Below, in pieces: positions 1 to 64,000 of a stretch of DNA of 64,000 nucleotides. The stretch spans positions 235,178 to 299,177 of the forward strand of contig NZ_JAPFGB010000004.1 of NCBI RefSeq assembly GCF_026241095.1, written 5' to 3'. The DNA comes from Saccharopolyspora sp. NFXS83 (GTDB taxonomy: Bacteria > Actinomycetota > Actinomycetes > Mycobacteriales > Pseudonocardiaceae). A program made the position numbers and the translations under genes. Within the stretch, counting starts at the first letter, position 1, and each line of letters opens with the position of its first letter. The notes under the pieces are model-generated. The model ran no database searches. It was not told the DNA's origin and saw only the letters and a list, made by a program, of their open reading frames with translations.

Positions 1-197
1 CGGGTGGCGCCGCCGAGCCGTTCCAGAGCGCTCAGCAGCACGCCGGTCTTGCCGATGCCGGCCGGGCCGCGCAGCAGCACGGCCCGCCCCTGCCCGGTGG
101 CCGCGAGCCGCGCGGCCTCGGCGATCCGGGCGAGCTCGTCGTCCCTGCCGACGAGCTCGCCCAGTGGACCTGCCTGCACGAGCTGATCAGCCACCAT
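1..197 (-). CDS. ATP-binding regulator (LuxR/MalT-like), N-terminal fragment
   Basis: Only the first 65 codons lie in the window; the gene runs off its left edge. The ATG at 197 is preceded by a strong GGAAGGAG ribosome site. The product starts with a short leader, then LVGRDDELARI, which is the usual entry to an AAA/STAND ATPase, and a Walker A motif GPAGIGKT at about residues 44-51. Proteins with this start are usually large LuxR-family regulators with a C-terminal helix-turn-helix, but that part is not visible. A plain ATPase or an adenylate-cyclase-type regulator is also possible. Confidence 0.75.
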   Translation of the reverse strand, partial: MVADQLVQAGPLGELVGRDDELARIAEAARLAATGQGRAVLLRGPAGIGKTGVLLSALERLGGAT

Positions 198-283
198 GCG
201 GGGCTCCTTCCGATCTGCCCCCAGGCGGACGGACTGCTTCGAACTCGTGGACTTCGTACCGGGCCGTCTCGGCGCCGCGCGGC

Positions 284-1045
284 TCAGACCGTCTCGACAC
301 GCGGCCCGGCCCGGCGGAGCTCGTCGGCGACCTGCTCGTCGAGGCCGTCGTCGGTGATGAGCGTGTCGACGTCGGCCAGCTCGCCGAACCGCGCGAAATG
401 ATCGTTGCCGACCTTGGTGTGATCCGCCAGCACGATGGTGCGCCGGGCCGCCGAGATCGCCGCCCGCTTGACCATCGACTCCGCCGAATCCGGTGTGGTG
501 AGCCCGCGTTCCAGGGACAGCCCGTTGGTGGCCATGAACGCGACGTCCACGTAGATGTCGCCGAGCGCGTGCAGCGCCCAGCCGTCCACCGCCGCGAGCG
601 TGCGCCCGCGCAGCCTGCCGCCGACGAGCATCAACGTGATGTTGCCGCGGCCGGACAACGTCAGCGCCGTCGTCGGCGAGTGCGTGACCACGGTCAGCTC
701 CCGGTCCGTCGGCAGGATGTTCGCCATCCGGGCCACCGTGGTGCCCGCGTCGAGCAGGATGGCGCCTTCATCCGGGACGAACTCCAGCGCCGCCTTGGCG
801 ATGCGGTTCTTCTCCGCCGTCATCACCGAGTCCCTGGCGGGCACGTTCGGCTCGAAACCCAACCGCTCCACCGGGATCGCTCCGCCGTGCACCCGGCGCA
901 GCACGCCGCGGCGCTCCAGCACGGTGAGGTCGCGGCGCACGGTCTCGGTGGTCATGTCGAAGCGGGACGCGAGCGCGGCGACGTCGACACGGCCTTCCTC
1001 GCGGGCCAACTCCAGAATCGCCCAATGCCGTTCTTCGGCGTACAT
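284..1045 (-). CDS. DeoR/GlpR-family transcriptional regulator
   Basis: The 253-aa length matches the family. Residues 1-60 form the DeoR winged helix-turn-helix (RHWAILELAREEGRVDVAAL then TTETVRRDLTVLERRGVLRRVHGGA). The rest is the sugar-phosphate-isomerase-like sensor domain with DAGTT near residue 99 and a late VLADHTK segment. Such proteins normally repress sugar or polyol catabolic genes and are released by a phosphorylated sugar. No catabolic gene adjoins it, so the ligand cannot be named. The gene lies 86 bp downstream of the start of the neighbouring ATPase regulator on the same strand. Confidence 0.9.
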   Translation of the reverse strand: MYAEERHWAILELAREEGRVDVAALASRFDMTTETVRRDLTVLERRGVLRRVHGGAIPVERLGFEPNVPARDSVMTAEKNRIAKAALEFVPDEGAILLDAGTTVARMANILPTDRELTVVTHSPTTALTLSGRGNITLMLVGGRLRGRTLAAVDGWALHALGDIYVDVAFMATNGLSLERGLTTPDSAESMVKRAAISAARRTIVLADHTKVGNDHFARFGELADVDTLITDDGLDEQVADELRRAGPRVETV

Positions 1046-1249
1046 GCCCGCTTCGCTCCCGCTGTGAGATCCCCCGGCCCGCGGAGATTACCGGCGCCGA
1101 GCACGCGGGCACAATGCTCGGATGTGGCTTCGTGTTGCTTTGCTTGGCATTCCCCGGCCCGCTCCGGGGTTGCGAAGCGAGGGAGATCCGATCCGGTGAT
1201 CTTTTTACTCTCCGCAGTCGAGTGATCACTTTCAGTATATGGTGGCCCG

Positions 1250-2623
1250 GTGCCAACTGAGGACATCCCGCCGACGGTCTGGCGGTGCGCGGAGGTCCGC
1301 GACGCCCTCGCCGTGCGCGACATCGGCACCGTCTACCGCGCGTTGCGCGCGCACGGCGTCTCGCAGAGCCGCATCGCCCAACTCACGGGGCAGGCGCAGA
1401 GCGAGGTCAGCGATGTGCTCAACGGGCGCGCGGTGCGCAGCTACGACCTGCTGTCCCGGATCGCCACCGGGCTCGGCATCCCGCGCGGCTGGATGGGGCT
1501 CGCCGGCGAAGACCGGCCCGCGCCCACCGAGCAGAGCACCTCCGACGCCCCGCCGGAGGAGGACGAGAAGACCAAGCGCCGCAAGTTCCTGTCCTACGCC
1601 GGTTCCCTCGTGCTCGGCTCCCGCGCGGAATCGGCCGAATCCGCGCTGCGGCTGCCCGCCGAGATGCGGTACCTCGACGTCCCGCGCACCCCGCCCGGCC
1701 GGGTCGGCGCGTCGGACGTGGTGGCGCTGGACGAGCTGATCGGCTCGCTGCGCAGGATCGACCAGCGCTACGGCGGAGTCGGGCAGTACGGCACCATCGC
1801 CGCCGCGACCCGGCACGCCGAGCTGATGCTGGAGTCCTCGATGACCGAGGACGTCCGCTCCGAGCTGCTGGCCACCTTGTGCAAGCTGCACGCCACCGCG
1901 GGCTGGACCGCCGTGGAGAACGGGCTGCTGGCCAGCGGCCACGAGCACTTCGGGCGGGCGCTGGACTTCGGCCGCGACGGCGCCGACCCGCTGGCGATCG
2001 CCCGGACGCTCTACGCCGCGGGCCGCGCCGAGCTGCACTTCGGGGACGCGAACTCGGCGTTGAAGCTGTTCCAGCTCGGGTCGATCCGCGCCGAATCGTC
2101 ACCGCTGGTGAGTTCGGTGCTGCAGCTCAACTCCGCGTGGGCCGCCGCGCAGGGGGAACGCGGCGATTCGGTGCACCGCCTGCTCGACCACGGCCGTGGG
2201 CTGCACGCGGCGGCGAAGATCGACGCGGACTACCCGCTGTTCCGCTGGTTCGGCGAGGCGGACCTGCTGGGCATGACCGGGTCGATACAGCTCGCGATGG
2301 GCGAGTACGAATCCGCCGCGCTGCACCTGTCCCGCGCCGTGGCCGCGCGCGCACCGGGTGAGGTGCGCTCCGCGGTCTTCGAGCTGGCGAGCCTCGCCGA
2401 GGCGAAGTTCGCCTTGGGCGATCACGGCGCCGCGGTCCGCCACGGCCGCCGCTCGGTGCTGCTCGCGGGCGGCGTGCGCAGCGCGCGGCTGCACGGTCGC
2501 CTCGCCGGACTGCGGGCTCGGTGCGCGGAGATCGCGGACTCCCCGCACCCCTGGCACGACTGCGCGGAAGAACTCGCACTGGGCATAGATTCGGTCATCG
2601 CCCCCCGCCCCGTACGCCGGTGA
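1250..2623 (+). CDS. XRE-family regulator with TPR-like C-terminal region
   Basis: 457 aa from a GTG start. Residues about 20-75 are a lambda-repressor-type helix-turn-helix (GVSQSRIAQLTGQAQSEVSDVLNG, then LLSRIATGLGIPRGWMGLAG). A charged linker (PPEEDEKTKRRKFL) follows. The remaining ~350 residues are helical and alanine-rich with repeated TPR-like units, as in the large helix-turn-helix/TPR regulators of actinomycetes. The function is probably sensing by peptide or protein binding, but no partner gene is visible. It is transcribed divergently from the DeoR gene across about 200 bp and ends 31 bp before a convergent gene. Confidence 0.8.
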   Translation: MPTEDIPPTVWRCAEVRDALAVRDIGTVYRALRAHGVSQSRIAQLTGQAQSEVSDVLNGRAVRSYDLLSRIATGLGIPRGWMGLAGEDRPAPTEQSTSDAPPEEDEKTKRRKFLSYAGSLVLGSRAESAESALRLPAEMRYLDVPRTPPGRVGASDVVALDELIGSLRRIDQRYGGVGQYGTIAAATRHAELMLESSMTEDVRSELLATLCKLHATAGWTAVENGLLASGHEHFGRALDFGRDGADPLAIARTLYAAGRAELHFGDANSALKLFQLGSIRAESSPLVSSVLQLNSAWAAAQGERGDSVHRLLDHGRGLHAAAKIDADYPLFRWFGEADLLGMTGSIQLAMGEYESAALHLSRAVAARAPGEVRSAVFELASLAEAKFALGDHGAAVRHGRRSVLLAGGVRSARLHGRLAGLRARCAEIADSPHPWHDCAEELALGIDSVIAPRPVRR

Positions 2624-2629
2624 CGCCCA

Positions 2630-2646
2630 CTCCCTCCCGGAGGGAG
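2630..2646. terminator. Short hairpin between convergent genes
   Basis: CTCCCT and AGGGAG pair around a 5-nt loop in the 31-bp gap between the XRE gene and the convergent nucleotidase gene. There is no T-run, as is usual in high-GC actinomycetes. It could serve both genes. Confidence 0.5.
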
Positions 2647-2654
2647 CCGGCCCG

Positions 2655-4358
2655 TCAGTCCGTCACGGTGATCCGGTCCGGTGCCGGTGGAACCACTCCG
2701 GGGTGGGCGGCGAAGTAGGCGAGCAGCGCGTCGAGGTCCACCGGACCACCGGTGAGGTCGGTGCCTTCGGTGAAACCGGTGAAGCCGTCGCCGCCCGCCG
2801 CCAGGAAGTTGTTCACCGCGACCCGGTACGGGGCGTCGGGGGCGACCGGTTCGCCGTCGAGGGTGAGGCCGGAGACCTTCGAGCCGATCGGGGCGGACTC
2901 GGAGTACTCGTAGTGCACTCCGGCCGAGACCTGAAGGATCGTGGCGCCCTCCGGCGTCCACTGCTGTTCCAGCACGTTCTTGAGCTGCGCGCCGGTGAGC
3001 GTGATCGTCTGCATGATGTTGCCGAACGGCTGCACCGCGAACGCCTCGCCGTAGGTGACCACGCCGTCGCCCTCCCCCGCCGGGGAGGAGCCGTGCGGCA
3101 GGTCGGCGCGGACGCCGCCGGAATTGGTGAGGGCCAGCTGCGCGCCACCGGCCGCGGTCGACTCCAGCTGGGCGTCCGCGATCACGCTGCCGAGCGCGGA
3201 TTCCCCGGACGGCGCGGCGGCCTTGAGCAGGTCACCGGTGATCGTCCCGACGGCGCGGTTCGCGATCGGCGCGGCCTTCTCCCGCGCTTCCTGCACCAGC
3301 GCGACGGTCTCCGGGTCGGGCGCGATGTCGCGGGTGACGATCTCGTTGCGCGCCGAGCTCCGCTCTCGCACCACGTCGCGGGTGGCGCGGTCGATGCTCA
3401 GGTCGAGCACCGACAGCAACCGGCCGAAGGAGGCCCCTTGCACGACGGGGCGCGGTGCCCCGGCCGGGTCGGTGGCGGTGCAGTTGTACTGCTGGTGGCT
3501 GTGCGCGCTGAACACGGCGTCGACCTTCGGCGAGGCCGCGGCGGCGATGCGCGCGGCCGGACCGCCCGGTTCGAGCTCGCAGGAGTCCGGCCCGCCGCCG
3601 GTGGCCTCGTCGCCCTGGTGCAGCAGCACGACTTGGGCCTTGATGCCGAAGCGGTCGAGCGCGTCGGCGGTGCGGTCGATGGCGGCGACCTCCTCGCCGA
3701 ACCGCAGTCCCGCGACGGCCTCCGGGCTCACCACGCTCGGCAGGTCCTCCAAGGTGGCTCCGATGATGCCGATCGGCACGCCACCGGAGAGCTGCACGGT
3801 GAACGGCAGCAGCGCCGGGGAACCGTCCTCGAAGGACACGTTCGCGCCGAGGTACGGGAAGTTCGCGCCGTCGAAGGAGTCCCGGAACCGGCAGCCGTCC
3901 TCCGGGTGGCAGCCGCCGCCCTGCAACCGCTGCAGCTCCGCGTAGCCCTCGTCGAACTCGTGGTTGCCGACGACGTGGGCGCGCACGTCCTGGGAGTTGA
4001 GGAACTCGACGGTGGGTTCGTCGTGGAACAGCGCGGAGTTCACCGGGGAGGCGCCGACGCTGTCGCCCGCCGAGAGCACCAGCGAGTTCGGCACCTGCGC
4101 GCGCAGCCGGTCGAGGTGCGCGGCGAGGTAGGCCGCTCCCCCGGCTTCGACCGCGGAGCCGTCGGGCAGCTCGACCTCACCGGAGGATCCGGTGGGCGGT
4201 TCGAGGTTGCCGTGCAGGTCGTTGAAGGTGATCAGCCGCACGTCGGTGGTGCCCGGTTGCGGCGGCGCCTGCCCGGCGGCGGCGCCGGGGGCCATCGCGG
4301 CGGTGGCCAGGGCGGTGGCGACGACGGCGAGTCCGCGTCGCACGCGGGAGGCGCGCAT
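2655..4358 (-). CDS. Secreted 5'-nucleotidase / bifunctional metallophosphatase (UshA family)
   Basis: 567 aa. Residues 1-29 are a signal peptide: MRASRVRRG, a hydrophobic stretch, then AAAG. The calcineurin-like metallophosphatase domain follows with the expected ligand motifs: ITFNDLHGN near residue 44, GDSVGASP, GNHEFDEG, and AHSHQQYN. The C-terminal half is the 5'-nucleotidase specificity domain, with ALTNSGGVRADL and YRVAVNNFLAAGGDGF. These enzymes hydrolyse nucleoside monophosphates or 2',3'-cyclic nucleotides outside the membrane, releasing phosphate and nucleoside. The exact substrate cannot be read from the sequence. The start has GGAAGGA upstream. Confidence 0.92.
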   Translation of the reverse strand: MRASRVRRGLAVVATALATAAMAPGAAAGQAPPQPGTTDVRLITFNDLHGNLEPPTGSSGEVELPDGSAVEAGGAAYLAAHLDRLRAQVPNSLVLSAGDSVGASPVNSALFHDEPTVEFLNSQDVRAHVVGNHEFDEGYAELQRLQGGGCHPEDGCRFRDSFDGANFPYLGANVSFEDGSPALLPFTVQLSGGVPIGIIGATLEDLPSVVSPEAVAGLRFGEEVAAIDRTADALDRFGIKAQVVLLHQGDEATGGGPDSCELEPGGPAARIAAAASPKVDAVFSAHSHQQYNCTATDPAGAPRPVVQGASFGRLLSVLDLSIDRATRDVVRERSSARNEIVTRDIAPDPETVALVQEAREKAAPIANRAVGTITGDLLKAAAPSGESALGSVIADAQLESTAAGGAQLALTNSGGVRADLPHGSSPAGEGDGVVTYGEAFAVQPFGNIMQTITLTGAQLKNVLEQQWTPEGATILQVSAGVHYEYSESAPIGSKVSGLTLDGEPVAPDAPYRVAVNNFLAAGGDGFTGFTEGTDLTGGPVDLDALLAYFAAHPGVVPPAPDRITVTD

Positions 4359-4458
4359 GATCGGAGTTCCTTCCGGACCGGTGATCTCGCACAGCAGTCT
4401 GCCGAACCCGCGCCCCGATCACCAGCGAGTTCCCGGGATCGTTCCGCTCGGGTGCCCG

Positions 4459-4640
4459 GGTGGTGCACCCTCCTCCTCGCTGCGGGACCGGCTTCCCGAG
4501 CGGCTCGGCCACGAGGGAAGTCGCCGCCATCGCGCGAGGGGCGCTGCGAACCGGCGGAGGATCGGCCTGCGCACGCGGTCCCAAGCGCGCTCGACGGGCA
4601 CGTCCTTCGGCCGCGAGGCAGGCGCGGCTCCGCCCGCCCT
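4459..4640 (-). repeat. Nested-palindrome repeat, copy A (degenerate)
   Basis: A worn copy of the dispersed intergenic repeat best seen at 26150-26340 and 49890-50120, in reverse orientation. Recognisable are CTCGCTGCGGGA at the core edge, inner arms CTTCCC (4492-4497) and GGGAAG (4515-4520), and a flank near 4610-4635 (CCTTCGGCCGCGAGGCAGGC) matching the reverse complement of copy E. The outer stem is largely lost. It lies between the divergent nucleotidase gene and the nrdAB leader. Confidence 0.55.
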
Positions 4641-4720
4641 TCGCAGGCTGACGGCCTCGCCACGCCGACGATGATGGGGTTCGGATCAGCGCCGAACCCT
4701 AGATGTAGTGTGGCGCCCGC

Positions 4721-4918
4721 TGATGGTTCACCGGGATCGCCCGGTGTGACAACAGGGAACCCGGTGCGAATCCGGGACTGCCCCGCAGCGGTGAACGGGA
4801 ACGACCGCCGTCACCACCTTCCGTGGTGGTGCAGCACTGAGCGCGATGCTCGGGAAGCGACGGCCAGTAGGTCCGGCGTCGACGACGCCGGGTGCCCGTG
4901 AGTCCGAAGACCTGCCAT
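4721..4918 (+). promoter_or_regulatory. Cobalamin (B12) riboswitch controlling nrdAB
   Basis: The leader carries the conserved adenosylcobalamin aptamer elements in order: GGTTCACCGGGA, then AACAGGGAACCCGGTGCGAA, the CTGCCCCGCAGCGGT segment, the GACGGCCAGTAGGTCC B12-box region, and the closing GAGTCCGAAGACCTGCCATC. It ends about 140 nt before the nrdA start. In Streptomyces a B12 riboswitch is known to shut off the oxygen-dependent nrdABS operon when B12 lets class II NrdJ work; the same logic is likely here. A weak TAGATG/TAGTGT -10-like sequence lies just upstream at about 4700. Confidence 0.93.
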
Positions 4919-5055
4919 CGGTGCGCGCACGAGGGGTGCGCGCCGTCCGGGACCTCGCGGGAGGGTCGCGGGACGAGCGGTGCCGCGCGCACCGCGGTCC
5001 TGGCGCGTTCCGCGCAGTTCCGGGCTGATGTCCGAGCTTGCGAGGGAGAGAGCCA

Positions 5056-7872
5056 GTGACCGAGTCCACGACCCGGCCGTCAGCAGCCACCGCGGTACCC
5101 GCGGGGGTGCGGGTGCTGCGGCGCGACGGGACCGTTTCCGGTTGGGACGAAACGAAGATCTCCGTGGCGCTGACCAAGGCGTTCCTGGCGGCCGAGGGAG
5201 ATTCGGCCGCCTCGTCGTCGAGGCTGCACCAGGTCGTCGCGGAGTTGTCGGAGCAGGCCGCGCGGGGAGTGCTGCGCCACGCCGGTTCCGAGGGCCTGGT
5301 GCACATCGAGCAGATCCAGGACGCGGTGGAGCTCGCGCTGATGCGCGGCGGCCACCACGGCGCCGCCCGCGCCTACGTGCTCTACCGGGAGCAGCACGCG
5401 CAGGCCCGCGAGACCCCCGAGCAGGCCGCGGACACCGCTCCGGAGCTGGAGATGACCGGCCCGGACGGCACCCGGGTACCGCTGGACTGGGCCCGCGTGT
5501 CGACCGTCGTCGAGCAGGCCTGCTCCGGATTGTCCGATGTGGACTCGGATCGGGTGTTGCGGGAGGTCCGGCGCAACGTCTACGACGGCATCGGCGCCGC
5601 CGAGCTCGCCGAGTCGCTGACGATGGCCGCGCGCACCTTCGTCGAGGGCGAGCCGAACTACTCGCTGGTCACGGCCCGGCTGCTGCTGGACGAACTGCGC
5701 CGGGAGGCGTTGAGCTTCGTCGCGGGCGAGCCCGCCGAGGCCGACCAGGTGCAGATGCGGGACCGCTACGCCGGGTACTTCGCCGACTACGTGCGCCGGG
5801 GCATCGAGCTGGAGCAGCTGGACCCGGAGCTGGCGCGGTTCGACCTGGACCGGCTGGGCGCCGCGCTGGACGCGGACCGGGACATCGCGTTCGGCTTCCT
5901 CGGCCTGCGAACGCTCTACGACCGCTACCTGCTGCACGAGCGGGGCGTGCGGTTCGAGCTGCCGCAGGCGTTCCTGATGCGGGTCGCGATGGGCCTGTCG
6001 CTGCGCGAGGACGACCGCGAGGCGCGCGCCGTCGAGTTCTACGACCTGCTGTCGTCGTTCGACTTCATGTGCTCGACGCCGACCTTGTTCAACGCGGGCA
6101 CCACGCGCCCGCAGCTGTCCTCCTGCTTCCTGACCACGGTGGACGACGACCTGCACGGGATCTTCCACGGCATCAGCAACAACGCGCTGCTGTCGAAGTA
6201 CGCGGGCGGCCTCGGCAACGACTGGACCCCGGTCCGGGGCACCGGCGCGCACATCAAGGGCACCAACGGTTCCTCGCAGGGCGTGGTGCCGTTCCTGAAG
6301 ATCGCCAACGACACGGCGGTCGCGGTGAACCAGGGCGGCAAGCGCAAGGGCGCGGTGTGCGCGTACCTGGAGACCTGGCACGTGGACATCGAGGAGTTCC
6401 TCGACCTGCGCAAGAACACCGGTGACGACCGGCGGCGCACCCACGACATGAACACGGCGAACTGGGTGCCGGACGAGTTCCTGCGCCGCGTGGAGGCCGA
6501 CGAGCCGTGGACGTTGTTCTCCCCGGACGAGGTCCCCGACCTGCACGACCTCTACGGCACCGCGTTCGCCGAGCGCTACCGCGAGTACGAGGCCGCCGCC
6601 GAGCGCGGTGAGCTGACGGTGTTCCGCCAGGTCCGCGCGATGGACCTGTGGCGGCGGATGCTCACGATGCTGTTCGAGACCGGGCATCCGTGGATCACCT
6701 TCAAGGACCCGTGCAACCTGCGTTCGCCGCAGCAGCACACCGGCGTGGTGCACTCCTCGAACCTGTGCACCGAGATCACGCTGAACACGAGCAAGGACGA
6801 GGTCGCGGTCTGCAACCTCGGCTCCATCAACCTCGCGCACCACGTGACGGCCGACGGCCTCGACGTGGAGCGCCTGCGCCGCACCACCCGCACGGCGGTG
6901 CGGATGCTGGACAACGTGATCGACGTGAACTTCTACACGATCCCGGAGGCGCGGACCTCGAACATGCGCCACCGCCCCGTCGGCCTGGGCCTGATGGGCT
7001 TCTCGGACGCGTTGTTCGCGCAGCGCATCCCGATGTCCTCGCAGGCCGCGGTGGAGTTCGCGGACCTGAGCATGGAGCACATCAGCTTCCACGCCATCGG
7101 CGCGTCCTCGGACCTGGCGGCCGAGCGCGGCCGGTACGAGTCGTTCGAAGGTTCGCTGTGGAGCCGGGGCGTGCTGCCCCTCGACTCGCTGCGGCTGCTG
7201 GAGCAGGCCCGCGAGACCGGCGTCGACCTGGACCACTCGTCCACGTTGGACTGGGACGGGCTGCGCGAGCGGGTGCGCGCCAACGGGATGCGCAACTCGA
7301 ACGTGCTGGCCATCGCGCCGACGGCGACGATCTCCAACATCTGCGGCGTCGGCCAGTCCATCGAGCCGCTGTACCGCAACCTGTACGTGAAGTCGAACAT
7401 GTCCGGCGACTTCACCGTGCTCAACGCCGACCTGGTGCGGGACTTGAAGACCGCCGGGGTGTGGGACGAAGCGATGGTGCAGGACCTGAAGTACTTCGAC
7501 GGCGACCTCGGCCCGATCGACCGGGTGCCCGCCGAGCTCAAGGCCCTGTACGCCACCGCGTTCGAGATCGAACCGCAGTGGCTGGTGGAGGCCGCGTCGC
7601 GGCGCCAGAAGTGGATCGACCAGGCGCAGTCGCTGAACCTGTACATGGCCGCGCCCAGTGGCCGCAAGCTCGACGAGCTGTACCGGCTGGCGTGGCGCAA
7701 GGGCCTCAAGACCACCTACTACCTGCGGTCGAGCAGCGCGACGCACGTGGAGAAGTCCACGTTGCGCGGCACCGACGGCAAGCTCAACGCCGTCTCCCCC
7801 GTCGCGCCCGCCCCAGCGGCCCAGCCGCAGGCCTGCGCGATCGACGACCCCGAGTGCGAAGCCTGCCAGTGA
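5056..7872 (+). CDS. nrdA: Ribonucleoside-diphosphate reductase, large (alpha) subunit
   Basis: 938 aa from GTG 5056, chosen over TTG 5038 because GAGGGAGAG lies directly before it. Two ATP-cone-like regions occupy roughly residues 15-105 and 130-220, implying dATP/ATP activity control. Catalytic residues are present: first redox cysteine C357 (QLSSCFL), N569-L-C571-T-E573 (thiyl radical site), second redox cysteine C586 (VCNLGS), and a C-terminal C934-x2-C937 pair for thioredoxin-type re-reduction. It reduces NDPs to dNDPs with NrdB, encoded 31 bp downstream. A B12 riboswitch precedes it. No nrdS-like gene follows, unlike the Streptomyces operon. Confidence 0.97.
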
Positions 7873-7903
7873 CCGGCCCGACGACCACGACATTGGAGTG
7901 CCG

Positions 7904-8977
7904 ATGACCTCCCTGCACACCCCCGACGCCACCGGTCTCGGCGAGATCGACCGCGGCGCCGGCCGGATCAACGTCGACGACAAGGCGATGATCAACGCGC
8001 AGGCCGACGTGAACCAGCTGCTGCCGCTGAAGTACGGCTGGGCGTGGGAGAAGTACCTCGCGGGCTGCAACAACCACTGGATGCCCACCGAGGTCTCCAT
8101 GCACGCCGACATCGCCCTGTGGCGCTCCCGCGACGGCCTCACCGACGACGAGCGGCTGATGCTCAAGCGCAACCTGGGCTTCTTCGCGACGGCGGAGTCC
8201 TTGGTGGCCAACAACATCGTGCTCGCCGTGTACCGGCACATCACCAACCCCGAGTGCCGCCAGTACCTGCTGCGCCAGGCCTTCGAGGAGGCGGTGCACA
8301 CCCACACGTTCCAGTACATCTGCGAGAGCCTGGGCCTCGACGAGGGTGAGCTGTTCAACGCCTACCGCGAGATCCCGTCCATCTCGGAGAAGGACGAGTG
8401 GGCGCTGCGCCACACCCAGAACCTGGAGAACCCCGAGTTCGCCACCGGCGGCCCCGAACGCGACCAGGCGTTCCTGCGCGACCTCATCGCCTTCTACGTC
8501 ATCTTCGAGGGCATGTGGTTCTACACCGGTTTCGCCCAGATCCTGTCGCTGGGCAGGCGGAACAAGATGGTCGGCATCGCCGAGCAGTACCAGTACATCC
8601 TGCGCGACGAGTCGATCCACCTGAACTTCGGCATCGACTGCATCAACCAGATCAAGCTGGAGAACCCCCACCTGTGGAGCGATGAGTTCCAGGCGGAGGT
8701 GCGCGGAATGCTCGCCGACGCGTGCCGCCTGGAGGTCGCCTACGGCCGCGACACCATGCCGCGCGGCATCCTCGGCATCAACGCCGAGCTGTGCGAGCAG
8801 TACATGCACTTCATCACCAACCGCCGCTGCGCCCAGCTCGGCCTCACCCCGGTGTTCGGCGAGGTCGACAACCCGTTCCCGTGGATGTCGGAGGCCATGG
8901 ACCTGAAGAAGGAGAAGAACTTCTTCGAAACTCGAGTGACGGAGTACCAGTCGGGCTCCTCCCTCACCTGGGACTGA
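7904..8977 (+). CDS. nrdB: Ribonucleotide reductase small (beta, R2) subunit, class Ic-like
   Basis: 357 aa from ATG 7904 with TTGGAG upstream. Metal ligands can be placed as E98, E129, H132, E202, E236 and H239. The position of the radical tyrosine in class Ia enzymes (Y122 in E. coli, four residues after the histidine) is F136, in H132-T-H-T-F136-Q-Y138. From memory, Chlamydia trachomatis class Ic R2 has E89, E120, H123, F127, Y129, E193, E227 and H230; every residue here is offset by exactly +9. This predicts a Mn(IV)/Fe(III) cofactor instead of a tyrosyl radical. A C-terminal tyrosine (Y348) for radical transfer is present. It forms an operon with nrdA. Confidence 0.95.
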
Positions 8978-8992
8978 GCACACGCGCACAGC

Positions 8993-9032
8993 ACGGGCCG
9001 CCCCCTCGGATCTTTCCCCGTGGGCGGCCCGT
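8993..9032 (+). terminator. Terminator hairpin after nrdAB
   Basis: An 11-bp perfect stem, ACGGGCCGCCC with GGGCGGCCCGT, encloses an 18-nt loop. It begins 15 bp after the nrdB stop and lies between nrdB and the convergent SLOG gene, so it could act in both directions. Confidence 0.75.
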
Positions 9033-9094
9033 CCGCTTTCAGATCGACGACGCGGCCCGCACTGACACCGGGTCGAACATCGCGACGGTGCAGG

Positions 9095-9568
9095 TCAGTC
9101 GCGTTCGAGGCCTTCCGGCCACACGACGGTGACCGGCAGTCCGCGCTCCCGCGCCGCGTCCACGACGTCGCCGGTGCCACCGCGTCCGGCGGCCGGTCGC
9201 CCGTCCCACACGGCGACGATCGCACCGGCGGAATCGAGGAGGTGCTCGCTGGCGGCCATGTAGGCGTCGGGGTTCGACTCGGTGAACGGCATGGTGTGCA
9301 CGGTGGTCGCCTCGGCGATGAGCTCGTCGAAGGTGGAGGTATTGTCCGGCTTCACCTTTCGTTCGCGGTAGTCGGCGGCGGGCAGCACGACTTCCAGCGA
9401 TCCGCCGCCGTCGAGCACGACGCGGGCGAAGATCTGATCGGCGCCCCGCGCGAGGCAGCTCATGCCGACCACGTCGGCGTGCCCGGCGAGCTCGGCTTCG
9501 AGCGCCTTGCTCACCAGACGAGCCGTCGCCCTGGTCAGGTTCGTGTGCCCGGTGATCCCGATGCGCAC
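9095..9568 (-). CDS. SLOG-domain (DprA/LOG-like Rossmann) protein
   Basis: 157 aa, a single domain. It begins MRIGITGHTNL, then SCLARGADQIFA and later GAIVAVWDGRPAAGRGGTGDVV, the layout of SLOG/YpsA-like nucleotide-binding proteins (GxTGH start, GADxxxA helix, VWDGxxxxxxGGTxD loop). Such domains sense or process nucleotides or nucleotide-derived ligands. It is the last gene of a minus-strand set, 60 bp after the flavoprotein gene, itself coupled to an XRE regulator. The function is unknown; a ligand-sensing role for the operon is only an inference. Confidence 0.75.
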   Translation of the reverse strand: MRIGITGHTNLTRATARLVSKALEAELAGHADVVGMSCLARGADQIFARVVLDGGGSLEVVLPAADYRERKVKPDNTSTFDELIAEATTVHTMPFTESNPDAYMAASEHLLDSAGAIVAVWDGRPAAGRGGTGDVVDAARERGLPVTVVWPEGLERD

Positions 9569-9628
9569 TTGCGTACCTTCCGTTCCGTCGTGCTCTCCGG
9601 AGCACCGATCGCCCGACGTTCGCCGTGC

Positions 9629-10144
9629 TCAGGTCGGCAGTGCCGCGACAAGTGCGTTCAGGTCGAACGTCGTGGTGCCGTCCGGGTCGCGGTGGGCGAT
9701 GTCGTCCTGCGGGAGGAAGCGCACACCGGCTGCCGCCAGCTGGGCGTGGTGGGCGGCGTAGGCGGAATGCCGTCGCAGCGCCGGTTTCGCGCACGTCGCC
9801 GCGACGATCGGCACCTCGGCGCAGAGCAGTTCGTTGAGCACGCCGAGCACTGCCGTGTTGTTGACGCCGATCGCCCACAAGTTCAGCGTGTTGAAGCTCA
9901 GCGGTGCGACCAGGACCGCGTCGGCGGCGGGGAACGGATCGGGTTCTCCCGGCTTGCGCGGGAAGATCCGCGGTGGCCGCCCCGCTGCGCTCTCCAGTTC
10001 CGCCGGGTCGAGCCGTTCCGCCGAGGCCTCGGACAGCACCGGGCACACCGCCCACCCGGCGGAGCGCGCGACGCCCGCCAGTTCGGGCAGCTGCCGGACA
10101 GGCGGAGCCGCCGTGCCGACCAGGTAGAGCACCCGCCCGCTCAC
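9629..10144 (-). CDS. HFCD-family flavoprotein, copy 1
   Basis: 171 aa from GTG 10144. The fold is that of homo-oligomeric flavin-containing cysteine decarboxylases (PPC decarboxylase, EpiD): an early LYLVGTAAPPVRQL strand-loop and VLVAPLSFNTLNLWAIGVNN, matching the family PxSxNT segment. The usual MNxxMW substrate loop is replaced by a CAKPALRRH segment, so decarboxylation is doubtful. The start overlaps the stop of the upstream XRE gene (GTGA), which suggests translational coupling. It is clearly paralogous to the gene at 12029-12550. Confidence 0.75.
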   Translation of the reverse strand: MSGRVLYLVGTAAPPVRQLPELAGVARSAGWAVCPVLSEASAERLDPAELESAAGRPPRIFPRKPGEPDPFPAADAVLVAPLSFNTLNLWAIGVNNTAVLGVLNELLCAEVPIVAATCAKPALRRHSAYAAHHAQLAAAGVRFLPQDDIAHRDPDGTTTFDLNALVAALPT

Positions 10145-11337
10145 CGCAGCACTCCCGCTCGCGCCGCCACCGCGCGCAGGCCCGGCGTCGCGCAGCGCCG
10201 CTCCCGCTTCATCAGCTCACCCAGGACTTCCCGCACGACCACGTTGTAGCGCAACGCTTCCGGCGCGGTTCGTTCGGTCTCCAAGAGGTTCACCACGGCT
10301 GCCGAGTCGTCGCGCAGCTGCGCGTGCGCCCACGCGGCGTCGATGTGCAACTGAGCCCGCCTGCTGCGCAGGCCCACCGGCAGGCTCGCCGCATCCACGT
10401 TCTCGGCGAGCCGGACGGCCAGCTTCGCCTGGCCCAGCTCCGTCGTCGCCGACACCTCGTGGATCGCGACGTTCGTCGGTCCGAACGCGGTCCACGCGTG
10501 ATTCCCATCGTGCCCCAGCGCTCCGGCGAGGTACCTGGCTCTGCGCAACCGAGCCGTGGCCTCGGCGCCATCGGATCTGCGCCCCGCGATCACCGACGAG
10601 ATCAAGAACAACGAGCCCTGCACGGACACCCCGGCGGGGCCGTCGTCGGTGATGGCTTCCGCTGCCGTCAACGCGATCTGTTCGGCGTCATCGATCCGGC
10701 CGGACCGCATGAAGGCGGTGACCACCTGATATGCGGCCATCCCACGCAACACCGCCGAATCCGCGCGGAACGCCGCCTGCGCCGCCCGGTCCGCCGCGAT
10801 CCACGCCGCCGCGCCGTCACCGAGTTTGGTCCCGAGCTTCGCGGCCACCACGTAGACCTGGCACTGCGCGGCCGAAACGGCGCGCGGGTCACCCCGCGGT
10901 TCGCTGGACAGCGCATCCGCGGCGGAGATCAGGCCCGCCAGCTCGCGCGCCACAGCGCGGTACTCCGCAGCTTGATACCGCTGGTGGGCCGTCGCGGCGA
11001 GCCTGCCCAGCTCAGCGGGTTCGCGCACCGCCGGCGGCTCGGATCCGAACCCCGGATATCCGCTGAGCGCACGCCGCAGCTCAGCCGCTCCTCCCTCCGC
11101 CAGCTGATCGCTTGCTGCGGAACCGATTCGGCATCCGGCGAGGACCTCGATGTCGATCTTGAGGACACGGGCTATCTCCACCAGCACGGAGAGCCTGTCG
11201 ACCTCCCGGACACCGCGCTCCACTTGGGAAAGCCATGATTCCGAACGGCCTGCGAGCTGAGCGAGCTCGCGCTGGCCGAGCCCGCGCCGCAGCCGGTGCG
11301 CCCGGATCCGGTCTCCGACCGAACCGTCACCAGTCAT
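10141..11337 (-). CDS. XRE-family regulator with helical C-terminal domain
   Basis: 398 aa from ATG 11337, where the helix-turn-helix begins almost at once (GDRIRAHRLRRGLGQRELAQLAGRSESWLSQVERGVREV in pieces across residues 8-46). The open frame extends further upstream but that part has no domain logic. The C-terminal ~300 residues are TPR-like helices. It leads a three-gene minus-strand operon (XRE, flavoprotein, SLOG) and is divergent from the 127-aa gene at 11491 across 153 bp. Its last part is duplicated in decayed form at 12547-12775. Confidence 0.82.
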   Translation of the reverse strand: MTGDGSVGDRIRAHRLRRGLGQRELAQLAGRSESWLSQVERGVREVDRLSVLVEIARVLKIDIEVLAGCRIGSAASDQLAEGGAAELRRALSGYPGFGSEPPAVREPAELGRLAATAHQRYQAAEYRAVARELAGLISAADALSSEPRGDPRAVSAAQCQVYVVAAKLGTKLGDGAAAWIAADRAAQAAFRADSAVLRGMAAYQVVTAFMRSGRIDDAEQIALTAAEAITDDGPAGVSVQGSLFLISSVIAGRRSDGAEATARLRRARYLAGALGHDGNHAWTAFGPTNVAIHEVSATTELGQAKLAVRLAENVDAASLPVGLRSRRAQLHIDAAWAHAQLRDDSAAVVNLLETERTAPEALRYNVVVREVLGELMKRERRCATPGLRAVAARAGVLR

Positions 11338-11490
11338 GCGATCACCCGCCGTCCACTCGTCGCACGACCCGCACTTCCGTACGGGTCCGCCCCGCACCGC
11401 GCGCCGCGCGCAGTTCGCTGCGGCACCGGCACTCGTGTCGACCGAAGAATACCCAGCGCTACCACCGAAACACCAAGAGTGAGGATTTTG

Positions 11491-11874
11491 ATGTCGATCA
11501 CCAATGAGACGGCGCAGCACGACGGACCGCGACCGCACCCGCTGGACGTGCTCGTGAACGATCCGACCGGGATGCGGCCGTTGTGCGACGAGCGGATGTT
11601 CTCGGAGATCATGGCGGGGATCGTGGCCGATTCGGTGCCGCGGGTGTTCGCCGTCGTGCAGGAGTACGGGGAACGGGTGGACGGCCGCATCGCCGCCTGG
11701 GGGCTCGCGCTCGACGACCACGTTCAGGTCGTCTCCGTGCTCGGCCGCGCGCACAGCACCGCCCCCACCGCCGAGGACTGCCTGCGCGAATACCGGTTCG
11801 GCACGCACATCCGGCCGCGCATCGTCTGGTACGACCCGGAACAAGCCACTCCCGCCGAGACGGAGGACGACTGA
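11491..11874 (+). CDS. Conserved protein of unknown function, partner of XRE loci
   Basis: 127 aa from ATG 11491 with GTGAGG upstream. I do not recognise a domain. Visible features are PRVFAVVQEYGERVDGRIAAWG, VQVVSVLGRAHS and FGTHIRPRIVWYDPEQATP. A truncated paralogue lies at 60446-60724 next to XRE/DUF397 remnants, with the same AVVQEYG, RxAAWGxAL, HIRPRxVW and DPxxATP blocks. Two occurrences, both beside XRE-type regulator genes, suggest a functional link with them. No signal peptide or membrane segment is seen. Confidence 0.65.
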   Translation: MSITNETAQHDGPRPHPLDVLVNDPTGMRPLCDERMFSEIMAGIVADSVPRVFAVVQEYGERVDGRIAAWGLALDDHVQVVSVLGRAHSTAPTAEDCLREYRFGTHIRPRIVWYDPEQATPAETEDD

Positions 11875-12028
11875 GGAGGCGGCGAGGCGGCACCGGCCAC
11901 CTCCGGAAACCAGATCGGGCAGGTCACCGCAGCCCGCGTTCAGGGCCCGCGGGGACTCGGTCGGCACGGACGTACCCCCGGCAACGACGATTCCCCGCGG
12001 CGGGCCGACCGCGTGCACGCGACGTCCC

Positions 12029-12550
12029 TCATGCCGGGACCGGCACCGCTGCGCGGAGTTTCTCAAGGTCGAAGGTGGCGGTGCCGTCCGGGGCGCGCAC
12101 GAGGGTGTCGGACTGCGGGAGGAAGCGGACGCCCGCCTGCTCCAGCAAGGCCCGGTTCGTGGCGTAGGCGGGGTGGCGGCGCAGGATCGACTTCACGCAC
12201 GGTGCGGCGACGATCGGCACTCCGAGGCAGAGCAGTTCGTTGAGGACGCCGAGCGCCGCCGTGTCGTTCACGCCCATCGCCCACTGGTTGAGGGTGTTGA
12301 ACGTCAGCGGCGCCACCAGGACCGCGTCCGCGGCGGGAAACGGGTCGGGTTCGCCGAGGTGGCGTGCGGTGATCCGGGCGGGGATGCGCGCCGCGCGTTC
12401 CAGCGCGGGCACGTCGATCCAGGCCGCGGCCGACTCCGACAGCACCGGGCACACCGTCCACCCGGCGGAGCTCAGCAGGCCCACCAGCTCCGGCAGCTGC
12501 CGGACCGGCGGAGCCGCCGTGCCGACCAGGTGCAGCACCTGCCCGCTCAC
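12029..12550 (-). CDS. HFCD-family flavoprotein, copy 2
   Basis: 173 aa from GTG 12550, the position equivalent to the copy-1 start. It is paralogous to 9629-10144 through its length: VLHLVGTAAPPVRQLPEL, DPFPAADAVLVAPLTFNTLNQWA, GVLNELLCLGVPIVAAPCVKSILRRHPAYA and a TATFDL end. A GTGA overlap with the upstream XRE remnant (stop 12547-12549) repeats the arrangement of copy 1. It therefore comes from duplication of an XRE-flavoprotein pair; the regulator half has since decayed while this half stays open. Confidence 0.75.
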   Translation of the reverse strand: MSGQVLHLVGTAAPPVRQLPELVGLLSSAGWTVCPVLSESAAAWIDVPALERAARIPARITARHLGEPDPFPAADAVLVAPLTFNTLNQWAMGVNDTAALGVLNELLCLGVPIVAAPCVKSILRRHPAYATNRALLEQAGVRFLPQSDTLVRAPDGTATFDLEKLRAAVPVPA

Positions 12551-12775
12551 CACCGCACCCCCGCGTCCGGGCCGGACAACGCCGACCTCCGTTCCCCGTC
12601 CAGCAACCCGATCGGCGTCTCCAGCACGATCACGTTGTACCCCAACACCTCCGGCGCGGTCTGCCGCTCATCCGGCGAAACCGCACGTCCCGCGGGGCGA
12701 GAGCAGAGCCGCCGGTGGTGCGGAGGAACCAGCCGCCACATCCGTTCGGCGTCATCCGGCCGGGGAGCGCTCCTC
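12547..12775 (-). pseudogene. Remnant of a duplicated XRE regulator gene (3' end)
   Basis: The frame upstream of flavoprotein copy 2 reads RPDDAERM, then an unrelated segment, then ERQTAPEVLGYNVIVLE and ends GERRSALSGPDAGVRW. The intact XRE gene has GRIDDAEQI, ERTAPEALRYNVVVRE and KRERRCATPGLRAVAAR at matching places. Most of the gene, including the helix-turn-helix, is gone and an internal deletion has joined two pieces. The upstream end overlaps the 3' end of the siderophore-binding protein gene, which marks the deletion breakpoint. Confidence 0.7.
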
Positions 12776-13753
12776 CAGCTGGTCGGCGAGCTTGGTCATG
12801 ATGTCGGCGTAGCTCGCGTAGCTGAACGGGGCGACGGCGTCCCACTCGGCGAAGCGGTCGCGCGCCACCGACTCCTGCGCGGCGAAGACGGGGTTCTGCT
12901 TCATCCGCTCCGGCGGCAGCGAGGCCTCGCGGGTGTCCCACATCAGGACGTCACCGGTGTAGGCGCCCGCGTTCTCCCAGGCGAGCCGCTCGAAGTAGCC
13001 GCCGCCCGCCGTGTCGGGGTTCGCCGGGGTCTGGATCGGCAGCCCCAGTTCCCGCACGTAGTAGTCCAGGTCCGGGTTGCGGGCGGGGACGACGACGAAG
13101 AACTCCTGCTTGGTGCCGCCGACCGCGAGGATGCTGCGCCCCTGCGCGCGCATCCGGTCGCCGATGCCGCGCAACCGCTCGGCCGCCGCGTCGAACCGGG
13201 CCTGGTCCGCGCGGATCCGTTCCGAGTCCACATCGGACCCGAGCGAGCGGGCGAGCTCCTTGTAGGCCGTGATGGTCTCCGGCAGCGAGCGGCCGGACTG
13301 CTCCACACCGGCCGTCGGCACGAACTCCCGCACCCGCGCCTCCTGCTCGGCGGTGAGGTGCCAGAGCCCGTCGAACTCGGCGTACTTGCCGCTGACCAGC
13401 AGGTCCGGACGCAAGGCCGCCGCGCGCTCCAGGTTCAGCTCGCCGTAGCCGGGGCCGGTGACGTCGGTGACCTCCGCCGGGTCGATGCCGCCCGCCTCCG
13501 GCTCGGTGGTGCCGTCGTCGCGCACCAGCGGGCCGAACGTGGCGGTGACCGGGACGCCGAAGTCCTTGAGCGCGCCCGCCGCCGAGACCTGCGCGACGAT
13601 CCGGCGCGGCACCTCGTCGCTGCGCACCTCGACGCCGCGGTCGTCGACGTAGGTCCAGCCGCCTGCGGAGTCCTGCGGCGCGGGCGCGGAACAGCCCGCC
13701 AGCGCGGCCACCGCCAACGCCAATCCGGCGACGCGTGTTGTCCTCACCATCAT
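12752..13753 (-). CDS. Iron-siderophore ABC transporter substrate-binding lipoprotein
   Basis: 333 aa. A lipoprotein signal with lipobox LAGC puts the lipidated cysteine at residue 21. The body is a FepB/FhuD-like type III binding protein: VEVRSDEVPRRIVAQ near residue 45, LRPDLLVSGKYAEF, and LAWENAGAYTGDVLMWDTR. It should capture ferric siderophores at the cell surface. No permease or ATPase gene adjoins it. An iron box 17 bp upstream (13770-13788), shared with the divergent reductase gene, implies IdeR/DtxR repression under iron sufficiency. SD GAGGAGGG precedes tandem ATGs at 13753 and 13750. Confidence 0.9.
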   Translation of the reverse strand: MMVRTTRVAGLALAVAALAGCSAPAPQDSAGGWTYVDDRGVEVRSDEVPRRIVAQVSAAGALKDFGVPVTATFGPLVRDDGTTEPEAGGIDPAEVTDVTGPGYGELNLERAAALRPDLLVSGKYAEFDGLWHLTAEQEARVREFVPTAGVEQSGRSLPETITAYKELARSLGSDVDSERIRADQARFDAAAERLRGIGDRMRAQGRSILAVGGTKQEFFVVVPARNPDLDYYVRELGLPIQTPANPDTAGGGYFERLAWENAGAYTGDVLMWDTREASLPPERMKQNPVFAAQESVARDRFAEWDAVAPFSYASYADIMTKLADQLEERSPAG

Positions 13754-13769
13754 CCACCCTCCTCGTGGT

Positions 13770-13788
13770 GAGGTTAGGCTAGCCTACG
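13770..13788. promoter_or_regulatory. Iron box (IdeR/DmdR-type operator)
   Basis: GAGGTTAGGCTAGCCTACG closely fits the actinobacterial iron-box consensus TTAGGTTAGGCTAACCTAA. It lies midway between the divergent siderophore-binding lipoprotein and siderophore-interacting protein genes, where a DtxR-family repressor would block both promoters. Confidence 0.85.
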
Positions 13789-13823
13789 AATCGGCGGATT
13801 CGATGCGGCGAAGAGGTGTGACG

Positions 13824-14750
13824 ATGGTCGAGCGGCCCGAGGTGCTGCGTCCCGAATACGTGATGTTCCAGGCACGGGTGGCGCGCACCGAACGACTCGG
13901 CCCCAGCTTCGCGCGGATCACGTTCACCGGCGACGAGCTGCACCGCTTCGGCATCGGCGGCGGCGACCAGCGCGTCAAGCTGATCCTGCCGCTCCCCGGC
14001 GGGTCCCTCGTGGACATGCCCGGCGGTGACGGCTGGTACGCCCGCTGGCAGGCCATGCCCGACGAGACCCGCCCCACGCTGCGCACCTACACGGTCCGCG
14101 CGTACCGCGAGCGGCCCGCCGAGCTGGACATCGACTTCGTGCTGCACGGCGTGGACTCCGGGCACGGCGGACCCGCCTCCACCTGGGCCGCCGCGGCCGA
14201 ACCGGGTGACGAGGTGGCGCTGCTCGGACCGGATCGGCCGGGCACCGGCCGGATGTGGGGCTGCGAGTGGTCGCCGCCGCGCACCGCGCGACGCCTCGTG
14301 CTGGCCGGGGACGAGACGGCGGTCCCGGCGATGGCGGCGATCGTGGAATCGCTGCCCGCCGACTCGCGCGGCGTGGTGTGCGCCGAAGTGCCGACGGCCG
14401 ACGACGTGCAGGACTGGCGCGCGCCGCGCGGCGTGGAGATCCGCTGGCTGGTGCGGCAACGGCCGAACGGCGCGCTGCCGCACGGAGCGCTGCTGGAGGA
14501 GTCGGTCACCGGGGCGCTCGGCGAGCTCGGACCGCGCCGAGCCGAGCCGGCCGGGCTGGACGACGTGGACGTCGACGCGGCCACCCTGTGGGAGGTACCG
14601 GAGGACGGCTCCACCGGCGGCGAGCTCTACGGCTGGCTGGCCGGCGAGGCGGCGGTGATCAAGCGGCTGCGACGGCTCCTGGTACAGGAGCACAGCGTGC
14701 CGCGCGCCTCGGTGGCCTTCATGGGCTACTGGCGCGAAGGCCGCAGCTGA
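13824..14750 (+). CDS. Siderophore-interacting FAD-dependent ferric reductase (SIP/ViuB family)
   Basis: 308 aa from ATG 13824, preferred over ATG 13803 because GAAGAGG precedes it at a normal distance. The N-terminal FAD domain has R87-T-Y-T90, the flavin-binding RxYT motif, followed by DIDFVLHG. The C-terminal NAD(P)H-like domain has LVLAGDETAVPAMAAI, and VAFMGYWREGR closes the protein. Family members release iron from ferric siderophores by reduction in the cytoplasm. It is divergent from a siderophore-binding lipoprotein with a shared iron box. Confidence 0.93.
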   Translation: MVERPEVLRPEYVMFQARVARTERLGPSFARITFTGDELHRFGIGGGDQRVKLILPLPGGSLVDMPGGDGWYARWQAMPDETRPTLRTYTVRAYRERPAELDIDFVLHGVDSGHGGPASTWAAAAEPGDEVALLGPDRPGTGRMWGCEWSPPRTARRLVLAGDETAVPAMAAIVESLPADSRGVVCAEVPTADDVQDWRAPRGVEIRWLVRQRPNGALPHGALLEESVTGALGELGPRRAEPAGLDDVDVDAATLWEVPEDGSTGGELYGWLAGEAAVIKRLRRLLVQEHSVPRASVAFMGYWREGRS

Positions 14751-14825
14751 TCATCCACGAAGGACATGTCGACGGCGCGGACGACTCTTGGCAGCCGCCC
14801 CCGCCACATGTCACGATCTCCGATG

Positions 14826-14844
14826 TTAAGTAAGGCTTACCTAA
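14826..14844 (+). promoter_or_regulatory. Iron box upstream of heme oxygenase
   Basis: TTAAGTAAGGCTTACCTAA is a near-perfect palindrome matching the DtxR/IdeR consensus. It ends 15 bp before the heme oxygenase start and overlaps the expected promoter, so repression by Fe(II)-loaded regulator is likely. Confidence 0.88.
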
Positions 14845-14859
14845 CTGTCGGAGGTTCGA

Positions 14860-15546
14860 GTGTCCTCGCCCGCGCAGAAACCGGTACGCAGCGACTTCGC
14901 CGCCCGCCTCAGGTCCGGCACCCGCGCCGATCACGCCCACGCCCAGTCCCTGCCGTTCCTGCGAACCCTGCTCGCCGGTGAGCTCGAAGCCGATGCCTAC
15001 GCCGTGATGCTCGGCCAGCACTACTTCGTCTACGAGATGCTCGAACAGGCCGCGGAGGCGATGCGCGGCGACGTCGTCGCCGGCCCGTTCATCAGCGACC
15101 GGCTGCTCAGGTCGGCGCACCTGGTGACCGACCTGCACTACTACCTCGGCCCCGACTGGCGCGAGGTGATCAAGCCCAGCGCGGCCACCGAGCGCTACCG
15201 CGAGCGGCTGCGGGAGGTGTGCTTCACCTGGCCCGGCGGGTTCGTCGCGCACCACTACGCGCGCTGCCTGGCCGACCTCTCCGGCGGCCGGCTGATCCGC
15301 TCCGCGATGCGGCGCAGCCTGGACCTGCCCGACGACCGGGGGTTCGCCTTCCTCACCTTCGACGACGTCCCCAGCAGCGCGGGCGTGCGCAACGCCTACC
15401 GGCTGCTGCTGGACACCGCGGGCTGGGACGAGCTCGAACAGCGGCGCATCATCGCCGAGGTGCGGCTCGCGTACCACCTCGGCGAGGAGGTCTTCGCCGA
15501 CCTCGGCGAGCGCCTGCCGCCGCGCATTCCGCGCCAGCGCCGCTGA
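14860..15546 (+). CDS. hmuO: Biliverdin-producing heme oxygenase
   Basis: 228 aa from GTG 14860, with CGGAGG upstream. The proximal heme ligand is H25 in GTRADHAHAQS, aligned with the conserved histidine of Corynebacterium HmuO. The distal helix glycine cluster appears as ARCLADLSGGRLI. Length and order match bacterial HO-1-type enzymes, which cleave heme to biliverdin, CO and Fe(II) using a reductase partner. With the iron box and the neighbouring siderophore genes it forms an iron-starvation group. No heme importer is visible nearby. Confidence 0.94.
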   Translation: MSSPAQKPVRSDFAARLRSGTRADHAHAQSLPFLRTLLAGELEADAYAVMLGQHYFVYEMLEQAAEAMRGDVVAGPFISDRLLRSAHLVTDLHYYLGPDWREVIKPSAATERYRERLREVCFTWPGGFVAHHYARCLADLSGGRLIRSAMRRSLDLPDDRGFAFLTFDDVPSSAGVRNAYRLLLDTAGWDELEQRRIIAEVRLAYHLGEEVFADLGERLPPRIPRQRR

Positions 15547-15585
15547 CTCGCGGTTTCGAGACGCGGAAAGACCCGAGCACGCCAA

Positions 15586-15641
15586 TGCAACGTATCCACT
15601 GAATTCCGCATCAGTGCGGAATTCAGTGGATACACTTGCAC
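15586..15641. repeat. Long perfect inverted repeat downstream of heme oxygenase
   Basis: A 19-bp perfect palindrome arm pair (15592-15610 and 15615-15633, containing CCACTGAATTCCGCA) surrounds a TCAG loop. An outer TGCAA/TTGCA pair is set off by one and three unpaired bases. AT content is well above the surroundings. It may terminate the heme oxygenase transcript, though no T-run follows, or be an operator or a small mobile-element end. Confidence 0.8.
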
Positions 15642-16042
15642 TACGGTGGATCGCATTGTTGCGGGACCGATTCAGCGCGAAGCCCTCGCCGGGGACATGC
15701 CCACGGCCGCAGCCCACCGCGACTCGGATGCGGCGCCCGACACCACCTGCTTCGGACTTCCGGACACCTTTCGCCCTCGATCCGGATCGCCGGGACACGG
15801 CTCGATCCGACCGCACGATCCACCCGCGCCATGCCGATTTCCCAGCGCACAACGGTTCCACGAAGATCACGAAGCGCACCGCGGCACGCCGGACCACCCC
15901 GGATCGGATCGAGTTCGCAATTCGAACGCCGCGCGACCATCGGGATCAGAAGGAAATCAGAATGCCAGAATCCGAGACCTGGCAGCAATGACTCCTTCGG
16001 ATGATCGCCGATCTTGCGGACAATGGATTAGCATTCAGCGAC
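15642..16042. other. About 400 bp without a convincing gene
   Basis: Open frames exist on both strands but have no domain, codon bias or ribosome site to support them. Base composition is less GC-rich than the neighbours, which suits a promoter region for the XRE gene or a relic of inserted DNA tied to the inverted repeat at its left edge. Confidence 0.5.
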
Positions 16043-16900
16043 ATGACCGCCACTCCACCACGACCGCGGGCCTATGTGCTCGGCGCCGAACTACGCGACG
16101 CGCGCCGCAAGAAAGGGCTCACGTTGCGCGGCCTCGCCTCGATCCTGGACGTGTCGCACTCCGTGCTGGTGCGCTGGGAGCACGGCGATCGGGTGCCGTC
16201 CGCCGAGTCCGTGTCCGCCGTGTGCGTGGTGCTCGGCGTCAGCAGCACCGCGCAGGCCCGCATGCACAAGCTCGCGCGCGAGGCCGCCGCCGAACCGGCC
16301 CCGGCTCTGACCGTGGGCACCACCGGCGGCGTCGACCAGCTCGCGACCCTGCTGGAATTCGAACGCACCGCCACCAAGATCACCGACGTCGCGCCGCTGC
16401 TCATCCCCGGCCTGCTGCAGGCCGCCGAGTACACGCGGGCGATCATGGAAGCGGGCATCCCCGAGCGGGAGGCGAACAAGCGGGTCGCGATGCGGCAGGG
16501 ACGCCGCGACATCATCACCCGCAAGCGGGCACCGGCGAAGTACACCGCGCTCATCCTGGAATCCGTGCTGCACCAGCCCATCGGCGTGCCCGGCGCGCGG
16601 CACGACCAGCTGCGATTCCTCGACGAGGTCGCCGAGCGGGACAACGTCGAACTCCGGATCATCCCCGCCTCCGCCGGATGGACGCCCGCGCACGCGGGCC
16701 CCTTCGTCCTGCTGGAGTTCGCGAAAGCGGATCCGGTGGTGCACCTCGAACACCACCGCTCCTCGGCGTTCTTGCAGGACGAGGACGCGGTCGACGCGTT
16801 CCGCTCCGCCCGCGACGAACTGGAACGGATCGCGCTGAGCAGGGAGGACTCCCGCAAGCTCGTCGCCGAGATCGCCGCCCGCGAACAGGTCCCGGCATGA
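16043..16900 (+). CDS. XRE-family regulator with DUF5753 domain
   Basis: 285 aa from ATG 16043; an earlier in-frame ATG at 16001 adds 14 residues unlike the family. The helix-turn-helix occupies about residues 13-68 (LGAELRDARRKKGLTLRGLA, VSHSVLVRWEHGDRVPS). DUF5753 follows with LLIPGLLQAAEYTRAIM, the ERDNVELRIIP strand and the VVHLEHHRSSAFLQ end. Members pair with DUF397 proteins and act in development or antibiotic control in streptomycetes. The stop overlaps the next gene's ATG, which encodes DUF397. Confidence 0.92.
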   Translation: MTATPPRPRAYVLGAELRDARRKKGLTLRGLASILDVSHSVLVRWEHGDRVPSAESVSAVCVVLGVSSTAQARMHKLAREAAAEPAPALTVGTTGGVDQLATLLEFERTATKITDVAPLLIPGLLQAAEYTRAIMEAGIPEREANKRVAMRQGRRDIITRKRAPAKYTALILESVLHQPIGVPGARHDQLRFLDEVAERDNVELRIIPASAGWTPAHAGPFVLLEFAKADPVVHLEHHRSSAFLQDEDAVDAFRSARDELERIALSREDSRKLVAEIAAREQVPA

Positions 16901-17082
16901 GCGTCGCGCCGCGGGGGTGGCGCAAGTCCTCGCACAGCAGCCAGGAGACCAACTGCGTCGAGGTCGGCGGCCTGCCCGGCGGCGGCGCCGCGGTGCGCGA
17001 CTCCAAGAACCGCGCCGCCGGGCACCTGAGCACCACTTCCCAGCAGTGGTCCCGCTTCCTGCGCACCGTCCGCTGCCTCTGA
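16897..17082 (+). CDS. DUF397 protein
   Basis: 61 aa. The family core is clear: WRKSSHSSQETNCVEVG, then GGAAVRDSKNR and the closing W-x-R-F segment. The ATG overlaps the XRE stop (ATGA), so the two are translationally coupled. DUF397 proteins usually accompany DUF5753 regulators and may act as antagonists, in a toxin/antitoxin-like or sigma/anti-sigma-like arrangement; that role is inferred. Confidence 0.92.
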   Translation: MSVAPRGWRKSSHSSQETNCVEVGGLPGGGAAVRDSKNRAAGHLSTTSQQWSRFLRTVRCL

Positions 17083-17337
17083 CGGGAATCGGGCGGCGCA
17101 GCGGTCGTTGCACGGCCGGCGGGACGAGAGCGGCGCGACCATCGCACGGCGATCAAGACGCACGACGATCAAGGGAAATCGCGGCGAAACCCCTGCGCAC
17201 GTGGTTCGGAGAGGAGGAATCGCCGCGGATCTCGGGACGGTTAGGGTGATGGCGATCTTCGAGCCCGATGCCGTTGCGAGGTTGCCATTCCGATTCCGTC
17301 CGATCCGTCGGATGCCATCGACACGAGCAGGCCGAGC

Positions 17338-18111
17338 TTGGCTCGGGTCTACGACTGCGCGCTCGGCGGCAAGGACAACTTCGAGGTCGACCGCGAACTG
17401 CGCAGGCGGATCAACGAGGCGGTCCCGGAAGCGCGGACGATCGCCCTGACCAGCCGCGCATTCCTGGTCCGCGCCGTGCGGTTCCTCGCCCGCGAGGCCG
17501 GCATCGACCAGTACCTGGACTGCGGATCCGGGCTGCCGACCGCCGAGAACACCCACCAGATCGCCCGGCGCGTGAACCCGGAAGCCCAAGTGGTGTACGT
17601 GGACAACGACCCGACGGTCGCCGCGCACAGCCGGGCGCTGCTGGCCGACAACGACCGCAGCCACTTCCTCGACGCCGACATCTTCGAGCCGAGCCGCGTG
17701 CTGGACGACCCGCTGGTCCGCGAGAAGCTCGACTTCACCCGCCCGCTGGCGCTGCTGCAGGTCGGCACGCTGCACCACTACGACGAGGCGTCGCGGAGCA
17801 GGCCCGCCGCCGACGTCGTGCGGGAGTACGTCGAGGCGCTGCCGTCCGGATCGTTCGTGGCGTTCAGCCACTTCTTCGACCCGGAGGACGAGCACAGCGT
17901 GCACGCCCGCCGCGTGCAGGAACTGCTCGGCTCGGGGCTCGGTTCCGGATTCTTCCGCACCCGCGCCGAACTCGAAGCGATGCTGGCGAGCCTCGACCTG
18001 CTCGATCCCGGCCTGGTCGTCACCGACGCCTGGTGGCCGGACGGGCCTCGGCTCGCACCGCTTCCCGCGGCGGGACGCTGCGTAGCAGCCGCCGTCGGCC
18101 GCAAGCCTTGA
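17338..18111 (+). CDS. DUF574 SAM-dependent methyltransferase, start region disturbed
   Basis: 257 aa from TTG 17338. ARVYDCALGGKDNFEVDRE, YLDCGSGLPT, VVYVDNDP and the LLQVGTLHHY strand identify the actinobacterial S-adenosylmethionine methyltransferase family DUF574. The family's IDTSxPxxARVYD start is present in frame from about 17281, but no ATG or GTG occurs in that frame after the TAG at 17242. An ATG at 17249 lies in another frame. So a one-base indel or a rare start codon is likely. The substrate is unknown; such genes often sit near XRE/DUF397 pairs, as here. Confidence 0.82.
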   Translation: MARVYDCALGGKDNFEVDRELRRRINEAVPEARTIALTSRAFLVRAVRFLAREAGIDQYLDCGSGLPTAENTHQIARRVNPEAQVVYVDNDPTVAAHSRALLADNDRSHFLDADIFEPSRVLDDPLVREKLDFTRPLALLQVGTLHHYDEASRSRPAADVVREYVEALPSGSFVAFSHFFDPEDEHSVHARRVQELLGSGLGSGFFRTRAELEAMLASLDLLDPGLVVTDAWWPDGPRLAPLPAAGRCVAAAVGRKP

Positions 18112-18149
18112 GGGAAGTACTCGCCGATGGCTCGCTCGGTGGTCGGGTG

Positions 18150-18305
18150 GTGGAACCTCAGCGGTGTCCCCGCTGCGGGATCTTTTTCCCGAGCGTCTCC
18201 GCCACGAGGGAAAAAGGCGTCCTCGCGAGGACACCGCTGCGAACCCGGCGGTGGTCGCCACGTTCAAGCTGGTCGCTGCTCAGCGGCTTCGCCGCTGACA
18301 AGACG
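18150..18305 (-). repeat. Nested-palindrome repeat, copy B
   Basis: Reverse orientation. Outer arms CAGCGGTGTCC (18159-18169) and GGACACCGCTG (18229-18239) are perfect. Inner arms TTTTTCCC (18183-18190) and GGGAAAAA (18208-18215) enclose a GCGTCTCCGCCACGA-like loop. A small CAGCGGC/GCCGCTG hairpin at 18281-18297 closes the element. It follows the DUF574 methyltransferase gene and could end its transcript. Confidence 0.8.
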
Positions 18306-18396
18306 ACGAGCGGAGACCGTTCTGCGGTTTCGGCCGGTTTCCGAACCTCGGCATGATCCAGGTGCGACCGCCGTCGCTCCCGGGTAGCCCGAGGGC

Positions 18397-18825
18397 ATGG
18401 TGTCGGATGTCGTGGAGGTGTTCCCGTTCCGGTTCGGGCGGGCGCACCGGCTGCTGGGGTTGCCGTTCGGCATCACGCCGCCGACCACGTGGGTCCGGGT
18501 CAGCGGCAGCGAGTTCACCGTGCGCTTCGGTCCGTGGTGCCTGCGCACCGGGCGGTCGAACATCATCGGCACCGGCATCACCGGCCCGTACTGGCTGCTG
18601 TCCACGGCGGGGCCCGCGCGCGTGTCGGCGGCAGACGGCGGGCTCACCTGCGCCACCAACGGAGAGCGCGGCCTGTGCGTGCGGTTCGCCGACCCGATGC
18701 CCGGCATCGAACCGCTGGGGCTGCTGCGGCATCCGGCGGTGACGGTCACCGTGGCCGAATGCGACCGCCTCGCCGAGCTACTGGCTCGGTCAACTCGGTC
18801 ATCCGGCGGCACGCGCTCTGGATGA
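18397..18825 (+). CDS. Conserved hypothetical protein
   Basis: 142 aa from ATG 18397. No domain is recognised. The product reads as one compact beta-rich domain (PFRFGRAHRLLGLPFG, SEFTVRFGPWCLRT, LRHPAVTVTVAECDRLAELL) without signal peptide or membrane segment. Its last 80 bp overlap the 3' end of the convergent DUF1990 gene, so one of the two ends may be over-called. Codon bias supports it as coding. Confidence 0.6.
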   Translation: MVSDVVEVFPFRFGRAHRLLGLPFGITPPTTWVRVSGSEFTVRFGPWCLRTGRSNIIGTGITGPYWLLSTAGPARVSAADGGLTCATNGERGLCVRFADPMPGIEPLGLLRHPAVTVTVAECDRLAELLARSTRSSGGTRSG

Positions 18826-19390
18826 ACCTCAGCTGCGTGCTCCGGCCGAACAGCGCGAAACCCAAGCGCACCACCGGATTCGGGATCGAGGCGGATCGGG
18901 AGAACGCGTGCACGCGGAACTCGACGTCGCCGCTGGCGAGATCCTTGCGCACGAGGAAGTCCATCTGCCCCTGCTCCAGATGTCCCCGCAGCGTGCGGTA
19001 GTTCCACCCCCACACCCGTTCCTCCTCGCGCGTGGCGTCGGTGACCGACCCGACCCGGCACGGCAGGGTGAAGAGGAGCCCGTGGAAGTTCGTCTCCAGC
19101 AGCAGTTCCGCGCCCACCAGGTCGTCCGAGGAGCGGCAGGCGCGGCGCACCACGGTCGGATCGGCGAACTTGTAGTCGCGCACCAGGGCGCACGCCCGTT
19201 CCCACGTCCCGCCGGACAGCGGCGGCCCCGGCGGCTCCCCCGGCAGCGGCTGCCGGAAGTCGTCCACCGTCCACTCCGGACCGGGGCGTTCCGGATCGAC
19301 GGCGTGCACGTCGAAGTTGACCGGCAACGTCCGCAGCCGTTCGAGTTCCCCGCTCAAGCGCGGGTCGTCGTCGCACCGCAGACCGGTCAC
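18746..19390 (-). CDS. DUF1990 protein, third gene of operon
   Basis: 214 aa from GTG 19390, chosen because GGAGG lies 5 bp upstream. NYRTLRGHLEQGQMDFLVRKD, the VEFRVHAFSRSASIPNPVVRLGF segment and the final FIQSACRRM helix are typical of DUF1990. The function is unknown. It lies 2 bp after the second DUF1990 gene, in an operon with DUF4383. Its 3' end overlaps the convergent hypothetical gene by 80 bp. Confidence 0.8.
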   Translation of the reverse strand: MTGLRCDDDPRLSGELERLRTLPVNFDVHAVDPERPGPEWTVDDFRQPLPGEPPGPPLSGGTWERACALVRDYKFADPTVVRRACRSSDDLVGAELLLETNFHGLLFTLPCRVGSVTDATREEERVWGWNYRTLRGHLEQGQMDFLVRKDLASGDVEFRVHAFSRSASIPNPVVRLGFALFGRSTQLRFIQSACRRMTELTEPVARRGGRIRPR

Positions 19391-19392
19391 GC

Positions 19393-20067
19393 TCACCTCC
19401 GCTCCCCGGCCGGTTCGCCCCGGCCGGTGTAGATCTCCACTCCGTTGCGCAGCCGGCCACCGGACGCGGCGCAAACCCGGGCGCAGCACCGCACCCACAT
19501 GTACGCCTGGATCTGCCGCGACAAGCGCAGGCGGTCGTAGAGCAGGTCCGCTGCCCAGCCGCTGCTGCGCGCCCAGGACTCGATCTCGAAAAGCAGCCGC
19601 ATCCCGCGATCGGCGGCGCGGAACTCGATCTGCCCGGCCTCCAGGTGGCCCCGCCGGGTCGCCAGCCGGAACGACGTCGGCGTCACGTCCAGCACCCGGA
19701 CCGGGCCGTTCCACGGGCCGGGCATCCGCACCACCAGGTCGTCGCCCGGACGCAGATCCACGTGATCGGCTTCGGGGTCGAAGACCGCCACCTCGCCCGG
19801 GACCATCTGGTCCGGTGCGGCGACGAACAGCGCCATCACCTCCTCCGCGCCGCGCAGGTGCAGGTCGATGTCGGCGGAGTAGCGGCGGTGGAACAACGGG
19901 CCGAAGCCGTCCTCCGGCAGTTGCAGGTCCGCCGCCGGGCTCGGCGGCTCCGGCGGGTGGACCTCCTCGGCGCACTCCACGAGGTGCACCGGGACGTCGC
20001 TGGTGAGCTCGCGCAGCACGGCCAGCAGCAGTCCCGGCGGCCAGCGCCACAGCCACGGGAGGATCAC
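19393..20067 (-). CDS. DUF1990-like protein, second gene of operon
   Basis: 224 aa from GTG 20067. The order of motifs resembles DUF1990: FHRRYSADIDL, RRGHLEAGQIEFRA, LLFEIESWARSSG and a final QAYMWVRCCARVCAASGG helix. A hydrophobic stretch at the N-terminus (WLWRWPPGLLLAVLREL) could be a membrane anchor or interface helix. The start overlaps the upstream DUF4383 stop (GTGA). No biochemical role is known to me. Confidence 0.8.
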   Translation of the reverse strand: MILPWLWRWPPGLLLAVLRELTSDVPVHLVECAEEVHPPEPPSPAADLQLPEDGFGPLFHRRYSADIDLHLRGAEEVMALFVAAPDQMVPGEVAVFDPEADHVDLRPGDDLVVRMPGPWNGPVRVLDVTPTSFRLATRRGHLEAGQIEFRAADRGMRLLFEIESWARSSGWAADLLYDRLRLSRQIQAYMWVRCCARVCAASGGRLRNGVEIYTGRGEPAGERR

Positions 20068-20726
20068 ACGTGCCCTCCCTCGGTGCGGCGGCGGGCGCGG
20101 GCCCGCTCCACCGCACGGCGCCGCGCCTGGTCGCGCATCACGAGCTGGGTCTGCTCCGGAGTGGGGTGGCCCTCGCCCATCGCGATCTCCGCATCCCGGT
20201 ACTGCTGCTCCTCGGTCTCCACCGGTTTCCGCTCGTCGTCGAGCTGCTCCTCCGGGTCGGGGCGGCGGGTGCGCATCGGATGCTCCCGCCGGTACGGGTT
20301 GTCCGGCGGCAACCCGCCCGACAACCGCCCGTACAGGCCGGTGCACAGCAAGATCAGCCCGACCACGAGGCTGAACAGCACGTTCGGCATCCGGAACGCC
20401 AGCAGGTTCAGCGGCGAGTTCAGGATCGCCAGGTGCACCAGCCCGGAGAGCAGGAACAACGCCCCCACGAACGTCGTCACCGTGGACGCCTGCCTGCCGC
20501 CCCACGCCGCGCACCCGATCAGCACCGCGCCGGCCACCAGGGAGATCACCGACAGCAGCCCGTTGCTGGACAACCCCAGCACCACGTGCCCCCTGGTGGA
20601 GAAGAACTCCAGCCCGCGAGCCAGCCCGAGGATGCCGAACACCCACAACCCCAGTCCCAGCAGCACCGCGCCGACCCGGTGAACCGTGTGCACCGGATGC
20701 GGTTGAACCGTTCTCCCGCGTCTCAT
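20064..20726 (-). CDS. DUF4383 four-helix membrane protein, first gene of operon
   Basis: 220 aa from ATG 20726 with GGGGGTGG upstream; earlier in-frame starts add residues unlike the family. Four hydrophobic helices span about residues 15-145 (HRVGAVLLGLGLWVFGILGL, SVISLVAGAVLIGCAAWG, TFVGALFLLSGLVHLAIL, VLFSLVVGLILLCTGLYG), the DUF4383 layout. A long charged cytoplasmic tail rich in E, R and Q follows. It is coupled by GTGA to two DUF1990 genes, suggesting the three work together, perhaps at the envelope. Confidence 0.85.
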   Translation of the reverse strand: MRRGRTVQPHPVHTVHRVGAVLLGLGLWVFGILGLARGLEFFSTRGHVVLGLSSNGLLSVISLVAGAVLIGCAAWGGRQASTVTTFVGALFLLSGLVHLAILNSPLNLLAFRMPNVLFSLVVGLILLCTGLYGRLSGGLPPDNPYRREHPMRTRRPDPEEQLDDERKPVETEEQQYRDAEIAMGEGHPTPEQTQLVMRDQARRRAVERARARRRTEGGHV

Positions 20727-20887
20727 CACCCACCCCCGGAACCCGTGATTACGCTCTGCGGCTACCCGGTGTCCGAACCGGTTACACCGGGCTCCGCGCA
20801 TCGCCCGGACGCCGGGTACCGCAGCGATGATCACCCGCCATACAGTGGTCGGCGCCGTGAAAGCGACCGATGCGGAGTGGCCGGACG

Positions 20888-22033
20888 ATGAGCCGCGACA
20901 ACAAGATCTTGCTGGCCGCGCTCGCCGCCGGTTCCGCGCTGGTGCCCGCCGTGCTCGTCCTGGCGCTGCGCTGGCCGCTGTGGGCCTGGCTGCTGATCGC
21001 CGCCGGGCTGCTCGCCTGCGTCGGCACCTACGCGCGGCGGCTGGTCCAGCTGCACCGGCAGCAGGAGCTTCGGGAGGCGCTGGTCGTGCAGCAGCAACGG
21101 CCCGCCGCGCCCGCGGAACCCGAGCCGGAACCGCCCCGGCAGCGCCTCGTGCGGGACGTCGCGCTGCCCAGCTCCGAGGACGACTACCGGTTCGTGTTCG
21201 GCGCGACGGTGTGGTGGCGGCGCCCGGCCGACGCGGTCGGCGTGGCGCACGAGAACCCGGCCGGACTGGCAGTCGACACCCTGCTGACCCGCGCCCGCGA
21301 GATCACCTCCGTCGAACATCCCGGCGGGGCCGACGTGGTGGCGCACAAGCTGGCGGGCGCGCTCGGCGCGGTGCAGCGCGACCAGCACGGGCACGTGGAG
21401 ACCTGGGCCGCGGAGGTGACGCTGACGCTGCCCGAGGACGACACCGACCGGCTGCGCCGGCTCGCCGAGGTCCGCAAGGACGAGCAGCTGTGGCACCGGG
21501 AACGCGACCACGAGCGCAGCAAGCGCGCCTACCTCGGTGACGAAGTGCTGCGTGACACCGGCAGCGCCATCGTGTGGTGGCTGGCGCGCAACGAGAACGA
21601 CGTGGAACGGGCCGCCGAGCTCATCGGCACCCTCGCCCAGTTGTCGGCGGCGGCCAACGGCACCGAGATCGCCGAGCAGTTCCGGCACCTGGTGCCCTCG
21701 TCCCGGCAGGCCCCGTTCCGCGACGGGCTGCCGTTCCAGCGCGACTCGTTGTCGTTCAGCGGCACCTTGGACTCCGGACAGTTCTTCTCCTACGGGCAGC
21801 TCTCCGCCGGTTCCGCCGCGGGCCTGCCCGAGGATGCCGAGCACAGCGCCATCGACCACGTGCACGGGCTGATCGACAAGCTCAGCCCGGAATCCGAGGA
21901 CACCGACCGCACCCAGCTCGCCACCCGCTTGGCGGCCCTGTTCGACGGCGCGGGCCAGCAGGACTTCGCCGACGCCATCCGACGCCGCTACGGCAGGTTC
22001 GGCCACCCCGACGACGCCACGATCTCGCCCTGA
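20888..22033 (+). CDS. Membrane-anchored conserved hypothetical protein
   Basis: 381 aa from ATG 20888. Two adjacent hydrophobic helices (LLAALAAGSALVPAVLVLAL, WAWLLIAAGLLACVGTYA) anchor the N-terminus. A proline-rich linker leads to a ~320-aa cytoplasmic part with VWWRRPADAVGVAHENP, TLTLPEDDTDRLRRLAEVRK and AIVWWLARNENDVERAAELIG. I recognise this as a recurring actinomycete unknown but not its function. It ends 7 bp from the convergent UBP zinc-finger gene. Confidence 0.75.
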   Translation: MSRDNKILLAALAAGSALVPAVLVLALRWPLWAWLLIAAGLLACVGTYARRLVQLHRQQELREALVVQQQRPAAPAEPEPEPPRQRLVRDVALPSSEDDYRFVFGATVWWRRPADAVGVAHENPAGLAVDTLLTRAREITSVEHPGGADVVAHKLAGALGAVQRDQHGHVETWAAEVTLTLPEDDTDRLRRLAEVRKDEQLWHRERDHERSKRAYLGDEVLRDTGSAIVWWLARNENDVERAAELIGTLAQLSAAANGTEIAEQFRHLVPSSRQAPFRDGLPFQRDSLSFSGTLDSGQFFSYGQLSAGSAAGLPEDAEHSAIDHVHGLIDKLSPESEDTDRTQLATRLAALFDGAGQQDFADAIRRRYGRFGHPDDATISP

Positions 22034-22040
22034 GAACCCC

Positions 22041-22307
22041 TCAGCCGAGGCGTTCGTCCCGGTAGCACCAGGACCACGACTCGCCCGGTTCGAACGAGCG
22101 GATCACCGGGTGGCCGGAGTCGTGGAAGTGGGCCGTCGCGTGCTGCCTCGGGCTGGAGTCGCAGCAGCCGACGTGCCCGCATTCGGTGCACAGCCGCAGA
22201 TGCGCCCACACGTCCAGCCCCAGTCGCGCGCAGTCCTCGCACGCCGTCCGGGAACCCGGTTCGGGATCGCGTCCCGTCGCCTGTTGCAAGTGCTCGCATG
22301 CGGCCAC
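22041..22307 (-). CDS. UBP-type zinc-finger protein
   Basis: 88 aa from GTG 22307, chosen because CGGGAGG precedes it and the product then begins with the family-typical CEHLQ. The cysteine and histidine pattern (CEHL, CEDCARLGLDVWAHLRLCTECGHVGCCDSS, HATAHFHDSGHPVIRSFE in order) matches the ubiquitin-hydrolase zinc finger. In bacteria this stands alone and its target is unknown; eukaryotic relatives bind C-terminal GlyGly tails. It is divergent from the S9 peptidase gene. Confidence 0.9.
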   Translation of the reverse strand: MAACEHLQQATGRDPEPGSRTACEDCARLGLDVWAHLRLCTECGHVGCCDSSPRQHATAHFHDSGHPVIRSFEPGESWSWCYRDERLG

Positions 22308-22519
22308 CGGCCACCTCCCGCGCTCGTCGCCGGAACTCCTGCGGGAATTGTCCCGTCCCGGCGCGCTCGGTGGCGACCCCGCAAGCCCGGCGCCCCGATA
22401 TGACCGGGAACACGCCCGCGGAGGCTTGAGCATGCCGCGACGGCCAGGTGTTTCGTCGATAGCGGCAGACCACCCGCCCCGCCGCGATCCCGGCCGAGGC
22501 AGACCGATCGGAGCACCGC

Positions 22520-24412
22520 ATGACCACGCAGCTGGCCGACCCGCCGAGGCGGATCGACGCCGAGGAGTTCTTCGCGGACCCCGTGTTCGCCGGGGCGTCG
22601 ATCTCGCCGGACGGAACGCGGCTCGCCTACCTGGCGCCGATGCACGGGCGGACCAACGTGTGGATCCGGGGCATCGACCAGCGGCACGAGGACGCGGTGT
22701 GCGTCACACACGACGCCCGGCGCGGCATCCACACCTACCACTGGACCGACGACCCTCGCTGGCTGCTCTACGAGCAGGACACCGACGGCAACGAGGACTG
22801 GCACCTCTACCGCGTCGACCTCGACGCGCCCGACGAACCGGCGGTCGACCTGACCCCGTTGCCGCCGGGATCGCGGATGCTCGGCGCGGAACCGATGAAG
22901 TCGGTCCCCGGCAGCGTGCTGGTCTCGATGAACCGGCGGCCGATGTTCTTCGACCTGTTCCGGATCGACGTCGCCACCGGCGAGACGACGACGCTGCTGG
23001 AACAACCCGACCCGAAGGGCGGCTACCTCGTCGACCGCGAAGCGCGGCCCGCCTTCTACTCGGCGCTGGCCGACGACGGAACCCACGAGTTCCACGCCGT
23101 CGACCCCGACACCGGCGACCTGCGCTTCCTGCGCCGCCAGGGCGGCCCGGAGCACCCGGTGGGCGTGCACCCGCAGCTGGTGACGCCCGACGGGCAGGGC
23201 CTGCTGGTCGGCGCCTACCAGGACTCCGACGACCTGCGGCTCGTCCGCATCGACCGCACGACCGGCGAGGAGACCGTGGTAGCGGCCGTGGACGGCCACA
23301 GCCTGTGCACCCTGGGTCCGGTCGGTCCCGGGCTGCCGCCCACCGTGTTCACCAGCAAGCGGACCGGGGAGGTCATCGCGGCCCGCTTCGTCGGCGACCG
23401 GCCGATCATCGAGGTGCTGGACCCGCACTTCGCCGAGGTGCACGCCGCGCTGTCCGAGCTCTCCGACGGCGTGCTGGGCTCGGTGTCCTCGGACGAGTCG
23501 GAGCAGCGCTGGGTCGTCTCCTTCATCCACGACCGCGAACCGGGAGCGACCTGGTTCTACGACCACGGCACCGGGGAGAGCAGGCTGCTGTTCCGCCCGT
23601 ACCCGGAGCTCGATCCGGCCGAGCTGGCCCCGATGACGCCGGTCCACTTCCCGGCCCGCGACGGGCTGCCGCTGCACGGGTTCCTGACGCTGCCGGTCGG
23701 CGTCGAACCCGAGCGGCTTCCGCTGGTGCTGCTCGTGCACGGCGGGCCGTGGGCCCACGACACGTGGAGCTACGACCCGTCGGTGCAGTTCCTGGCCAAC
23801 CGCGGCTACGCGGTGCTGCAGGTCAACTTCCGCGGCTCCACCGGCTACGGGAAGCGCCACCTCACCAGCGCGATCGGCGAGCTCGCGGGGAAGATGCACG
23901 ACGACCTGATCGACGCCGCCGACTGGGCGGTGGAGCAGGGCTGCGCCCACCGCGACCGCATCGGCGTCTTCGGCGGTTCCTACGGCGGCTACGCGGCGCT
24001 CGTCGGCATCACCGTCACCCCCGACCGCTTCGCCGCCGCGGTGGACTACGTGGGCATCTCGAACCTGGCGAACTTCATGCGCACCCTGCCGCCGTTCGTC
24101 CGGCCGCACATGGCCAACAACTGGTACCGCTACGTCGGCGACCCCGCGGACCCCGCGCAGGAAGCGGACATGCTGGCCCGCTCCCCCATCGCGATGGTCG
24201 ACCAGATCCGCACACCGCTGCTGGTCGCCCAAGGCGCCAACGACGTCCGCGTGGTCCAGGAGGAGTCCGACAACATCGTCGAGTCGCTGCGGGCCCGCGG
24301 CGTCCCCGTCGAATACCTCGTCGCCGAGGACGAGGGCCACGGCTTCGCCAACCCCGAGAACCAGTTCCGCCTGTACCGCGCGATCGAACGGCACTTCGCC
24401 GAGCACCTCTGA
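22520..24412 (+). CDS. S9-family prolyl oligopeptidase / acylaminoacyl-peptidase-like serine peptidase
   Basis: 630 aa. An N-terminal beta-propeller (residues ~1-370, with SISPDGTRLAYLAPM) precedes the alpha/beta-hydrolase domain. The catalytic triad can be placed as S487 (GGSYGGY), D575 (QGANDVRV) and H607 (DEGHGF). The conserved VHGGPWAH oxyanion segment is present. There is no signal peptide, so it acts in the cytoplasm on short peptides or acylated peptides. It is a single gene, divergent from the zinc-finger gene. Confidence 0.93.
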   Translation: MTTQLADPPRRIDAEEFFADPVFAGASISPDGTRLAYLAPMHGRTNVWIRGIDQRHEDAVCVTHDARRGIHTYHWTDDPRWLLYEQDTDGNEDWHLYRVDLDAPDEPAVDLTPLPPGSRMLGAEPMKSVPGSVLVSMNRRPMFFDLFRIDVATGETTTLLEQPDPKGGYLVDREARPAFYSALADDGTHEFHAVDPDTGDLRFLRRQGGPEHPVGVHPQLVTPDGQGLLVGAYQDSDDLRLVRIDRTTGEETVVAAVDGHSLCTLGPVGPGLPPTVFTSKRTGEVIAARFVGDRPIIEVLDPHFAEVHAALSELSDGVLGSVSSDESEQRWVVSFIHDREPGATWFYDHGTGESRLLFRPYPELDPAELAPMTPVHFPARDGLPLHGFLTLPVGVEPERLPLVLLVHGGPWAHDTWSYDPSVQFLANRGYAVLQVNFRGSTGYGKRHLTSAIGELAGKMHDDLIDAADWAVEQGCAHRDRIGVFGGSYGGYAALVGITVTPDRFAAAVDYVGISNLANFMRTLPPFVRPHMANNWYRYVGDPADPAQEADMLARSPIAMVDQIRTPLLVAQGANDVRVVQEESDNIVESLRARGVPVEYLVAEDEGHGFANPENQFRLYRAIERHFAEHL

Positions 24413-24557
24413 CGAGCGCGGGCGCGAGGTCCCGCCGCCGACCCGCTGCGCAAGTCCTCCGGAGGCGTTCGTGGCTCAGCGGGGTCGGTGAGGCGCAGCA
24501 GTGCTCCGGCGTCCCTAGACTTCCGTCGGAGCCCAGCCGCCGGGAGGACGGAGACGC

Positions 24558-26129
24558 ATGCACCTGTTCCCGGATCTGATGGTGCTGCTGGCGGTGGCGC
24601 TGGCGATCACCGCCCTCGCCCGCCGGTGGGGCCTGTCCGAACCGCTGGTGCTGGTGCTGGCCGGTCTCGCGCTGTCGTTCGTGCCCGGCGTGCCGGACTA
24701 CTCGATCAACCCGGAGCTGATCCTCGTCCTGGTGCTGCCGCCGCTGCTGTACTCGGCGGCGCTGACCAGCTCCACGCTCGGATTCCGCGCCAACGCCCGC
24801 CCCATCGGCTCGCTGGCCCTGGGCGCCGTGCTCGTCACGACGGTCGTCACCGGACTGGTGGCGTGGTGGCTGGTGCCCGCGATGCCGCTGGGCGCCGCGC
24901 TCGTGCTGGGGGCGGTGGTGGCGCCGCCGGACGCGGTCGCGGCGACGTCCATCGGCCGCAGGCTCGGGTTGCCGCGCAAGGTGATGACGGTGCTCAGCGG
25001 CGAAAGCCTCGTCAACGACGCGACGGCGCTCACCGCCTACCGGGTCGCCGTGGCCACCGTGATCGGAACGGGGTACTCGCTGGCGGCGGGAGTGGGCGTG
25101 TTCCTGCTGGCCGCCGTCGGCGGGCTCGTCGTGGGCTTCGCGGTGGGCTGGGTGGTGCACCGGGTGCGGCAGGCGCTGTCGGACGGGGTGCTGGAGAGCG
25201 CGGCGGGCTTGCTGGTGCCGTTCGCGGCGTACCTGCTGGCCGAGGAGATCGGCGCGTCCGGAGTGCTCGCCGTGGTCGTCGCCGGTCTCTACCTGGGCCA
25301 GCGGTCACCGACGGGCAGCGCCTCGGTGCGGTTGCAGGACCGGGCGGTGTGGCTGTCCGCGGACACGCTGCTGGAAGCGCTGGTGTTCGCGCTCATCGGG
25401 CTCCAGCTGCGCGGCGTCACCGAAGGCGTGGCGGGGCAGCTGGGGCCGCTGGTGCTGGTCGGGCTCGCGCTGACCGCGACGGTCGTGCTGGTCCGGGCGC
25501 TGTGGGTGTTCACCACGATGCAGCTGCCGGAACTGCTGCTGCGCCGCGGCACCGCCCCGCCGTGGCGCTACGGAGCCGTGGTGTCCTGGGCCGGGATGCG
25601 CGGCGTGGTGTCGCTGGCCGCGGCGGCGGCGATCCCGCAGTTCACCTCCTCCGGCGCGATGTTCCCGCAGAGGCCTCAAGTGCTGTTCCTGGCGTTCTTC
25701 GTGACGCTGGCGACGCTGCTGCTGCACGGGGCCACGCTCCCGTGGGTGATCCGGGCGCTCGGCGTGCGCGGCCAGGAGAACTACACCGACGCGCTCGCCG
25801 AAGCGGAAGCCGCGCACAACGCGGCGCTCGCGGCGCGACGGCGGCTGGAAGAGCTGTCCGAAGACGAAGCGCCGCCGGAAGAGGTGACCGAACACCTGCG
25901 CCGGGCCGCGGAACGCCGCAGCAACCGGGCCTGGGAACGGCTCGGCCGCTCCGACGCGGAAGTGGGCGAAAGCCCCAGCGCCGCCTACCGCAGGCTGCGC
26001 GCGGAAATGCTCGCCGCGGAACGCGAGGTGTTCGTGCGCTTCCGCGACGAAGGCCGCATCGACGATGAGGTTCTACGCCGAGTCCTGCACGAACTCGACC
26101 TCGAAGATGTGATGTTGCAGAGGGAGTGA
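24558..26129 (+). CDS. Na+/H+ antiporter, CPA1 (NhaP) family
   Basis: 523 aa. About 12 hydrophobic segments fill residues 1-410. Ion-site motifs include VLPPLLYSAAL near residue 63, VAPPDAVAATS near 120 and GESLVNDATAL near 150, which holds the ND pair of electroneutral CPA1 exchangers. A charged cytoplasmic tail of ~110 residues, rich in E and R, probably regulates activity. The role is export of Na+ or K+ for protons in pH and salt homeostasis. GGGAGGACGGAG precedes the ATG. Confidence 0.92.
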   Translation: MHLFPDLMVLLAVALAITALARRWGLSEPLVLVLAGLALSFVPGVPDYSINPELILVLVLPPLLYSAALTSSTLGFRANARPIGSLALGAVLVTTVVTGLVAWWLVPAMPLGAALVLGAVVAPPDAVAATSIGRRLGLPRKVMTVLSGESLVNDATALTAYRVAVATVIGTGYSLAAGVGVFLLAAVGGLVVGFAVGWVVHRVRQALSDGVLESAAGLLVPFAAYLLAEEIGASGVLAVVVAGLYLGQRSPTGSASVRLQDRAVWLSADTLLEALVFALIGLQLRGVTEGVAGQLGPLVLVGLALTATVVLVRALWVFTTMQLPELLLRRGTAPPWRYGAVVSWAGMRGVVSLAAAAAIPQFTSSGAMFPQRPQVLFLAFFVTLATLLLHGATLPWVIRALGVRGQENYTDALAEAEAAHNAALAARRRLEELSEDEAPPEEVTEHLRRAAERRSNRAWERLGRSDAEVGESPSAAYRRLRAEMLAAEREVFVRFRDEGRIDDEVLRRVLHELDLEDVMLQRE

Positions 26130-26149
26130 CAACAGCAAAGCGCCCGAAT

Positions 26150-26340
26150 ACCGTTCCTCGCGGCCGAAGGGCGTGCCTGGATGCGCGAAGCGCATAGCCC
26201 ACGTCGAAAAGCCGACCACCCGCGGGTTCTCAGCTGTCTTCTCGCTGCGGGATCTTTTTCCCGAGTGGCTCCGCCACGAGGGAAAAAGCTGTCCTCGCGA
26301 GAAGACAGCTGAGGTTCCGCCGCCTCACCACCAAAGCAGA
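26150..26340 (+). repeat. Nested-palindrome repeat, copy C (core inverted)
   Basis: Outer arms TCAGCTGTCTTCTCGC (26230-26245) and GCGAGAAGACAGCTGA (26297-26312) are a perfect 16-bp pair. The 51-nt core between them holds TTTTTCCC and GGGAAAAA with an inner GTGGC-TCC-GCCAC hairpin. The left flank (GCGCATAGCCCACGTCGAAA) and right flank match copy E in the same direction, yet the core matches copy E only when reverse-complemented. It lies between convergent antiporter and iclR genes and may also terminate both. Confidence 0.9.
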
Positions 26341-26354
26341 ACGAGCCCAGCCCC

Positions 26355-27149
26355 TCACTCCTCCAGGAAGCCGAGTTGGCCGGAGAGTTCCTTGGCTGCG
26401 ACCTTCATGGCTCCGACTACCTCTCGCATGCGTTTGCGGGAGAAGCGGTACGAGGGGCCGGAGGCGCTGAGGGCGGCGACCACTTCGCCGTCGTGGCGGT
26501 GCACGGCGACCGCCGCCGCGTTCAAGCCCAGTTCGAGCTCTTCGTAGCTGGTGGCGTAGCCGTCGCGCACGATGAGCTGGAATCCGCCGCGCAGTTCGGC
26601 CGGGTCGGTGACGGTGCGCGGGGTGTACTGCGCGAGGTCGCCGTCCAGCAGCACGTCCTGGTCGTCGACGGGCGCGTGCGCCAGCAGCACCTTGCCGCTG
26701 GAGGTCGCGTGCAGCGGGGTGCGCTGACCGACCCAGTTGTGCGCCGTCACGGAAGCGGTGCCGCGGGCCTGGCTGATGTTGATCGCCACGTCGTCGTCGC
26801 GGACCGCGATGTTCACCGTCTCGCCGAGGTCGCCCGCGAGCGACTCGCAGAACGGGCGGCCCAGCCTGGACAGGTCCATCCGGTCGGTGGCGGCACCGGC
26901 GAGCCGGACCACGCCGAAGCCGATGACGTACTTGCCGCGCTCCCCGAGCTGTTCGACGAGCCCGCGCGAGACGAGCACGCTGACCAAGCGGGAGGCGGTG
27001 GACTTGTGCACGCCGAGCTCGACGGCGATTTCGGTGATCCCTGCTTCGCCGTGGCGTGCCAGGAGTTCCAGCACGCTCACCGCCCGGTCCACCGACTGCA
27101 CTAGTGCGCCGGACCGTTCACCGTTGGGAGATCGTCCTGCGTTGACCAC
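26355..27149 (-). CDS. IclR-family regulator, probable controller of the sarcosine/dimethylglycine genes
   Basis: 264 aa. The winged helix-turn-helix is at residues ~17-80 (VQSVDRAVSVLELLARHGEA, GVHKSTASRLVSVLVSRGLV). The ligand-binding domain carries GTASVTAHNWVGQRTPLHAT, SSGKVLLAH and the closing ALSASGPSYRFSR. It lies on the same strand downstream of soxG but has its own promoter region of 325 bp. A GTTGC-N7-GCAAC palindrome there recurs between soxB and the divergent dimethylglycine-oxidase gene, pointing to autoregulation and control of both arms. Confidence 0.93.
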   Translation of the reverse strand: MVNAGRSPNGERSGALVQSVDRAVSVLELLARHGEAGITEIAVELGVHKSTASRLVSVLVSRGLVEQLGERGKYVIGFGVVRLAGAATDRMDLSRLGRPFCESLAGDLGETVNIAVRDDDVAINISQARGTASVTAHNWVGQRTPLHATSSGKVLLAHAPVDDQDVLLDGDLAQYTPRTVTDPAELRGGFQLIVRDGYATSYEELELGLNAAAVAVHRHDGEVVAALSASGPSYRFSRKRMREVVGAMKVAAKELSGQLGFLEE

Positions 27150-27200
27150 GGGTTCAACCGTATCCGTTGCGGGGAATTTTCCTCTCGAACCCTACACCGA

Positions 27201-27220
27201 GTTGCTGATTGCGCAACAAT
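27201..27220. promoter_or_regulatory. Candidate IclR operator upstream of iclR
   Basis: GTTGCTGATTGCGCAACAAT contains a perfect GTTGC-N7-GCAAC palindrome 52 bp upstream of the iclR start. The same pattern occurs at 32575-32594 and, less perfectly, at 32556-32572 in the sox/dimethylglycine divergent promoter. Confidence 0.6.
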
Positions 27221-27474
27221 CGGACGGGTTTCGGTCTACGCCTTCCACCTGCGAAAATCCCGCGCGACCGACCGCCGCACCGCGAGTGATCACCCCCGCG
27301 AACATCCCGGTGCGCTGGGATTTCAACCCGATTCCCGGCGCCGGAAATCGGCATCGCCGCGAATTCTCGCGAAGTCGCATTCGATTTCGATCGACGTGAG
27401 CGGTACTCCGAGCACGAGCGCGGTACCGGTTCGCCCGCGCCGCCGCGGCAGGGGCGAATCCGGCAGGCGGGACA

Positions 27475-28077
27475 TCAGCGCGGGAGTGCGTCGATCAGGA
27501 GGTCCGCCAGGTATCCGGCGAAGGATCCGCGCACCAGCAGGCGGTAGCCGGGTTCCGGGGTGAGCTGCCAGAGCACGGCCTGGGTGCGGCCGACGAGCGT
27601 CTGCGCGCAGCTGCCTGCGGCGAACGCGCGCGGGTGCAGGTCCAGCGAGCAGACCTGCTCCAGCACGTCCCGCGCGCGGGGCCCGGCGAGCCGCACGGTG
27701 GTGCGGTTCGCCGACACGTCCACCGCCGAACCGGCTCCGGCGGCCACGAGTCCACCGACGATGCCGTCGGCCGCACCGTCCGGGGCGATGATCAGCCACT
27801 CGTCCGGCCCGAGTCCCAGCACGGCCCGTTCCGGGGTACCGCGCACCTCGTTCACACCGCGCGGCACGGGGATTCCTACGGCCGCTTCGAGCCGGTCGAG
27901 CACGTCCGGCGCGGCGCGCAGGTTCACCTGGGCCAGGAACGGCTCCTCTGCGAGCAGCACCCCGCTGCGGGCGGTGTGCTCGGCGAGTTCGGCGGCGCGG
28001 GCCGCCAGCGGGCTGCGGCGCAGGTCCGCGGTGGCCGCCCCGGTGGTTCCCGGTTCAGCGGGGCTGGTGACCGTCAC
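27475..28077 (-). CDS. soxG: Sarcosine oxidase gamma subunit
   Basis: 200 aa, the smallest catalytic-complex partner besides SoxD. Visible family features are LRRSPLAARAAEL at the start, GLGPDEWLIIAP in the middle and VDVSANRTTVRLAGPRARDVL, followed by a GcvT-like terminal segment. It is the last gene of soxBDAG and its start overlaps the end of soxA by 23 bp. It forms the heterotetramer that oxidises sarcosine to glycine with transfer of the methyl carbon to tetrahydrofolate or formaldehyde. Confidence 0.92.
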   Translation of the reverse strand: MTVTSPAEPGTTGAATADLRRSPLAARAAELAEHTARSGVLLAEEPFLAQVNLRAAPDVLDRLEAAVGIPVPRGVNEVRGTPERAVLGLGPDEWLIIAPDGAADGIVGGLVAAGAGSAVDVSANRTTVRLAGPRARDVLEQVCSLDLHPRAFAAGSCAQTLVGRTQAVLWQLTPEPGYRLLVRGSFAGYLADLLIDALPR

Positions 28078-30868
28078 GGCGAGCTCCTTCCGGGTCGTAG
28101 AAGACGGGATCGGTGACCTCGACGGCGAGGTCGGCGTCGCCGATCGGCGCGTGCAGCACCTCGCCGACGCGGCGCCTGCCGTCGCGGACCAGCGCCAGCG
28201 CGAACGTGCGGCCCAGCGCCGCGCTGCGGTAGCTGGAGGTCACGTGCCCCAGCATCGGCACCGGCGGCGTCCGGGGAGCGTCGGACTCGACGAGCTGCGC
28301 GCCCTCCGGCAGCAGCGCGTCCCGGTCCACCGGCAGCAGCCCGACCAGCTGCTTGCGATCCGAGCGGGCGGTGTCGGGGCGGGTGAAGGAGCGGTCGCCG
28401 ATGAAGCTCTTGCGCTTCGAGACCACCCAGTCCATGCCCAGGTCCAGCGGGGTGACCGTGCCGTCGGTGTCCTGCCCGACGATCACGAAGCCCTTCTCCG
28501 CGCGCAGCACGTGCATCGCCTCGGTGCCGTAGGGCGTGATGCCGAGGTCGGCGCCATCGGCGAACACCGCGTCCCACGCCGCCTGCCCGTACCAGGACGC
28601 CACGTTGATCTCGAACGCGAGCTCACCGGAGAACGAGATGCGGCTGATCCGCGCGGGAATCCCGTTGCGCAGCACCGCGTTCCGGAACTCCATGAAGCCG
28701 AACCCGGCAGCCGAGACGTCCAGCCCCGGCGCCACCCGCGCCAGCACCGCGCGGGAATCCGGCCCGGCCACGGCGATCGTGGCCCACTGCTCGGTCACCG
28801 AGGTGCAGTGCACCGACAGCTGCGGCCACTCGGTCTGCAGCCACTCCTCCAGCCAGTCCAGCACGGCCGCCGCGTTGCCGGTGGTGGTGCTCATCAAGTA
28901 GTGCTCGGGCGCCAGCCGCATGGTGACGCCGTCGTCGAACACCATGCCGTCGGCGGTGCACATCATGCCGTAGCGGGCCTTGCCGACGGCGAGCTTCGCG
29001 AATCCGTTGGTGTAGACGCGGTTGAGGAACTCCCCCGCGTCCGGCCCGATCACGTCGATCTTGCCGAGGGTGGTCGCGTCCATCATGGCCACCCCGGTGC
29101 GGGCGGCGGCGCACTCCCGCAGCACCGCCGCCGCCATGTCCTCGCCCGGCCTCAGGTAGTGGCGCGCGCGCTTCCACTGCCCGACGTCCTCGAACACCGC
29201 GCCCGCCCGCACGTGCCAGTCGTGCATCGGGGTGGTGCGCACCGGGTCGTGCAGCGCGCCGCGATCCCGCCCGGCCAGCAGTTCGAAGCGCATCGGCCGC
29301 GCCGGAGGGCGCGCCGCCGTGGTGCCCAGCGCCCCCGGCGAGCCGATGCCGAGCAGGGTGGCGAGCACGCCCAGTCCGAGCACGTTCGAAGTGGCGCCCT
29401 GATCGCTGCCGGTGCCGAGGGTCGTGTAGCGCTTGACGTGCTCCGGCGAGCGCAGTCCCGCATCGACGGCGCGGCGGACGTCGGCGACGGTGACATCCCG
29501 TTGCAGGTCGACGAAACTCGACCCCTCATCGCCCTGCACGATCCACAGCGGACGAACGCGGGACGGTTCCGGGTCGGCGTCGACCGGCGGGATCGGCGGT
29601 GCCGCGACGGGGAACCCGGTCGCGGTGGACGCGGCGGCACCGGCCTCGAATCCCTGCGCCAGGCAGTCCCGCACTCCGAACGAGCCGCGCGCAGCGCCCA
29701 CCGCCGCATCCCCCTCCGGCACGAACGCGGAGATCGTGTCGTCCCAGACGAGCGGGCCGCGAGTCAGCTCCACCGCCGGATTCCACCCGCCGCCGACCGC
29801 GACCAGATCGCACTCCACCACGTCCACCGGCCCCACCGGCCGCCCCTGATCGTCGATGGCGGCCACCCGTGCCGCGGAGACCCGCCGCTCGCCGGAAGTG
29901 CCGATCACCGCCGCACCCGTCCGCACCGGCACTCCCGCGGCCCGGGCCCGAGCCAGCAGCGCAGCGGGCGGCTCGGGGCGCGCGTCCACCAGCAGCGGGA
30001 CCGACGCGCCCGCCGCCACCAGGTCCAGCGCCGTCGCGTAGGCGCTGTCGCCGTTCGTGCCCACCACGGCGCGCTCACCGGGCAGCACCGCGAACCGCCG
30101 CAGGTAGCGGCGCAGCGCCCCGGCGAGCAGGACCCCGGGGCGGTCGTTGCCGGGGAAGGCGATGGGCCGCTCGCGGGCGCCGGTGGCCACCACCACCCGC
30201 TGCGCGCGCAGGTGCCACAGCCGTTGCCACGGAGGCCGCTGTTCCGGTGCGGAGTGCTCGGCGACCAGCAGGTACCCGTGGTCGTAGTGCCCGGCGACCG
30301 TCGCGCGGGTCAGCACGCGGGTCTCCGGCCGCGCGGCGAGCTCGCGGGCCGCGCGCGCGACCCAGTCCGCGCCCGGCAGCCCGTCGATCCGCTCGTCGCC
30401 GTCCAGCAGCGCGCCGCCGAGTTCGCGGTGGCGTTCCACCAGGAACACCCGGGCACCGCCCCGTCCGGCGGCCAGCGCCGCCGCGATGCCCGCAGGCCCC
30501 GCCCCGATCACCACCACGTCCGCGTGCCGGTACCGCTTCTCGCAGCGCGCCGCACCGCCCGGATCGGCCCGGCCCACGCCGGAGAGGCTCAGCGCGGCCA
30601 GCCCGTCGCGCAGTTCGACCTCGGTCGCGGGGACCATCGGTTCCGGGTCGTCGAGCACCTGCACCAACGCGTTCGGCTCGCCAGGATCCGCCGTGAGGAC
30701 ACCGCGCGGGCGGCCCAGGTACACCGACGGCGCCACCTCCAGGCGTCCGGCGGCCAGCAGGGCGGAAGCCAGCGTGTCGCCGGGATGTCCGCGCAACGGC
30801 ACGCCGTCCACTACGCACTCGACGGTCCGGCCGCGGTCGACGCGCCCGCCGGAGGGCAGCCGGGTCAT
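28055..30868 (-). CDS. soxA: Sarcosine oxidase alpha subunit
   Basis: 937 aa from ATG 30868, which overlaps the soxD stop (ATGA). Residues ~12-95 are a Fer2-like domain without iron ligands (VECVVDGVPLRGHPGDTLAS). The NAD+-binding Rossmann part follows (VVVIGAGPAGIAAALAAGRG) with VVVATGARERPIAFPGNDRPG. The C-terminal ~380 residues are a GcvT-like tetrahydrofolate domain (MDATTLGKIDVIGPDAGEFL, VFDDGVTMRL, FSGELAFEINV). It matches alpha subunits of the heterotetrameric enzyme in length and order. Confidence 0.96.
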   Translation of the reverse strand: MTRLPSGGRVDRGRTVECVVDGVPLRGHPGDTLASALLAAGRLEVAPSVYLGRPRGVLTADPGEPNALVQVLDDPEPMVPATEVELRDGLAALSLSGVGRADPGGAARCEKRYRHADVVVIGAGPAGIAAALAAGRGGARVFLVERHRELGGALLDGDERIDGLPGADWVARAARELAARPETRVLTRATVAGHYDHGYLLVAEHSAPEQRPPWQRLWHLRAQRVVVATGARERPIAFPGNDRPGVLLAGALRRYLRRFAVLPGERAVVGTNGDSAYATALDLVAAGASVPLLVDARPEPPAALLARARAAGVPVRTGAAVIGTSGERRVSAARVAAIDDQGRPVGPVDVVECDLVAVGGGWNPAVELTRGPLVWDDTISAFVPEGDAAVGAARGSFGVRDCLAQGFEAGAAASTATGFPVAAPPIPPVDADPEPSRVRPLWIVQGDEGSSFVDLQRDVTVADVRRAVDAGLRSPEHVKRYTTLGTGSDQGATSNVLGLGVLATLLGIGSPGALGTTAARPPARPMRFELLAGRDRGALHDPVRTTPMHDWHVRAGAVFEDVGQWKRARHYLRPGEDMAAAVLRECAAARTGVAMMDATTLGKIDVIGPDAGEFLNRVYTNGFAKLAVGKARYGMMCTADGMVFDDGVTMRLAPEHYLMSTTTGNAAAVLDWLEEWLQTEWPQLSVHCTSVTEQWATIAVAGPDSRAVLARVAPGLDVSAAGFGFMEFRNAVLRNGIPARISRISFSGELAFEINVASWYGQAAWDAVFADGADLGITPYGTEAMHVLRAEKGFVIVGQDTDGTVTPLDLGMDWVVSKRKSFIGDRSFTRPDTARSDRKQLVGLLPVDRDALLPEGAQLVESDAPRTPPVPMLGHVTSSYRSAALGRTFALALVRDGRRRVGEVLHAPIGDADLAVEVTDPVFYDPEGARRDGHQPR

Positions 30869-31107
30869 GGCGCGAACTCGTTCGTGACGGTGTCCCGGAC
30901 GACGTCGAACCAGCGGCGGCAGCCGTCCGCGTGGACCCAGCGCTCCGCGTAGCCGCCGCGCTGGTTGGCCCGCACGAACAGGTAATCCGCCCACGCCGCG
31001 TCGTCCAGCGCGGCCGGGTCCGCCGGGTACGGGACCTGGGCCTGCCCGCCGTAGCGGAACTCGACCTCGTCCCGATTCCCGCACCAGGGACAGGGGATCA
31101 GCAACAT
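30865..31107 (-). CDS. soxD: Sarcosine oxidase delta subunit (zinc-binding)
   Basis: 80 aa from ATG 31107, preferred over GTG 31110 because GGAGG is 5 bp upstream of it. Zinc ligands are C6, C9 (CPWCG), H59 and C63 (HADGC). GGYAERWVHADGCRRWF is characteristic. The gene is coupled to soxA by ATGA and follows soxB by 12 bp. It is a structural subunit of the sarcosine oxidase complex. Confidence 0.96.
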   Translation of the reverse strand: MLLIPCPWCGNRDEVEFRYGGQAQVPYPADPAALDDAAWADYLFVRANQRGGYAERWVHADGCRRWFDVVRDTVTNEFAP

Positions 31108-31119
31108 CACACCCTCCGA

Positions 31120-32379
31120 TCAGTGCGCGACGGCGGCGGCGCCGTGCTCGTCGATGAGCGCGCCGGTGCGGAACCGCTCCCACCCGTAGGGCTCGTTGAG
31201 CGGGTGCGGCGAGCCGGTCGCCACGGTGTGCGCGAACACCCGGCCGGCGGCGGGCGTGGCCTTGAACCCACCGGTGCCCCAGCCGCAGTTGACGTACAGC
31301 CCCTCGAACGGCGTCGGCCCGATGATCGGCGAGGCGTCCGGGGTGACGTCCACGACGCCCGCCCAGGTCCGGATCACGTGCGCCCGCGCGAAGATCGGGA
31401 ACAGTTCCAGCGCCGCCGCCAGCTGCCGCTCGATCACCTGCACCGACCCGCGCTGCCCGTAGCCGTTGTAGGAGTCGATGCCCGCGCCGAGCACCAGCTC
31501 CCCCTTGTGCGCCTGGCTGCAGTAGACGTGCACGTGGTTGGACATCACCACGCACGGGTGCACCGGCTCCAGCAGTTCGGAGACCAACGCCTGCAACGGG
31601 TGGCTCTGCAAGGGGATCCGCCACCCGAGGGTGTCGGTGAGCTCGCTGGTGCGGCCCGCGGCGGCCAGCCCGACCCGGCCCGCGGCGATGTCCCCGCGCG
31701 AGGTCCGCACCCCGGTGACCCGCTCGCCGTCGGTGACGAATCCGGTGACTTCGCACCGCTCGATCAAGTCCACGCCGAGCTCGCTCGCCCGCGTCGCGAG
31801 CGCCCACGCCACGTGGTCGTGCTTCGCGATGCCCGCCCGCGCCTGCCAGGTCGCGCCCAGCACCCGGTAACGCCGGTCCGGGGACACGTCGAGGATCGGG
31901 CACAGCGCGGCGACCTCGTCCGGGCCGACGAACTCCGCGTCGATCCCGTTGAGCCCGTTGGCGAACGCGCGGCGCCGCGCGTCGCGCACCTCCTGCTCGG
32001 TGTGCACGAGGTTGAGCACTCCGCGCTGGCTGAGCAGGAAGTCGTAGTCCAGTTCGGCGGGCCACCGCTCCCACAGGTCCAGGGCGTGCCCGTAGAGCGC
32101 GGCGCTCTCGTCGAGCAGGTAGTTGGAGCGGATGATCGTGGTGTTGCGGGCCATGTTCCCGCCCGCCAGCCAGCCGCGTTCCAGCACCGCCACGTCCCGG
32201 ATCCCGTGCTCGGCGGCCAGGTAGTACGCGGTCGCCAGCCCGTGCCCGCCGGCGCCGACGATCACCACGTCGTAGGAGCGCTCCGGTTCCGCCGAGCGCC
32301 ACAGCCGGGCAGGCGGATCCGGCAGCCGCTCGGCTCGCGGCGCGATGCCGCGGGAAGCGCGGGAAGGGCGGGATCGCAT
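31120..32379 (-). CDS. soxB: Sarcosine oxidase beta subunit
   Basis: 419 aa from ATG 32379; GTG 32391 is an alternative and neither has a strong ribosome site. The FAD-binding motif is [18 protein letters not shown] (residues ~38-55), followed by [20 protein letters not shown]187 or H189 in AKHDHVAWA is the expected covalent FMN attachment site. [14 protein letters not shown] closes the FAD site. It leads soxBDAG, divergent from the dimethylglycine-oxidase-like gene over a promoter with IclR-type palindromes. Confidence 0.96.
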
Positions 32380-32555
32380 CTGATCACCCACTCGGCGAGG
32401 AACGCCTGAAGTCCTGATGCAGCCGAGGCTAACCACGCACGGTCACACCAACAACCGGGATCCGCCGCACGCACCCGGCAGATCGAGAAAAGCCGATCAT
32501 TCCAACGAAATTCGCCCTCTCGTGTGCTTGACGCGTCCCCGCGCGCAAGCGCACT

Positions 32556-32594
32556 GTTGCGTCCAACGCAGCCAGTTGTGAGCAGCGCAACAAC
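32556..32594. promoter_or_regulatory. Tandem candidate IclR operators in the soxB/dimethylglycine-oxidase divergent promoter
   Basis: GTTGTGAGCAGCGCAACAAC (32575-32594) and GTTGCGTCCAACGCAGC (32556-32572) share the GTTGY-N7-GCARC pattern seen upstream of iclR. They lie about 180 bp from soxB and 120 bp from the plus-strand gene, spaced 19 bp apart, roughly two helical turns. Confidence 0.6.
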
Positions 32595-32711
32595 CCTGCG
32601 GGGGCCGCCGCGGGGACTCCGGCCGGGCGCGCTCGGACGAGATGCGTTGATCGAACCGAATTCTCCGGGGCAGCGGCCCCGGCATCAGCGTCGTGAGCCA
32701 GGGGGCGGCAC

Positions 32712-35198
32712 ATGGGCGGCAGGGCACGAATCCTGATCGTGGGAGCGGGCATCGTCGGCTGCTCCACGGCGTACCACCTCGCGCGAGCCGGGATCACCGA
32801 CGTGCTCGTCGTGGACCAGGGCCCGCTGTTCGCGACCGGCGGATCCTCCTCGCACGCACCGGGATTGGTCTTCCAGACCAACAATTCCGAGCTGCTGACC
32901 CGGTTGGCGTCCTACACGGTCGAGCGGTTCACCTCCGACTCCCTCGACGGCGCCCCGTGCTTCCACCAGGTCGGCGGCATCGAGGTCGCCACCACCGCTC
33001 GGCGCTGGGACGACCTCAAGCGCAAGCGCGGCCTGGCCGCCGCGTGGGGCGTGCCCGCCGAGCTGATCGGCCCGCGCGAGGTCGCCGACCGCATCCCGCA
33101 GGTCGAGCACTCCCGAATCTTCGGCGGCTTGCACGTCGCGAGCGACGGCATCGCCAAACCCGTCCGGGCGGCGGAGGCGATGGCGCGGGAGGCGACCCGG
33201 CTCGGCGTGCGGTTCGAGGGGCGCACCGAGGTGACCGGCTTCGACGTGTCCGAGGGCAGGGTCCGCGCGGTCCGCACCAGCGGCGGCACCGTGGAAGTGG
33301 AGGCGGTGCTGTGCTGCGCGGGCATCTGGGGCCCGAAGATCGGCGCGCTCGCCGGGGTGTCCGTCCCGGTCCAGCCGCTGGCGCACCAGTACGCGGTGAC
33401 CAGCCCCATCGCCGGGCTCGGCGCCGCGAAGGAGCACGGCGGCGAGGAGGTGGCGCAGCCGCTGCTGCGGCACCAGGACGCCTCGATGTACTTCCGGCAG
33501 ATCCACGACCGCTACGGCATCGGCTCCTACCAGCACCGGGCGATCCCGGTGCGCGCCGAGGAACTGGCACCGACCGCCGTTGGCGACGGGTCGGAGGCGC
33601 CGTCGGGCGGCGGCGCCTGGGCGGGCATGGCCTCGGTGCACCCGTTCACCCCGCAGGACTTCAAGCAGCCGTGGGACGACGCGTGCGAGCTGCTGCCCGC
33701 GCTGGAGCGGGCCGAGGTCGCCGAGGGCATGAACGGGCTGTTCCTGTTCACCTCCGACGGGATGCCGGTGCTGGGCCCGTCGCGGGAGGTCGCCGGGTTC
33801 TGGGTCGCGGAGGCCGTGTGGATCACCCACGCGGCCGGGGTGGGCCGGGCGATGGCCGAGTGGATGGCCGACGGCTCCCCCGGCATCGACCTGCGCGCCG
33901 CCGACCTGCGCCGCTTCGAGGACTTCGCGCACAGCCCCGCCTACGTGGCCGAGCGCAGCGCGCAGAGCTTCCGCGAGGTCTACGACGTCGTGCACCCGCA
34001 GCAGCCCCCGCTGCACCCGCGACCGCTGCGCACCTCGCCGTTCCACGAGCGGGAGGAACGGCTCGGCGCGCTGTTCCTGGAGGCCAACGGCTGGGAACGG
34101 CCACACTGGTACCGGTCCAACGAATCCTTGGTCGACGGGCGGGAAATCGTCGTCCCCGGCGAGTGGGCCGGTCGCTACTCCTCTCCGATCGCCGCCGCCG
34201 AGCACCAGGCCGCCCGCGAGGGCGTGGCGATGTTCGACATGACCTCGCTGGCCCGCGCCGAGGTGAGCGGACGCGGCGCGCTGGACCTCCTGGACCGGCT
34301 CACCACCGGCAAGCTGGACCGGGCACCCGGCTACGTCACCTACACGCTGATGTTGGAGCACACCGGCGGAATCCGGGGCGACATCACCGTGGCCCGGTTG
34401 TCGGAGACCGAATTCCAGGTCGGGTGCAACGGCCCGCGCGACGTCGCCTGGCTGCGCGCGCACGCCGACGACACCACCTCGGTCCGCGACATCACCGGCG
34501 GCACCTGCTGCATCGGCCTGTGGGGGCCGAACGCCCGCGCGGTGCTCGCCCCGCTGGCCGACGTCGACGTGTCGCACGAGGCGTTCCGGTTCTTCCACGC
34601 GAAGCGCCTGTTCGTCGGCGAAGTGCCGGTCGTCGCGCTGCGGCTGTCCTACGTGGGCGAACTGGGCTGGGAGCTCTACACCTCGGCCGAGTTCGGCGGG
34701 CGGCTCTGGGACCTGCTGACCGCCCAAGGCGCCGCGCACGGGATCTTCCCCGCCGGCCGCGCCGCGTTCAACGGGATGCGGTTGGAGAAGGGCTACCGCG
34801 CGTGGGGCGCGGACATGTGGAGCGAGCACGACCCCGACGAGGCGGGGCTCGCGTTCGCCGTCAAACCCGACAAGGGAGATTTCGTCGGCCGCGACGCCCT
34901 GCTGCGGCGCCGCGAACGACCGGTGCGGCGGCGGTTGTGCTGCCTGCACGTCACCGACGGCACGGTGCTGATGGGCGCCGAGCCGGTGTTCCCCGAGACC
35001 GGGCGCGACGCGGTCGGTTTCACCACCAGCGCGGGATACGGCCACAGCGCGGGCATGAGCCTCGCGTACGCCTGGCTGCCCGCCGACCTGGCCGAACCGG
35101 GCACCTCGCTGCGGGTGTCCTACTTCGACCGCCGACATCCCACCACGGTCGTCGCCGACCCGGTGTTCGACCCCGACATGGCTCGCATGCGCCGCTGA
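32712..35198 (+). CDS. Dimethylglycine oxidase/dehydrogenase-like two-domain flavoenzyme
   Basis: 828 aa, close to Arthrobacter dimethylglycine oxidase in length and order. Residues 1-~420 are the FAD domain: ILIVGAGIVGCSTAYHLA, then TGGSSSHAPGLVFQ, where H48 is the candidate covalent FAD histidine. Residues ~430-828 are a GcvT-like tetrahydrofolate domain (VAMFDMTSLARAEVSGRGAL, GLWGPNARAVLAPL, LSYVGELGWELY, EKGYRAWGADM). It should demethylate dimethylglycine to sarcosine, channelling the C1 unit to 5,10-methylene-THF. Sarcosine would then feed the divergent SoxBDAG. Oxidase versus dehydrogenase is not decided by sequence. Confidence 0.9.
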   Translation: MGGRARILIVGAGIVGCSTAYHLARAGITDVLVVDQGPLFATGGSSSHAPGLVFQTNNSELLTRLASYTVERFTSDSLDGAPCFHQVGGIEVATTARRWDDLKRKRGLAAAWGVPAELIGPREVADRIPQVEHSRIFGGLHVASDGIAKPVRAAEAMAREATRLGVRFEGRTEVTGFDVSEGRVRAVRTSGGTVEVEAVLCCAGIWGPKIGALAGVSVPVQPLAHQYAVTSPIAGLGAAKEHGGEEVAQPLLRHQDASMYFRQIHDRYGIGSYQHRAIPVRAEELAPTAVGDGSEAPSGGGAWAGMASVHPFTPQDFKQPWDDACELLPALERAEVAEGMNGLFLFTSDGMPVLGPSREVAGFWVAEAVWITHAAGVGRAMAEWMADGSPGIDLRAADLRRFEDFAHSPAYVAERSAQSFREVYDVVHPQQPPLHPRPLRTSPFHEREERLGALFLEANGWERPHWYRSNESLVDGREIVVPGEWAGRYSSPIAAAEHQAAREGVAMFDMTSLARAEVSGRGALDLLDRLTTGKLDRAPGYVTYTLMLEHTGGIRGDITVARLSETEFQVGCNGPRDVAWLRAHADDTTSVRDITGGTCCIGLWGPNARAVLAPLADVDVSHEAFRFFHAKRLFVGEVPVVALRLSYVGELGWELYTSAEFGGRLWDLLTAQGAAHGIFPAGRAAFNGMRLEKGYRAWGADMWSEHDPDEAGLAFAVKPDKGDFVGRDALLRRRERPVRRRLCCLHVTDGTVLMGAEPVFPETGRDAVGFTTSAGYGHSAGMSLAYAWLPADLAEPGTSLRVSYFDRRHPTTVVADPVFDPDMARMRR

Positions 35199-35321
35199 GC
35201 GCCCCCGTTCACCCGCATCGCGATACCCGAAGTGCACACGCCCACCCGGCTCACCGCCGAGGTGCGCCGCCGCGCACCCCGACCGGGCCGGACAGACCAC
35301 CCACCGCAAAGGAGCCCCCTG

Positions 35322-36521
35322 ATGGCAGTGAATCCGAACCCCGGAATTCTGCAGTACTCCCGGCTGCGCAAGTCGCCGTTCTTCCACGCCTCCCGGCAGC
35401 ACGGCGTGAGCCTCTACAGCGTCTACAACCACACCTACCACCCACGGCACTACGGCGACCCGGTGGCGGAGTACTGGGCGCTGCTGGAGGGGGTGACGCT
35501 CTGGGATGTCGGCGTGGAGCGGCAGGTGGAGATCACCGGACCGGACGCGTTCGAGTTCACCAACATGCTGGTGCCGCGCGACCTCACCAAGTGCAAGGTC
35601 GGGCAGTGCAAGTACGTGTTCGTCACCGCCGAGGACGGCGGCATCATCAACGACCCCGTGCTGCTGCGCTTGGGGGAGAACCACTTCTGGCTCTCGCTCG
35701 CCGACAGCGACGTGCTGCTGTGGGCGAAGGGACTGGCCCACGGCCTGGGCATGGACGTGCGCATTCACGAACCCGACGTGGGGCCGGTGCAGGTGCAGGG
35801 GCCGAAGTCGCGGGACGTGATGGTCGACCTGTTCGGCGAGTCCATCTTGGACGTTCCCTACTACTACGCGGTGGACCGCGAGCTCAACGGGATGCAGGTG
35901 GTCGTCTCCCGCACCGGGTACACCGCCGAGCTGGGCTACGAGATCTACCTGCACAACGCGACCCGCGACGGCGTGAAGCTGTGGGAGACGATCTGGGAGG
36001 CGGGCCGCCCGCACGGCATGCAAGTCATCGGGCCGTGCCACATCCGCCGCATCGAAGCGGGAATCCTGTCGTGGGGCTGCGACATCACCTACGAGACGAA
36101 CCCGTTCGAGGCGGGCTACGGCTTCGAGAAGACGTGGATGGTGGATCTGGAGCAGGACGCCGACTTCATCGGCAAGGAGGCGCTGACCCGGATCAAGACC
36201 GAAGGCGTGGCGCGCAAGCTCGTCGGGGTGCGCATGGGCGGGCCGGGCATCGGCTCGTTCAACGACGGCAGCATGATCGAACCGTTCGACGTGCACGACC
36301 CGCACGGCCTGCGCATCGGCGAGGTCACCTCCGCCTGCCACTCCCCCAGGCTGGACAGCAACATCGGCTTCGCCATGGTCCCGGTGGCCTACCAGGAACC
36401 GGGCACCGAGCTGGTGGTGCACACCCAGCACGGCCCGCAGGACGCGATCGTCGTGGAGAAGCCGTTCCACGACCCGAACAAGGACATCCCGAAGCACCTC
36501 GAACGCACGGCCTCGGCGTGA
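35322..36521 (+). CDS. GcvT-fold THF-dependent demethylase, DmdA-like
   Basis: 399 aa from ATG 35322 with AAAGGAG upstream; the open frame begins earlier without a good site. It has no FAD domain, unlike its neighbour. YSVYNHTYHP, LWDVGVERQVEITGPDA, PRDLTKCKVGQCKYV, IINDPVLLRLGE and EPDVGPVQVQGPKS resemble the DMSP demethylase DmdA more than glycine-cleavage GcvT, as far as memory allows. DmdA moves a methyl group to THF, giving 5-methyl-THF. MetF and formate-THF ligase genes follow directly, which suits that product. The methyl donor here (betaine, DMSP or another) is not known. Confidence 0.75.
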   Translation: MAVNPNPGILQYSRLRKSPFFHASRQHGVSLYSVYNHTYHPRHYGDPVAEYWALLEGVTLWDVGVERQVEITGPDAFEFTNMLVPRDLTKCKVGQCKYVFVTAEDGGIINDPVLLRLGENHFWLSLADSDVLLWAKGLAHGLGMDVRIHEPDVGPVQVQGPKSRDVMVDLFGESILDVPYYYAVDRELNGMQVVVSRTGYTAELGYEIYLHNATRDGVKLWETIWEAGRPHGMQVIGPCHIRRIEAGILSWGCDITYETNPFEAGYGFEKTWMVDLEQDADFIGKEALTRIKTEGVARKLVGVRMGGPGIGSFNDGSMIEPFDVHDPHGLRIGEVTSACHSPRLDSNIGFAMVPVAYQEPGTELVVHTQHGPQDAIVVEKPFHDPNKDIPKHLERTASA

Positions 36522-36540
36522 GCGGGCGGGGGTCGAGCTG

Positions 36541-37383
36541 ATGGACACCAGCACTCAGCGGCTGCAGGAGATGTTGTGCCGCAGCAGGTTCGAGGTGCTG
36601 CCGGTGCGCGGCGCGGCGGAGCGGGCGGCGGTGCTGCCCGCCGGCAGCGCCGTCACCGTCACCGCTTCCGCCGCGAAGGGCCCCGACGCGACGATGGACG
36701 TCGCTGCCCGGCTGGCGGAATCCGGACTGCACGTGGTGCCGCACCTGGCGGCGCGCTCCATCCCGGACCGGGCGCGGCTGGCCGAACTGCTGGACCGCGC
36801 GGCGGCGCTGGGCAGCGACGAGGTCTTCGTCGTCGCGGGCGATTCCCCGGTTCCCGCCGGGGAATTCCCGGACGCGCTCGCGCTGCTGCGGACGATGGAG
36901 GAGCTGGGCCGCAGGCCGGGCAAGGTCGGCATCACCGGCTACCCGGAACGGCACGCGTTCCTGTCCGACGCCGCCACGATCCGGGCCATGGCGGACAAGG
37001 CGCGCTACGCGGACTACGTGGTCTCGCAGATCTGCTACGACCCGCGGCGCATCGCCGACTGGCTCGGCGAGGTCCGCGCGCGCGGCGTGCTGCTGCCCGT
37101 GCACATCGGCCTGCCCGGTGCGGTGGACGTGACGAAGCTGCTGCGGATGTCGATGAAGATCGGCCTCGGCGAGTCGTTGCGGTTCCTGCGCAAGCAGCAC
37201 GGCCTGGTCACCAGGCTGCTCGCGCCGTACACGCCGGACGCCCTGGTCGACGGGCTCTGGCCGCACCTGGACGAGCCCGCTCCGGGCATCGCCGGGTGGC
37301 ACCTGTTCACGTTCAACGAACTCGACCGGACCGTCCAGTGGCGCGACGACGCCCTCGCCCGGATCCAGGAGGTTCCCGCATGA
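36541..37383 (+). CDS. Methylenetetrahydrofolate reductase (MetF family)
   Basis: 280 aa. The TIM-barrel features are present: VTVTASAAKGPDATMDVAA near the start, HVVPHLAARSI, VFVVAGDSPVP, GKVGITGYPERH, then YVVSQICYD and LPVHIGLPGAV. It interconverts 5-methyl-THF and 5,10-methylene-THF with FAD. In this operon, after a demethylase, the oxidative direction (5-methyl-THF to methylene-THF) is plausible. It starts 19 bp after the DmdA-like gene and its stop overlaps the fhs ATG. It is probably not the housekeeping methionine-synthesis enzyme. Confidence 0.88.
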   Translation: MDTSTQRLQEMLCRSRFEVLPVRGAAERAAVLPAGSAVTVTASAAKGPDATMDVAARLAESGLHVVPHLAARSIPDRARLAELLDRAAALGSDEVFVVAGDSPVPAGEFPDALALLRTMEELGRRPGKVGITGYPERHAFLSDAATIRAMADKARYADYVVSQICYDPRRIADWLGEVRARGVLLPVHIGLPGAVDVTKLLRMSMKIGLGESLRFLRKQHGLVTRLLAPYTPDALVDGLWPHLDEPAPGIAGWHLFTFNELDRTVQWRDDALARIQEVPA

Positions 37384-39077
37384 CCATCCCGTCCGACCTG
37401 GACATCTCCCGAGCCGCGGCGCTCCGTCCGATCGACGAGATCGCCGCGCAGCTCGACATCGGCCCGCACCTGCTGGAACCGTACGGCAGGCAGGTGGCGA
37501 AGGTGTCCCTCGACGCGATCGAGGAGCTCACCGACCGCCCGGCGGCCAAGTACGTCCTCGTCTCCGCCGTGACGCCCACCCCGCTGGGCGAGGGGAAGAC
37601 GACCACGACCGTCGGGCTCGGGCAGGCGCTGCGACTGCTGGGGCACCGCTCGGCGGTGGCGATCCGGCAGCCGTCGATGGGGCCGACGTTCGGCATCAAG
37701 GGCGGTGCCGCCGGCGGCGGCTACAGCCAGGTGGTGCCGATGGAGGCGCTCAACCTGCACCTGACCGGCGACATGCACGCGGTGACCGCGGCGCACAACC
37801 TGCTCTCGGCGATGCTGGACAACCACCTGCACAAGGGCAACGCGCTCGACATCGACCCGCAGCGGATCACGTGGCGCCGGGTGCTCGACGTCAACGATCG
37901 GGACCTGCGCTCCATCGTGACCGGCCTGGGCGGGCCCGCCGACGGCGCGCCGCGCCAGACCGGGTTCGACATCACCGCCGCCAGCGAGGTGATGGCGGTG
38001 CTGGCGCTGTCGAACTCGCTGCACGACATGCGCCGCAGGCTGGGGCGCATCGTCGTCGGCTACGCCCGCGACGGCTCCCCGGTCACCGCGGAGCAGCTGC
38101 GCGCGGCGGGCGCGATGACGGTGCTGCTGCGGGAGGCGATCAAGCCGAACCTGATGCAGACCACGGAGAACACTCCGGTGTTCGTGCACGCCGGACCGTT
38201 CGGCAACATCGCGCACGGCAACTCCTCGGTGGTGGCCGACCGCATCGCCGGGCGCTGCTCGGACTACGTGGTGACCGAGGCCGGGTTCGGCGCGGACATG
38301 GGCGCGGAGCGGTTCTTCAACATCAAGTGCCGCACCTCGGGACTGCGCCCGGACGCGGCGGTGCTGGTGGCGACGGTGCGCGCGTTGAAGGCGCACTCCG
38401 GCAACCACCGGATCGTGGCGGGCCGCCCGCTGCCGCCGGAGCTGCTGGCGGAGAACCCCGACGACGTGCGGGCCGGCGCCGACAACCTGCGCAAGCAGAT
38501 CGAGAACATCCGGCTGCACGGGGTTTCGCCGGTGGTGGCGGTCAACGCGTTCCCCACCGACCACCCGTCCGAGCACGCGGCGATCCGCGAGGTCGCCGAG
38601 GCCGCGGGCGCTCGGGTCGCGGTGAGCAGCCACTTCCTCGACGGCGGCAAGGGCGCGAAGGAACTGGCTGAGGCCGTGGTGGAGGCCGCGTCGGAACCGA
38701 GCCGGTTCCAGCTGCTGTACCCGGATTCGGCGGACCTGCGCACGAAGATCGACGTGGTGGCTCGGCGGGTGTACGGCGCCGACGGCGTGTCCTACACCCC
38801 GGCCGCGGCCCGCTCGCTGCGGGACTACGAGGCGAACGGGTTCGGCACGTTGCCGGTGTGCATCGCGAAGACGCACCTGTCGCTGAGCTCGGATCCGACG
38901 CTGCTGGGCGCTCCGACCGGCTGGACCTTGCCGGTGCGGGAGGTGCGGGCTTCGGTCGGAGCCGGGTTCGTGTACCCGATCTGCGGTGACATGCGCACCA
39001 TGCCCGGCTTGGGGTCGCATCCGGCGGCGGAGCGCATCGACATCGACGAGCACGGTCAGGTCGTGGGGCTGAGTTGA
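37380..39077 (+). CDS. fhs: Formate-tetrahydrofolate ligase
   Basis: 565 aa from ATG 37380, overlapping the MetF stop (ATGA). The nucleotide loop is TPTPLGEGKTTTTVGLGQAL at about residues 63-82. SMGPTFGIKGGAAGGGYSQV, EAGFGADMGAERFFNIKCR and SGNHRIVAGRPLP are signature blocks. It joins formate to THF with ATP, or in reverse makes ATP and formate from 10-formyl-THF. Within a methyl-group catabolic operon the reverse direction is the more sensible. Length and motifs are complete. Confidence 0.97.
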   Translation: MTIPSDLDISRAAALRPIDEIAAQLDIGPHLLEPYGRQVAKVSLDAIEELTDRPAAKYVLVSAVTPTPLGEGKTTTTVGLGQALRLLGHRSAVAIRQPSMGPTFGIKGGAAGGGYSQVVPMEALNLHLTGDMHAVTAAHNLLSAMLDNHLHKGNALDIDPQRITWRRVLDVNDRDLRSIVTGLGGPADGAPRQTGFDITAASEVMAVLALSNSLHDMRRRLGRIVVGYARDGSPVTAEQLRAAGAMTVLLREAIKPNLMQTTENTPVFVHAGPFGNIAHGNSSVVADRIAGRCSDYVVTEAGFGADMGAERFFNIKCRTSGLRPDAAVLVATVRALKAHSGNHRIVAGRPLPPELLAENPDDVRAGADNLRKQIENIRLHGVSPVVAVNAFPTDHPSEHAAIREVAEAAGARVAVSSHFLDGGKGAKELAEAVVEAASEPSRFQLLYPDSADLRTKIDVVARRVYGADGVSYTPAAARSLRDYEANGFGTLPVCIAKTHLSLSSDPTLLGAPTGWTLPVREVRASVGAGFVYPICGDMRTMPGLGSHPAAERIDIDEHGQVVGLS

Positions 39078-39616
39078 CCGATCTCGACGTGAGCGTGCGG
39101 GACTTCCTCGACGAGGTGGCCGCGCCGACGCCGTCCGCCACCGGCGGCGTCGTCGGCGCGGTCACCGTCGCCGCCGCGGCCGGGCTGCTCGCGATGACGG
39201 CCCGGTTGCGCCGCGACGCGGCGCGGGCGGCTCGGGCGGAGGCGCTGCGGCAGCGGGCGACGGAGCTGGCGGTCGCGGATTCCGATGCCTACCGAGGCGT
39301 TCTGGCCGCCCAGCGCCGCGGCCAGGACGATCCGGGCCGGGCCGCAGCGCTGGCGGAGGCGCTGATCGAAGCGGCGGGGCCGCCCAGCGCGCTGGCCGCG
39401 CTCGCGGAACAGGTCGCCGCGCTCGCCGCCGAGGTCGCGGCCGAGGCGACGCCCGCACTGCGGGGCGACGCGCACACCGCCGCCGCGCTGGCCGCGGCCT
39501 GCGCCCGCGGCGCGGCGATCCTGGCGCGGATCAACCTCACCGCCGCGAACGCGGACCAGGGCGCGGCCGACGAGGCCGACGCCCACGCCGCGGAAGCCGC
39601 CCGCCACTCCCCCTGA
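39074..39616 (+). CDS. FTCD C-terminal-type methenyl-THF cyclohydrolase
   Basis: 180 aa from TTG 39074, overlapping the fhs stop (TTGA). The start DLDVSVRDFLDEVAAPTPSATGGVVGAVTVAAAAGLLAMTA (in pieces, residues 3-43) is the cyclodeaminase/cyclohydrolase (FchA) family entry; the rest is helical and alanine-rich as expected. It would hydrolyse 5,10-methenyl-THF to 10-formyl-THF, the step before Fhs. The methylene-THF dehydrogenase that should precede it is not encoded in this cluster. Confidence 0.85.
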   Translation: MTDLDVSVRDFLDEVAAPTPSATGGVVGAVTVAAAAGLLAMTARLRRDAARAARAEALRQRATELAVADSDAYRGVLAAQRRGQDDPGRAAALAEALIEAAGPPSALAALAEQVAALAAEVAAEATPALRGDAHTAAALAAACARGAAILARINLTAANADQGAADEADAHAAEAARHSP

Positions 39617-39814
39617 TCACCGCGAGGTGATCGGGAGCCGTGGGCGCCGTGGACGATCATGTCGGGCGAGGCACCTCGGGCTCGAGCCGGGCGCACCTCG
39701 ACGCGCGCCGGCTACCGGAGGTGGCACCAGTGGTCGCTTGGACGAAGGCCAGGTGCGGGCCGCTCGACCGGGTGACGTCGAGCCGGTCGGGCGCGGGGCT
39801 CGCTCCGGGAGGAG

Positions 39815-40489
39815 TCAGCGGGTGGGTGCGAGCAGCAGGCCGGTGAGGCCGTCGGTCAAGGCGACGCCGACCAGGTCCCAGTCGGCCGGAGCGCCGGTCT
39901 CGGCGGCTGCGCGCTCCTGCTCGGCGCAGGTGTGCAGGACCGCGAGCCGAGCCGTTTCGCGGCGGATCGCGGCGATCTTCGGCGGCAGCTCGGGCTTGTG
40001 CCCGGCCAGCGCCTCGTCGGCCGCGCGCAGCAGCGGTTCCATCTCGGGCGCCCGCATCGGGTTGTCGCGCAGGACCGGATCGGTGGCCAGTTGCGCGGTG
40101 AACCGCGCGCACCAGCTCGGGTTGCCCAGGCTCGCCAGGTGCTCGACGTAGGGCAGCACCAGGCAGGCCACGTGGTCGCGCGGGTCGTCGGAGCCGCTCG
40201 CCGCGTCGAGCAGTTCCCGGGTGCGCCGGGTGATCGGCTCGCTGTGGGCGTCGCTGAGGGCGCGCAGCAGGTCCTCGCGGGTGCCGACGTGGTAGGCCAG
40301 CGCGGAGTTGTTGGCCTGCCCTGCGGCTTCGACGATCTGCCGGTTGGACACCTCGGAGAGCCCGCGCTCGGCGAACAGGCGCTCGGCGGTGCGCAGCAGC
40401 AGCGCCCGCGTGGCGTCGGCCTGCTCGCGCCGGGCGCCGGTTCCTCGACCGTGCCTGCTGGGCACCGTTTCCGCGTCCACGACGGTCAT
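39815..40489 (-). CDS. TetR-family regulator
   Basis: 224 aa from ATG 40489; the open frame continues upstream without domain logic. The helix-turn-helix is at residues ~25-70 (RALLLRTAERLFAERGLSEV, NRQIVEAAGQANNSALAYHVG). The C-terminal ligand domain is unassignable. It is divergent from a ferredoxin gene across 231 bp. The 198-bp stretch between this gene and the folate operon holds nothing I can identify. Confidence 0.9.
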   Translation of the reverse strand: MTVVDAETVPSRHGRGTGARREQADATRALLLRTAERLFAERGLSEVSNRQIVEAAGQANNSALAYHVGTREDLLRALSDAHSEPITRRTRELLDAASGSDDPRDHVACLVLPYVEHLASLGNPSWCARFTAQLATDPVLRDNPMRAPEMEPLLRAADEALAGHKPELPPKIAAIRRETARLAVLHTCAEQERAAAETGAPADWDLVGVALTDGLTGLLLAPTR

Positions 40490-40634
40490 CGTCTCACCAC
40501 CGCACCGGCGCTCCGCCGAGCCCACTCGCGACGGGCCTGCTCGGTGCGCTCTCGGCCCGGTTCTCGTGAGCGACCACCGGGCCGCCGGTGCCGCGGTCCT
40601 CGTCCGCCATCGATCGCTCATTAAGAAATACATC

Positions 40635-40663
40635 TGACTTAAATGCTAGCGTGACTTCAAGTC
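40635..40663. promoter_or_regulatory. AT-rich promoter region with GACTT palindrome
   Basis: The gap between tetR and the ferredoxin gene has a local AT-rich stretch with GACTTAAA and, 18 bp on, the palindrome GACTTCAAGTC (40653-40663). Repeated GACTT half-sites between a TetR gene and its divergent neighbour are good operator candidates. Confidence 0.4.
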
Positions 40664-40720
40664 GGCCGCCCGCGCAGCGCAGCGGCGGACACGGGGTGGA
40701 CCAGCGCCGGAGGAGGAGCC

Positions 40721-40918
40721 GTGCAGATCGAGATCGACGAGGACAGGTGCATCGGAGCGGGCCAGTGCGTGCTGGCCGCCGAGGACGTGTTCGACCAGCG
40801 CGACGAGGACGGCGTCGTGGTGCTGCTCGACGACTCCCCCGCCCCGGAGCGGCACGAGGCCGCCCGCCAAGCCGCGGCCCTGTGCCCGGCGGCGGCCATC
40901 GCACTGCGGGAGGACTGA
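40721..40918 (+). CDS. [3Fe-4S]-type ferredoxin
   Basis: 65 aa from GTG 40721 with GGAGGAGGAG upstream. Cysteines C10, C16 and C55 (CIGAGQC, then LCP) are present; the usual additional cysteine is A13, so a three-iron cluster is expected. These small ferredoxins normally feed electrons to cytochromes P450. No P450 gene adjoins it, so its partner is elsewhere. A perfect terminator follows, making it a single-gene unit, probably under the divergent TetR. Confidence 0.93.
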   Translation: MQIEIDEDRCIGAGQCVLAAEDVFDQRDEDGVVVLLDDSPAPERHEAARQAAALCPAAAIALRED

Positions 40919-40923
40919 GAGGA

Positions 40924-40957
40924 GTCCACCGAGGACCGAAATCAGTCCTCGGTGGAC
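40924..40957. terminator. Bidirectional terminator hairpin
   Basis: GTCCACCGAGGAC and GTCCTCGGTGGAC form a perfect 13-bp stem with an 8-nt loop, 6 bp after the ferredoxin stop and facing the convergent cutA gene. Confidence 0.85.
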
Positions 40958-41016
40958 CACTGCAATCAGCGGCACCGCCGGGATCGTCCGACGGCGCTCA
41001 GCGGCGCAGCGCCGAA

Positions 41017-41334
41017 CTAGCCCCGGGTTTCTTCGTCGAGCCAGGACAGGTAGGCGGGATTCCCGCCAACGATCGGGGTGGCGATGATCTCGGGAACGTC
41101 GTAGGTGTGGTGCGCCTGGAGGTGCGCGATCAGCGCGTCGATCCGGGCCGCGGAGGTCTTGACCTGCAACTGCCACTCGGGGTCGTCCTGCACCGCTCCG
41201 TCCCAGCGGTAGAAGCTGCGGATCGGCACCACCTGCACGCAGGCCCCGGCCCGCGCCTCGACGATGCCCCGGGCGAGTTCCGCCGCCGCCGCTTCGGAAT
41301 CCGTGGTCGTCACGACCTGCACGTAGTCAGCCAT
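41017..41334 (-). CDS. cutA: CutA1-like divalent-cation tolerance protein
   Basis: 105 aa, the family's normal length. VQVVTTTDSEAAAAELARGIVEARAGACVQVVP, FYRWDGAVQDDPEWQLQVKT and HTYDVPEIIATPIVGGNPAYLSW follow in order over the protein. CutA1 proteins are very stable trimers with a signalling-protein-like fold; the metal-tolerance role is historical and not firmly explained. It sits beside a metal-sensing ArsR gene and a P1B-type ATPase, which fits metal handling. Confidence 0.95.
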   Translation of the reverse strand: MADYVQVVTTTDSEAAAAELARGIVEARAGACVQVVPIRSFYRWDGAVQDDPEWQLQVKTSAARIDALIAHLQAHHTYDVPEIIATPIVGGNPAYLSWLDEETRG

Positions 41335-41383
41335 GACCCCGAGGCTATCGGCAGCACCCGGCCGCTTCGACGAAAACGGCCCC

Positions 41384-41725
41384 TCAGCCCGACAAGCCCA
41401 GCCGCAGGTGCTCGATGTGGTAGACGGCTTCGTCGAGCAGCTGGGCGACGTGGTCGTCGTAGAGGCTGTAGACGACGCTGCGCCCGGTGCGGCTGCCGCT
41501 GACCAGGCCCAGCGAACGCAGCAGTCGCAGCTGGTGGGACACGGCCGAGGCCTCCATGCCGACGGCCTCGGCGAGTTCGCCGACGGGCCGCGCGCCTTGG
41601 CGCAGTTCGCTGAGGATCAGCAGCCGGGACGGCGCGGCCAGCGCCTGCAGGGTCTCGGCCACCGAAGACGCCGAGACCGCGTCCAGCTTGGCGGCGGGCG
41701 CGACGCCCTCGACTCCATGACCCAT
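41384..41725 (-). CDS. ArsR/SmtB-family metal sensor with alpha-5 site
   Basis: 113 aa from ATG 41725. The winged helix-turn-helix spans residues 24-90 (SRLLILSELRQGARPVGELA, EASAVSHQLRLLRSLGLV). At the C-terminus D90, H92, H103 and H106 form D-x-H-x10-H-x2-H, the exact spacing of the alpha-5 Zn/Co/Ni site of CzrA and SmtB. There is no cysteine in the alpha-3 helix. It should repress the divergent metal-exporting ATPase and release on binding metal. A TGAA-N6-TTCA site lies between the genes. Confidence 0.93.
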   Translation of the reverse strand: MGHGVEGVAPAAKLDAVSASSVAETLQALAAPSRLLILSELRQGARPVGELAEAVGMEASAVSHQLRLLRSLGLVSGSRTGRSVVYSLYDDHVAQLLDEAVYHIEHLRLGLSG

Positions 41726-41767
41726 GCGCGCAGTGTAGCCACGTCTCCACCTGAACACCTGCACATC

Positions 41768-41781
41768 TGAACAGTCATTCA
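41768..41781. promoter_or_regulatory. Candidate ArsR/SmtB operator
   Basis: TGAACAGTCATTCA (TGAA-N6-TTCA) resembles the half-sites of SmtB/CzrA operators. It lies 42 bp from the sensor start and 42 bp from the ATPase start, so one bound dimer could block both. A second CTGAACA half-site occurs just upstream at about 41751. Confidence 0.5.
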
Positions 41782-41823
41782 TGTACCTTGTGGGCGCCGC
41801 ACCCCCGCTCCCGAGGAACCGCG

Positions 41824-43716
41824 ATGACCACGCTCACCGACCGCCCCGCACCCGCCGAACGGGCCGCACCGCGCCGCCGGGGTCTGCTCGCCCTGCCCGA
41901 GAGCCGCTGGGCGGGAGCCGCACTGCTGGCCTTCCTGCTCGGACTCGCGGTGGACCTCGGCGGCGGACCGGACTGGGCCTCCTGGGCGCTCTACCTGCTC
42001 TGCTACGCCACCGGCGGCTGGGAACCGGCCTGGGCGGGACTGCGGGCGCTGCGCGAGCGCACGCTGGACGTGGACCTGCTGATGATCGTCGCGGCGATCG
42101 GCGCCGCGAGCATCGGCCAGGTGCGCGACGGCGGATTGCTCATCGTCATCTTCGCGACCTCCGGGGCCCTGGAGGCCTACGCCACCGCACGCACCGAGGA
42201 CTCCGTGCGCGGCCTGCTGGACCTGGCGCCGGAAACCGCGGTGCGGGTCCGCGACGGCGTGGAGCGGACCGTGCCCGCCGCCGACCTGATCGTCGGCGAC
42301 GAGATCCTGGTGCGCCCCGGTGAACGCGTCGGCGCCGACGGCGAGGTGCTCGACGGCCGTACCGAGATCGACGAGGCCACGATCACCGGCGAGCCGATGC
42401 CCGCCGCGAAGACCCCCGGCGACGAGGTGTTCGCCGGCACCCTCAACGGCTCCGGCGCGCTGCGGGTGCGCGTCGCGCGGGACGCCTCGGAATCGGTGAT
42501 CGCGCGCATCGTGGCGCTGGTGGCGGAGGCGAGCGAGGCGAAGGCCCCGACCCAGCTGTTCATCGAGAAGGTCGAGCAGCGCTACTCGATGGGCATCGTG
42601 CTCGCGACGCTCGCCGTGTTCGGCGTCCCGCTGCTGTTCGGGGAGGCCGTGTCGGACGCGCTGCTGCGCGCCATGACGTTCATGATCGTCGCTTCGCCGT
42701 GCGCGGTGGTGCTGGCGACGATGCCGCCGCTGCTGTCGGCGATCGCGAACGCGGGCAGGCGCGGGGTGCTGGTGAAATCGGCGGTGGTGCTGGAACGCCT
42801 CGCCGACGTCGAGCGGGTGGCGCTGGACAAGACGGGCACGCTCACCGAGGGGGTGCCGGTGGTCGCCGAGATCCACCCCGAATCCGGGCACGGCGCGGAC
42901 GAGGTGCTGGCGCTGGCGGCGGGCGCGGAGCACCGCAGCGAGCACCCGCTGGGACGGGCCGTGGTCACCGCCGCCCGCGAACGCGGCCTGCCGATCCCGG
43001 ACGCCGCGAACTTCCGCGCCGAACCGGGGCGGGGCGTGACCGCGCTCGTCGCGGGACGGCGGATCGAGGTGCGCGGCCCCGAACAGCGGTCCGAGCGCGT
43101 GGCCGCCGTGGAGTCCGCCGGGCGCACCGCCGTGGTGGTGCTCGCCGACGGAGTCGTCGCGGGCGTGCTCGGCCTCACCGACCGGATCCGGCCGGACGCC
43201 GCGGCGGCCGTGCGGTCGCTGCGGGATCTGACCGGGGCCGAACCCGTGCTGCTCACCGGCGACAACGAACTCGCCGCCCGGCGCATCGCGGCCGAGGTGG
43301 GGATCCGGGAGGTGCGGGCGGGGCTGCTTCCGGAGCAGAAGGTCGCCGCCGTGCGGGAACTCGGCGCGCGCACGCTGATGCTGGGCGACGGGATCAACGA
43401 CGCTCCCGCGCTGGCCGCCGCGCACACCGGTGCGGCGATGGGCGGGGCGGGCGCCGACCTCACCTTGGAGACCGCCGACGTGGTGATCGTGCGCGACGAG
43501 CTGGCGGCCGTCGCCAAGCTCGTCGACCTGTCCCGGCGGGCGCGGCGCCTGGTCCGGCAGAACCTGGTCATCGCGGCCTCGTTCATCGCGGTCCTCGTGG
43601 CGTGGGACCTGGTCGGCGATCTGCCGCTGCCGCTGGGCGTCGCCGGGCACGAGGGGTCCACCGTGCTGGTCGGCCTCAACGGGCTGCGCCTGCTGCGCTC
43701 CCGCGCGTGGCGCTGA
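41824..43716 (+). CDS. P1B-4-type heavy-metal transporting ATPase
   Basis: 630 aa from ATG 41824 (GAGGAACC upstream). No N-terminal metal-binding domain is present. The membrane metal site reads S291-P-C293, not CPC, and the last helix has HEGSTVLVGLNGLRLL; together these define the P1B-4 group (CoaT, CtpD, CzcP-like), which export Co, Ni, Fe(II) or Zn. The phosphorylated aspartate is D335 (DKTGTLT); TGEP, HPLG, and GDGINDAPAL are intact. It is divergent from an alpha-5-site ArsR sensor, its probable regulator. Confidence 0.95.
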   Translation: MTTLTDRPAPAERAAPRRRGLLALPESRWAGAALLAFLLGLAVDLGGGPDWASWALYLLCYATGGWEPAWAGLRALRERTLDVDLLMIVAAIGAASIGQVRDGGLLIVIFATSGALEAYATARTEDSVRGLLDLAPETAVRVRDGVERTVPAADLIVGDEILVRPGERVGADGEVLDGRTEIDEATITGEPMPAAKTPGDEVFAGTLNGSGALRVRVARDASESVIARIVALVAEASEAKAPTQLFIEKVEQRYSMGIVLATLAVFGVPLLFGEAVSDALLRAMTFMIVASPCAVVLATMPPLLSAIANAGRRGVLVKSAVVLERLADVERVALDKTGTLTEGVPVVAEIHPESGHGADEVLALAAGAEHRSEHPLGRAVVTAARERGLPIPDAANFRAEPGRGVTALVAGRRIEVRGPEQRSERVAAVESAGRTAVVVLADGVVAGVLGLTDRIRPDAAAAVRSLRDLTGAEPVLLTGDNELAARRIAAEVGIREVRAGLLPEQKVAAVRELGARTLMLGDGINDAPALAAAHTGAAMGGAGADLTLETADVVIVRDELAAVAKLVDLSRRARRLVRQNLVIAASFIAVLVAWDLVGDLPLPLGVAGHEGSTVLVGLNGLRLLRSRAWR

Positions 43717-43887
43717 TCACTTCCGGCGGCCGTCGAGCCGGATTCGGTTGTGGGACAAGGAAGAGCGCGACCGCGCCGGAGCGTTGCTCCCGCAGATCAC
43801 GTCCGCATCGGCGATGATGATGTTTGCCGCCGCCCCGGATGGAAACCCCGAGGCCGGTGCACGACCACACCGAACCGGAGGAGGACC

Positions 43888-45030
43888 GTGAGCGCCGAGG
43901 ACGACGGCCGCAACGACCGAACCGAGGAGCAGGGATCCGGCTCCCCGGCCGAACGGGTCACGCTGGGCCTGATCACCGACCCGGACATGCCCGAGCGGGT
44001 GGCCCGGCACCTCGCCGACGAACTCCCCAGGCACCTCGACGACGAGCTGCGGGAGTGGACGGTCGAAGTGGACGTGGACCCGATGACCGCGGGCAGGCAC
44101 GGCACCCGCGACATCCTCCGCGCCACGCGCGACCGGATGGATCACCGCCACTGGGACTACGCGATCACGCTGACCGACCTCCCGGTGCGGGCCAACCATC
44201 GACCGGTGGTGGCCGACGCGAACATCGGCGAGCACGTCGCGGTGGTGTCGATACCCGCGCTCGGCGGCACGCAGCCGTACCGGCGTTCCCGGCAGGTCGT
44301 GCTGCAACTGGCCGACGAGCTCACCGGCCGGGAAGGCGGGGCCGACCACCGGTACGGGCTGGACAGCAAGCTCACCGAGCTGGTCGCCCCGATCCGCCGC
44401 GAGCGCGCGCAGCACGACGACGACAACGAGGTCGACATCCGCTACACGGCCACCCGGACCCGTGGCCGGCTGCGCCTGCTCAGCGGGATGGTGCGCACCA
44501 ACCAGCCGTGGCGGCTGGTGTTCGGGCTGCGCAACGCGCTGGCCGCGGCGGTGGCCACCAGCGCGTTCGGCTTGTCCTCCAGCACCATCTGGCAGATCGG
44601 AGATCAGCTCGGCGCCGAGCGCCAGATCATCGCGGCGCTGGGCTCGGTGATCATCCTGGTGGGCTGGCTGATCGCGGCGCACGGCCTGTGGGAGAAGCGC
44701 TGGGACAACAGCATGCGGGACCCGGAACAGGCGCTGCTGTACAACACCTCAACGGTGCTCACGCTGACGATCGGCGTGGGCTTCATGTACGCCGGGCTGT
44801 TCGTGATCAACCTGCTGGTCGCGCTGTTCCTCGTCCCGCCGAACCTGCTGGCGAGCACGCTGGGGCATGCCGCGGACTTCAGCCGCTACCTGACGCTGGC
44901 CTGGGGGTTCACGACGATGGGCATCGTCGCGGGCGCGCTGGGATCCAGCCTCGAATCGGACGCGGCGGTTCGGCAGGCCGCCTACGGCTATCGCGAGGAA
45001 CAGCGCCGCCGCGAAAGCGAGGCCGAGTGA
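43888..45030 (+). CDS. Actinobacterial multi-pass membrane protein of unknown function
   Basis: 380 aa from GTG 43888 with GGAGGAGG upstream. A soluble N-terminal half (residues 1-~200) begins ERVTLGLITDPDMPERVARHL and has WDYAITLTDLPV and HVAVVSIPALGG, which looks like an alpha/beta fold. Four to five hydrophobic helices follow (AAVATSAFGLSS, IIAALGSVIILVGWLIAAHG, VLTLTIGVGFMYAGLFVINL, YLTLAWGFTTMGIVAGALGS). I do not recognise a function. It lies 171 bp after the metal ATPase and may be independent of it. Confidence 0.8.
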   Translation: MSAEDDGRNDRTEEQGSGSPAERVTLGLITDPDMPERVARHLADELPRHLDDELREWTVEVDVDPMTAGRHGTRDILRATRDRMDHRHWDYAITLTDLPVRANHRPVVADANIGEHVAVVSIPALGGTQPYRRSRQVVLQLADELTGREGGADHRYGLDSKLTELVAPIRRERAQHDDDNEVDIRYTATRTRGRLRLLSGMVRTNQPWRLVFGLRNALAAAVATSAFGLSSSTIWQIGDQLGAERQIIAALGSVIILVGWLIAAHGLWEKRWDNSMRDPEQALLYNTSTVLTLTIGVGFMYAGLFVINLLVALFLVPPNLLASTLGHAADFSRYLTLAWGFTTMGIVAGALGSSLESDAAVRQAAYGYREEQRRRESEAE

Positions 45031-45373
45031 GCGGCCACCCGGAAATGCGATGACCGCCATTCTCCTGGGCGAAAATCGGGTGACGAGTGCGCTTTCCACG
45101 TTCGCAGAACATCGATCGCACATCGGACGGCACCGGAAGGCCCACCGAGTTTTTGCTGATCGGATGACAGCCGACCGGGCCGCCGCGCGCCTCCCGACCG
45201 GCACTGAAACCGCCACCACCTGCACGTCCGCTCGACCACCGCCGCCCGCCGGTCGAGCGCACTAGGCTGTTCGCCCGAAATGGGCGACGAGCGAATGAGT
45301 CACACATAGTTGTGTCACACAACCTTCCAGTTAGCCTCGCAAAGGAACTCGAAGCGGACTGAAAGGTGCTCAG
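45031..45373 (+). promoter_or_regulatory. 343-bp intergenic region with two palindromes
   Basis: No gene is convincing here. A TCGCCC-GAAAT-GGGCGA hairpin lies at 45271-45287. Near 45300-45320 are ACACA/TGTGT repeats and the palindrome GTGTCACAC, just ahead of the methyltransferase start, where a regulator could bind. Confidence 0.4.
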
Positions 45374-46237
45374 GTGACCAGCACGCACGAGCAGTGGGAC
45401 ATCGTTTCCGGAGTCGGGATCACCGCCCTCGCCGTGGCGGAAGGCCGCGCCGCCGAATCGGCCCGCGAGGACCGGCTGATCAACGACCCGTACGCCCGAG
45501 CCCTGGTGGACGCCGCCGACGCGCCCCAGCTCGCCAGCAGCGAAGCCCAAGAGCTGATGCGCGGCCTGGTGTCGGACTACATGGGCGTGCGGACCCGGTT
45601 CTTCGACGAGTTCTTCCTGCGCGCCGCCGCGGGCGGGTGCGGCCAGGCCGTGATCCTCGCGTCCGGCCTGGACACCCGCGCGTTCCGGCTGGACTGGCCG
45701 AGCGGGCTGCGGATCTTCGAGGTCGACCAGGCGAAGGTGCTGGAGTTCAAGGACCAGACCCTCGACTCGATCGGCGCGAAGCCCACCGCCGAGCGGCACG
45801 CCATCTCCGCCGACCTGCGCGACGACTGGGCGGGCGCGCTCCAGGAAGCCGGATTCGACACCTCGGTGCCCACGGCCTGGCTCGCCGAAGGCCTGCTGCC
45901 CTACCTCCCCGCGGAAGCCGAGGCCCAGCTGCTGGAGACCATCCACGCGTTCTCCGCACCGGGCAGCCGCCTGTCCATCGAGCACATCGCGGGCGACCGC
46001 AGCCACATGGTGGGCGACGAGATCCAGCAGGTCTCCGAGCAATGGGGCATCGACCTGCCCTCGCTGTTCAGCATCGAGGACCGCCCCGACCCCGGCGACG
46101 TGCTCACCGGCAAGGGCTGGACCGTGCGCCGCGACCCCGGCTTGGAGATCGCCGCGGGTTACGGCAGGAAGTTCATCGGCTTCCACGAGAAGTTCCACGA
46201 AGTGAGCCAGATGCTCACCGCACGCCTGGAATCCTGA
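45374..46237 (+). CDS. SAM-dependent methyltransferase, LCM-like (TIGR00027 type)
   Basis: 287 aa from GTG 45374. GVGITALAVAEGRAAESAREDRLINDPYAR across residues ~13-42 is the classic start of this actinobacterial family, abundant in mycobacteria. QAVILASGLDTRAFRLDW is the SAM-binding loop, FEVDQAKVLEFK the acidic second strand, and AWLAEGLLPYLP the fourth motif. Targets are mostly unknown (O-methylation). It stands alone between two intergenic regions. Confidence 0.93.
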   Translation: MTSTHEQWDIVSGVGITALAVAEGRAAESAREDRLINDPYARALVDAADAPQLASSEAQELMRGLVSDYMGVRTRFFDEFFLRAAAGGCGQAVILASGLDTRAFRLDWPSGLRIFEVDQAKVLEFKDQTLDSIGAKPTAERHAISADLRDDWAGALQEAGFDTSVPTAWLAEGLLPYLPAEAEAQLLETIHAFSAPGSRLSIEHIAGDRSHMVGDEIQQVSEQWGIDLPSLFSIEDRPDPGDVLTGKGWTVRRDPGLEIAAGYGRKFIGFHEKFHEVSQMLTARLES

Positions 46238-46309
46238 AGCCTCGCACCACGACGTCGCCCGCCGAGTCCACTTCGGACCGACGGGCGACGTGCGTTGGCA
46301 CCGCAACGG

Positions 46310-46440
46310 CGAGACCGAATCCTCGCGGCCGAAGGCCGTGCCCGGATGCGCGAAGCGCGTGGCCCACGCCGAAAAGCCGCTCACTGGCGGGTTCTCCACT
46401 CGTGGCCGAACCACTCAGGAAGAGGATCCCGCAGCCAGGC
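46310..46440 (+). repeat. Nested-palindrome repeat, copy D (stem degenerate)
   Basis: The left flank is well preserved: GCGGCCGAAGGCCGTGCCCG, GCGCGAAGCGCG and CCCACGCCGAAAAGCCGCTC, matching copies C and E. The palindromic core is eroded, with CACTCGTGGC and GGATCCCGCAG remnants only. It lies between the convergent methyltransferase and universal-stress genes. Confidence 0.7.
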
Positions 46441-46516
46441 ACCACGCCAACCACACGACCGAACCGGGGAAGCCCCTCAAACCCGAGGCCCCACCCCAGC
46501 TCTGAATCCGACCCGA

Positions 46517-46930
46517 TCAGCGCACGACGAGGACCGGGCAGCGGGCGTGGTGGACGAGCTTGAGGGCGACGGAGCCGACCATCATGCCGGTGAAGGCGCC
46601 GTGGCCCTTGTTGCCGACCACCATCATGTCCGCCTGCGGGGAGAGCCCCACCAGTTCGTCGATGACGTGCCCGCGGACGAGGCGGGGCCGGATGTCCACC
46701 TTCGGGAACTCCGCCTTCACTGCTTCTGTCGTCTCGTCGAGCAGTGTGCGGGCGCGCTGTTCGAGCTCGGTGTCCGGGGTGGGCAGCCGGTAGCCGAACT
46801 GGACCGGCTGGTGCCACACCGTGATGGCGTGGACCAGTCCGCCCACCTTCATGACGTACTCGGCGGCCCAGCGCAGCGCCCGCTTGGACTCCTCGGACCC
46901 GTCGATACCTGCTACCACGGTCTGCGGCAT
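46517..46930 (-). CDS. Universal stress protein (UspA family)
   Basis: 137 aa, one Usp domain. VVAGIDGSEESKRALRWAAEY opens the protein. The ATP-binding loop is MVVGNKGHGAFTGMMVGSV, with G-x2-G and the following G-S in place, and it ends CPVLVVR. Such proteins bind ATP and are induced by stress or hypoxia; the partner is unknown. It lies 80 bp downstream of the helicase stop, on the same strand. Confidence 0.95.
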   Translation of the reverse strand: MPQTVVAGIDGSEESKRALRWAAEYVMKVGGLVHAITVWHQPVQFGYRLPTPDTELEQRARTLLDETTEAVKAEFPKVDIRPRLVRGHVIDELVGLSPQADMMVVGNKGHGAFTGMMVGSVALKLVHHARCPVLVVR

Positions 46931-47009
46931 GATCGCGTTCCTCTCGATCGCGGCCGGAAACCTTGATCGTATGGCACCGGGGCGGGCCGTGCCACCGTCC
47001 TAGGACTCC

Positions 47010-49511
47010 TTATTGCTGGTCCACGGCCTGCACTCGGATCACGGCGGCGCCCTCTTCGTCGGAGGCGGCGAGGTCGACCTCGGCGCTGATGCCCCAGTCG
47101 TGGTCCCCGGCCGGGTCGGCGAAGATCTGCCGCACCAGCCAGCGCTCCGACTCCTCGGTGATCATCAACATCGCGGGTCCGCGCGCGTCGGCGTCAGTGC
47201 CGATCTCGTCGTACTCGGCGAAGTAGCCGTCCAGCGCCTCCGCCCACGCCTCGGCGCCGAACTCGGGGTCGAGTTCGCCCAGCGGCGTGGTCCAGCGGCG
47301 GGCGGCGAGCTCGACGCGGCGGAACAGCGCGTTGCGCACCTGCACCCGGAACGCGCGCTTGTTCTGCGTGACGCGGGCCGGGCCCTCGTCGACCGGGGTG
47401 GCCTCGGCGGTGGGCTCGGCGCCGGGGTTGCGCAGCCGCTCCCACTCGTCGAGCAGGCTGGAGTCGACCTGGCGCACCAGTTCGCCGAGCCATTCGATGA
47501 GGTCGGTGAGCTCTTCGGTCTTCGCGTCGGCGGGCACCGTGTGGCGCAGCGCCTTGTAGACGTCGGCGAGGTAGCGCAGCACGAGGCCTTCGGAGCGGGC
47601 CAGGCCGTAGTGGTTGACGAACTCGACGAAGTTCATGGCCCGTTCGAACATGTCGCGGGCCACCGACTTCGGCGACAGCTCGTGCTCGGCGACCCACGGG
47701 TGCCCCTTGCGGTACATCTCGTAGGCCGCTTCGAGGATGTCCTGCAGCGGCTTCGGGTAGGTGACGTCCTCGAGCAGTTCCATCCGCTCGTCGTACTCGA
47801 TGCCGTCGGCCTTCATCTGCGCCACGGCCTCGCCGCGCGCCTTGAACTGCTGCGCGGACAGCACCTGCCTCGGGTTGTCCAACGTGGACTCGATGATGGA
47901 GAGCACGTCCAGCGGATAGCTCGGCGAGTCCACGTCGAGCAGTTCGATCGCGGCCAGCGCGAACGGCGACAGCGGCTGGTTGAGGGCGAAGTCGAACTGC
48001 AGGTCCACGGTCAGCCGCACCTGACGGCCCTGCGCGTCGGGCTCGTCGAGCTGCTCCACCACGTCCGCGGCCAGCAGCGCGCGGTAGATCGCGATGGCGC
48101 GCAGGATGTGCCTGCGCTGCGCCGGGCGGTCCTCGTGGTTCTCGGTGAGCAGGTGCTTCATCGCCGCGAACGCGTCGCCGGGCCGGTTGATCACGTTGAG
48201 CAGCATGGAGTGGCTGACCTGGAAGCTGGAGACCAGCGGTTCCGGTTCGGCCTCGACGAGCTTGTCGAAGGTCTTCTCGCTCCACGACACGAAGCCCTCG
48301 GGCGCCTGCTTGCGCACCACCTTGCGCCGCTTCTTCGGGTCCTCCCCCGCCTTGGCCAGCGCCTTCTCGTTCTCGATCACGTGCTCCGGGGCCTGCACCA
48401 CCACGTAGCCCGCGGTGTCGTAGCCCGCGCGGCCGGCGCGACCGGCGATCTGGTGGAACTCGCGCGCCTTCAAGTGCCGGGTGCGGACCCCGTCGTACTT
48501 GGTCAGCCCGGTCAGCAGCACGGTGCGGATCGGCACGTTGATGCCGACGCCGAGCGTGTCCGTACCGCAGATGATCTTCAGCAGGCCTGCCTGGGCGAGC
48601 TGTTCCACGAGCCGCCGGTACTTCGGCAGCATCCCCGCGTGGTGCACTCCGATGCCGTGGCGCACCAACCGCGACAAGGTCTTGCCGAACCCGGCGGTGA
48701 ACCGGAAGTCCCCGATCGCCTCGGCGATCTTGTTCCGCTGCTCGCGGGAGGCGACGTTCACGCTCATCAGGCCCTGCGCCTGCTCCATCGCGGACGCCTG
48801 GTTGAAGTACACGACGTAGACGGGAGCCTGGTTGCCGCCCAGGAGCTCCTCGATCGTCTCGTGCAGCGGGGTGAGCGCGTAGCGGTACGTCAGCGGAATC
48901 GGCCGCTCCGCGGAGCTCACCACGGCCGTCGACCGGCCGGTGCGCGCCACCAGGTCCTTCTCGAACCGGGCGACGTCGCCCAGCGTCGCCGACATCAGCA
49001 CGAACTGCGCCTGCGGCAGTTCCAGCAGCGGCACCTGCCAGGCCCAGCCGCGCTCCGGCTCGGCGTAGAAGTGGAACTCGTCCATCACGACCTGGCCCAC
49101 GTCGGCCTGCTCGCCGTCGCGCAGCGCCAAGTTCGCCAGGATCTCGGCGGTGCAGCAGATGATCGGCGCGTCCGCGTTCACGCTGCTGTCGCCGGTCATC
49201 ATGCCCACGTTCTCGGCGCCGAAGACGTCGACCAGCGCGAAGAACTTCTCCGAGACCAGCGCCTTGATCGGCGCCGTGTAGTAGCTGCGCTTCCCCCCGG
49301 CCAGCGCGGTGAAGTGCGCACCGGTGGCGACCAGGCTCTTGCCCGAGCCGGTGGGGGTGCTGAGGATGACGTTGGCCCCGGTCACCACCTCCATCAGCGC
49401 CTCCTCCTGCGCCGGGTAGAGCTCGATGCCCTGCCCCGTCGTCCAGGTGGTGAAGGCGTCGAGCAGGACGTCGGGGTCAGGTGCGCTGGGGAGGTGGTCC
49501 GTGAGCTTCAT
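47010..49511 (-). CDS. DEAD/DEAH-box helicase with DUF3516 C-terminal region
   Basis: 833 aa. Motif I is STPTGSGKS at residues 51-59, motif II is D144-E-F-H147, motif III LMSATLGD, and motif VI HQIAGRAGRAGYD. This is the Ski2-like superfamily 2 pattern. The C-terminal ~400 residues, with VSWSEKTFDKLVEAEPEPL and EHELSPKSVARDMFERAMNF, match DUF3516 helicases of actinobacteria. RNA or DNA unwinding is implied; the exact substrate is unknown. It is divergent from a small unknown gene. Confidence 0.93.
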   Translation of the reverse strand: MKLTDHLPSAPDPDVLLDAFTTWTTGQGIELYPAQEEALMEVVTGANVILSTPTGSGKSLVATGAHFTALAGGKRSYYTAPIKALVSEKFFALVDVFGAENVGMMTGDSSVNADAPIICCTAEILANLALRDGEQADVGQVVMDEFHFYAEPERGWAWQVPLLELPQAQFVLMSATLGDVARFEKDLVARTGRSTAVVSSAERPIPLTYRYALTPLHETIEELLGGNQAPVYVVYFNQASAMEQAQGLMSVNVASREQRNKIAEAIGDFRFTAGFGKTLSRLVRHGIGVHHAGMLPKYRRLVEQLAQAGLLKIICGTDTLGVGINVPIRTVLLTGLTKYDGVRTRHLKAREFHQIAGRAGRAGYDTAGYVVVQAPEHVIENEKALAKAGEDPKKRRKVVRKQAPEGFVSWSEKTFDKLVEAEPEPLVSSFQVSHSMLLNVINRPGDAFAAMKHLLTENHEDRPAQRRHILRAIAIYRALLAADVVEQLDEPDAQGRQVRLTVDLQFDFALNQPLSPFALAAIELLDVDSPSYPLDVLSIIESTLDNPRQVLSAQQFKARGEAVAQMKADGIEYDERMELLEDVTYPKPLQDILEAAYEMYRKGHPWVAEHELSPKSVARDMFERAMNFVEFVNHYGLARSEGLVLRYLADVYKALRHTVPADAKTEELTDLIEWLGELVRQVDSSLLDEWERLRNPGAEPTAEATPVDEGPARVTQNKRAFRVQVRNALFRRVELAARRWTTPLGELDPEFGAEAWAEALDGYFAEYDEIGTDADARGPAMLMITEESERWLVRQIFADPAGDHDWGISAEVDLAASDEEGAAVIRVQAVDQQ

Positions 49512-49678
49512 GGCCCTCGAATCGTCCCTGGCGCGCTCGTGCGCACCTCAGCCGGGGTCCGGTGCGGGTTCGAGGGAGGACGACATGGGCCATCCGAGCC
49601 ACCGGAACTCACTCCATCGAGTGAAAGGCGGCGGGCCGGGGCTGGATCGGTCCGGTGGGGATCATCGACACTGTGCGC

Positions 49679-49870
49679 ATGCCGGAGCGACAGGTGCGAT
49701 TCGTCGGCGGACCGCTGGACGGGCGCGAACAGGGATTGCGCGATTCCGAGGCGGTGCACGGCCGACTGCTCCGCCACGTCCACCTGCACGACGGCCCCAA
49801 GATCGAAACCTGCTACCGCCTCCACTACGCGCCGGACTCGGGCTGGGAATACCACTTCAACGGCCACTGA
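49679..49870 (+). CDS. Small conserved hypothetical protein
   Basis: 63 aa from ATG 49679; GTG 49673 and GTG 49655 are alternatives. It begins MPERQVRFVGGPLDGREQGL, a GGPLDG turn common in small unknown proteins of actinomycetes and phages, and ends CYRLHYAPDSGWEYHFNGH with aromatic and histidine residues. A copy of the palindromic repeat follows about 20 bp later. The function is unknown. Confidence 0.6.
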   Translation: MPERQVRFVGGPLDGREQGLRDSEAVHGRLLRHVHLHDGPKIETCYRLHYAPDSGWEYHFNGH

Positions 49871-49889
49871 TCAGAGCGCCGAAGCCCGC

Positions 49890-50120
49890 CTGTCTTGCGG
49901 CCGAAGGCCGTGCAGTGAGCGGCGAAGCCACGCCTGCCTTGCGGCGCAGCCGTGCTTGTATGCGCGCCAGCGCATAGCCCACGTCGAAAAGCCGCTCACC
50001 CGCGGGTTCGCAGCGGCTTCCTCGCGAGGACAGCTTTTCCCTCGGGGCGGAGCCACTCGGGAAAAAGATCCCGCAGCGAGGAAGCCGCTGAGGCTCCGCC
50101 ACCTGCCCCCAGAGCAAAAC
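49890..50120 (+). repeat. Nested-palindrome repeat, copy E (fullest copy)
   Basis: Outer arms CAGCGGCTTCCTCGC (50011-50025) and GCGAGGAAGCCGCTG (50076-50090) are perfect 15-bp complements. The 50-nt core (50026-50075) contains CTTTTCCC and GGGAAAAA around GGCGGAGCCAC. Its reverse complement differs from the core of copy C by about one substitution and one indel, while both flanks run in the same direction as in copy C. The left part also holds a GCGGCCGAAGGCCGTGC-type segment shared with copy D. Confidence 0.9.
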
Positions 50121-50199
50121 GAGCCGTGGAATCAGTTGGGACGTGAGTCACAAGAGACCGGCCGTTTCAGGGGGGTTCCGAGTCCTACCATCGGTTCCC

Positions 50200-52080
50200 A
50201 TGGCGCCCTCTGACCGGCTCTCGACGACGAGCAGCCCCCGGCCCAGCCTCAGCCTGGGCGGCGAATTCCCCGAGCCCACGCACCGGCAGTGGCTCGATCA
50301 GGTGGAGAAGGTCCTGCGCAGGACCGGCCGCATCGCGGAAGGTGATCCGGCCCCCGACGATCCGTCCGAGCTGCTCGCGACGCGGACCTACGACGGGGTC
50401 GCGGTCCGCCCGCTGTACTCCGCCGGCGAGGACGCGCCCGGCTCGGGGCTGCCGGGCTTCGCCCCGTTCGTGCGGGGCAGCAGGCCGCAGGGCTCGGCCG
50501 CGGAGGGCTGGGACGTGCGCCAGTCGCACGGGAACCCGGACGCGACCGCGACGAACCGGGAGGTCCTGGCCGACCTGTACGGCGGCGTCACCTCGCTGGT
50601 GCTGCGGCTCGGCGAGGGCGGGATCGCCGTGGATTCGCTGCCGGACGTGCTCAACGGCGTGCACCTGGACATGATCGGCGTGGTGCTGGACGCGGGCGAG
50701 CAGGCCACGAGCGCCGCCTCTGCCTTCCTGGAGATCGCCGCCGAGCAGGGCGTGGCGCCGAGCGCGCTGCGCGGCAACCTCGGCGCCGACCCGCTGGGCG
50801 TGCAGGCGCGCACGGGGCGCGAGACCGGCCCGGAGCAGGCCGTGGAGCTGGCGAAGCGCTGCGCCGCCGACCACCCCGGACTGCGGGCGATCACCGTGGA
50901 CGCGTTGCCGTACCACGACGCGGGCGGCTCGGACGGTGAAGAGCTCGGCGCCTCGCTGGCCGCGGGCGTCACCTACCTGCGCTGGCTGACCGAGGCCGGG
51001 TTGGACGTGGACACCGCGTGCGGCCTGCTGGAGTTCCGCTACGCGGCGACCGCCGACCAGTTCCTCACCATCGCGAAGCTGCGCGCCGCGCGCCGCGTGT
51101 GGGAGCAGGTCGCGCGCCGCTGCGGTGCCGCGGAACCGGCGCGGGCGCAGCACCAGCACGCGGTGACCTCCTCGGCGATGCTGACGCGGCGCGACCCGTG
51201 GGTGAACATGCTGCGCGCGACGATCGCGACGTTCGCCGCCGGTGCGGGCGGGGCGCAGGCGGTGACGGTGCAGCCGTTCGACGCGGCGATCGGCTCGCCG
51301 GACGAGTTCTCCCGCCGCGTCGCCCGCAACACGCAGGCGCTGCTGCTCGACGAGTCGCACCTGGCGCAGGTCATCGACCCTGCCGGGGGTTCCTGGTACG
51401 TGGAGACGCTGACCGATGAGCTGGCGAACGCCGCGTGGGCGTGGTTCCAGGAGATCGAGCGCGCGGGCGGGCTGCCGGAGGCGTTGCGCTCCGGGTTGGT
51501 CGCCGACCGGCTCGCCGCGACCTGGCAGCGGCGCAAGACCGCGGTGGCCGACCGCTCCGACCCGATCACCGGGGTGAGCGAGTTCCCGAACCTCGACGAA
51601 CGTCCCCTGCAGCGCGAACCCGCGCCGGAACCGCCTTCGGGCGGGCTGCCCAGGGTGCGCTACGCGGAGGAGTTCGAGGCGCTGCGCGACGCCGCCGACG
51701 CCCAGCCGCAGCGACCGGAGGTCTTCCTCGCCACGCTGGGTCCGCTGGCCACCTACACCGCGCGGGCCTCGTTCGCCCGGAACCTGTTCGCCGCCGGTGG
51801 GCTGGCGGCGACCGAGGCGGGGCCGACGGAGTCCACTTCGGACGTCCTCGCCGCCTACGCCGAGCACCCCGCTCCGGTGGTGTGCATGTGCTCGGCGGAC
51901 AAGGTCTACGCCGAGCGCGCCGCCGAGACGGTGCAGGCGCTCAAGGAGGCGGGCGCGAAAAGCGTGCTGCTGGCCGGAAAACCCGGCCGAGGACCGGACG
52001 ATGTGGACGGTCACGTGTTCGACGGTTGCGACGCGATCCAGGTTCTGCGCGCGGCGCACCGCACGTTGGGAGTCGAGTGA
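50200..52080 (+). CDS. mutA: Methylmalonyl-CoA mutase small subunit
   Basis: 626 aa from ATG 50200; GTG 50143 is a longer alternative, but [24 protein letters not shown] after ATG 50200 is the normal start of the subunit. The TIM-barrel half is conserved ([20 protein letters not shown] in pieces, [32 protein letters not shown]). The C-terminal B12 domain lacks DxHxxG, as expected for the non-catalytic subunit. It converts methylmalonyl-CoA and succinyl-CoA as a heterodimer with MutB, whose ATG overlaps its stop (TGATG). Confidence 0.96.
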
Positions 52081-54290
52081 TGAACCACAGCATCCCGAAC
52101 TTCGCCGACGTCCCGCTGGACCGGGACGCGGCCGAGGGCGACGCGAACTGGGACTCGGCGGTCCTGTCGGCCACCGGCAAGGAAGCCGACGCCCTGGTGT
52201 GGGAAGCGCCCGAGGGCATCGGGGTGAAGCCGCTCTACACCGCGGCCGACACCGAGGACCTGGACTTCCTGGGCACCAAGCCGGGCATCGCGCCGTTCCT
52301 GCGCGGCCCGTACCCGACGATGTACGTCAACCAGCCGTGGACGGTGCGCCAGTACGCGGGTTTCTCCACGGCCGCCGCATCGAACGCGTTCTACCGCCGC
52401 AACCTCGCCGCCGGGCAGAAAGGCCTGTCGGTGGCGTTCGACCTGGCCACCCACCGCGGCTACGACTCCGACCACCCCCGGGTGTCCGGTGACGTGGGCA
52501 TGGCCGGGGTGGCGATCGACTCGATCTACGACATGCGCCAGCTGTTCGACGGCATCCCGCTGGACAAGATGAGCGTGTCGATGACCATGAACGGCGCCGT
52601 GCTGCCGGTGATGGCGCTCTACATCGTCGCCGCCGAAGAGCAGGGCGTGGCGCCGGAGAAGCTCGCGGGGACCATCCAGAACGACATCCTCAAGGAGTTC
52701 ATGGTCCGCAACACCTACATCTACCCGCCGCAGCCGTCGATGCGGATCATCTCGGACATCTTCGCCTACACCTCGCAGAAGATGCCGAAGTTCAACTCGA
52801 TCTCCATCTCCGGCTACCACATCCAGGAGGCCGGGGCGACGGCCGATCTGGAGCTGGCCTACACCCTCGCCGACGGCGTGGAGTACCTGCGCGCGGGCAA
52901 GCAGGCCGGACTGGACATCGACGCGTTCGCACCCCGGTTGTCGTTCTTCTGGGGCATCGGGATGAACTTCGCGATGGAGGTCGCGAAGCTGCGCGCCGCC
53001 CGGTTGCTGTGGGCGAAGCTGGTGAAGACCTTCGGGCCGCAGAACGCGAAATCCCTGTCGCTGCGCACCCATTCGCAGACGTCCGGCTGGTCGCTGACCG
53101 CGCAGGACGTCTACAACAACGTGGCCCGCACCTGCGTGGAGGCGATGGCCGCGACCCAGGGCCACACCCAGTCGCTGCACACCAACGCGCTCGACGAGGC
53201 GCTGGCGCTGCCCACGGACTTCTCCGCGCGCATCGCCCGCAACACGCAGCTGGTGCTGCAGCAGGAATCCGGCACGACGCGCGTCATCGACCCGTGGGGC
53301 GGCAGCCACTACATCGAGCGGCTCACCCAGGACCTCGCCGAACGCGCGTGGGCGCACATCACCGAGGTCGAGGACGCGGGCGGCATGGCCCAGGCCATCG
53401 ACGCCGGCATCCCGAAGCTGCGAGTGGAGGAGGCCGCCGCGCGCACCCAGGCGCGCATCGACTCCGGGCGCCAGCCGCTGATCGGCATCAACAAGTACCG
53501 CTTCGACGGCGACGAGCAGATCGAGGTCCTCAAGGTCGACAACGCCGAGGTCCGCGCCGAGCAGCTGGACAAGCTGCGGCGGCTGCGGGAGGAGCGCGAC
53601 GAGGCCGCCTGCCAGGACGCGTTGCGCCGCCTCACCGGTGCCGCCGAGGCCTCGATGTCCGAGGAGCGCCCCAACGACCTCGACCACAACCTGCTCACCC
53701 TCGCGGTGGACGCGGCCCGCGCGAAGGCCACCGTCGGGGAGATCTCCGACGCGATGGAGAAGGTCTTCGGCCGCCACGCCGGGCAGATCCGTACGATCTC
53801 CGGCGTGTACCGGGAGGAATCGGGGCCGTCGGAGTCCTTGGAGCGCGCCCGCGAAGTCGTGGAGCGCTTCGCCGAGGACGAAGGCCGCCGCCCCCGGATC
53901 CTGGTCGCGAAGATGGGCCAGGACGGCCACGACCGGGGCCAGAAGGTGATCGCCACCGCGTTCGCCGACCTCGGTTTCGACGTGGACGTGGGCCCGCTGT
54001 TCCAGACGCCCGCCGAGGTGGCGCGTCAAGCCGCCGAGTCCGACGTGCACATCGTCGGGGTGTCGTCGCTGGCCGCCGGGCACCTCACGCTGGTGCCCGC
54101 GCTGCGCGACGAGCTCGCCGCGGTGGGCCGCGAGGACATCATGGTGGTCGTCGGCGGCGTCATCCCGCCAGCGGACTTCGACGCGCTGCGCGAAGCGGGC
54201 GCGAGCGCGATCTTCCCTCCAGGCACGGTGATCGCCGACGCGGCGCTCGGCCTGCTCGAGGAACTCCGGTCCCGGCTCGAACTCGACTGA
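52080..54290 (+). CDS. mutB: Methylmalonyl-CoA mutase large (catalytic) subunit
   Basis: 736 aa, the usual length. The N-terminal catalytic barrel has [40 protein letters not shown] and [20 protein letters not shown]. The adenosylcobalamin domain has the axial ligand H617 in GQDGHDRGQ. The reaction links propionyl-CoA and odd-chain or branched-chain catabolism to the TCA cycle, and in polyketide producers supplies methylmalonyl-CoA. It is coupled to mutA and precedes meaB by about 210 bp, a gap filled by a palindromic repeat. Confidence 0.98.
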
Positions 54291-54307
54291 GGAGTCACCG
54301 CATGGTT

Positions 54308-54470
54308 TCTGTCTTGTCAGCGGCGAAGCCGATGAGCAGTGACCACGCACGCAGCCGGACCACCGGCGGGGTCTCAGCTGCTTCCTCGCGAGAACAGCGA
54401 TTTCGTGGTGCAGGGACCTACATGAGAAATCGATCCCGCAGCGAGGAAGCAGCTGAGGTTCCGCTGAACG
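54308..54470 (+). repeat. Nested-palindrome repeat, copy F (compensated stems)
   Basis: Outer arms TCAGCTGCTTCCTCGC (54374-54389) and GCGAGGAAGCAGCTGA (54441-54456) are perfect. The inner arms have changed to CGATTTC (54398-54404) and GAAATCG (54426-54432), still complementary, with an unrelated loop. Spacers GAGAACAGC and GATCCCGCA show the copy-E core direction. The CTTGTCAGCGGCGAAGCC left end matches the right end of copy B. It is inserted inside the mutAB-meaB operon. Confidence 0.88.
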
Positions 54471-54504
54471 ACCCGCTACGCAGCCCACCCCGCAAGGACT
54501 TTTG

Positions 54505-55491
54505 ATGCCGCGCGAGATCGACGTCGAGGACTACGCCAAGGGCGTGCTGGAGGGTTCCCGCACGAAGTTGGCGCAGGCGATCACGCTGGTCGAGTCGACC
54601 AAACCGGCGCACCGGGCGAAAGCGCAGGAGCTGCTGGTCGAGCTGCTCCCGCGCAGCGGCGGGGCGCACCGGGTGGGCATCACCGGTGTGCCCGGCGTCG
54701 GCAAGTCCACGTTCATCGAGTCGCTGGGCACCTCGCTGACCGCCGCCGGGCACCGGGTGGCGGTGCTGGCGGTGGACCCGTCCTCGACCCGCACCGGCGG
54801 CAGCATCCTCGGCGACAAGACGCGGATGGCCACGCTGTCGGCTGATCCGGCAGCGTTCGTGCGGCCGTCACCGTCGGCGGGCACGCTCGGCGGCGTCGCG
54901 CGGGCCACCCGCGAGACGATCGTGCTGATGGAGGCCGCCGGGTTCGACGTGGTGCTGGTGGAGACCGTCGGCGTCGGCCAGTCCGAGGTGACGGTGGCAG
55001 GGATGGTCGACTGCTTCCTGCTGCTGACGCTGGCGCGGACCGGGGATCAGTTGCAGGGCATCAAGAAGGGCGTCCTGGAGCTCGCCGACCTGGTAGCGGT
55101 CAACAAGGCCGACGGTCCGCACGAGATGGACGCGCGCAAGGCGGCCCGCGAACTGCGCGGCGCGCTGCGGCTGCTCACGCCGGTCAGCGCCTCGTGGACG
55201 CCGCCCGTGGTGACGTGCAGCGGGCTCACCGGCACCGGGCTGGACTCGCTGTGGGAGCAGATCGAGCAGCACCGCGCCACGCTCACCGACACCGGCGAAC
55301 TCGCCGACAAGCGCAGCCGCCAGCAGGTCGAGTGGACCTGGGCGCTGGTCCGCGACCAGCTGATGGCGGAGCTCGTCACCCACCCCGAGGTGCGCGGGAT
55401 CGTCGACGAGGTCGAATCCCACGTCCGCGCGGGCGAACTCACCGCCTCCCTGGCGGCGGAGCGGCTGCTGCGCGCGTTCCGCGCCCGCTGA
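54505..55491 (+). CDS. meaB: Methylmalonyl-CoA mutase-associated GTPase MeaB
   Basis: 328 aa from ATG 54505 (AAGGA upstream). G1 is GVPGVGKST at residues 61-69; VLAVDPSSTRTGGSILGDKTRM and VLVETVGVGQSEV are switch segments, and VAVNKADG is the base-recognition motif. MeaB loads and protects adenosylcobalamin in the mutase, using GTP hydrolysis as a gate. It is the natural partner of mutA and mutB upstream. The intervening repeat may reduce its transcription relative to them. Confidence 0.97.
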   Translation: MPREIDVEDYAKGVLEGSRTKLAQAITLVESTKPAHRAKAQELLVELLPRSGGAHRVGITGVPGVGKSTFIESLGTSLTAAGHRVAVLAVDPSSTRTGGSILGDKTRMATLSADPAAFVRPSPSAGTLGGVARATRETIVLMEAAGFDVVLVETVGVGQSEVTVAGMVDCFLLLTLARTGDQLQGIKKGVLELADLVAVNKADGPHEMDARKAARELRGALRLLTPVSASWTPPVVTCSGLTGTGLDSLWEQIEQHRATLTDTGELADKRSRQQVEWTWALVRDQLMAELVTHPEVRGIVDEVESHVRAGELTASLAAERLLRAFRAR

Positions 55492-55550
55492 CCGGCGCCC
55501 GCAGCCCGGTTCGCTGGAACCGCCCGGGGCGTTCGAGGATCGTGAACCGC

Positions 55551-56042
55551 ATGTCCGCATGGATCATCGAGGCCGAGCCGGTCGGCGGCGCGGGAATCGA
55601 CGCGGCGATCTGGGAGTACGTCGCCGAGGTCGGTCGGCGTCTCCTGGGGCGTCCGGCGACCGACGCGGAGCTGCGGGCGGTGCTCGATCGCGATCCGCAC
55701 GGCGACCTGGCCCCACCGCGGGGAGCGTTCCTCGTCGCGCGGGACGACGACGGCGATCTCATCGGATGCGTCGGCGCGCGGTTGCTGGACGACCTCCCCG
55801 CGACCGCGGAGCTCAAGCGCATGTACGTACGCCCCGCGCACCGCGGTGTCGGCCTGGGCCGTGCGCTGCTGGTGGCCGCCGAGCGGTCCGCCGCGGACCT
55901 GGGCGCGACGCGGATCGTCCTCGACACCAGGACGGAGCTCGTCGAGGCGCGGACCCTCTACGGCGCCCACGGCTACCGGGAAACGGCGCCCCGCAACAGC
56001 CACGGCGATGCGGAGCACTGGTACGCGAAGACCCTCCGCTGA
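55551..56042 (+). CDS. GNAT-family N-acetyltransferase
   Basis: 163 aa from ATG 55551; GTG 55542 is also possible with GAGGA upstream. The acetyl-CoA loop is MYVRPAHRGVGLGRALL (residues ~86-102), followed by RIVLDTRTELVEARTLYGAHGYRET, which is the late GNAT motif. The substrate is unknown. It starts 59 bp after meaB and may share its transcript. Confidence 0.92.
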   Translation: MSAWIIEAEPVGGAGIDAAIWEYVAEVGRRLLGRPATDAELRAVLDRDPHGDLAPPRGAFLVARDDDGDLIGCVGARLLDDLPATAELKRMYVRPAHRGVGLGRALLVAAERSAADLGATRIVLDTRTELVEARTLYGAHGYRETAPRNSHGDAEHWYAKTLR

Positions 56043-56204
56043 GCGGCCCCGAACGCCCTCGCCGAACACCGGTCCGCGGCCGGGGCATTCGGGGAGCTCG
56101 GCTGCTCCGGATGGCCGGTTTTCCGGCCTTTTCGGGAGGTTTCGACCGTGCCGGGGTGTCCGGAGGCGGTACACCGTTCTCGGGCACTCGCTTCGGAGGT
56201 CGGG

Positions 56205-58295
56205 ATGACCGAGGAGATCCGCAACGTCTTCACCGGAACCGCGCGCAACGTGGTGCAGGTGGGGAAGGTCCACGGGGACGTGCACTTCCACCAGCGGGCG
56301 GCGCCGGAGATCCCGGTGCCACGGCAGTTGCCGGCGGGCGTCACGCACTTCACCGATCGCGAGACCAGCCTGGGCGCGCTGGATTCCTGGCTGGCCGAGC
56401 CCGCCGAGTCCGCCGCGCCGACCTGGCTGATCGTCGGTTCCGGAGGTGTCGGGAAGACTTCGCTGGCCGCCTGCTGGGCGCACCGGGTGCGGGACCGGTT
56501 CCCCGACGGCGACCTGTACGTGGACCTGCGCGGCCACCACGTCGACCGCAGGCGGGACGCGAGCGAGGCGCTCGACGAGATGTTGCGCGCGCTGGGCGTC
56601 CCGAGCGATCGGCTGCCCGTGGACGCCGCCGCGAAATCTTCGATGTACCGGACGCTGCTCACCGGCCGCCATATGCTGATCGTGCTCGACAACGCCGCCA
56701 CCGCCGAGCAGGTCCGCCCGCTGCTGCCCGGTTCCGCGCCCTGCCGGGTGCTGGTCACCAGCCGTAACCGGTTGACGAGCCTGACGGCCAGGGAAGGAGC
56801 CACCCGGATGTCGCTGGACGTGCTGCCACCGGACCGCGCGATCGAACTGCTCCGCAAGGCCGCAGGCGCCGACCGGGTCGACGCGGAACCCGACGCCGTG
56901 GTCGCACTCGCCCGGTACTGCGGATTCCTGCCACTAGCGCTGCGCATCGCCGCCGAACGGCTCGTCGCCGGGTCGCACCTGCGGGTCGCCGAGCTCGTCG
57001 AGGAGCTGGCCGACGAACGCGAACGGCTGGACGCGCTGACCGTCGAGGAGGACGAGTTCACCACGGTGCGGGCGGTCTTCTCCTGGTCCTACCGCTCGCT
57101 GCCAGCGGACGCGGCGCGCCTGTTCCGGCTGCTCGGGCTCGCGGAGAGCCCCGACATCGGCTTGGACGCCGCGACGGCGCTGAGCGGACTGCCGCGCACC
57201 AAGACCCGTCGGTCGCTGGACTCCCTCGTCGGCGCGCACCTGCTCGACGAGCACCGGGCGCAGCGCTACCGCTTCCACGACCTGCTCGGCCTCTACGCCG
57301 CCGAATGCGCGCGGCACGACGAGAGCGAGGCGGAGCGCGACGCTGCCGTGCGCAGGCTGCTGTCCTGGTACCTGCACGCGACGATCGCCGCGTCCTGGCA
57401 GGCCGCGCCGAGCTTCACCCGGATCCCGATGGACGCGCCCGACTCCCCCGGCTCGATTCCGGAATTCGCCGATCGCCCGGCCGCGCTGCACTTCTACGAC
57501 GAGGAGCGCGAGAACCTGAAGGCCGCGGTCCGGCAGGCGTCGGCACGCGGGGAGCACGTCTTCGGCTGGCAGCTGCCGGTGGCGATGTTCGCCTTCATGC
57601 TGTCGCGGCGGCCGGTGGCCGACTGGCTGGAGACGCACCGCGTCGGGCTCGCGTCCGCCCGCGCGCTCGGCGACGAGCTCGCCGAGGCGTGGCTGCTGAC
57701 CAGCGACGCCATCGCGTGGGGAACGGTGCACGAACACCAGAAGGCGCTGGCGGAGCTGGAGCGCGCGGTCTCGCTGTGGGAGCGGGTCGGCCCGGAGTGG
57801 GCGCACGCGTGGGCACTGCGCGACCTCGGCAGCGCGTACTACGGGCTGGGCCGCGACGCGGAGGCCGACGAGACGTTGGAGCGCGCCTTCGCCATGCACG
57901 TCGCGCTGGGCGACGAGTGGGGTGAGGCCACCGCGTTGAGCGCGCTGGCCAAAGCGGAGTGCCGCCTCGGGCAGTTCGACGAGGCGATCCCGCACCTGCA
58001 GCGAGCCATCGAGATCCGCCGCTCGCACGGCGACCGCCGCAACGAGGCCAGCTGCTTGAGCGAGATCGGCCTGGTGCTGGGTGCGATGGGCAGCACCGAC
58101 GAGGCCGCCGACCACCTCGAACAGGCGCTGGTGCTGCACCAGGAGACCGAGTACGGCTACGGCGAGGCCCTGGACCGCGAGCGGCTCGCCGACCTCTACG
58201 AGCGCACCGGACGCCCCGAACAGGCCCGCGAGCAGCGCCGGACCGCGGCGCGGCTCTACGACGAACTCGGCGTCCCGCACGAACTCGCCGGTTGA
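56205..58295 (+). CDS. STAND (NB-ARC) NTPase with TPR domain and N-terminal RHIM-like motif
   Basis: 696 aa from ATG 56205 (GGAGG upstream). Residues 7-29 are a short glycine-rich tag, NVFTGTARNVVQVGKVHGDV, with V17-Q-V-G20 like the core of RHIM amyloid motifs. The NB-ARC NTPase follows: P-loop GSGGVGKTS (78-86), Walker B LIVLDNA, CRVLVTSRNR, and GFLPLALRI (GxP). A winged-helix region leads to about six TPR units (residues ~450-690). This is the architecture of AfsR-like and NLR-like bacterial proteins, here without a DNA-binding domain. A signalling or defence role is possible; the nearest genes show no matching effector. Confidence 0.9.
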   Translation: MTEEIRNVFTGTARNVVQVGKVHGDVHFHQRAAPEIPVPRQLPAGVTHFTDRETSLGALDSWLAEPAESAAPTWLIVGSGGVGKTSLAACWAHRVRDRFPDGDLYVDLRGHHVDRRRDASEALDEMLRALGVPSDRLPVDAAAKSSMYRTLLTGRHMLIVLDNAATAEQVRPLLPGSAPCRVLVTSRNRLTSLTAREGATRMSLDVLPPDRAIELLRKAAGADRVDAEPDAVVALARYCGFLPLALRIAAERLVAGSHLRVAELVEELADERERLDALTVEEDEFTTVRAVFSWSYRSLPADAARLFRLLGLAESPDIGLDAATALSGLPRTKTRRSLDSLVGAHLLDEHRAQRYRFHDLLGLYAAECARHDESEAERDAAVRRLLSWYLHATIAASWQAAPSFTRIPMDAPDSPGSIPEFADRPAALHFYDEERENLKAAVRQASARGEHVFGWQLPVAMFAFMLSRRPVADWLETHRVGLASARALGDELAEAWLLTSDAIAWGTVHEHQKALAELERAVSLWERVGPEWAHAWALRDLGSAYYGLGRDAEADETLERAFAMHVALGDEWGEATALSALAKAECRLGQFDEAIPHLQRAIEIRRSHGDRRNEASCLSEIGLVLGAMGSTDEAADHLEQALVLHQETEYGYGEALDRERLADLYERTGRPEQAREQRRTAARLYDELGVPHELAG

Positions 58296-58307
58296 CGCCC
58301 GCGAGCG

Positions 58308-58565
58308 ATGACCTCCCAGCCGGAGCCCGCCGGGGGCAACGGCGAAGGCGCCAACCTGGCCCCGCGCGACGGCGCCGAACTCGGCAAGGCCATCGCCGCG
58401 CACCCGGACGACGCCGAAGCCGCCCTCACCGAGCACGAGCAGGCCATGTTCGCCCGCAGCGCCGAAGCCGCCGTCGAACGCGACGAACTCCACGAGCTCA
58501 TGTTCGGCGCAGGCGCACCCCACGACCTGGTCGCGGCGTTCACCGACCTCGAACGGACTCCGTGA
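58308..58565 (+). pseudogene. C-terminal remnant of an FAD-dependent monooxygenase
   Basis: The 85-aa frame reads GNGEGANLAPRDGAELGKAIA, then EAALTEHEQAMFARSAEAA and ELMFGAGAPHDLVAAFTDL. This is the end of a TetX/PHBH-like flavin monooxygenase, in which G-x-G-A-N-L-A-x-x-D-G precedes the last helices. The FAD-binding and catalytic parts, ~300 residues, are missing. Only 12 bp separate it from the STAND gene, so an internal deletion probably joined them. It could still be translated but cannot be an active monooxygenase. Confidence 0.75.
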
Positions 58566-58612
58566 ACGCCCGCCCGGTCCGCGAGGCCGGTGCGGTGGCG
58601 GACAATGCGGGA

Positions 58613-58978
58613 ATGGATCTCAGCGTGGACCCCGATTCCGGGGTGAGCCCGTTCGAACAGGTGCGGTCCGGGATAGCGGAGCGGATCAACTCCGGTGCGC
58701 TGCCCGTCGGCGCGAAGCTGCCGACCGTGCGGGGGCTGGCGGCGGAGGTGGGCATCGCCGCGAACACCGCCGCGAAGGCGTACCGCGAGCTGGAGCAGGC
58801 CGGGCTCATCGAGACCCGCGGGCGCGCGGGCACGTTCGTCAGCGCCGCCGGGGACCGCAGCGCCCAGCGCGCCGCCGACGCCGCCGCGGAGTACGCCCGC
58901 GCCACCCGCGACCTCGGCATCCCGCCGCAGGAAGCGCTGGGGCTCGTCCGCGCCGCGCTGGGGCTGCCGCAGAGCTGA
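58613..58978 (+). CDS. GntR-family regulator (YtrA-like, short)
   Basis: 121 aa from ATG 58613. The winged helix-turn-helix covers residues ~12-78 (PFEQVRSGIAERINSGALPV, LPTVRGLAAEVGIAANTAAK, AYRELEQAGLIETRGRAGTF). Only a ~40-aa helical tail follows, as in YtrA-type members that usually control ABC exporters. No ABC genes adjoin it; the SMR transporter gene 200 bp downstream is a possible target. Confidence 0.92.
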   Translation: MDLSVDPDSGVSPFEQVRSGIAERINSGALPVGAKLPTVRGLAAEVGIAANTAAKAYRELEQAGLIETRGRAGTFVSAAGDRSAQRAADAAAEYARATRDLGIPPQEALGLVRAALGLPQS

Positions 58979-59103
58979 CGGTGCCCCGGCCGCTTCCGCT
59001 GCTCGCGGCCGATGCCGCCGCCCGCCGAGGTGATCCGGTGGGCGCCCGCGTGGTGAGGCGGCACTCGTTGCCACCCGACGCACGGGCGTGAGACGTTGGT
59101 CGT

Positions 59104-59136
59104 GAGCCCGACGACGTGGCTCCCGGACGAGGGGTG
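59104..59136 (+). promoter_or_regulatory. Possible guanidine-II (mini-ykkC-like) riboswitch
   Basis: The leader of the SMR gene has a hairpin GAGCCCG-ACGA-CGTGGCTC (59104-59122, one bulged T) with an ACGA tetraloop, then a second weaker hairpin with ACGA at 59127-59130 between CCC and GGG. Guanidine-II riboswitches consist of two hairpins with ACGR loops, often before SugE/Gdx genes. The second stem is poor and the usual linker is nearly absent, so this is tentative. Confidence 0.25.
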
Positions 59137-59177
59137 CCGTACCCGGTGTGCGACAAGACGGCCCGGAGGAGTCCGTG

Positions 59178-59492
59178 ATGTCGTGGATCGTTCTCGTTCT
59201 TTCCGGTGTGCTCGAAGCCGTCTGGGCGACGGCGCTGGGCAAGTCCGAAGGCCTCAGCAGGCTCGGCCCGTCGGTGGTCTTCTTCGCCGCGTTGGCCGCG
59301 AGCATGGCGGGCCTCGCCTACGCGATGCGCGACCTCCCCGTCGGCACGTCCTACGCGGTGTGGGTGGGCATCGGCGCGGTGCTCACCGTCGCCTACGCGA
59401 TGGCCGCCGGAGATGAGTCGGTGTCGGTGCTCAAGGTCCTGTTCCTCGCGGCGATCGTCGGCGGCGTCATCGGCCTCAAGCTCATCCACTGA
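59178..59492 (+). CDS. SMR-family transporter, SugE/Gdx type
   Basis: 104 aa from ATG 59178 (GGAGGAG upstream). Four membrane helices fill the protein. E13 and W16 in GVLEAVWATAL and the VGTSYAVWVGIG segment are the Gdx/SugE signature, which distinguishes guanidinium exporters from broad multidrug EmrE types. It probably exports guanidinium ions by proton exchange as an antiparallel dimer. It is a lone SMR gene, so a homodimer is expected. Confidence 0.92.
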   Translation: MSWIVLVLSGVLEAVWATALGKSEGLSRLGPSVVFFAALAASMAGLAYAMRDLPVGTSYAVWVGIGAVLTVAYAMAAGDESVSVLKVLFLAAIVGGVIGLKLIH

Positions 59493-59547
59493 GCCGCCCT
59501 CGCCGGTGACCACCCCGCTCACCGATACCTCCTGCGGGGGATCCGCG

Positions 59548-59588
59548 CGGGTTCTCAGCGGTTTCCTCGCGAGGCCGCCGAGAACCCG
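59548..59588. terminator. Bidirectional terminator, short relative of the palindromic repeat (copy G)
   Basis: CGGGTTCTCAGCGG (59548-59561) pairs with CCGCCGAGAACCCG (59575-59588) with one mismatch, between the convergent SMR and kinase genes. The GCGGGTTCTCAGCGGTTTCC sequence is the same as the entry to the palindromic repeats C and E, but the core is absent. Confidence 0.75.
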
Positions 59589-59607
59589 CCGCGTTCGAAC
59601 GGCGCCC

Positions 59608-60456
59608 TCAGAGCCGGGCGACGAGTTCGCGCAGCGGGTCGGCGAGGTCGGGGTGGTCTCCCATGTCGACGCGGTGCAGGGCGCGGGACGCGACGTAGCG
59701 CAGCGCGGTGCGGCCGTCGTCGGTGTCGAGCACGTCGGCGAACGTGTCGTGCACCTTCGCCGCGACCGGCGGGACGAGCAGGCTGTAGCAGTACAGCGAG
59801 GCCGCGTCCGTGCCCGCCGGGCCGCGCCCCCACAGCTCCCAGTCGAGCAGGCCGAAGCGCGGGCGCACCAGGTTCGCCCAGTGCAGGTCGCCGTGCACCG
59901 TGTCCCAGTGCTCGATGTCCAGGTCGTGGCCGAGCTTGTCGCGCACGGCCTGCTGGATGTCCGGTTCGTCGTTGCGCAGCCGCAGCGTCGGCACCACCCG
60001 AATCGTGTCCAGCGCGGCGCGCAGCTCGGCCCACCAGCCGTCGGAGAGGTCCGGTTCCTCGCGCAGCACGTCGGTATCCGAGCAGCGCTGCCCCGGCACG
60101 AAGGTCATCAGCTCGGCGCGCTGCCGCCGCGTCTCCGCGAGCTCCCACTCCACCAGGCCGAGGACTCGTGGTTTGCGCACGCCGGTGATCGCGTTGGAGT
60201 CGGCGTTGCCGGTCCACCAGTCCCCTTCGGCCCACTGGATCTCCTCCGACACCACGCGCAGCCAGCGCGGGCCGTCGGGGCTGAGCACGGCCGCGCCGAT
60301 GGAGCGCTGCCGCCAGCCGAGCACCGGCTCGCCGACCACGCGCACCGCGAAGTGCTCGGCGGCCCGGTCCAGGTTCTGCCGCATCCACGCGGCGAACATC
60401 TCGTCGGCTTCGTCGTTCGGAATCTCGTTCGGTGCCACCACCCGATCATGTGCCAT
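59608..60456 (-). CDS. Aminoglycoside-phosphotransferase-fold kinase
   Basis: 282 aa. The catalytic loop is H188-G-D190-L-H-W-A-N195 and the metal-binding aspartate D205 lies in GLLDWELWG, the APH/choline-kinase pattern. The N-lobe nucleotide site is atypical and lacks a clear glycine loop. The substrate may be a drug, sugar or other small molecule and cannot be told. The start overlaps the end of the remnant at 60446 by 11 bp, and its ribosome site is weak. Confidence 0.88.
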   Translation of the reverse strand: MAHDRVVAPNEIPNDEADEMFAAWMRQNLDRAAEHFAVRVVGEPVLGWRQRSIGAAVLSPDGPRWLRVVSEEIQWAEGDWWTGNADSNAITGVRKPRVLGLVEWELAETRRQRAELMTFVPGQRCSDTDVLREEPDLSDGWWAELRAALDTIRVVPTLRLRNDEPDIQQAVRDKLGHDLDIEHWDTVHGDLHWANLVRPRFGLLDWELWGRGPAGTDAASLYCYSLLVPPVAAKVHDTFADVLDTDDGRTALRYVASRALHRVDMGDHPDLADPLRELVARL

Positions 60457-60724
60457 CGGTCCCCGGCCCGCTCATCTCGGTCCCGGTTGCACCGCCTTCC
60501 GGAGTGGCCTTCGCCGGATCCACCCAGACCAGCCGAGGCCGGATGTGCGCACCGATGCGGAAATCCACAATGGACTTCTCGGCGGTGGCCGCACTGCGGC
60601 GCCCCCCGCGTTCGACCGAGACCACCTCGACCCGGTCGGGCAGCGCCATTCCCCACGCGGCCACGCGCCCGTCCGCCCGGAGCCCGTACTCCTGGACGAC
60701 GGCGAACAGCCCTGCGGGCAGCCT
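60446..60724 (-). pseudogene. 5'-truncated paralogue of the 127-aa XRE-partner gene
   Basis: Reading on the minus strand from about 60724, the frame gives LPAGLFAVVQEYGLRADGRVAAWG, then VEVVSV, HIRPRLVW and DPAKATPE, matching the gene at 11491-11874 block by block. An in-frame TAG lies just upstream and no ATG or GTG precedes the homologous region until residue RV, so the 5' third is lost. The break coincides with the start of the XRE remnant on the other strand. Confidence 0.75.
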
Positions 60725-60848
60725 CTACCTGGAGGAGCGCGAGCAGGTTCGGATGTGCACCTTGCGGTTCGGGGCCCTCACTGAAATCGCGCTCTCCCAA
60801 GGCGACTCGAACGATGCGATCATGAAAGCGCTCAGCAATGACGAGTGA
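60721..60848 (+). pseudogene. 3' remnant of a DUF5753-type XRE regulator gene
   Basis: The frame ends SLYLEEREQVRMCTLRFGAL, then EIALSQGDSNDAIMKALSNDE and stop. It matches the tail of DUF5753 regulators, such as VVHLEHH... and LERIALSREDSRKLVAEI of the intact gene at 16043-16900. It lies directly upstream of a DUF397 gene, where a full XRE gene is expected. Everything before residue ~40 from the end is absent and replaced by antisense of the neighbouring remnant. Confidence 0.75.
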
Positions 60849-60867
60849 TCGCAGAAAGGAGCCGACC

Positions 60868-61092
60868 ATGCGGGTGGATCCGTTAACGAACGCCGAGTGG
60901 CGCAAGAGCAGCTTCTCCGGTGGCGGCAACGGTGGCGGCGGGCAGTGCGTGGAGGCTGCCGCCTTGCCCGACGGGCGGGTGGCGGTGCGCAACAGCAAGC
61001 GCCCCGAGGACGGCGCCGTCCTGTTCACCCGCGCGGAAATGCTCGCGTGGGTGCAGGGCGTCAAGGCCGGGGAGTTCGACGACCTCACCTGA
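60868..61092 (+). CDS. DUF397 protein, orphaned from its regulator
   Basis: 74 aa from ATG 60868 with AGAAAGGAG upstream. EWRKSSFSGGGNGGGGQCVE, then VAVRNSKRPEDGAVLFTRAEM and WVQGVKAGEFD are typical DUF397. Its usual XRE partner is reduced to the remnant immediately upstream, so this copy may be uncontrolled, silent, or regulated by another XRE protein such as that at 16043. Confidence 0.93.
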   Translation: MRVDPLTNAEWRKSSFSGGGNGGGGQCVEAAALPDGRVAVRNSKRPEDGAVLFTRAEMLAWVQGVKAGEFDDLT

Positions 61093-61125
61093 GCCCGCCC
61101 GGGATCCCTGAGTCCGCCCGCGAGC

Positions 61126-61836
61126 TCAGCCTCCGGCGGCGAGTCCGCGCATGGTGGCGATCTCGTCGGTCTGGGTCACCAGGACGTCCTGGGCCATCTC
61201 GTGCAACTGCTCGTCGCGGCCGGTGGCGAGCACGTCGGTGGCCATCGCGACCGCGCCCTCGTGGTGCGCGGTCATCAGCCGGAGGAAGAGGCGGTCGAAC
61301 TCCGCTCCCCCGGACGCCTCCAGCGCCGCGAGCTGCTCGGGTGTCGCCATGCCCGGCATCGGACCGGGTTCGGCGCCGTGACCGGAGTGCCCGTGCCCGG
61401 AGTGCCCCTCATGCCCTGACCCCTGCGCCTGCTCCGGCAGGTCGTGGGTGGCGAGCCAGCCGCGCATGGCGCCGATCTCCGCCGGTTGCGCGGCGCCGAT
61501 GCGCGCCGCCAACGAGCGCACGCTCGGGTTCTCGGCCCTGGTCTCGGCCAGGTCCGTCATCCGCACGGCCTGCTCGTGGTGCACGATCATCATCCGCACG
61601 TAGTCCGCTTCGGCCTGCACCGGTTCAGCGCTCGCGAGGCGGTCGCGGTCCAGCGACGGCACGACGGACGGCTCGTCACCGGGCGCACCGGGCAGGACCA
61701 CGGGAGCACCGGCCGGTTCCTCCGGCGCGGCACCCGGTTCGCTCGTGCAACCCGCCGCCGCCAGCAGCGCGGCGAGGCAGCAGCCCGCCGCGCTCCCCCG
61801 GGCACGGCCGGCCGCGACACGTCCGAACACCGGCAT
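61126..61836 (-). CDS. DUF305 lipoprotein, probable metal-binding
   Basis: 236 aa from ATG 61836 (GGGGGGAG upstream). A lipoprotein signal ends AAAGC. DUF305 follows, with the two HH helices DYVRMMIVHHEQAVRMTDLA and FLRLMTAHHEGAVAMATDVL. Between them is a histidine- and glycine-rich segment (GHEGHSGHGHSGHG) that could bind copper or another metal. It is anchored outside the membrane and is divergent from the LVIVD gene. Confidence 0.92.
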   Translation of the reverse strand: MPVFGRVAAGRARGSAAGCCLAALLAAAGCTSEPGAAPEEPAGAPVVLPGAPGDEPSVVPSLDRDRLASAEPVQAEADYVRMMIVHHEQAVRMTDLAETRAENPSVRSLAARIGAAQPAEIGAMRGWLATHDLPEQAQGSGHEGHSGHGHSGHGAEPGPMPGMATPEQLAALEASGGAEFDRLFLRLMTAHHEGAVAMATDVLATGRDEQLHEMAQDVLVTQTDEIATMRGLAAGG

Positions 61837-62008
61837 TTCTCCCCCCGAACTCTTCCCGACCCGGCGACGAGCAGGGATTTCACATGCTGAAACAACCACT
61901 CGGACTATTGGGTCAACCATCCGTGGCCAAGATACTGATCAGACGCGGTCGGGGTAACCGCTGTTCGACGACGGTCGGTAATCGGCCGGCAGGTTATGGG
62001 GTGATGGC

Positions 62009-63457
<1,449 letters not shown>

Positions 63458-63469
63458 ACCGAGCAGCCG

Positions 63470-63504
63470 ATCGGCCCCGCTCGTCACGCACGAGCGGGGC
63501 CGAT
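63470..63504 (+). terminator. Strong terminator after LVIVD gene
   Basis: ATCGGCCCCGCTCGT and ACGAGCGGGGCCGAT form a perfect 15-bp stem with a 5-nt loop, 12 bp after the stop codon. The next 200 bp to the tetR stop hold nothing I can identify. Confidence 0.88.
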
Positions 63505-63706
63505 TCACGTCCGAACCCCGGAATGCGCCGGGCGCAGCGAGCAACTGCCCAGCCGCGAAGGACGGCGACGAGCTCGCGGCTGCTGCACGGCGTCTGCGCC
63601 GCGATGAACGAGCAACGGCGCCGAAGGGTGACGCGGTCCGCGAAGGTCGCAGCCGGTCGGATTCCCGATCCGCTGCCCGGCTCGCCCGCGGCGGCGCGGC
63701 CCGCGC

Positions 63707-64000
63707 TCAGGACTCCCGCTGCAGCATGGCCAGTGCGGTGCGTGCGCCGTGTTCGAGCATCTCGGTGGCGAGTTCCTGGTCGGCGACCGCGCGGGAGAGC
63801 TGCAACGTCCCGATCATCAGCCCGACGACGCCGAGCACCGATAGGCGAGCGGAATCCGGGTCCTGCGGTGCCACGCGTGCGGCGATGTTGTCGACCAAGG
63901 AGAGCAGGCCGCCCGTGTAGGCCTGCTTGGTCGCCGCTGAGCACCGGTCGATCTCGTCCAGCAGGGCGGCCGAGGGGCAGCCGTTCTGGCGGTCGTCCCG
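63707..64000 (-). CDS. TetR-family regulator, C-terminal part
   Basis: 97 codons ending at 63707; the start lies beyond the right edge. NGCPSAALLDEIDRCSAATKQAYTGGLL and the final ARTALAMLQRES helix are typical of the C-terminal domain of TetR/AcrR regulators in which GCP follows the fourth or fifth helix. The DNA-binding domain is outside the window. Confidence 0.75.
   Translation of the reverse strand, partial: RDDRQNGCPSAALLDEIDRCSAATKQAYTGGLLSLVDNIAARVAPQDPDSARLSVLGVVGLMIGTLQLSRAVADQELATEMLEHGARTALAMLQRES

Follow-up and report, generated by a model that had tools for sequence, protein, structure and literature searches.

Why should a copy of a hairpin repeat read one way in its flanks and the other way in its centre? 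This question is raised by copy C, located in a stretch of 64,000 nt (here called the window) of Saccharopolyspora sp. NFXS83, contig NZ_JAPFGB010000004.1, positions 235,178-299,177, a genome designated G000 in what follows.

Copy C has a reversed core between perfect arms

On the forward strand, copy C starts with a left flank of the "young" tail type (26141-26221, delimited by alignment of 30 genome copies and copy E, with an approximate outer limit), which contains small GAA-loop hairpins (e.g., 26180-26195, GATGCGCGAAGCGCAT) and next GCCCACGTCGAAAAGCCGACCACCC. The 99-nt nested hairpin (26222-26320, forward strand), defined by fold and covariation, has the order GCGG-GTT-arm-core-arm-GTT-CCGC. 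Its 17-bp left arm CTCAGCTGTCTTCTCGC (26229-26245) and right arm (26297-26313) are perfect complements and are bounded by a symmetric GTT/GTT mismatch (26226-26228 and 26314-26316), all on the forward strand, whereas the 51-nt core (26246-26296) lies on the reverse strand relative to the common direction, which reads GAGGACAGC...GATCCCGCA. The right flank (26321-26349, forward strand) extends as far as ...GCAGAACGAGCCC. Upstream lies a gene for a sodium/hydrogen exchanger (24558-26129, forward strand; Pfam PF00999, E 5.6e-54), and copy C adjoins the 3' end of a converging gene for an IclR-type regulator (26355-27149, reverse strand; Pfam PF01614 and PF09339), with its stop codon at 26355.

Folded as single-stranded DNA, the hairpin gave a z-score of -8.9, with none of 200 shuffled sequences being equally stable. 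The core of copy C was identical to the family consensus core at 50 of 51 positions after reverse complementing vs. 32 of 51 when compared directly, the maximum for 20,000 shuffled cores being 26 of 51. An earlier note on this DNA had claimed that both flanks of copy C run parallel to those of copy E (49890-50133, forward strand, outer limits approximate; hairpin at 50002-50099), and the alignment revealed that left and right flanks are indeed homologous and parallel. The reversed core of C differed from that of E by one substitution and one 1-nt indel, as claimed. The arms are perfect, as also proposed, but measure 17 bp instead of 15-16 bp.

Copies A (4408-4557, reverse strand), B (18134-18304, reverse strand, with an old-type left flank and a modern-type core) and F (54311-54480, forward strand, old type), all with approximate outer limits, had been assigned the direction of E, and this was confirmed; copy D (46320-46457, forward strand), with a damaged left arm, also has the common direction. 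Within these limits, A, B, D and F are placed at 4489, 18182, 46425 and 54432, respectively. At gathering scores, Rfam gave no match to the hairpin repeat in the whole window, and positions 26100-26400 yielded two hits only, both far below gathering. Elsewhere the window holds a cobalamin riboswitch (4707-4933, forward strand; RF00174, 93.8 bits) and a guanidine-III riboswitch (59101-59167, forward strand; RF01763, 61 bits), as well as two segments of 300 nt each (9614-9913 and 12020-12319) that are 74% identical and perhaps belong to paralogous genes.

A dispersed hairpin repeat family

Copy C is a member of a dispersed hairpin repeat family that occurs in Saccharopolyspora and in further genera of the same taxonomic family, with copy numbers per genome ranging from a few to a few hundred. 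Relatives of the IclR-type protein encoded beside copy C place the window in or close to Saccharopolyspora. A BLAST search of G000 (6.9 Mb, 70 contigs) with copy C gave 92 matches, many of them the second, reversed match of one copy, and the highest score among first-look candidates was 40 of 318. A 14-base core motif occurred 494 times in this genome with up to two mismatches, vs. 64 times for the reversed control. The repeat matched 11 of 41 related genomes: G000 to G005, of one genus, four from other genera of the family, and a weak match in another family of the same order. Two flank classes were distinguished, the young one with a left tail of small GAA-loop hairpins and the old one with a hairpin such as CAGCGGCGAAGCCGCTG. 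In more distant genera (L129, L140 and G018, the latter with arms such as CTCGTGGCTGG), the arm layout differs.

The hairpin repeat was not matched in plasmids, phages or viral contigs. In literature searches on palindromic or dispersed repeats of Saccharopolyspora, we found no description of this family, and the genus name is absent from the main texts of PMC3733652 and PMC12306157. The earlier note had suggested a non-autonomous mobile unit. This is plausible, because copy numbers, arm-type frequencies and site occupancy vary between species, although no transposase was identified. A RAYT-type Y1 transposase (PF01797) was considered as the mover and rejected, since it was not found in the four genomes richest in copies (G000 to G003, with G000 being 97.5% complete); it was likewise not found in G018 and G019. 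The same domain is present in the element-bearing G004, G005, G010 and G017, and also in G012, which has no element match. By eye, no target duplication was evident in the orthologous-site alignments.

The arms are copy-specific and stay paired

Perfect 17-bp arms were present in 102 of 172 collected rows and comprised 28 types. Left and right arms differed on average by 1.03 mismatches over the 172 rows, vs. 3.94 when right arms were shuffled among rows, a test that is independent of any predicted fold; L129 and L140 were each read twice (so that 172 rows correspond to 170 distinct hairpins, and a larger set of 190 rows to 188), and their second readings contribute mismatches, not matches, to it. 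RNAalifold predicted 28 pairs for 178 common-direction sequences, with standard pairs in 4,779 of 4,936 cells (96.8%), a value that is optimistic because the counted alignment also served to predict the fold and the core motif was partly used to find the copies. Many paired positions varied on both sides among these 178 sequences.

Outside the arms, the GTT/GTT mismatch was present on the left in 184 and on the right in 181 of the 190 rows. The right-flank GTT was replaced by AAC, which extends the palindrome, in 4 of the 190 rows (L061, L064, L066 and L104), the left-flank GTT in none; a fifth such copy, L065, lies outside this set. The ends of the hairpin are conserved as the inverted pair GCGGGTTCTCAG / CTGAGGTTCCGC.

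We have also considered that arms might be captured from a local terminator. At G001 site 144169, a native hairpin in G000 shares an arm with the element. Over 179 copies, there was no clear excess relative to shuffled arms, and the idea was unsupported: for a word length of 10, five cases were observed and 300 shuffles averaged 1.9 and reached 5 at most, with no excess for lengths 9 and 11.

Copies lie at gene ends in a fixed orientation

The stop codon of a converging gene was located 20-49 nt from the right end of the hairpin in 97 of 179 copies, in a fixed orientation, vs. 34 of 3,000 random points. The result was 96 of 176 when the rows listed under the window were left out, and 3 of 5 for the flipped copies. 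A converging gene ended within 400 nt of the right end in 125 of 179 copies, with no comparable peak at the left end. Gene ends were assigned with a crude method based on GC bias. The 38 filtered copies in 800 kb of G001 were distributed over convergent (14), tandem (21) and divergent (1) gaps, with 2 placed inside genes by a crude gene finder, the gaps of at least 100 nt in this region being 57 convergent, 199 tandem and 55 divergent.

The family is therefore a REP-like extragenic palindrome in the broad sense, having many copies that are extragenic, 3' of genes and rarely between divergent genes. We infer a role for it at transcript 3' ends.

Flipped cores are rare and differ in their arms

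We have counted flips with two patterns of the same length and stringency that differ only in which core end stands beside the left arm; they were run on 10 genomes, one per species, and read the left junction only. Common-direction matches totalled 981 (G000, 144; G001, 323; G002, 257; G003, 117; G004, 28; G005, 27; G010, 1; G017, 6; G018, 78; G019, 0), and 5 of 986 left-junction matches (0.5%) were flipped: 2/146 in G000, 3/326 in the single-contig G001 and 0/514 in the other eight genomes. Among the collected rows, 5 of 172 were flipped, yet the frequency is taken from the pattern counts only, because the row sets were gathered partly by core-matching searches. Gathering copies genome-wide and orienting them by their flanks, as the earlier note had advised, upheld the homology of C and E and revealed flips beyond C.

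The direction of the five flipped rows was clear, with 1-3 flank mismatches vs. 19-21 in the opposite flank orientation and 0-1 core mismatches vs. 9-10 in the other direction. Even for the least clear common-direction rows, core scores were 5 and flank scores 6 apart. Some of the scans were rich in chance hits, and counts were taken from filtered sets. Six G000 matches with up to two mismatches were rejected as flips: C5, C41 and C17 run in the common direction, their right flank having been altered to match the left, C12, with flanks read by eye, is like them, and C47 and C67 were assigned the common direction by eye from their flanks, the degraded C67 being the least clear.

No two of the five flipped copies share a left arm, and both flank types occur among them, so that several flip events are likely. 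All five carry the TC inner-loop allele, a weak hint of a common origin, such as a single flipped master copy that arose once and then dispersed like other copies. The diversity of left arms and flank classes argues against such an origin, and the TC allele is found anyway in about half of the readable copies of G000 (20/41) and G001 (16/34), making a master copy quite improbable.

The position of the core between inverted arms would also suit a site-specific recombinase that inverts it as a phase switch. Against this, there are at least 28 arm types, so that the conserved recombination sites of invertons are absent, and flips make up only 0.5% of the left-junction matches. Flipping between inverted arms, as the earlier note put it, is the right description of copy C, but its suggestion of an actively invertible element is unsupported, because flips are this rare, arms differ between copies and one flip is shared by the orthologous sites of G001 and, as seen for the right half, G000. 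A recombinase is accordingly very improbable.

Flipped sites in related genomes

At the site of copy C, the copies are in the common direction in G001, G004 and G005, being of the old type in the latter two; the G001 copy has other arms and another gene on its left, and G002 and G003 have no copy. The comparison of this G001 region (L155, G001:C1:4686566) with copy C (L001) revealed that its left gene is unlike that of G000 and of G002 to G005, which places a rearrangement breakpoint at or near the repeat.

The L152 site is flipped in G001, has an old-type common-direction copy in G002 and is empty in G003 to G005. In G000, contig C19 starts within the core at this site, in the flipped direction and with the orthologous right flank, so only the right half is seen. 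This suggests that the flipped state was inherited. It also bears on assembly error at the hairpin repeat as a source of flips. Such an error could be suspected since the ends of several G000 contigs fall within or close to copies and the flips on C26 and C19 are at contig starts. However, a flip at one orthologous site in two separate assemblies makes misassembly unlikely, three flips lie in the single-contig G001 and copy C is inside a contig. Moreover, usual reads are longer than the 99 nt of the hairpin. Taken together, we regard assembly error as extremely improbable. The draft G000 assembly itself breaks at the repeat, as contigs C9, C13, C14, C18, C19, C20, C21, C26, C32, C36 and C40 have ends inside or near copies.

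The L154 site is flipped in G001, with a damaged common-direction copy in G000, a young common-direction copy in G002 and none in G003 to G005. Because each relative's copy is unlike the flipped one in its arms or its core type, another copy may also have supplied the hairpin here. At the L151 site, the element is present in G001 only. No ancestor-descendant pair differing solely by the flip was found, as orthologous sites varied in arms or core type.

Hairpins turn over at fixed sites

Turnover was assessed with 23 G001 copies from the first 410 kb under strict occupancy criteria. Fifteen could be placed in G000, where 5 sites were occupied, and 19 in G002, where 10 were occupied; damaged G000 copies at sites 47755 and 53281 were missed by the strict filter. 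None of the 15 occupied orthologous pairs had identical arms, though the flanking matches were 80-97% identical. In two of these pairs (G001 sites 204892 and 62530), the G002 element was on the opposite strand and had different arms, and the pair at site 438485, from a relaxed G001-G002 scan, had the same arms on opposite strands. At G001 site 39470, G000 and G002 keep the element flanks and the hairpin is missing. Some arm types were common to old and young flank classes (5/33 in G000, 6/25 in G001 and 2/13 in G002), which points to exchange between copies. From the pair turnover, the hairpin-less site and the recurring arm types, it follows that exchange, new insertion or both renew the hairpins at fixed sites.

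These data are the ground for the main rival explanation of the flips, ectopic gene conversion. As either arm is the complement of the other, the hairpin of another copy could pair with the recipient's arms in either register, and a minority of exchanges would insert it inverted. This would give the same end state and would fit the rapid renewal of hairpins, the arm types found in both flank classes of one genome and the lack of shared arms in all 15 pairs (5 G001-G000 and 10 G001-G002). Two of the three G001 flips are, in addition, modern-type hairpins inside old-type flanks. On the other hand, the conserved asymmetric flanks should favour the correct register, a donor copy was identified for none of the flips, and the opposite-strand pairs indicate that new insertion at the same gene ends may also explain the turnover. 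We therefore judge gene conversion to be unlikely, with a chance that is still appreciable. In a broader and likewise rather doubtful proposal, the hairpin, arms and core together, would be a cassette exchanged among framed 3'-end sites without the outer flanks, in either orientation and by a route involving no known transposase.

Template switching as the favoured mechanism

On balance, we lean towards the view that this is a REP-like 3'-end hairpin and that template switching between its arms during replication inverts the core from time to time, in agreement with the replication-slippage inversion offered in the earlier note. During replication, the hairpin arms would cause the polymerase to switch template. 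One type of switch would copy one arm from the other, so that the arms stay paired. In a second type, the polymerase would cross to the opposite strand within one arm and return within the other, inverting the 51-nt core between them, as in C. The core has a fold of its own, which would draw both arms together. The spacer of C is reversed between its arms with the flanks unchanged, which is the pattern expected of a template-switch spacer inversion. The inverted core, the copy-specific paired arms, the several flipped copies, the flip at the L152 site of two species, the extended palindromes and the flanked site lacking its hairpin were all observed. Template switching and slippage at an inverted repeat are able to produce homogenized arms, a longer palindrome, a lost hairpin or an inverted core. 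We consider it probable that the flips arose by template switching and not by exchange between copies. Among the points against this, the 257 matches of G002 include no flip, the palindrome is extended in the right flank only, and no flipped copy was found together with an ancestor that differs in the flip alone.

Relation to known systems

As described in the part of PMC8604942 consulted, template switching between short inverted repeats in yeast leads to arm homogenization and spacer inversion, with published spacer inversions changing 2-5 bp. The consulted part of PMC8794818 describes inverted rRNA hairpin loops of mostly 4 nt, some of 7-8 nt, with one case from Actinobacteria, and regards the combination of arm correction and loop inversion as extremely rare. 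Our repeat resembles both systems, as far as these parts describe them, in having arms in register, a spacer inverted between arms and palindrome extension, but differs from them in its far longer 51-nt core with a stem of its own and in being a dispersed repeat family. This greater length and the rarity stated in the rRNA study count against the favoured reading. Judging from these same parts, spacer inversion is already known, and its occurrence over 51 nt in a bacterial repeat family is new. The palindrome-bounded small inversions of plastids (e.g., trnH-psbA, PMC2903610, in part) are similarly short, palindrome-associated and recurrent in several lineages, but those are in an organelle spacer and have no dispersed repeat family.

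According to the part of PMC3733652 used here, REP elements lie downstream of coding regions, between convergent or tandem genes. With REP, REPIN and BIME elements, as covered in parts of PMC3733652, PMC3116915 and PMC12306157, the family shares many hairpin copies per genome, convergent or tandem gaps and a position downstream of coding regions. It differs from them in its 99-nt nested hairpin with two internal loops, flanks, fixed orientation and narrow stop-codon distance. Like a REPIN, it has inverted conserved ends that form one hairpin, but G000 to G003, G018 and G019 have no accompanying RAYT/Y1 gene.

If hairpins do move as cassettes, the flipped cores would be visible wrong-way insertions, and each species would rapidly renew its hairpins and have a mix of arm types peculiar to it. 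The usual evidence for template switching at hairpins consists of changes of a few bases. Here, up to a few hundred oriented copies per genome with asymmetric conserved loops make inversion, arm homogenization, extension and loss countable together, and such a repeat helps to tell selection on paired RNA from mutation that keeps the arms paired.
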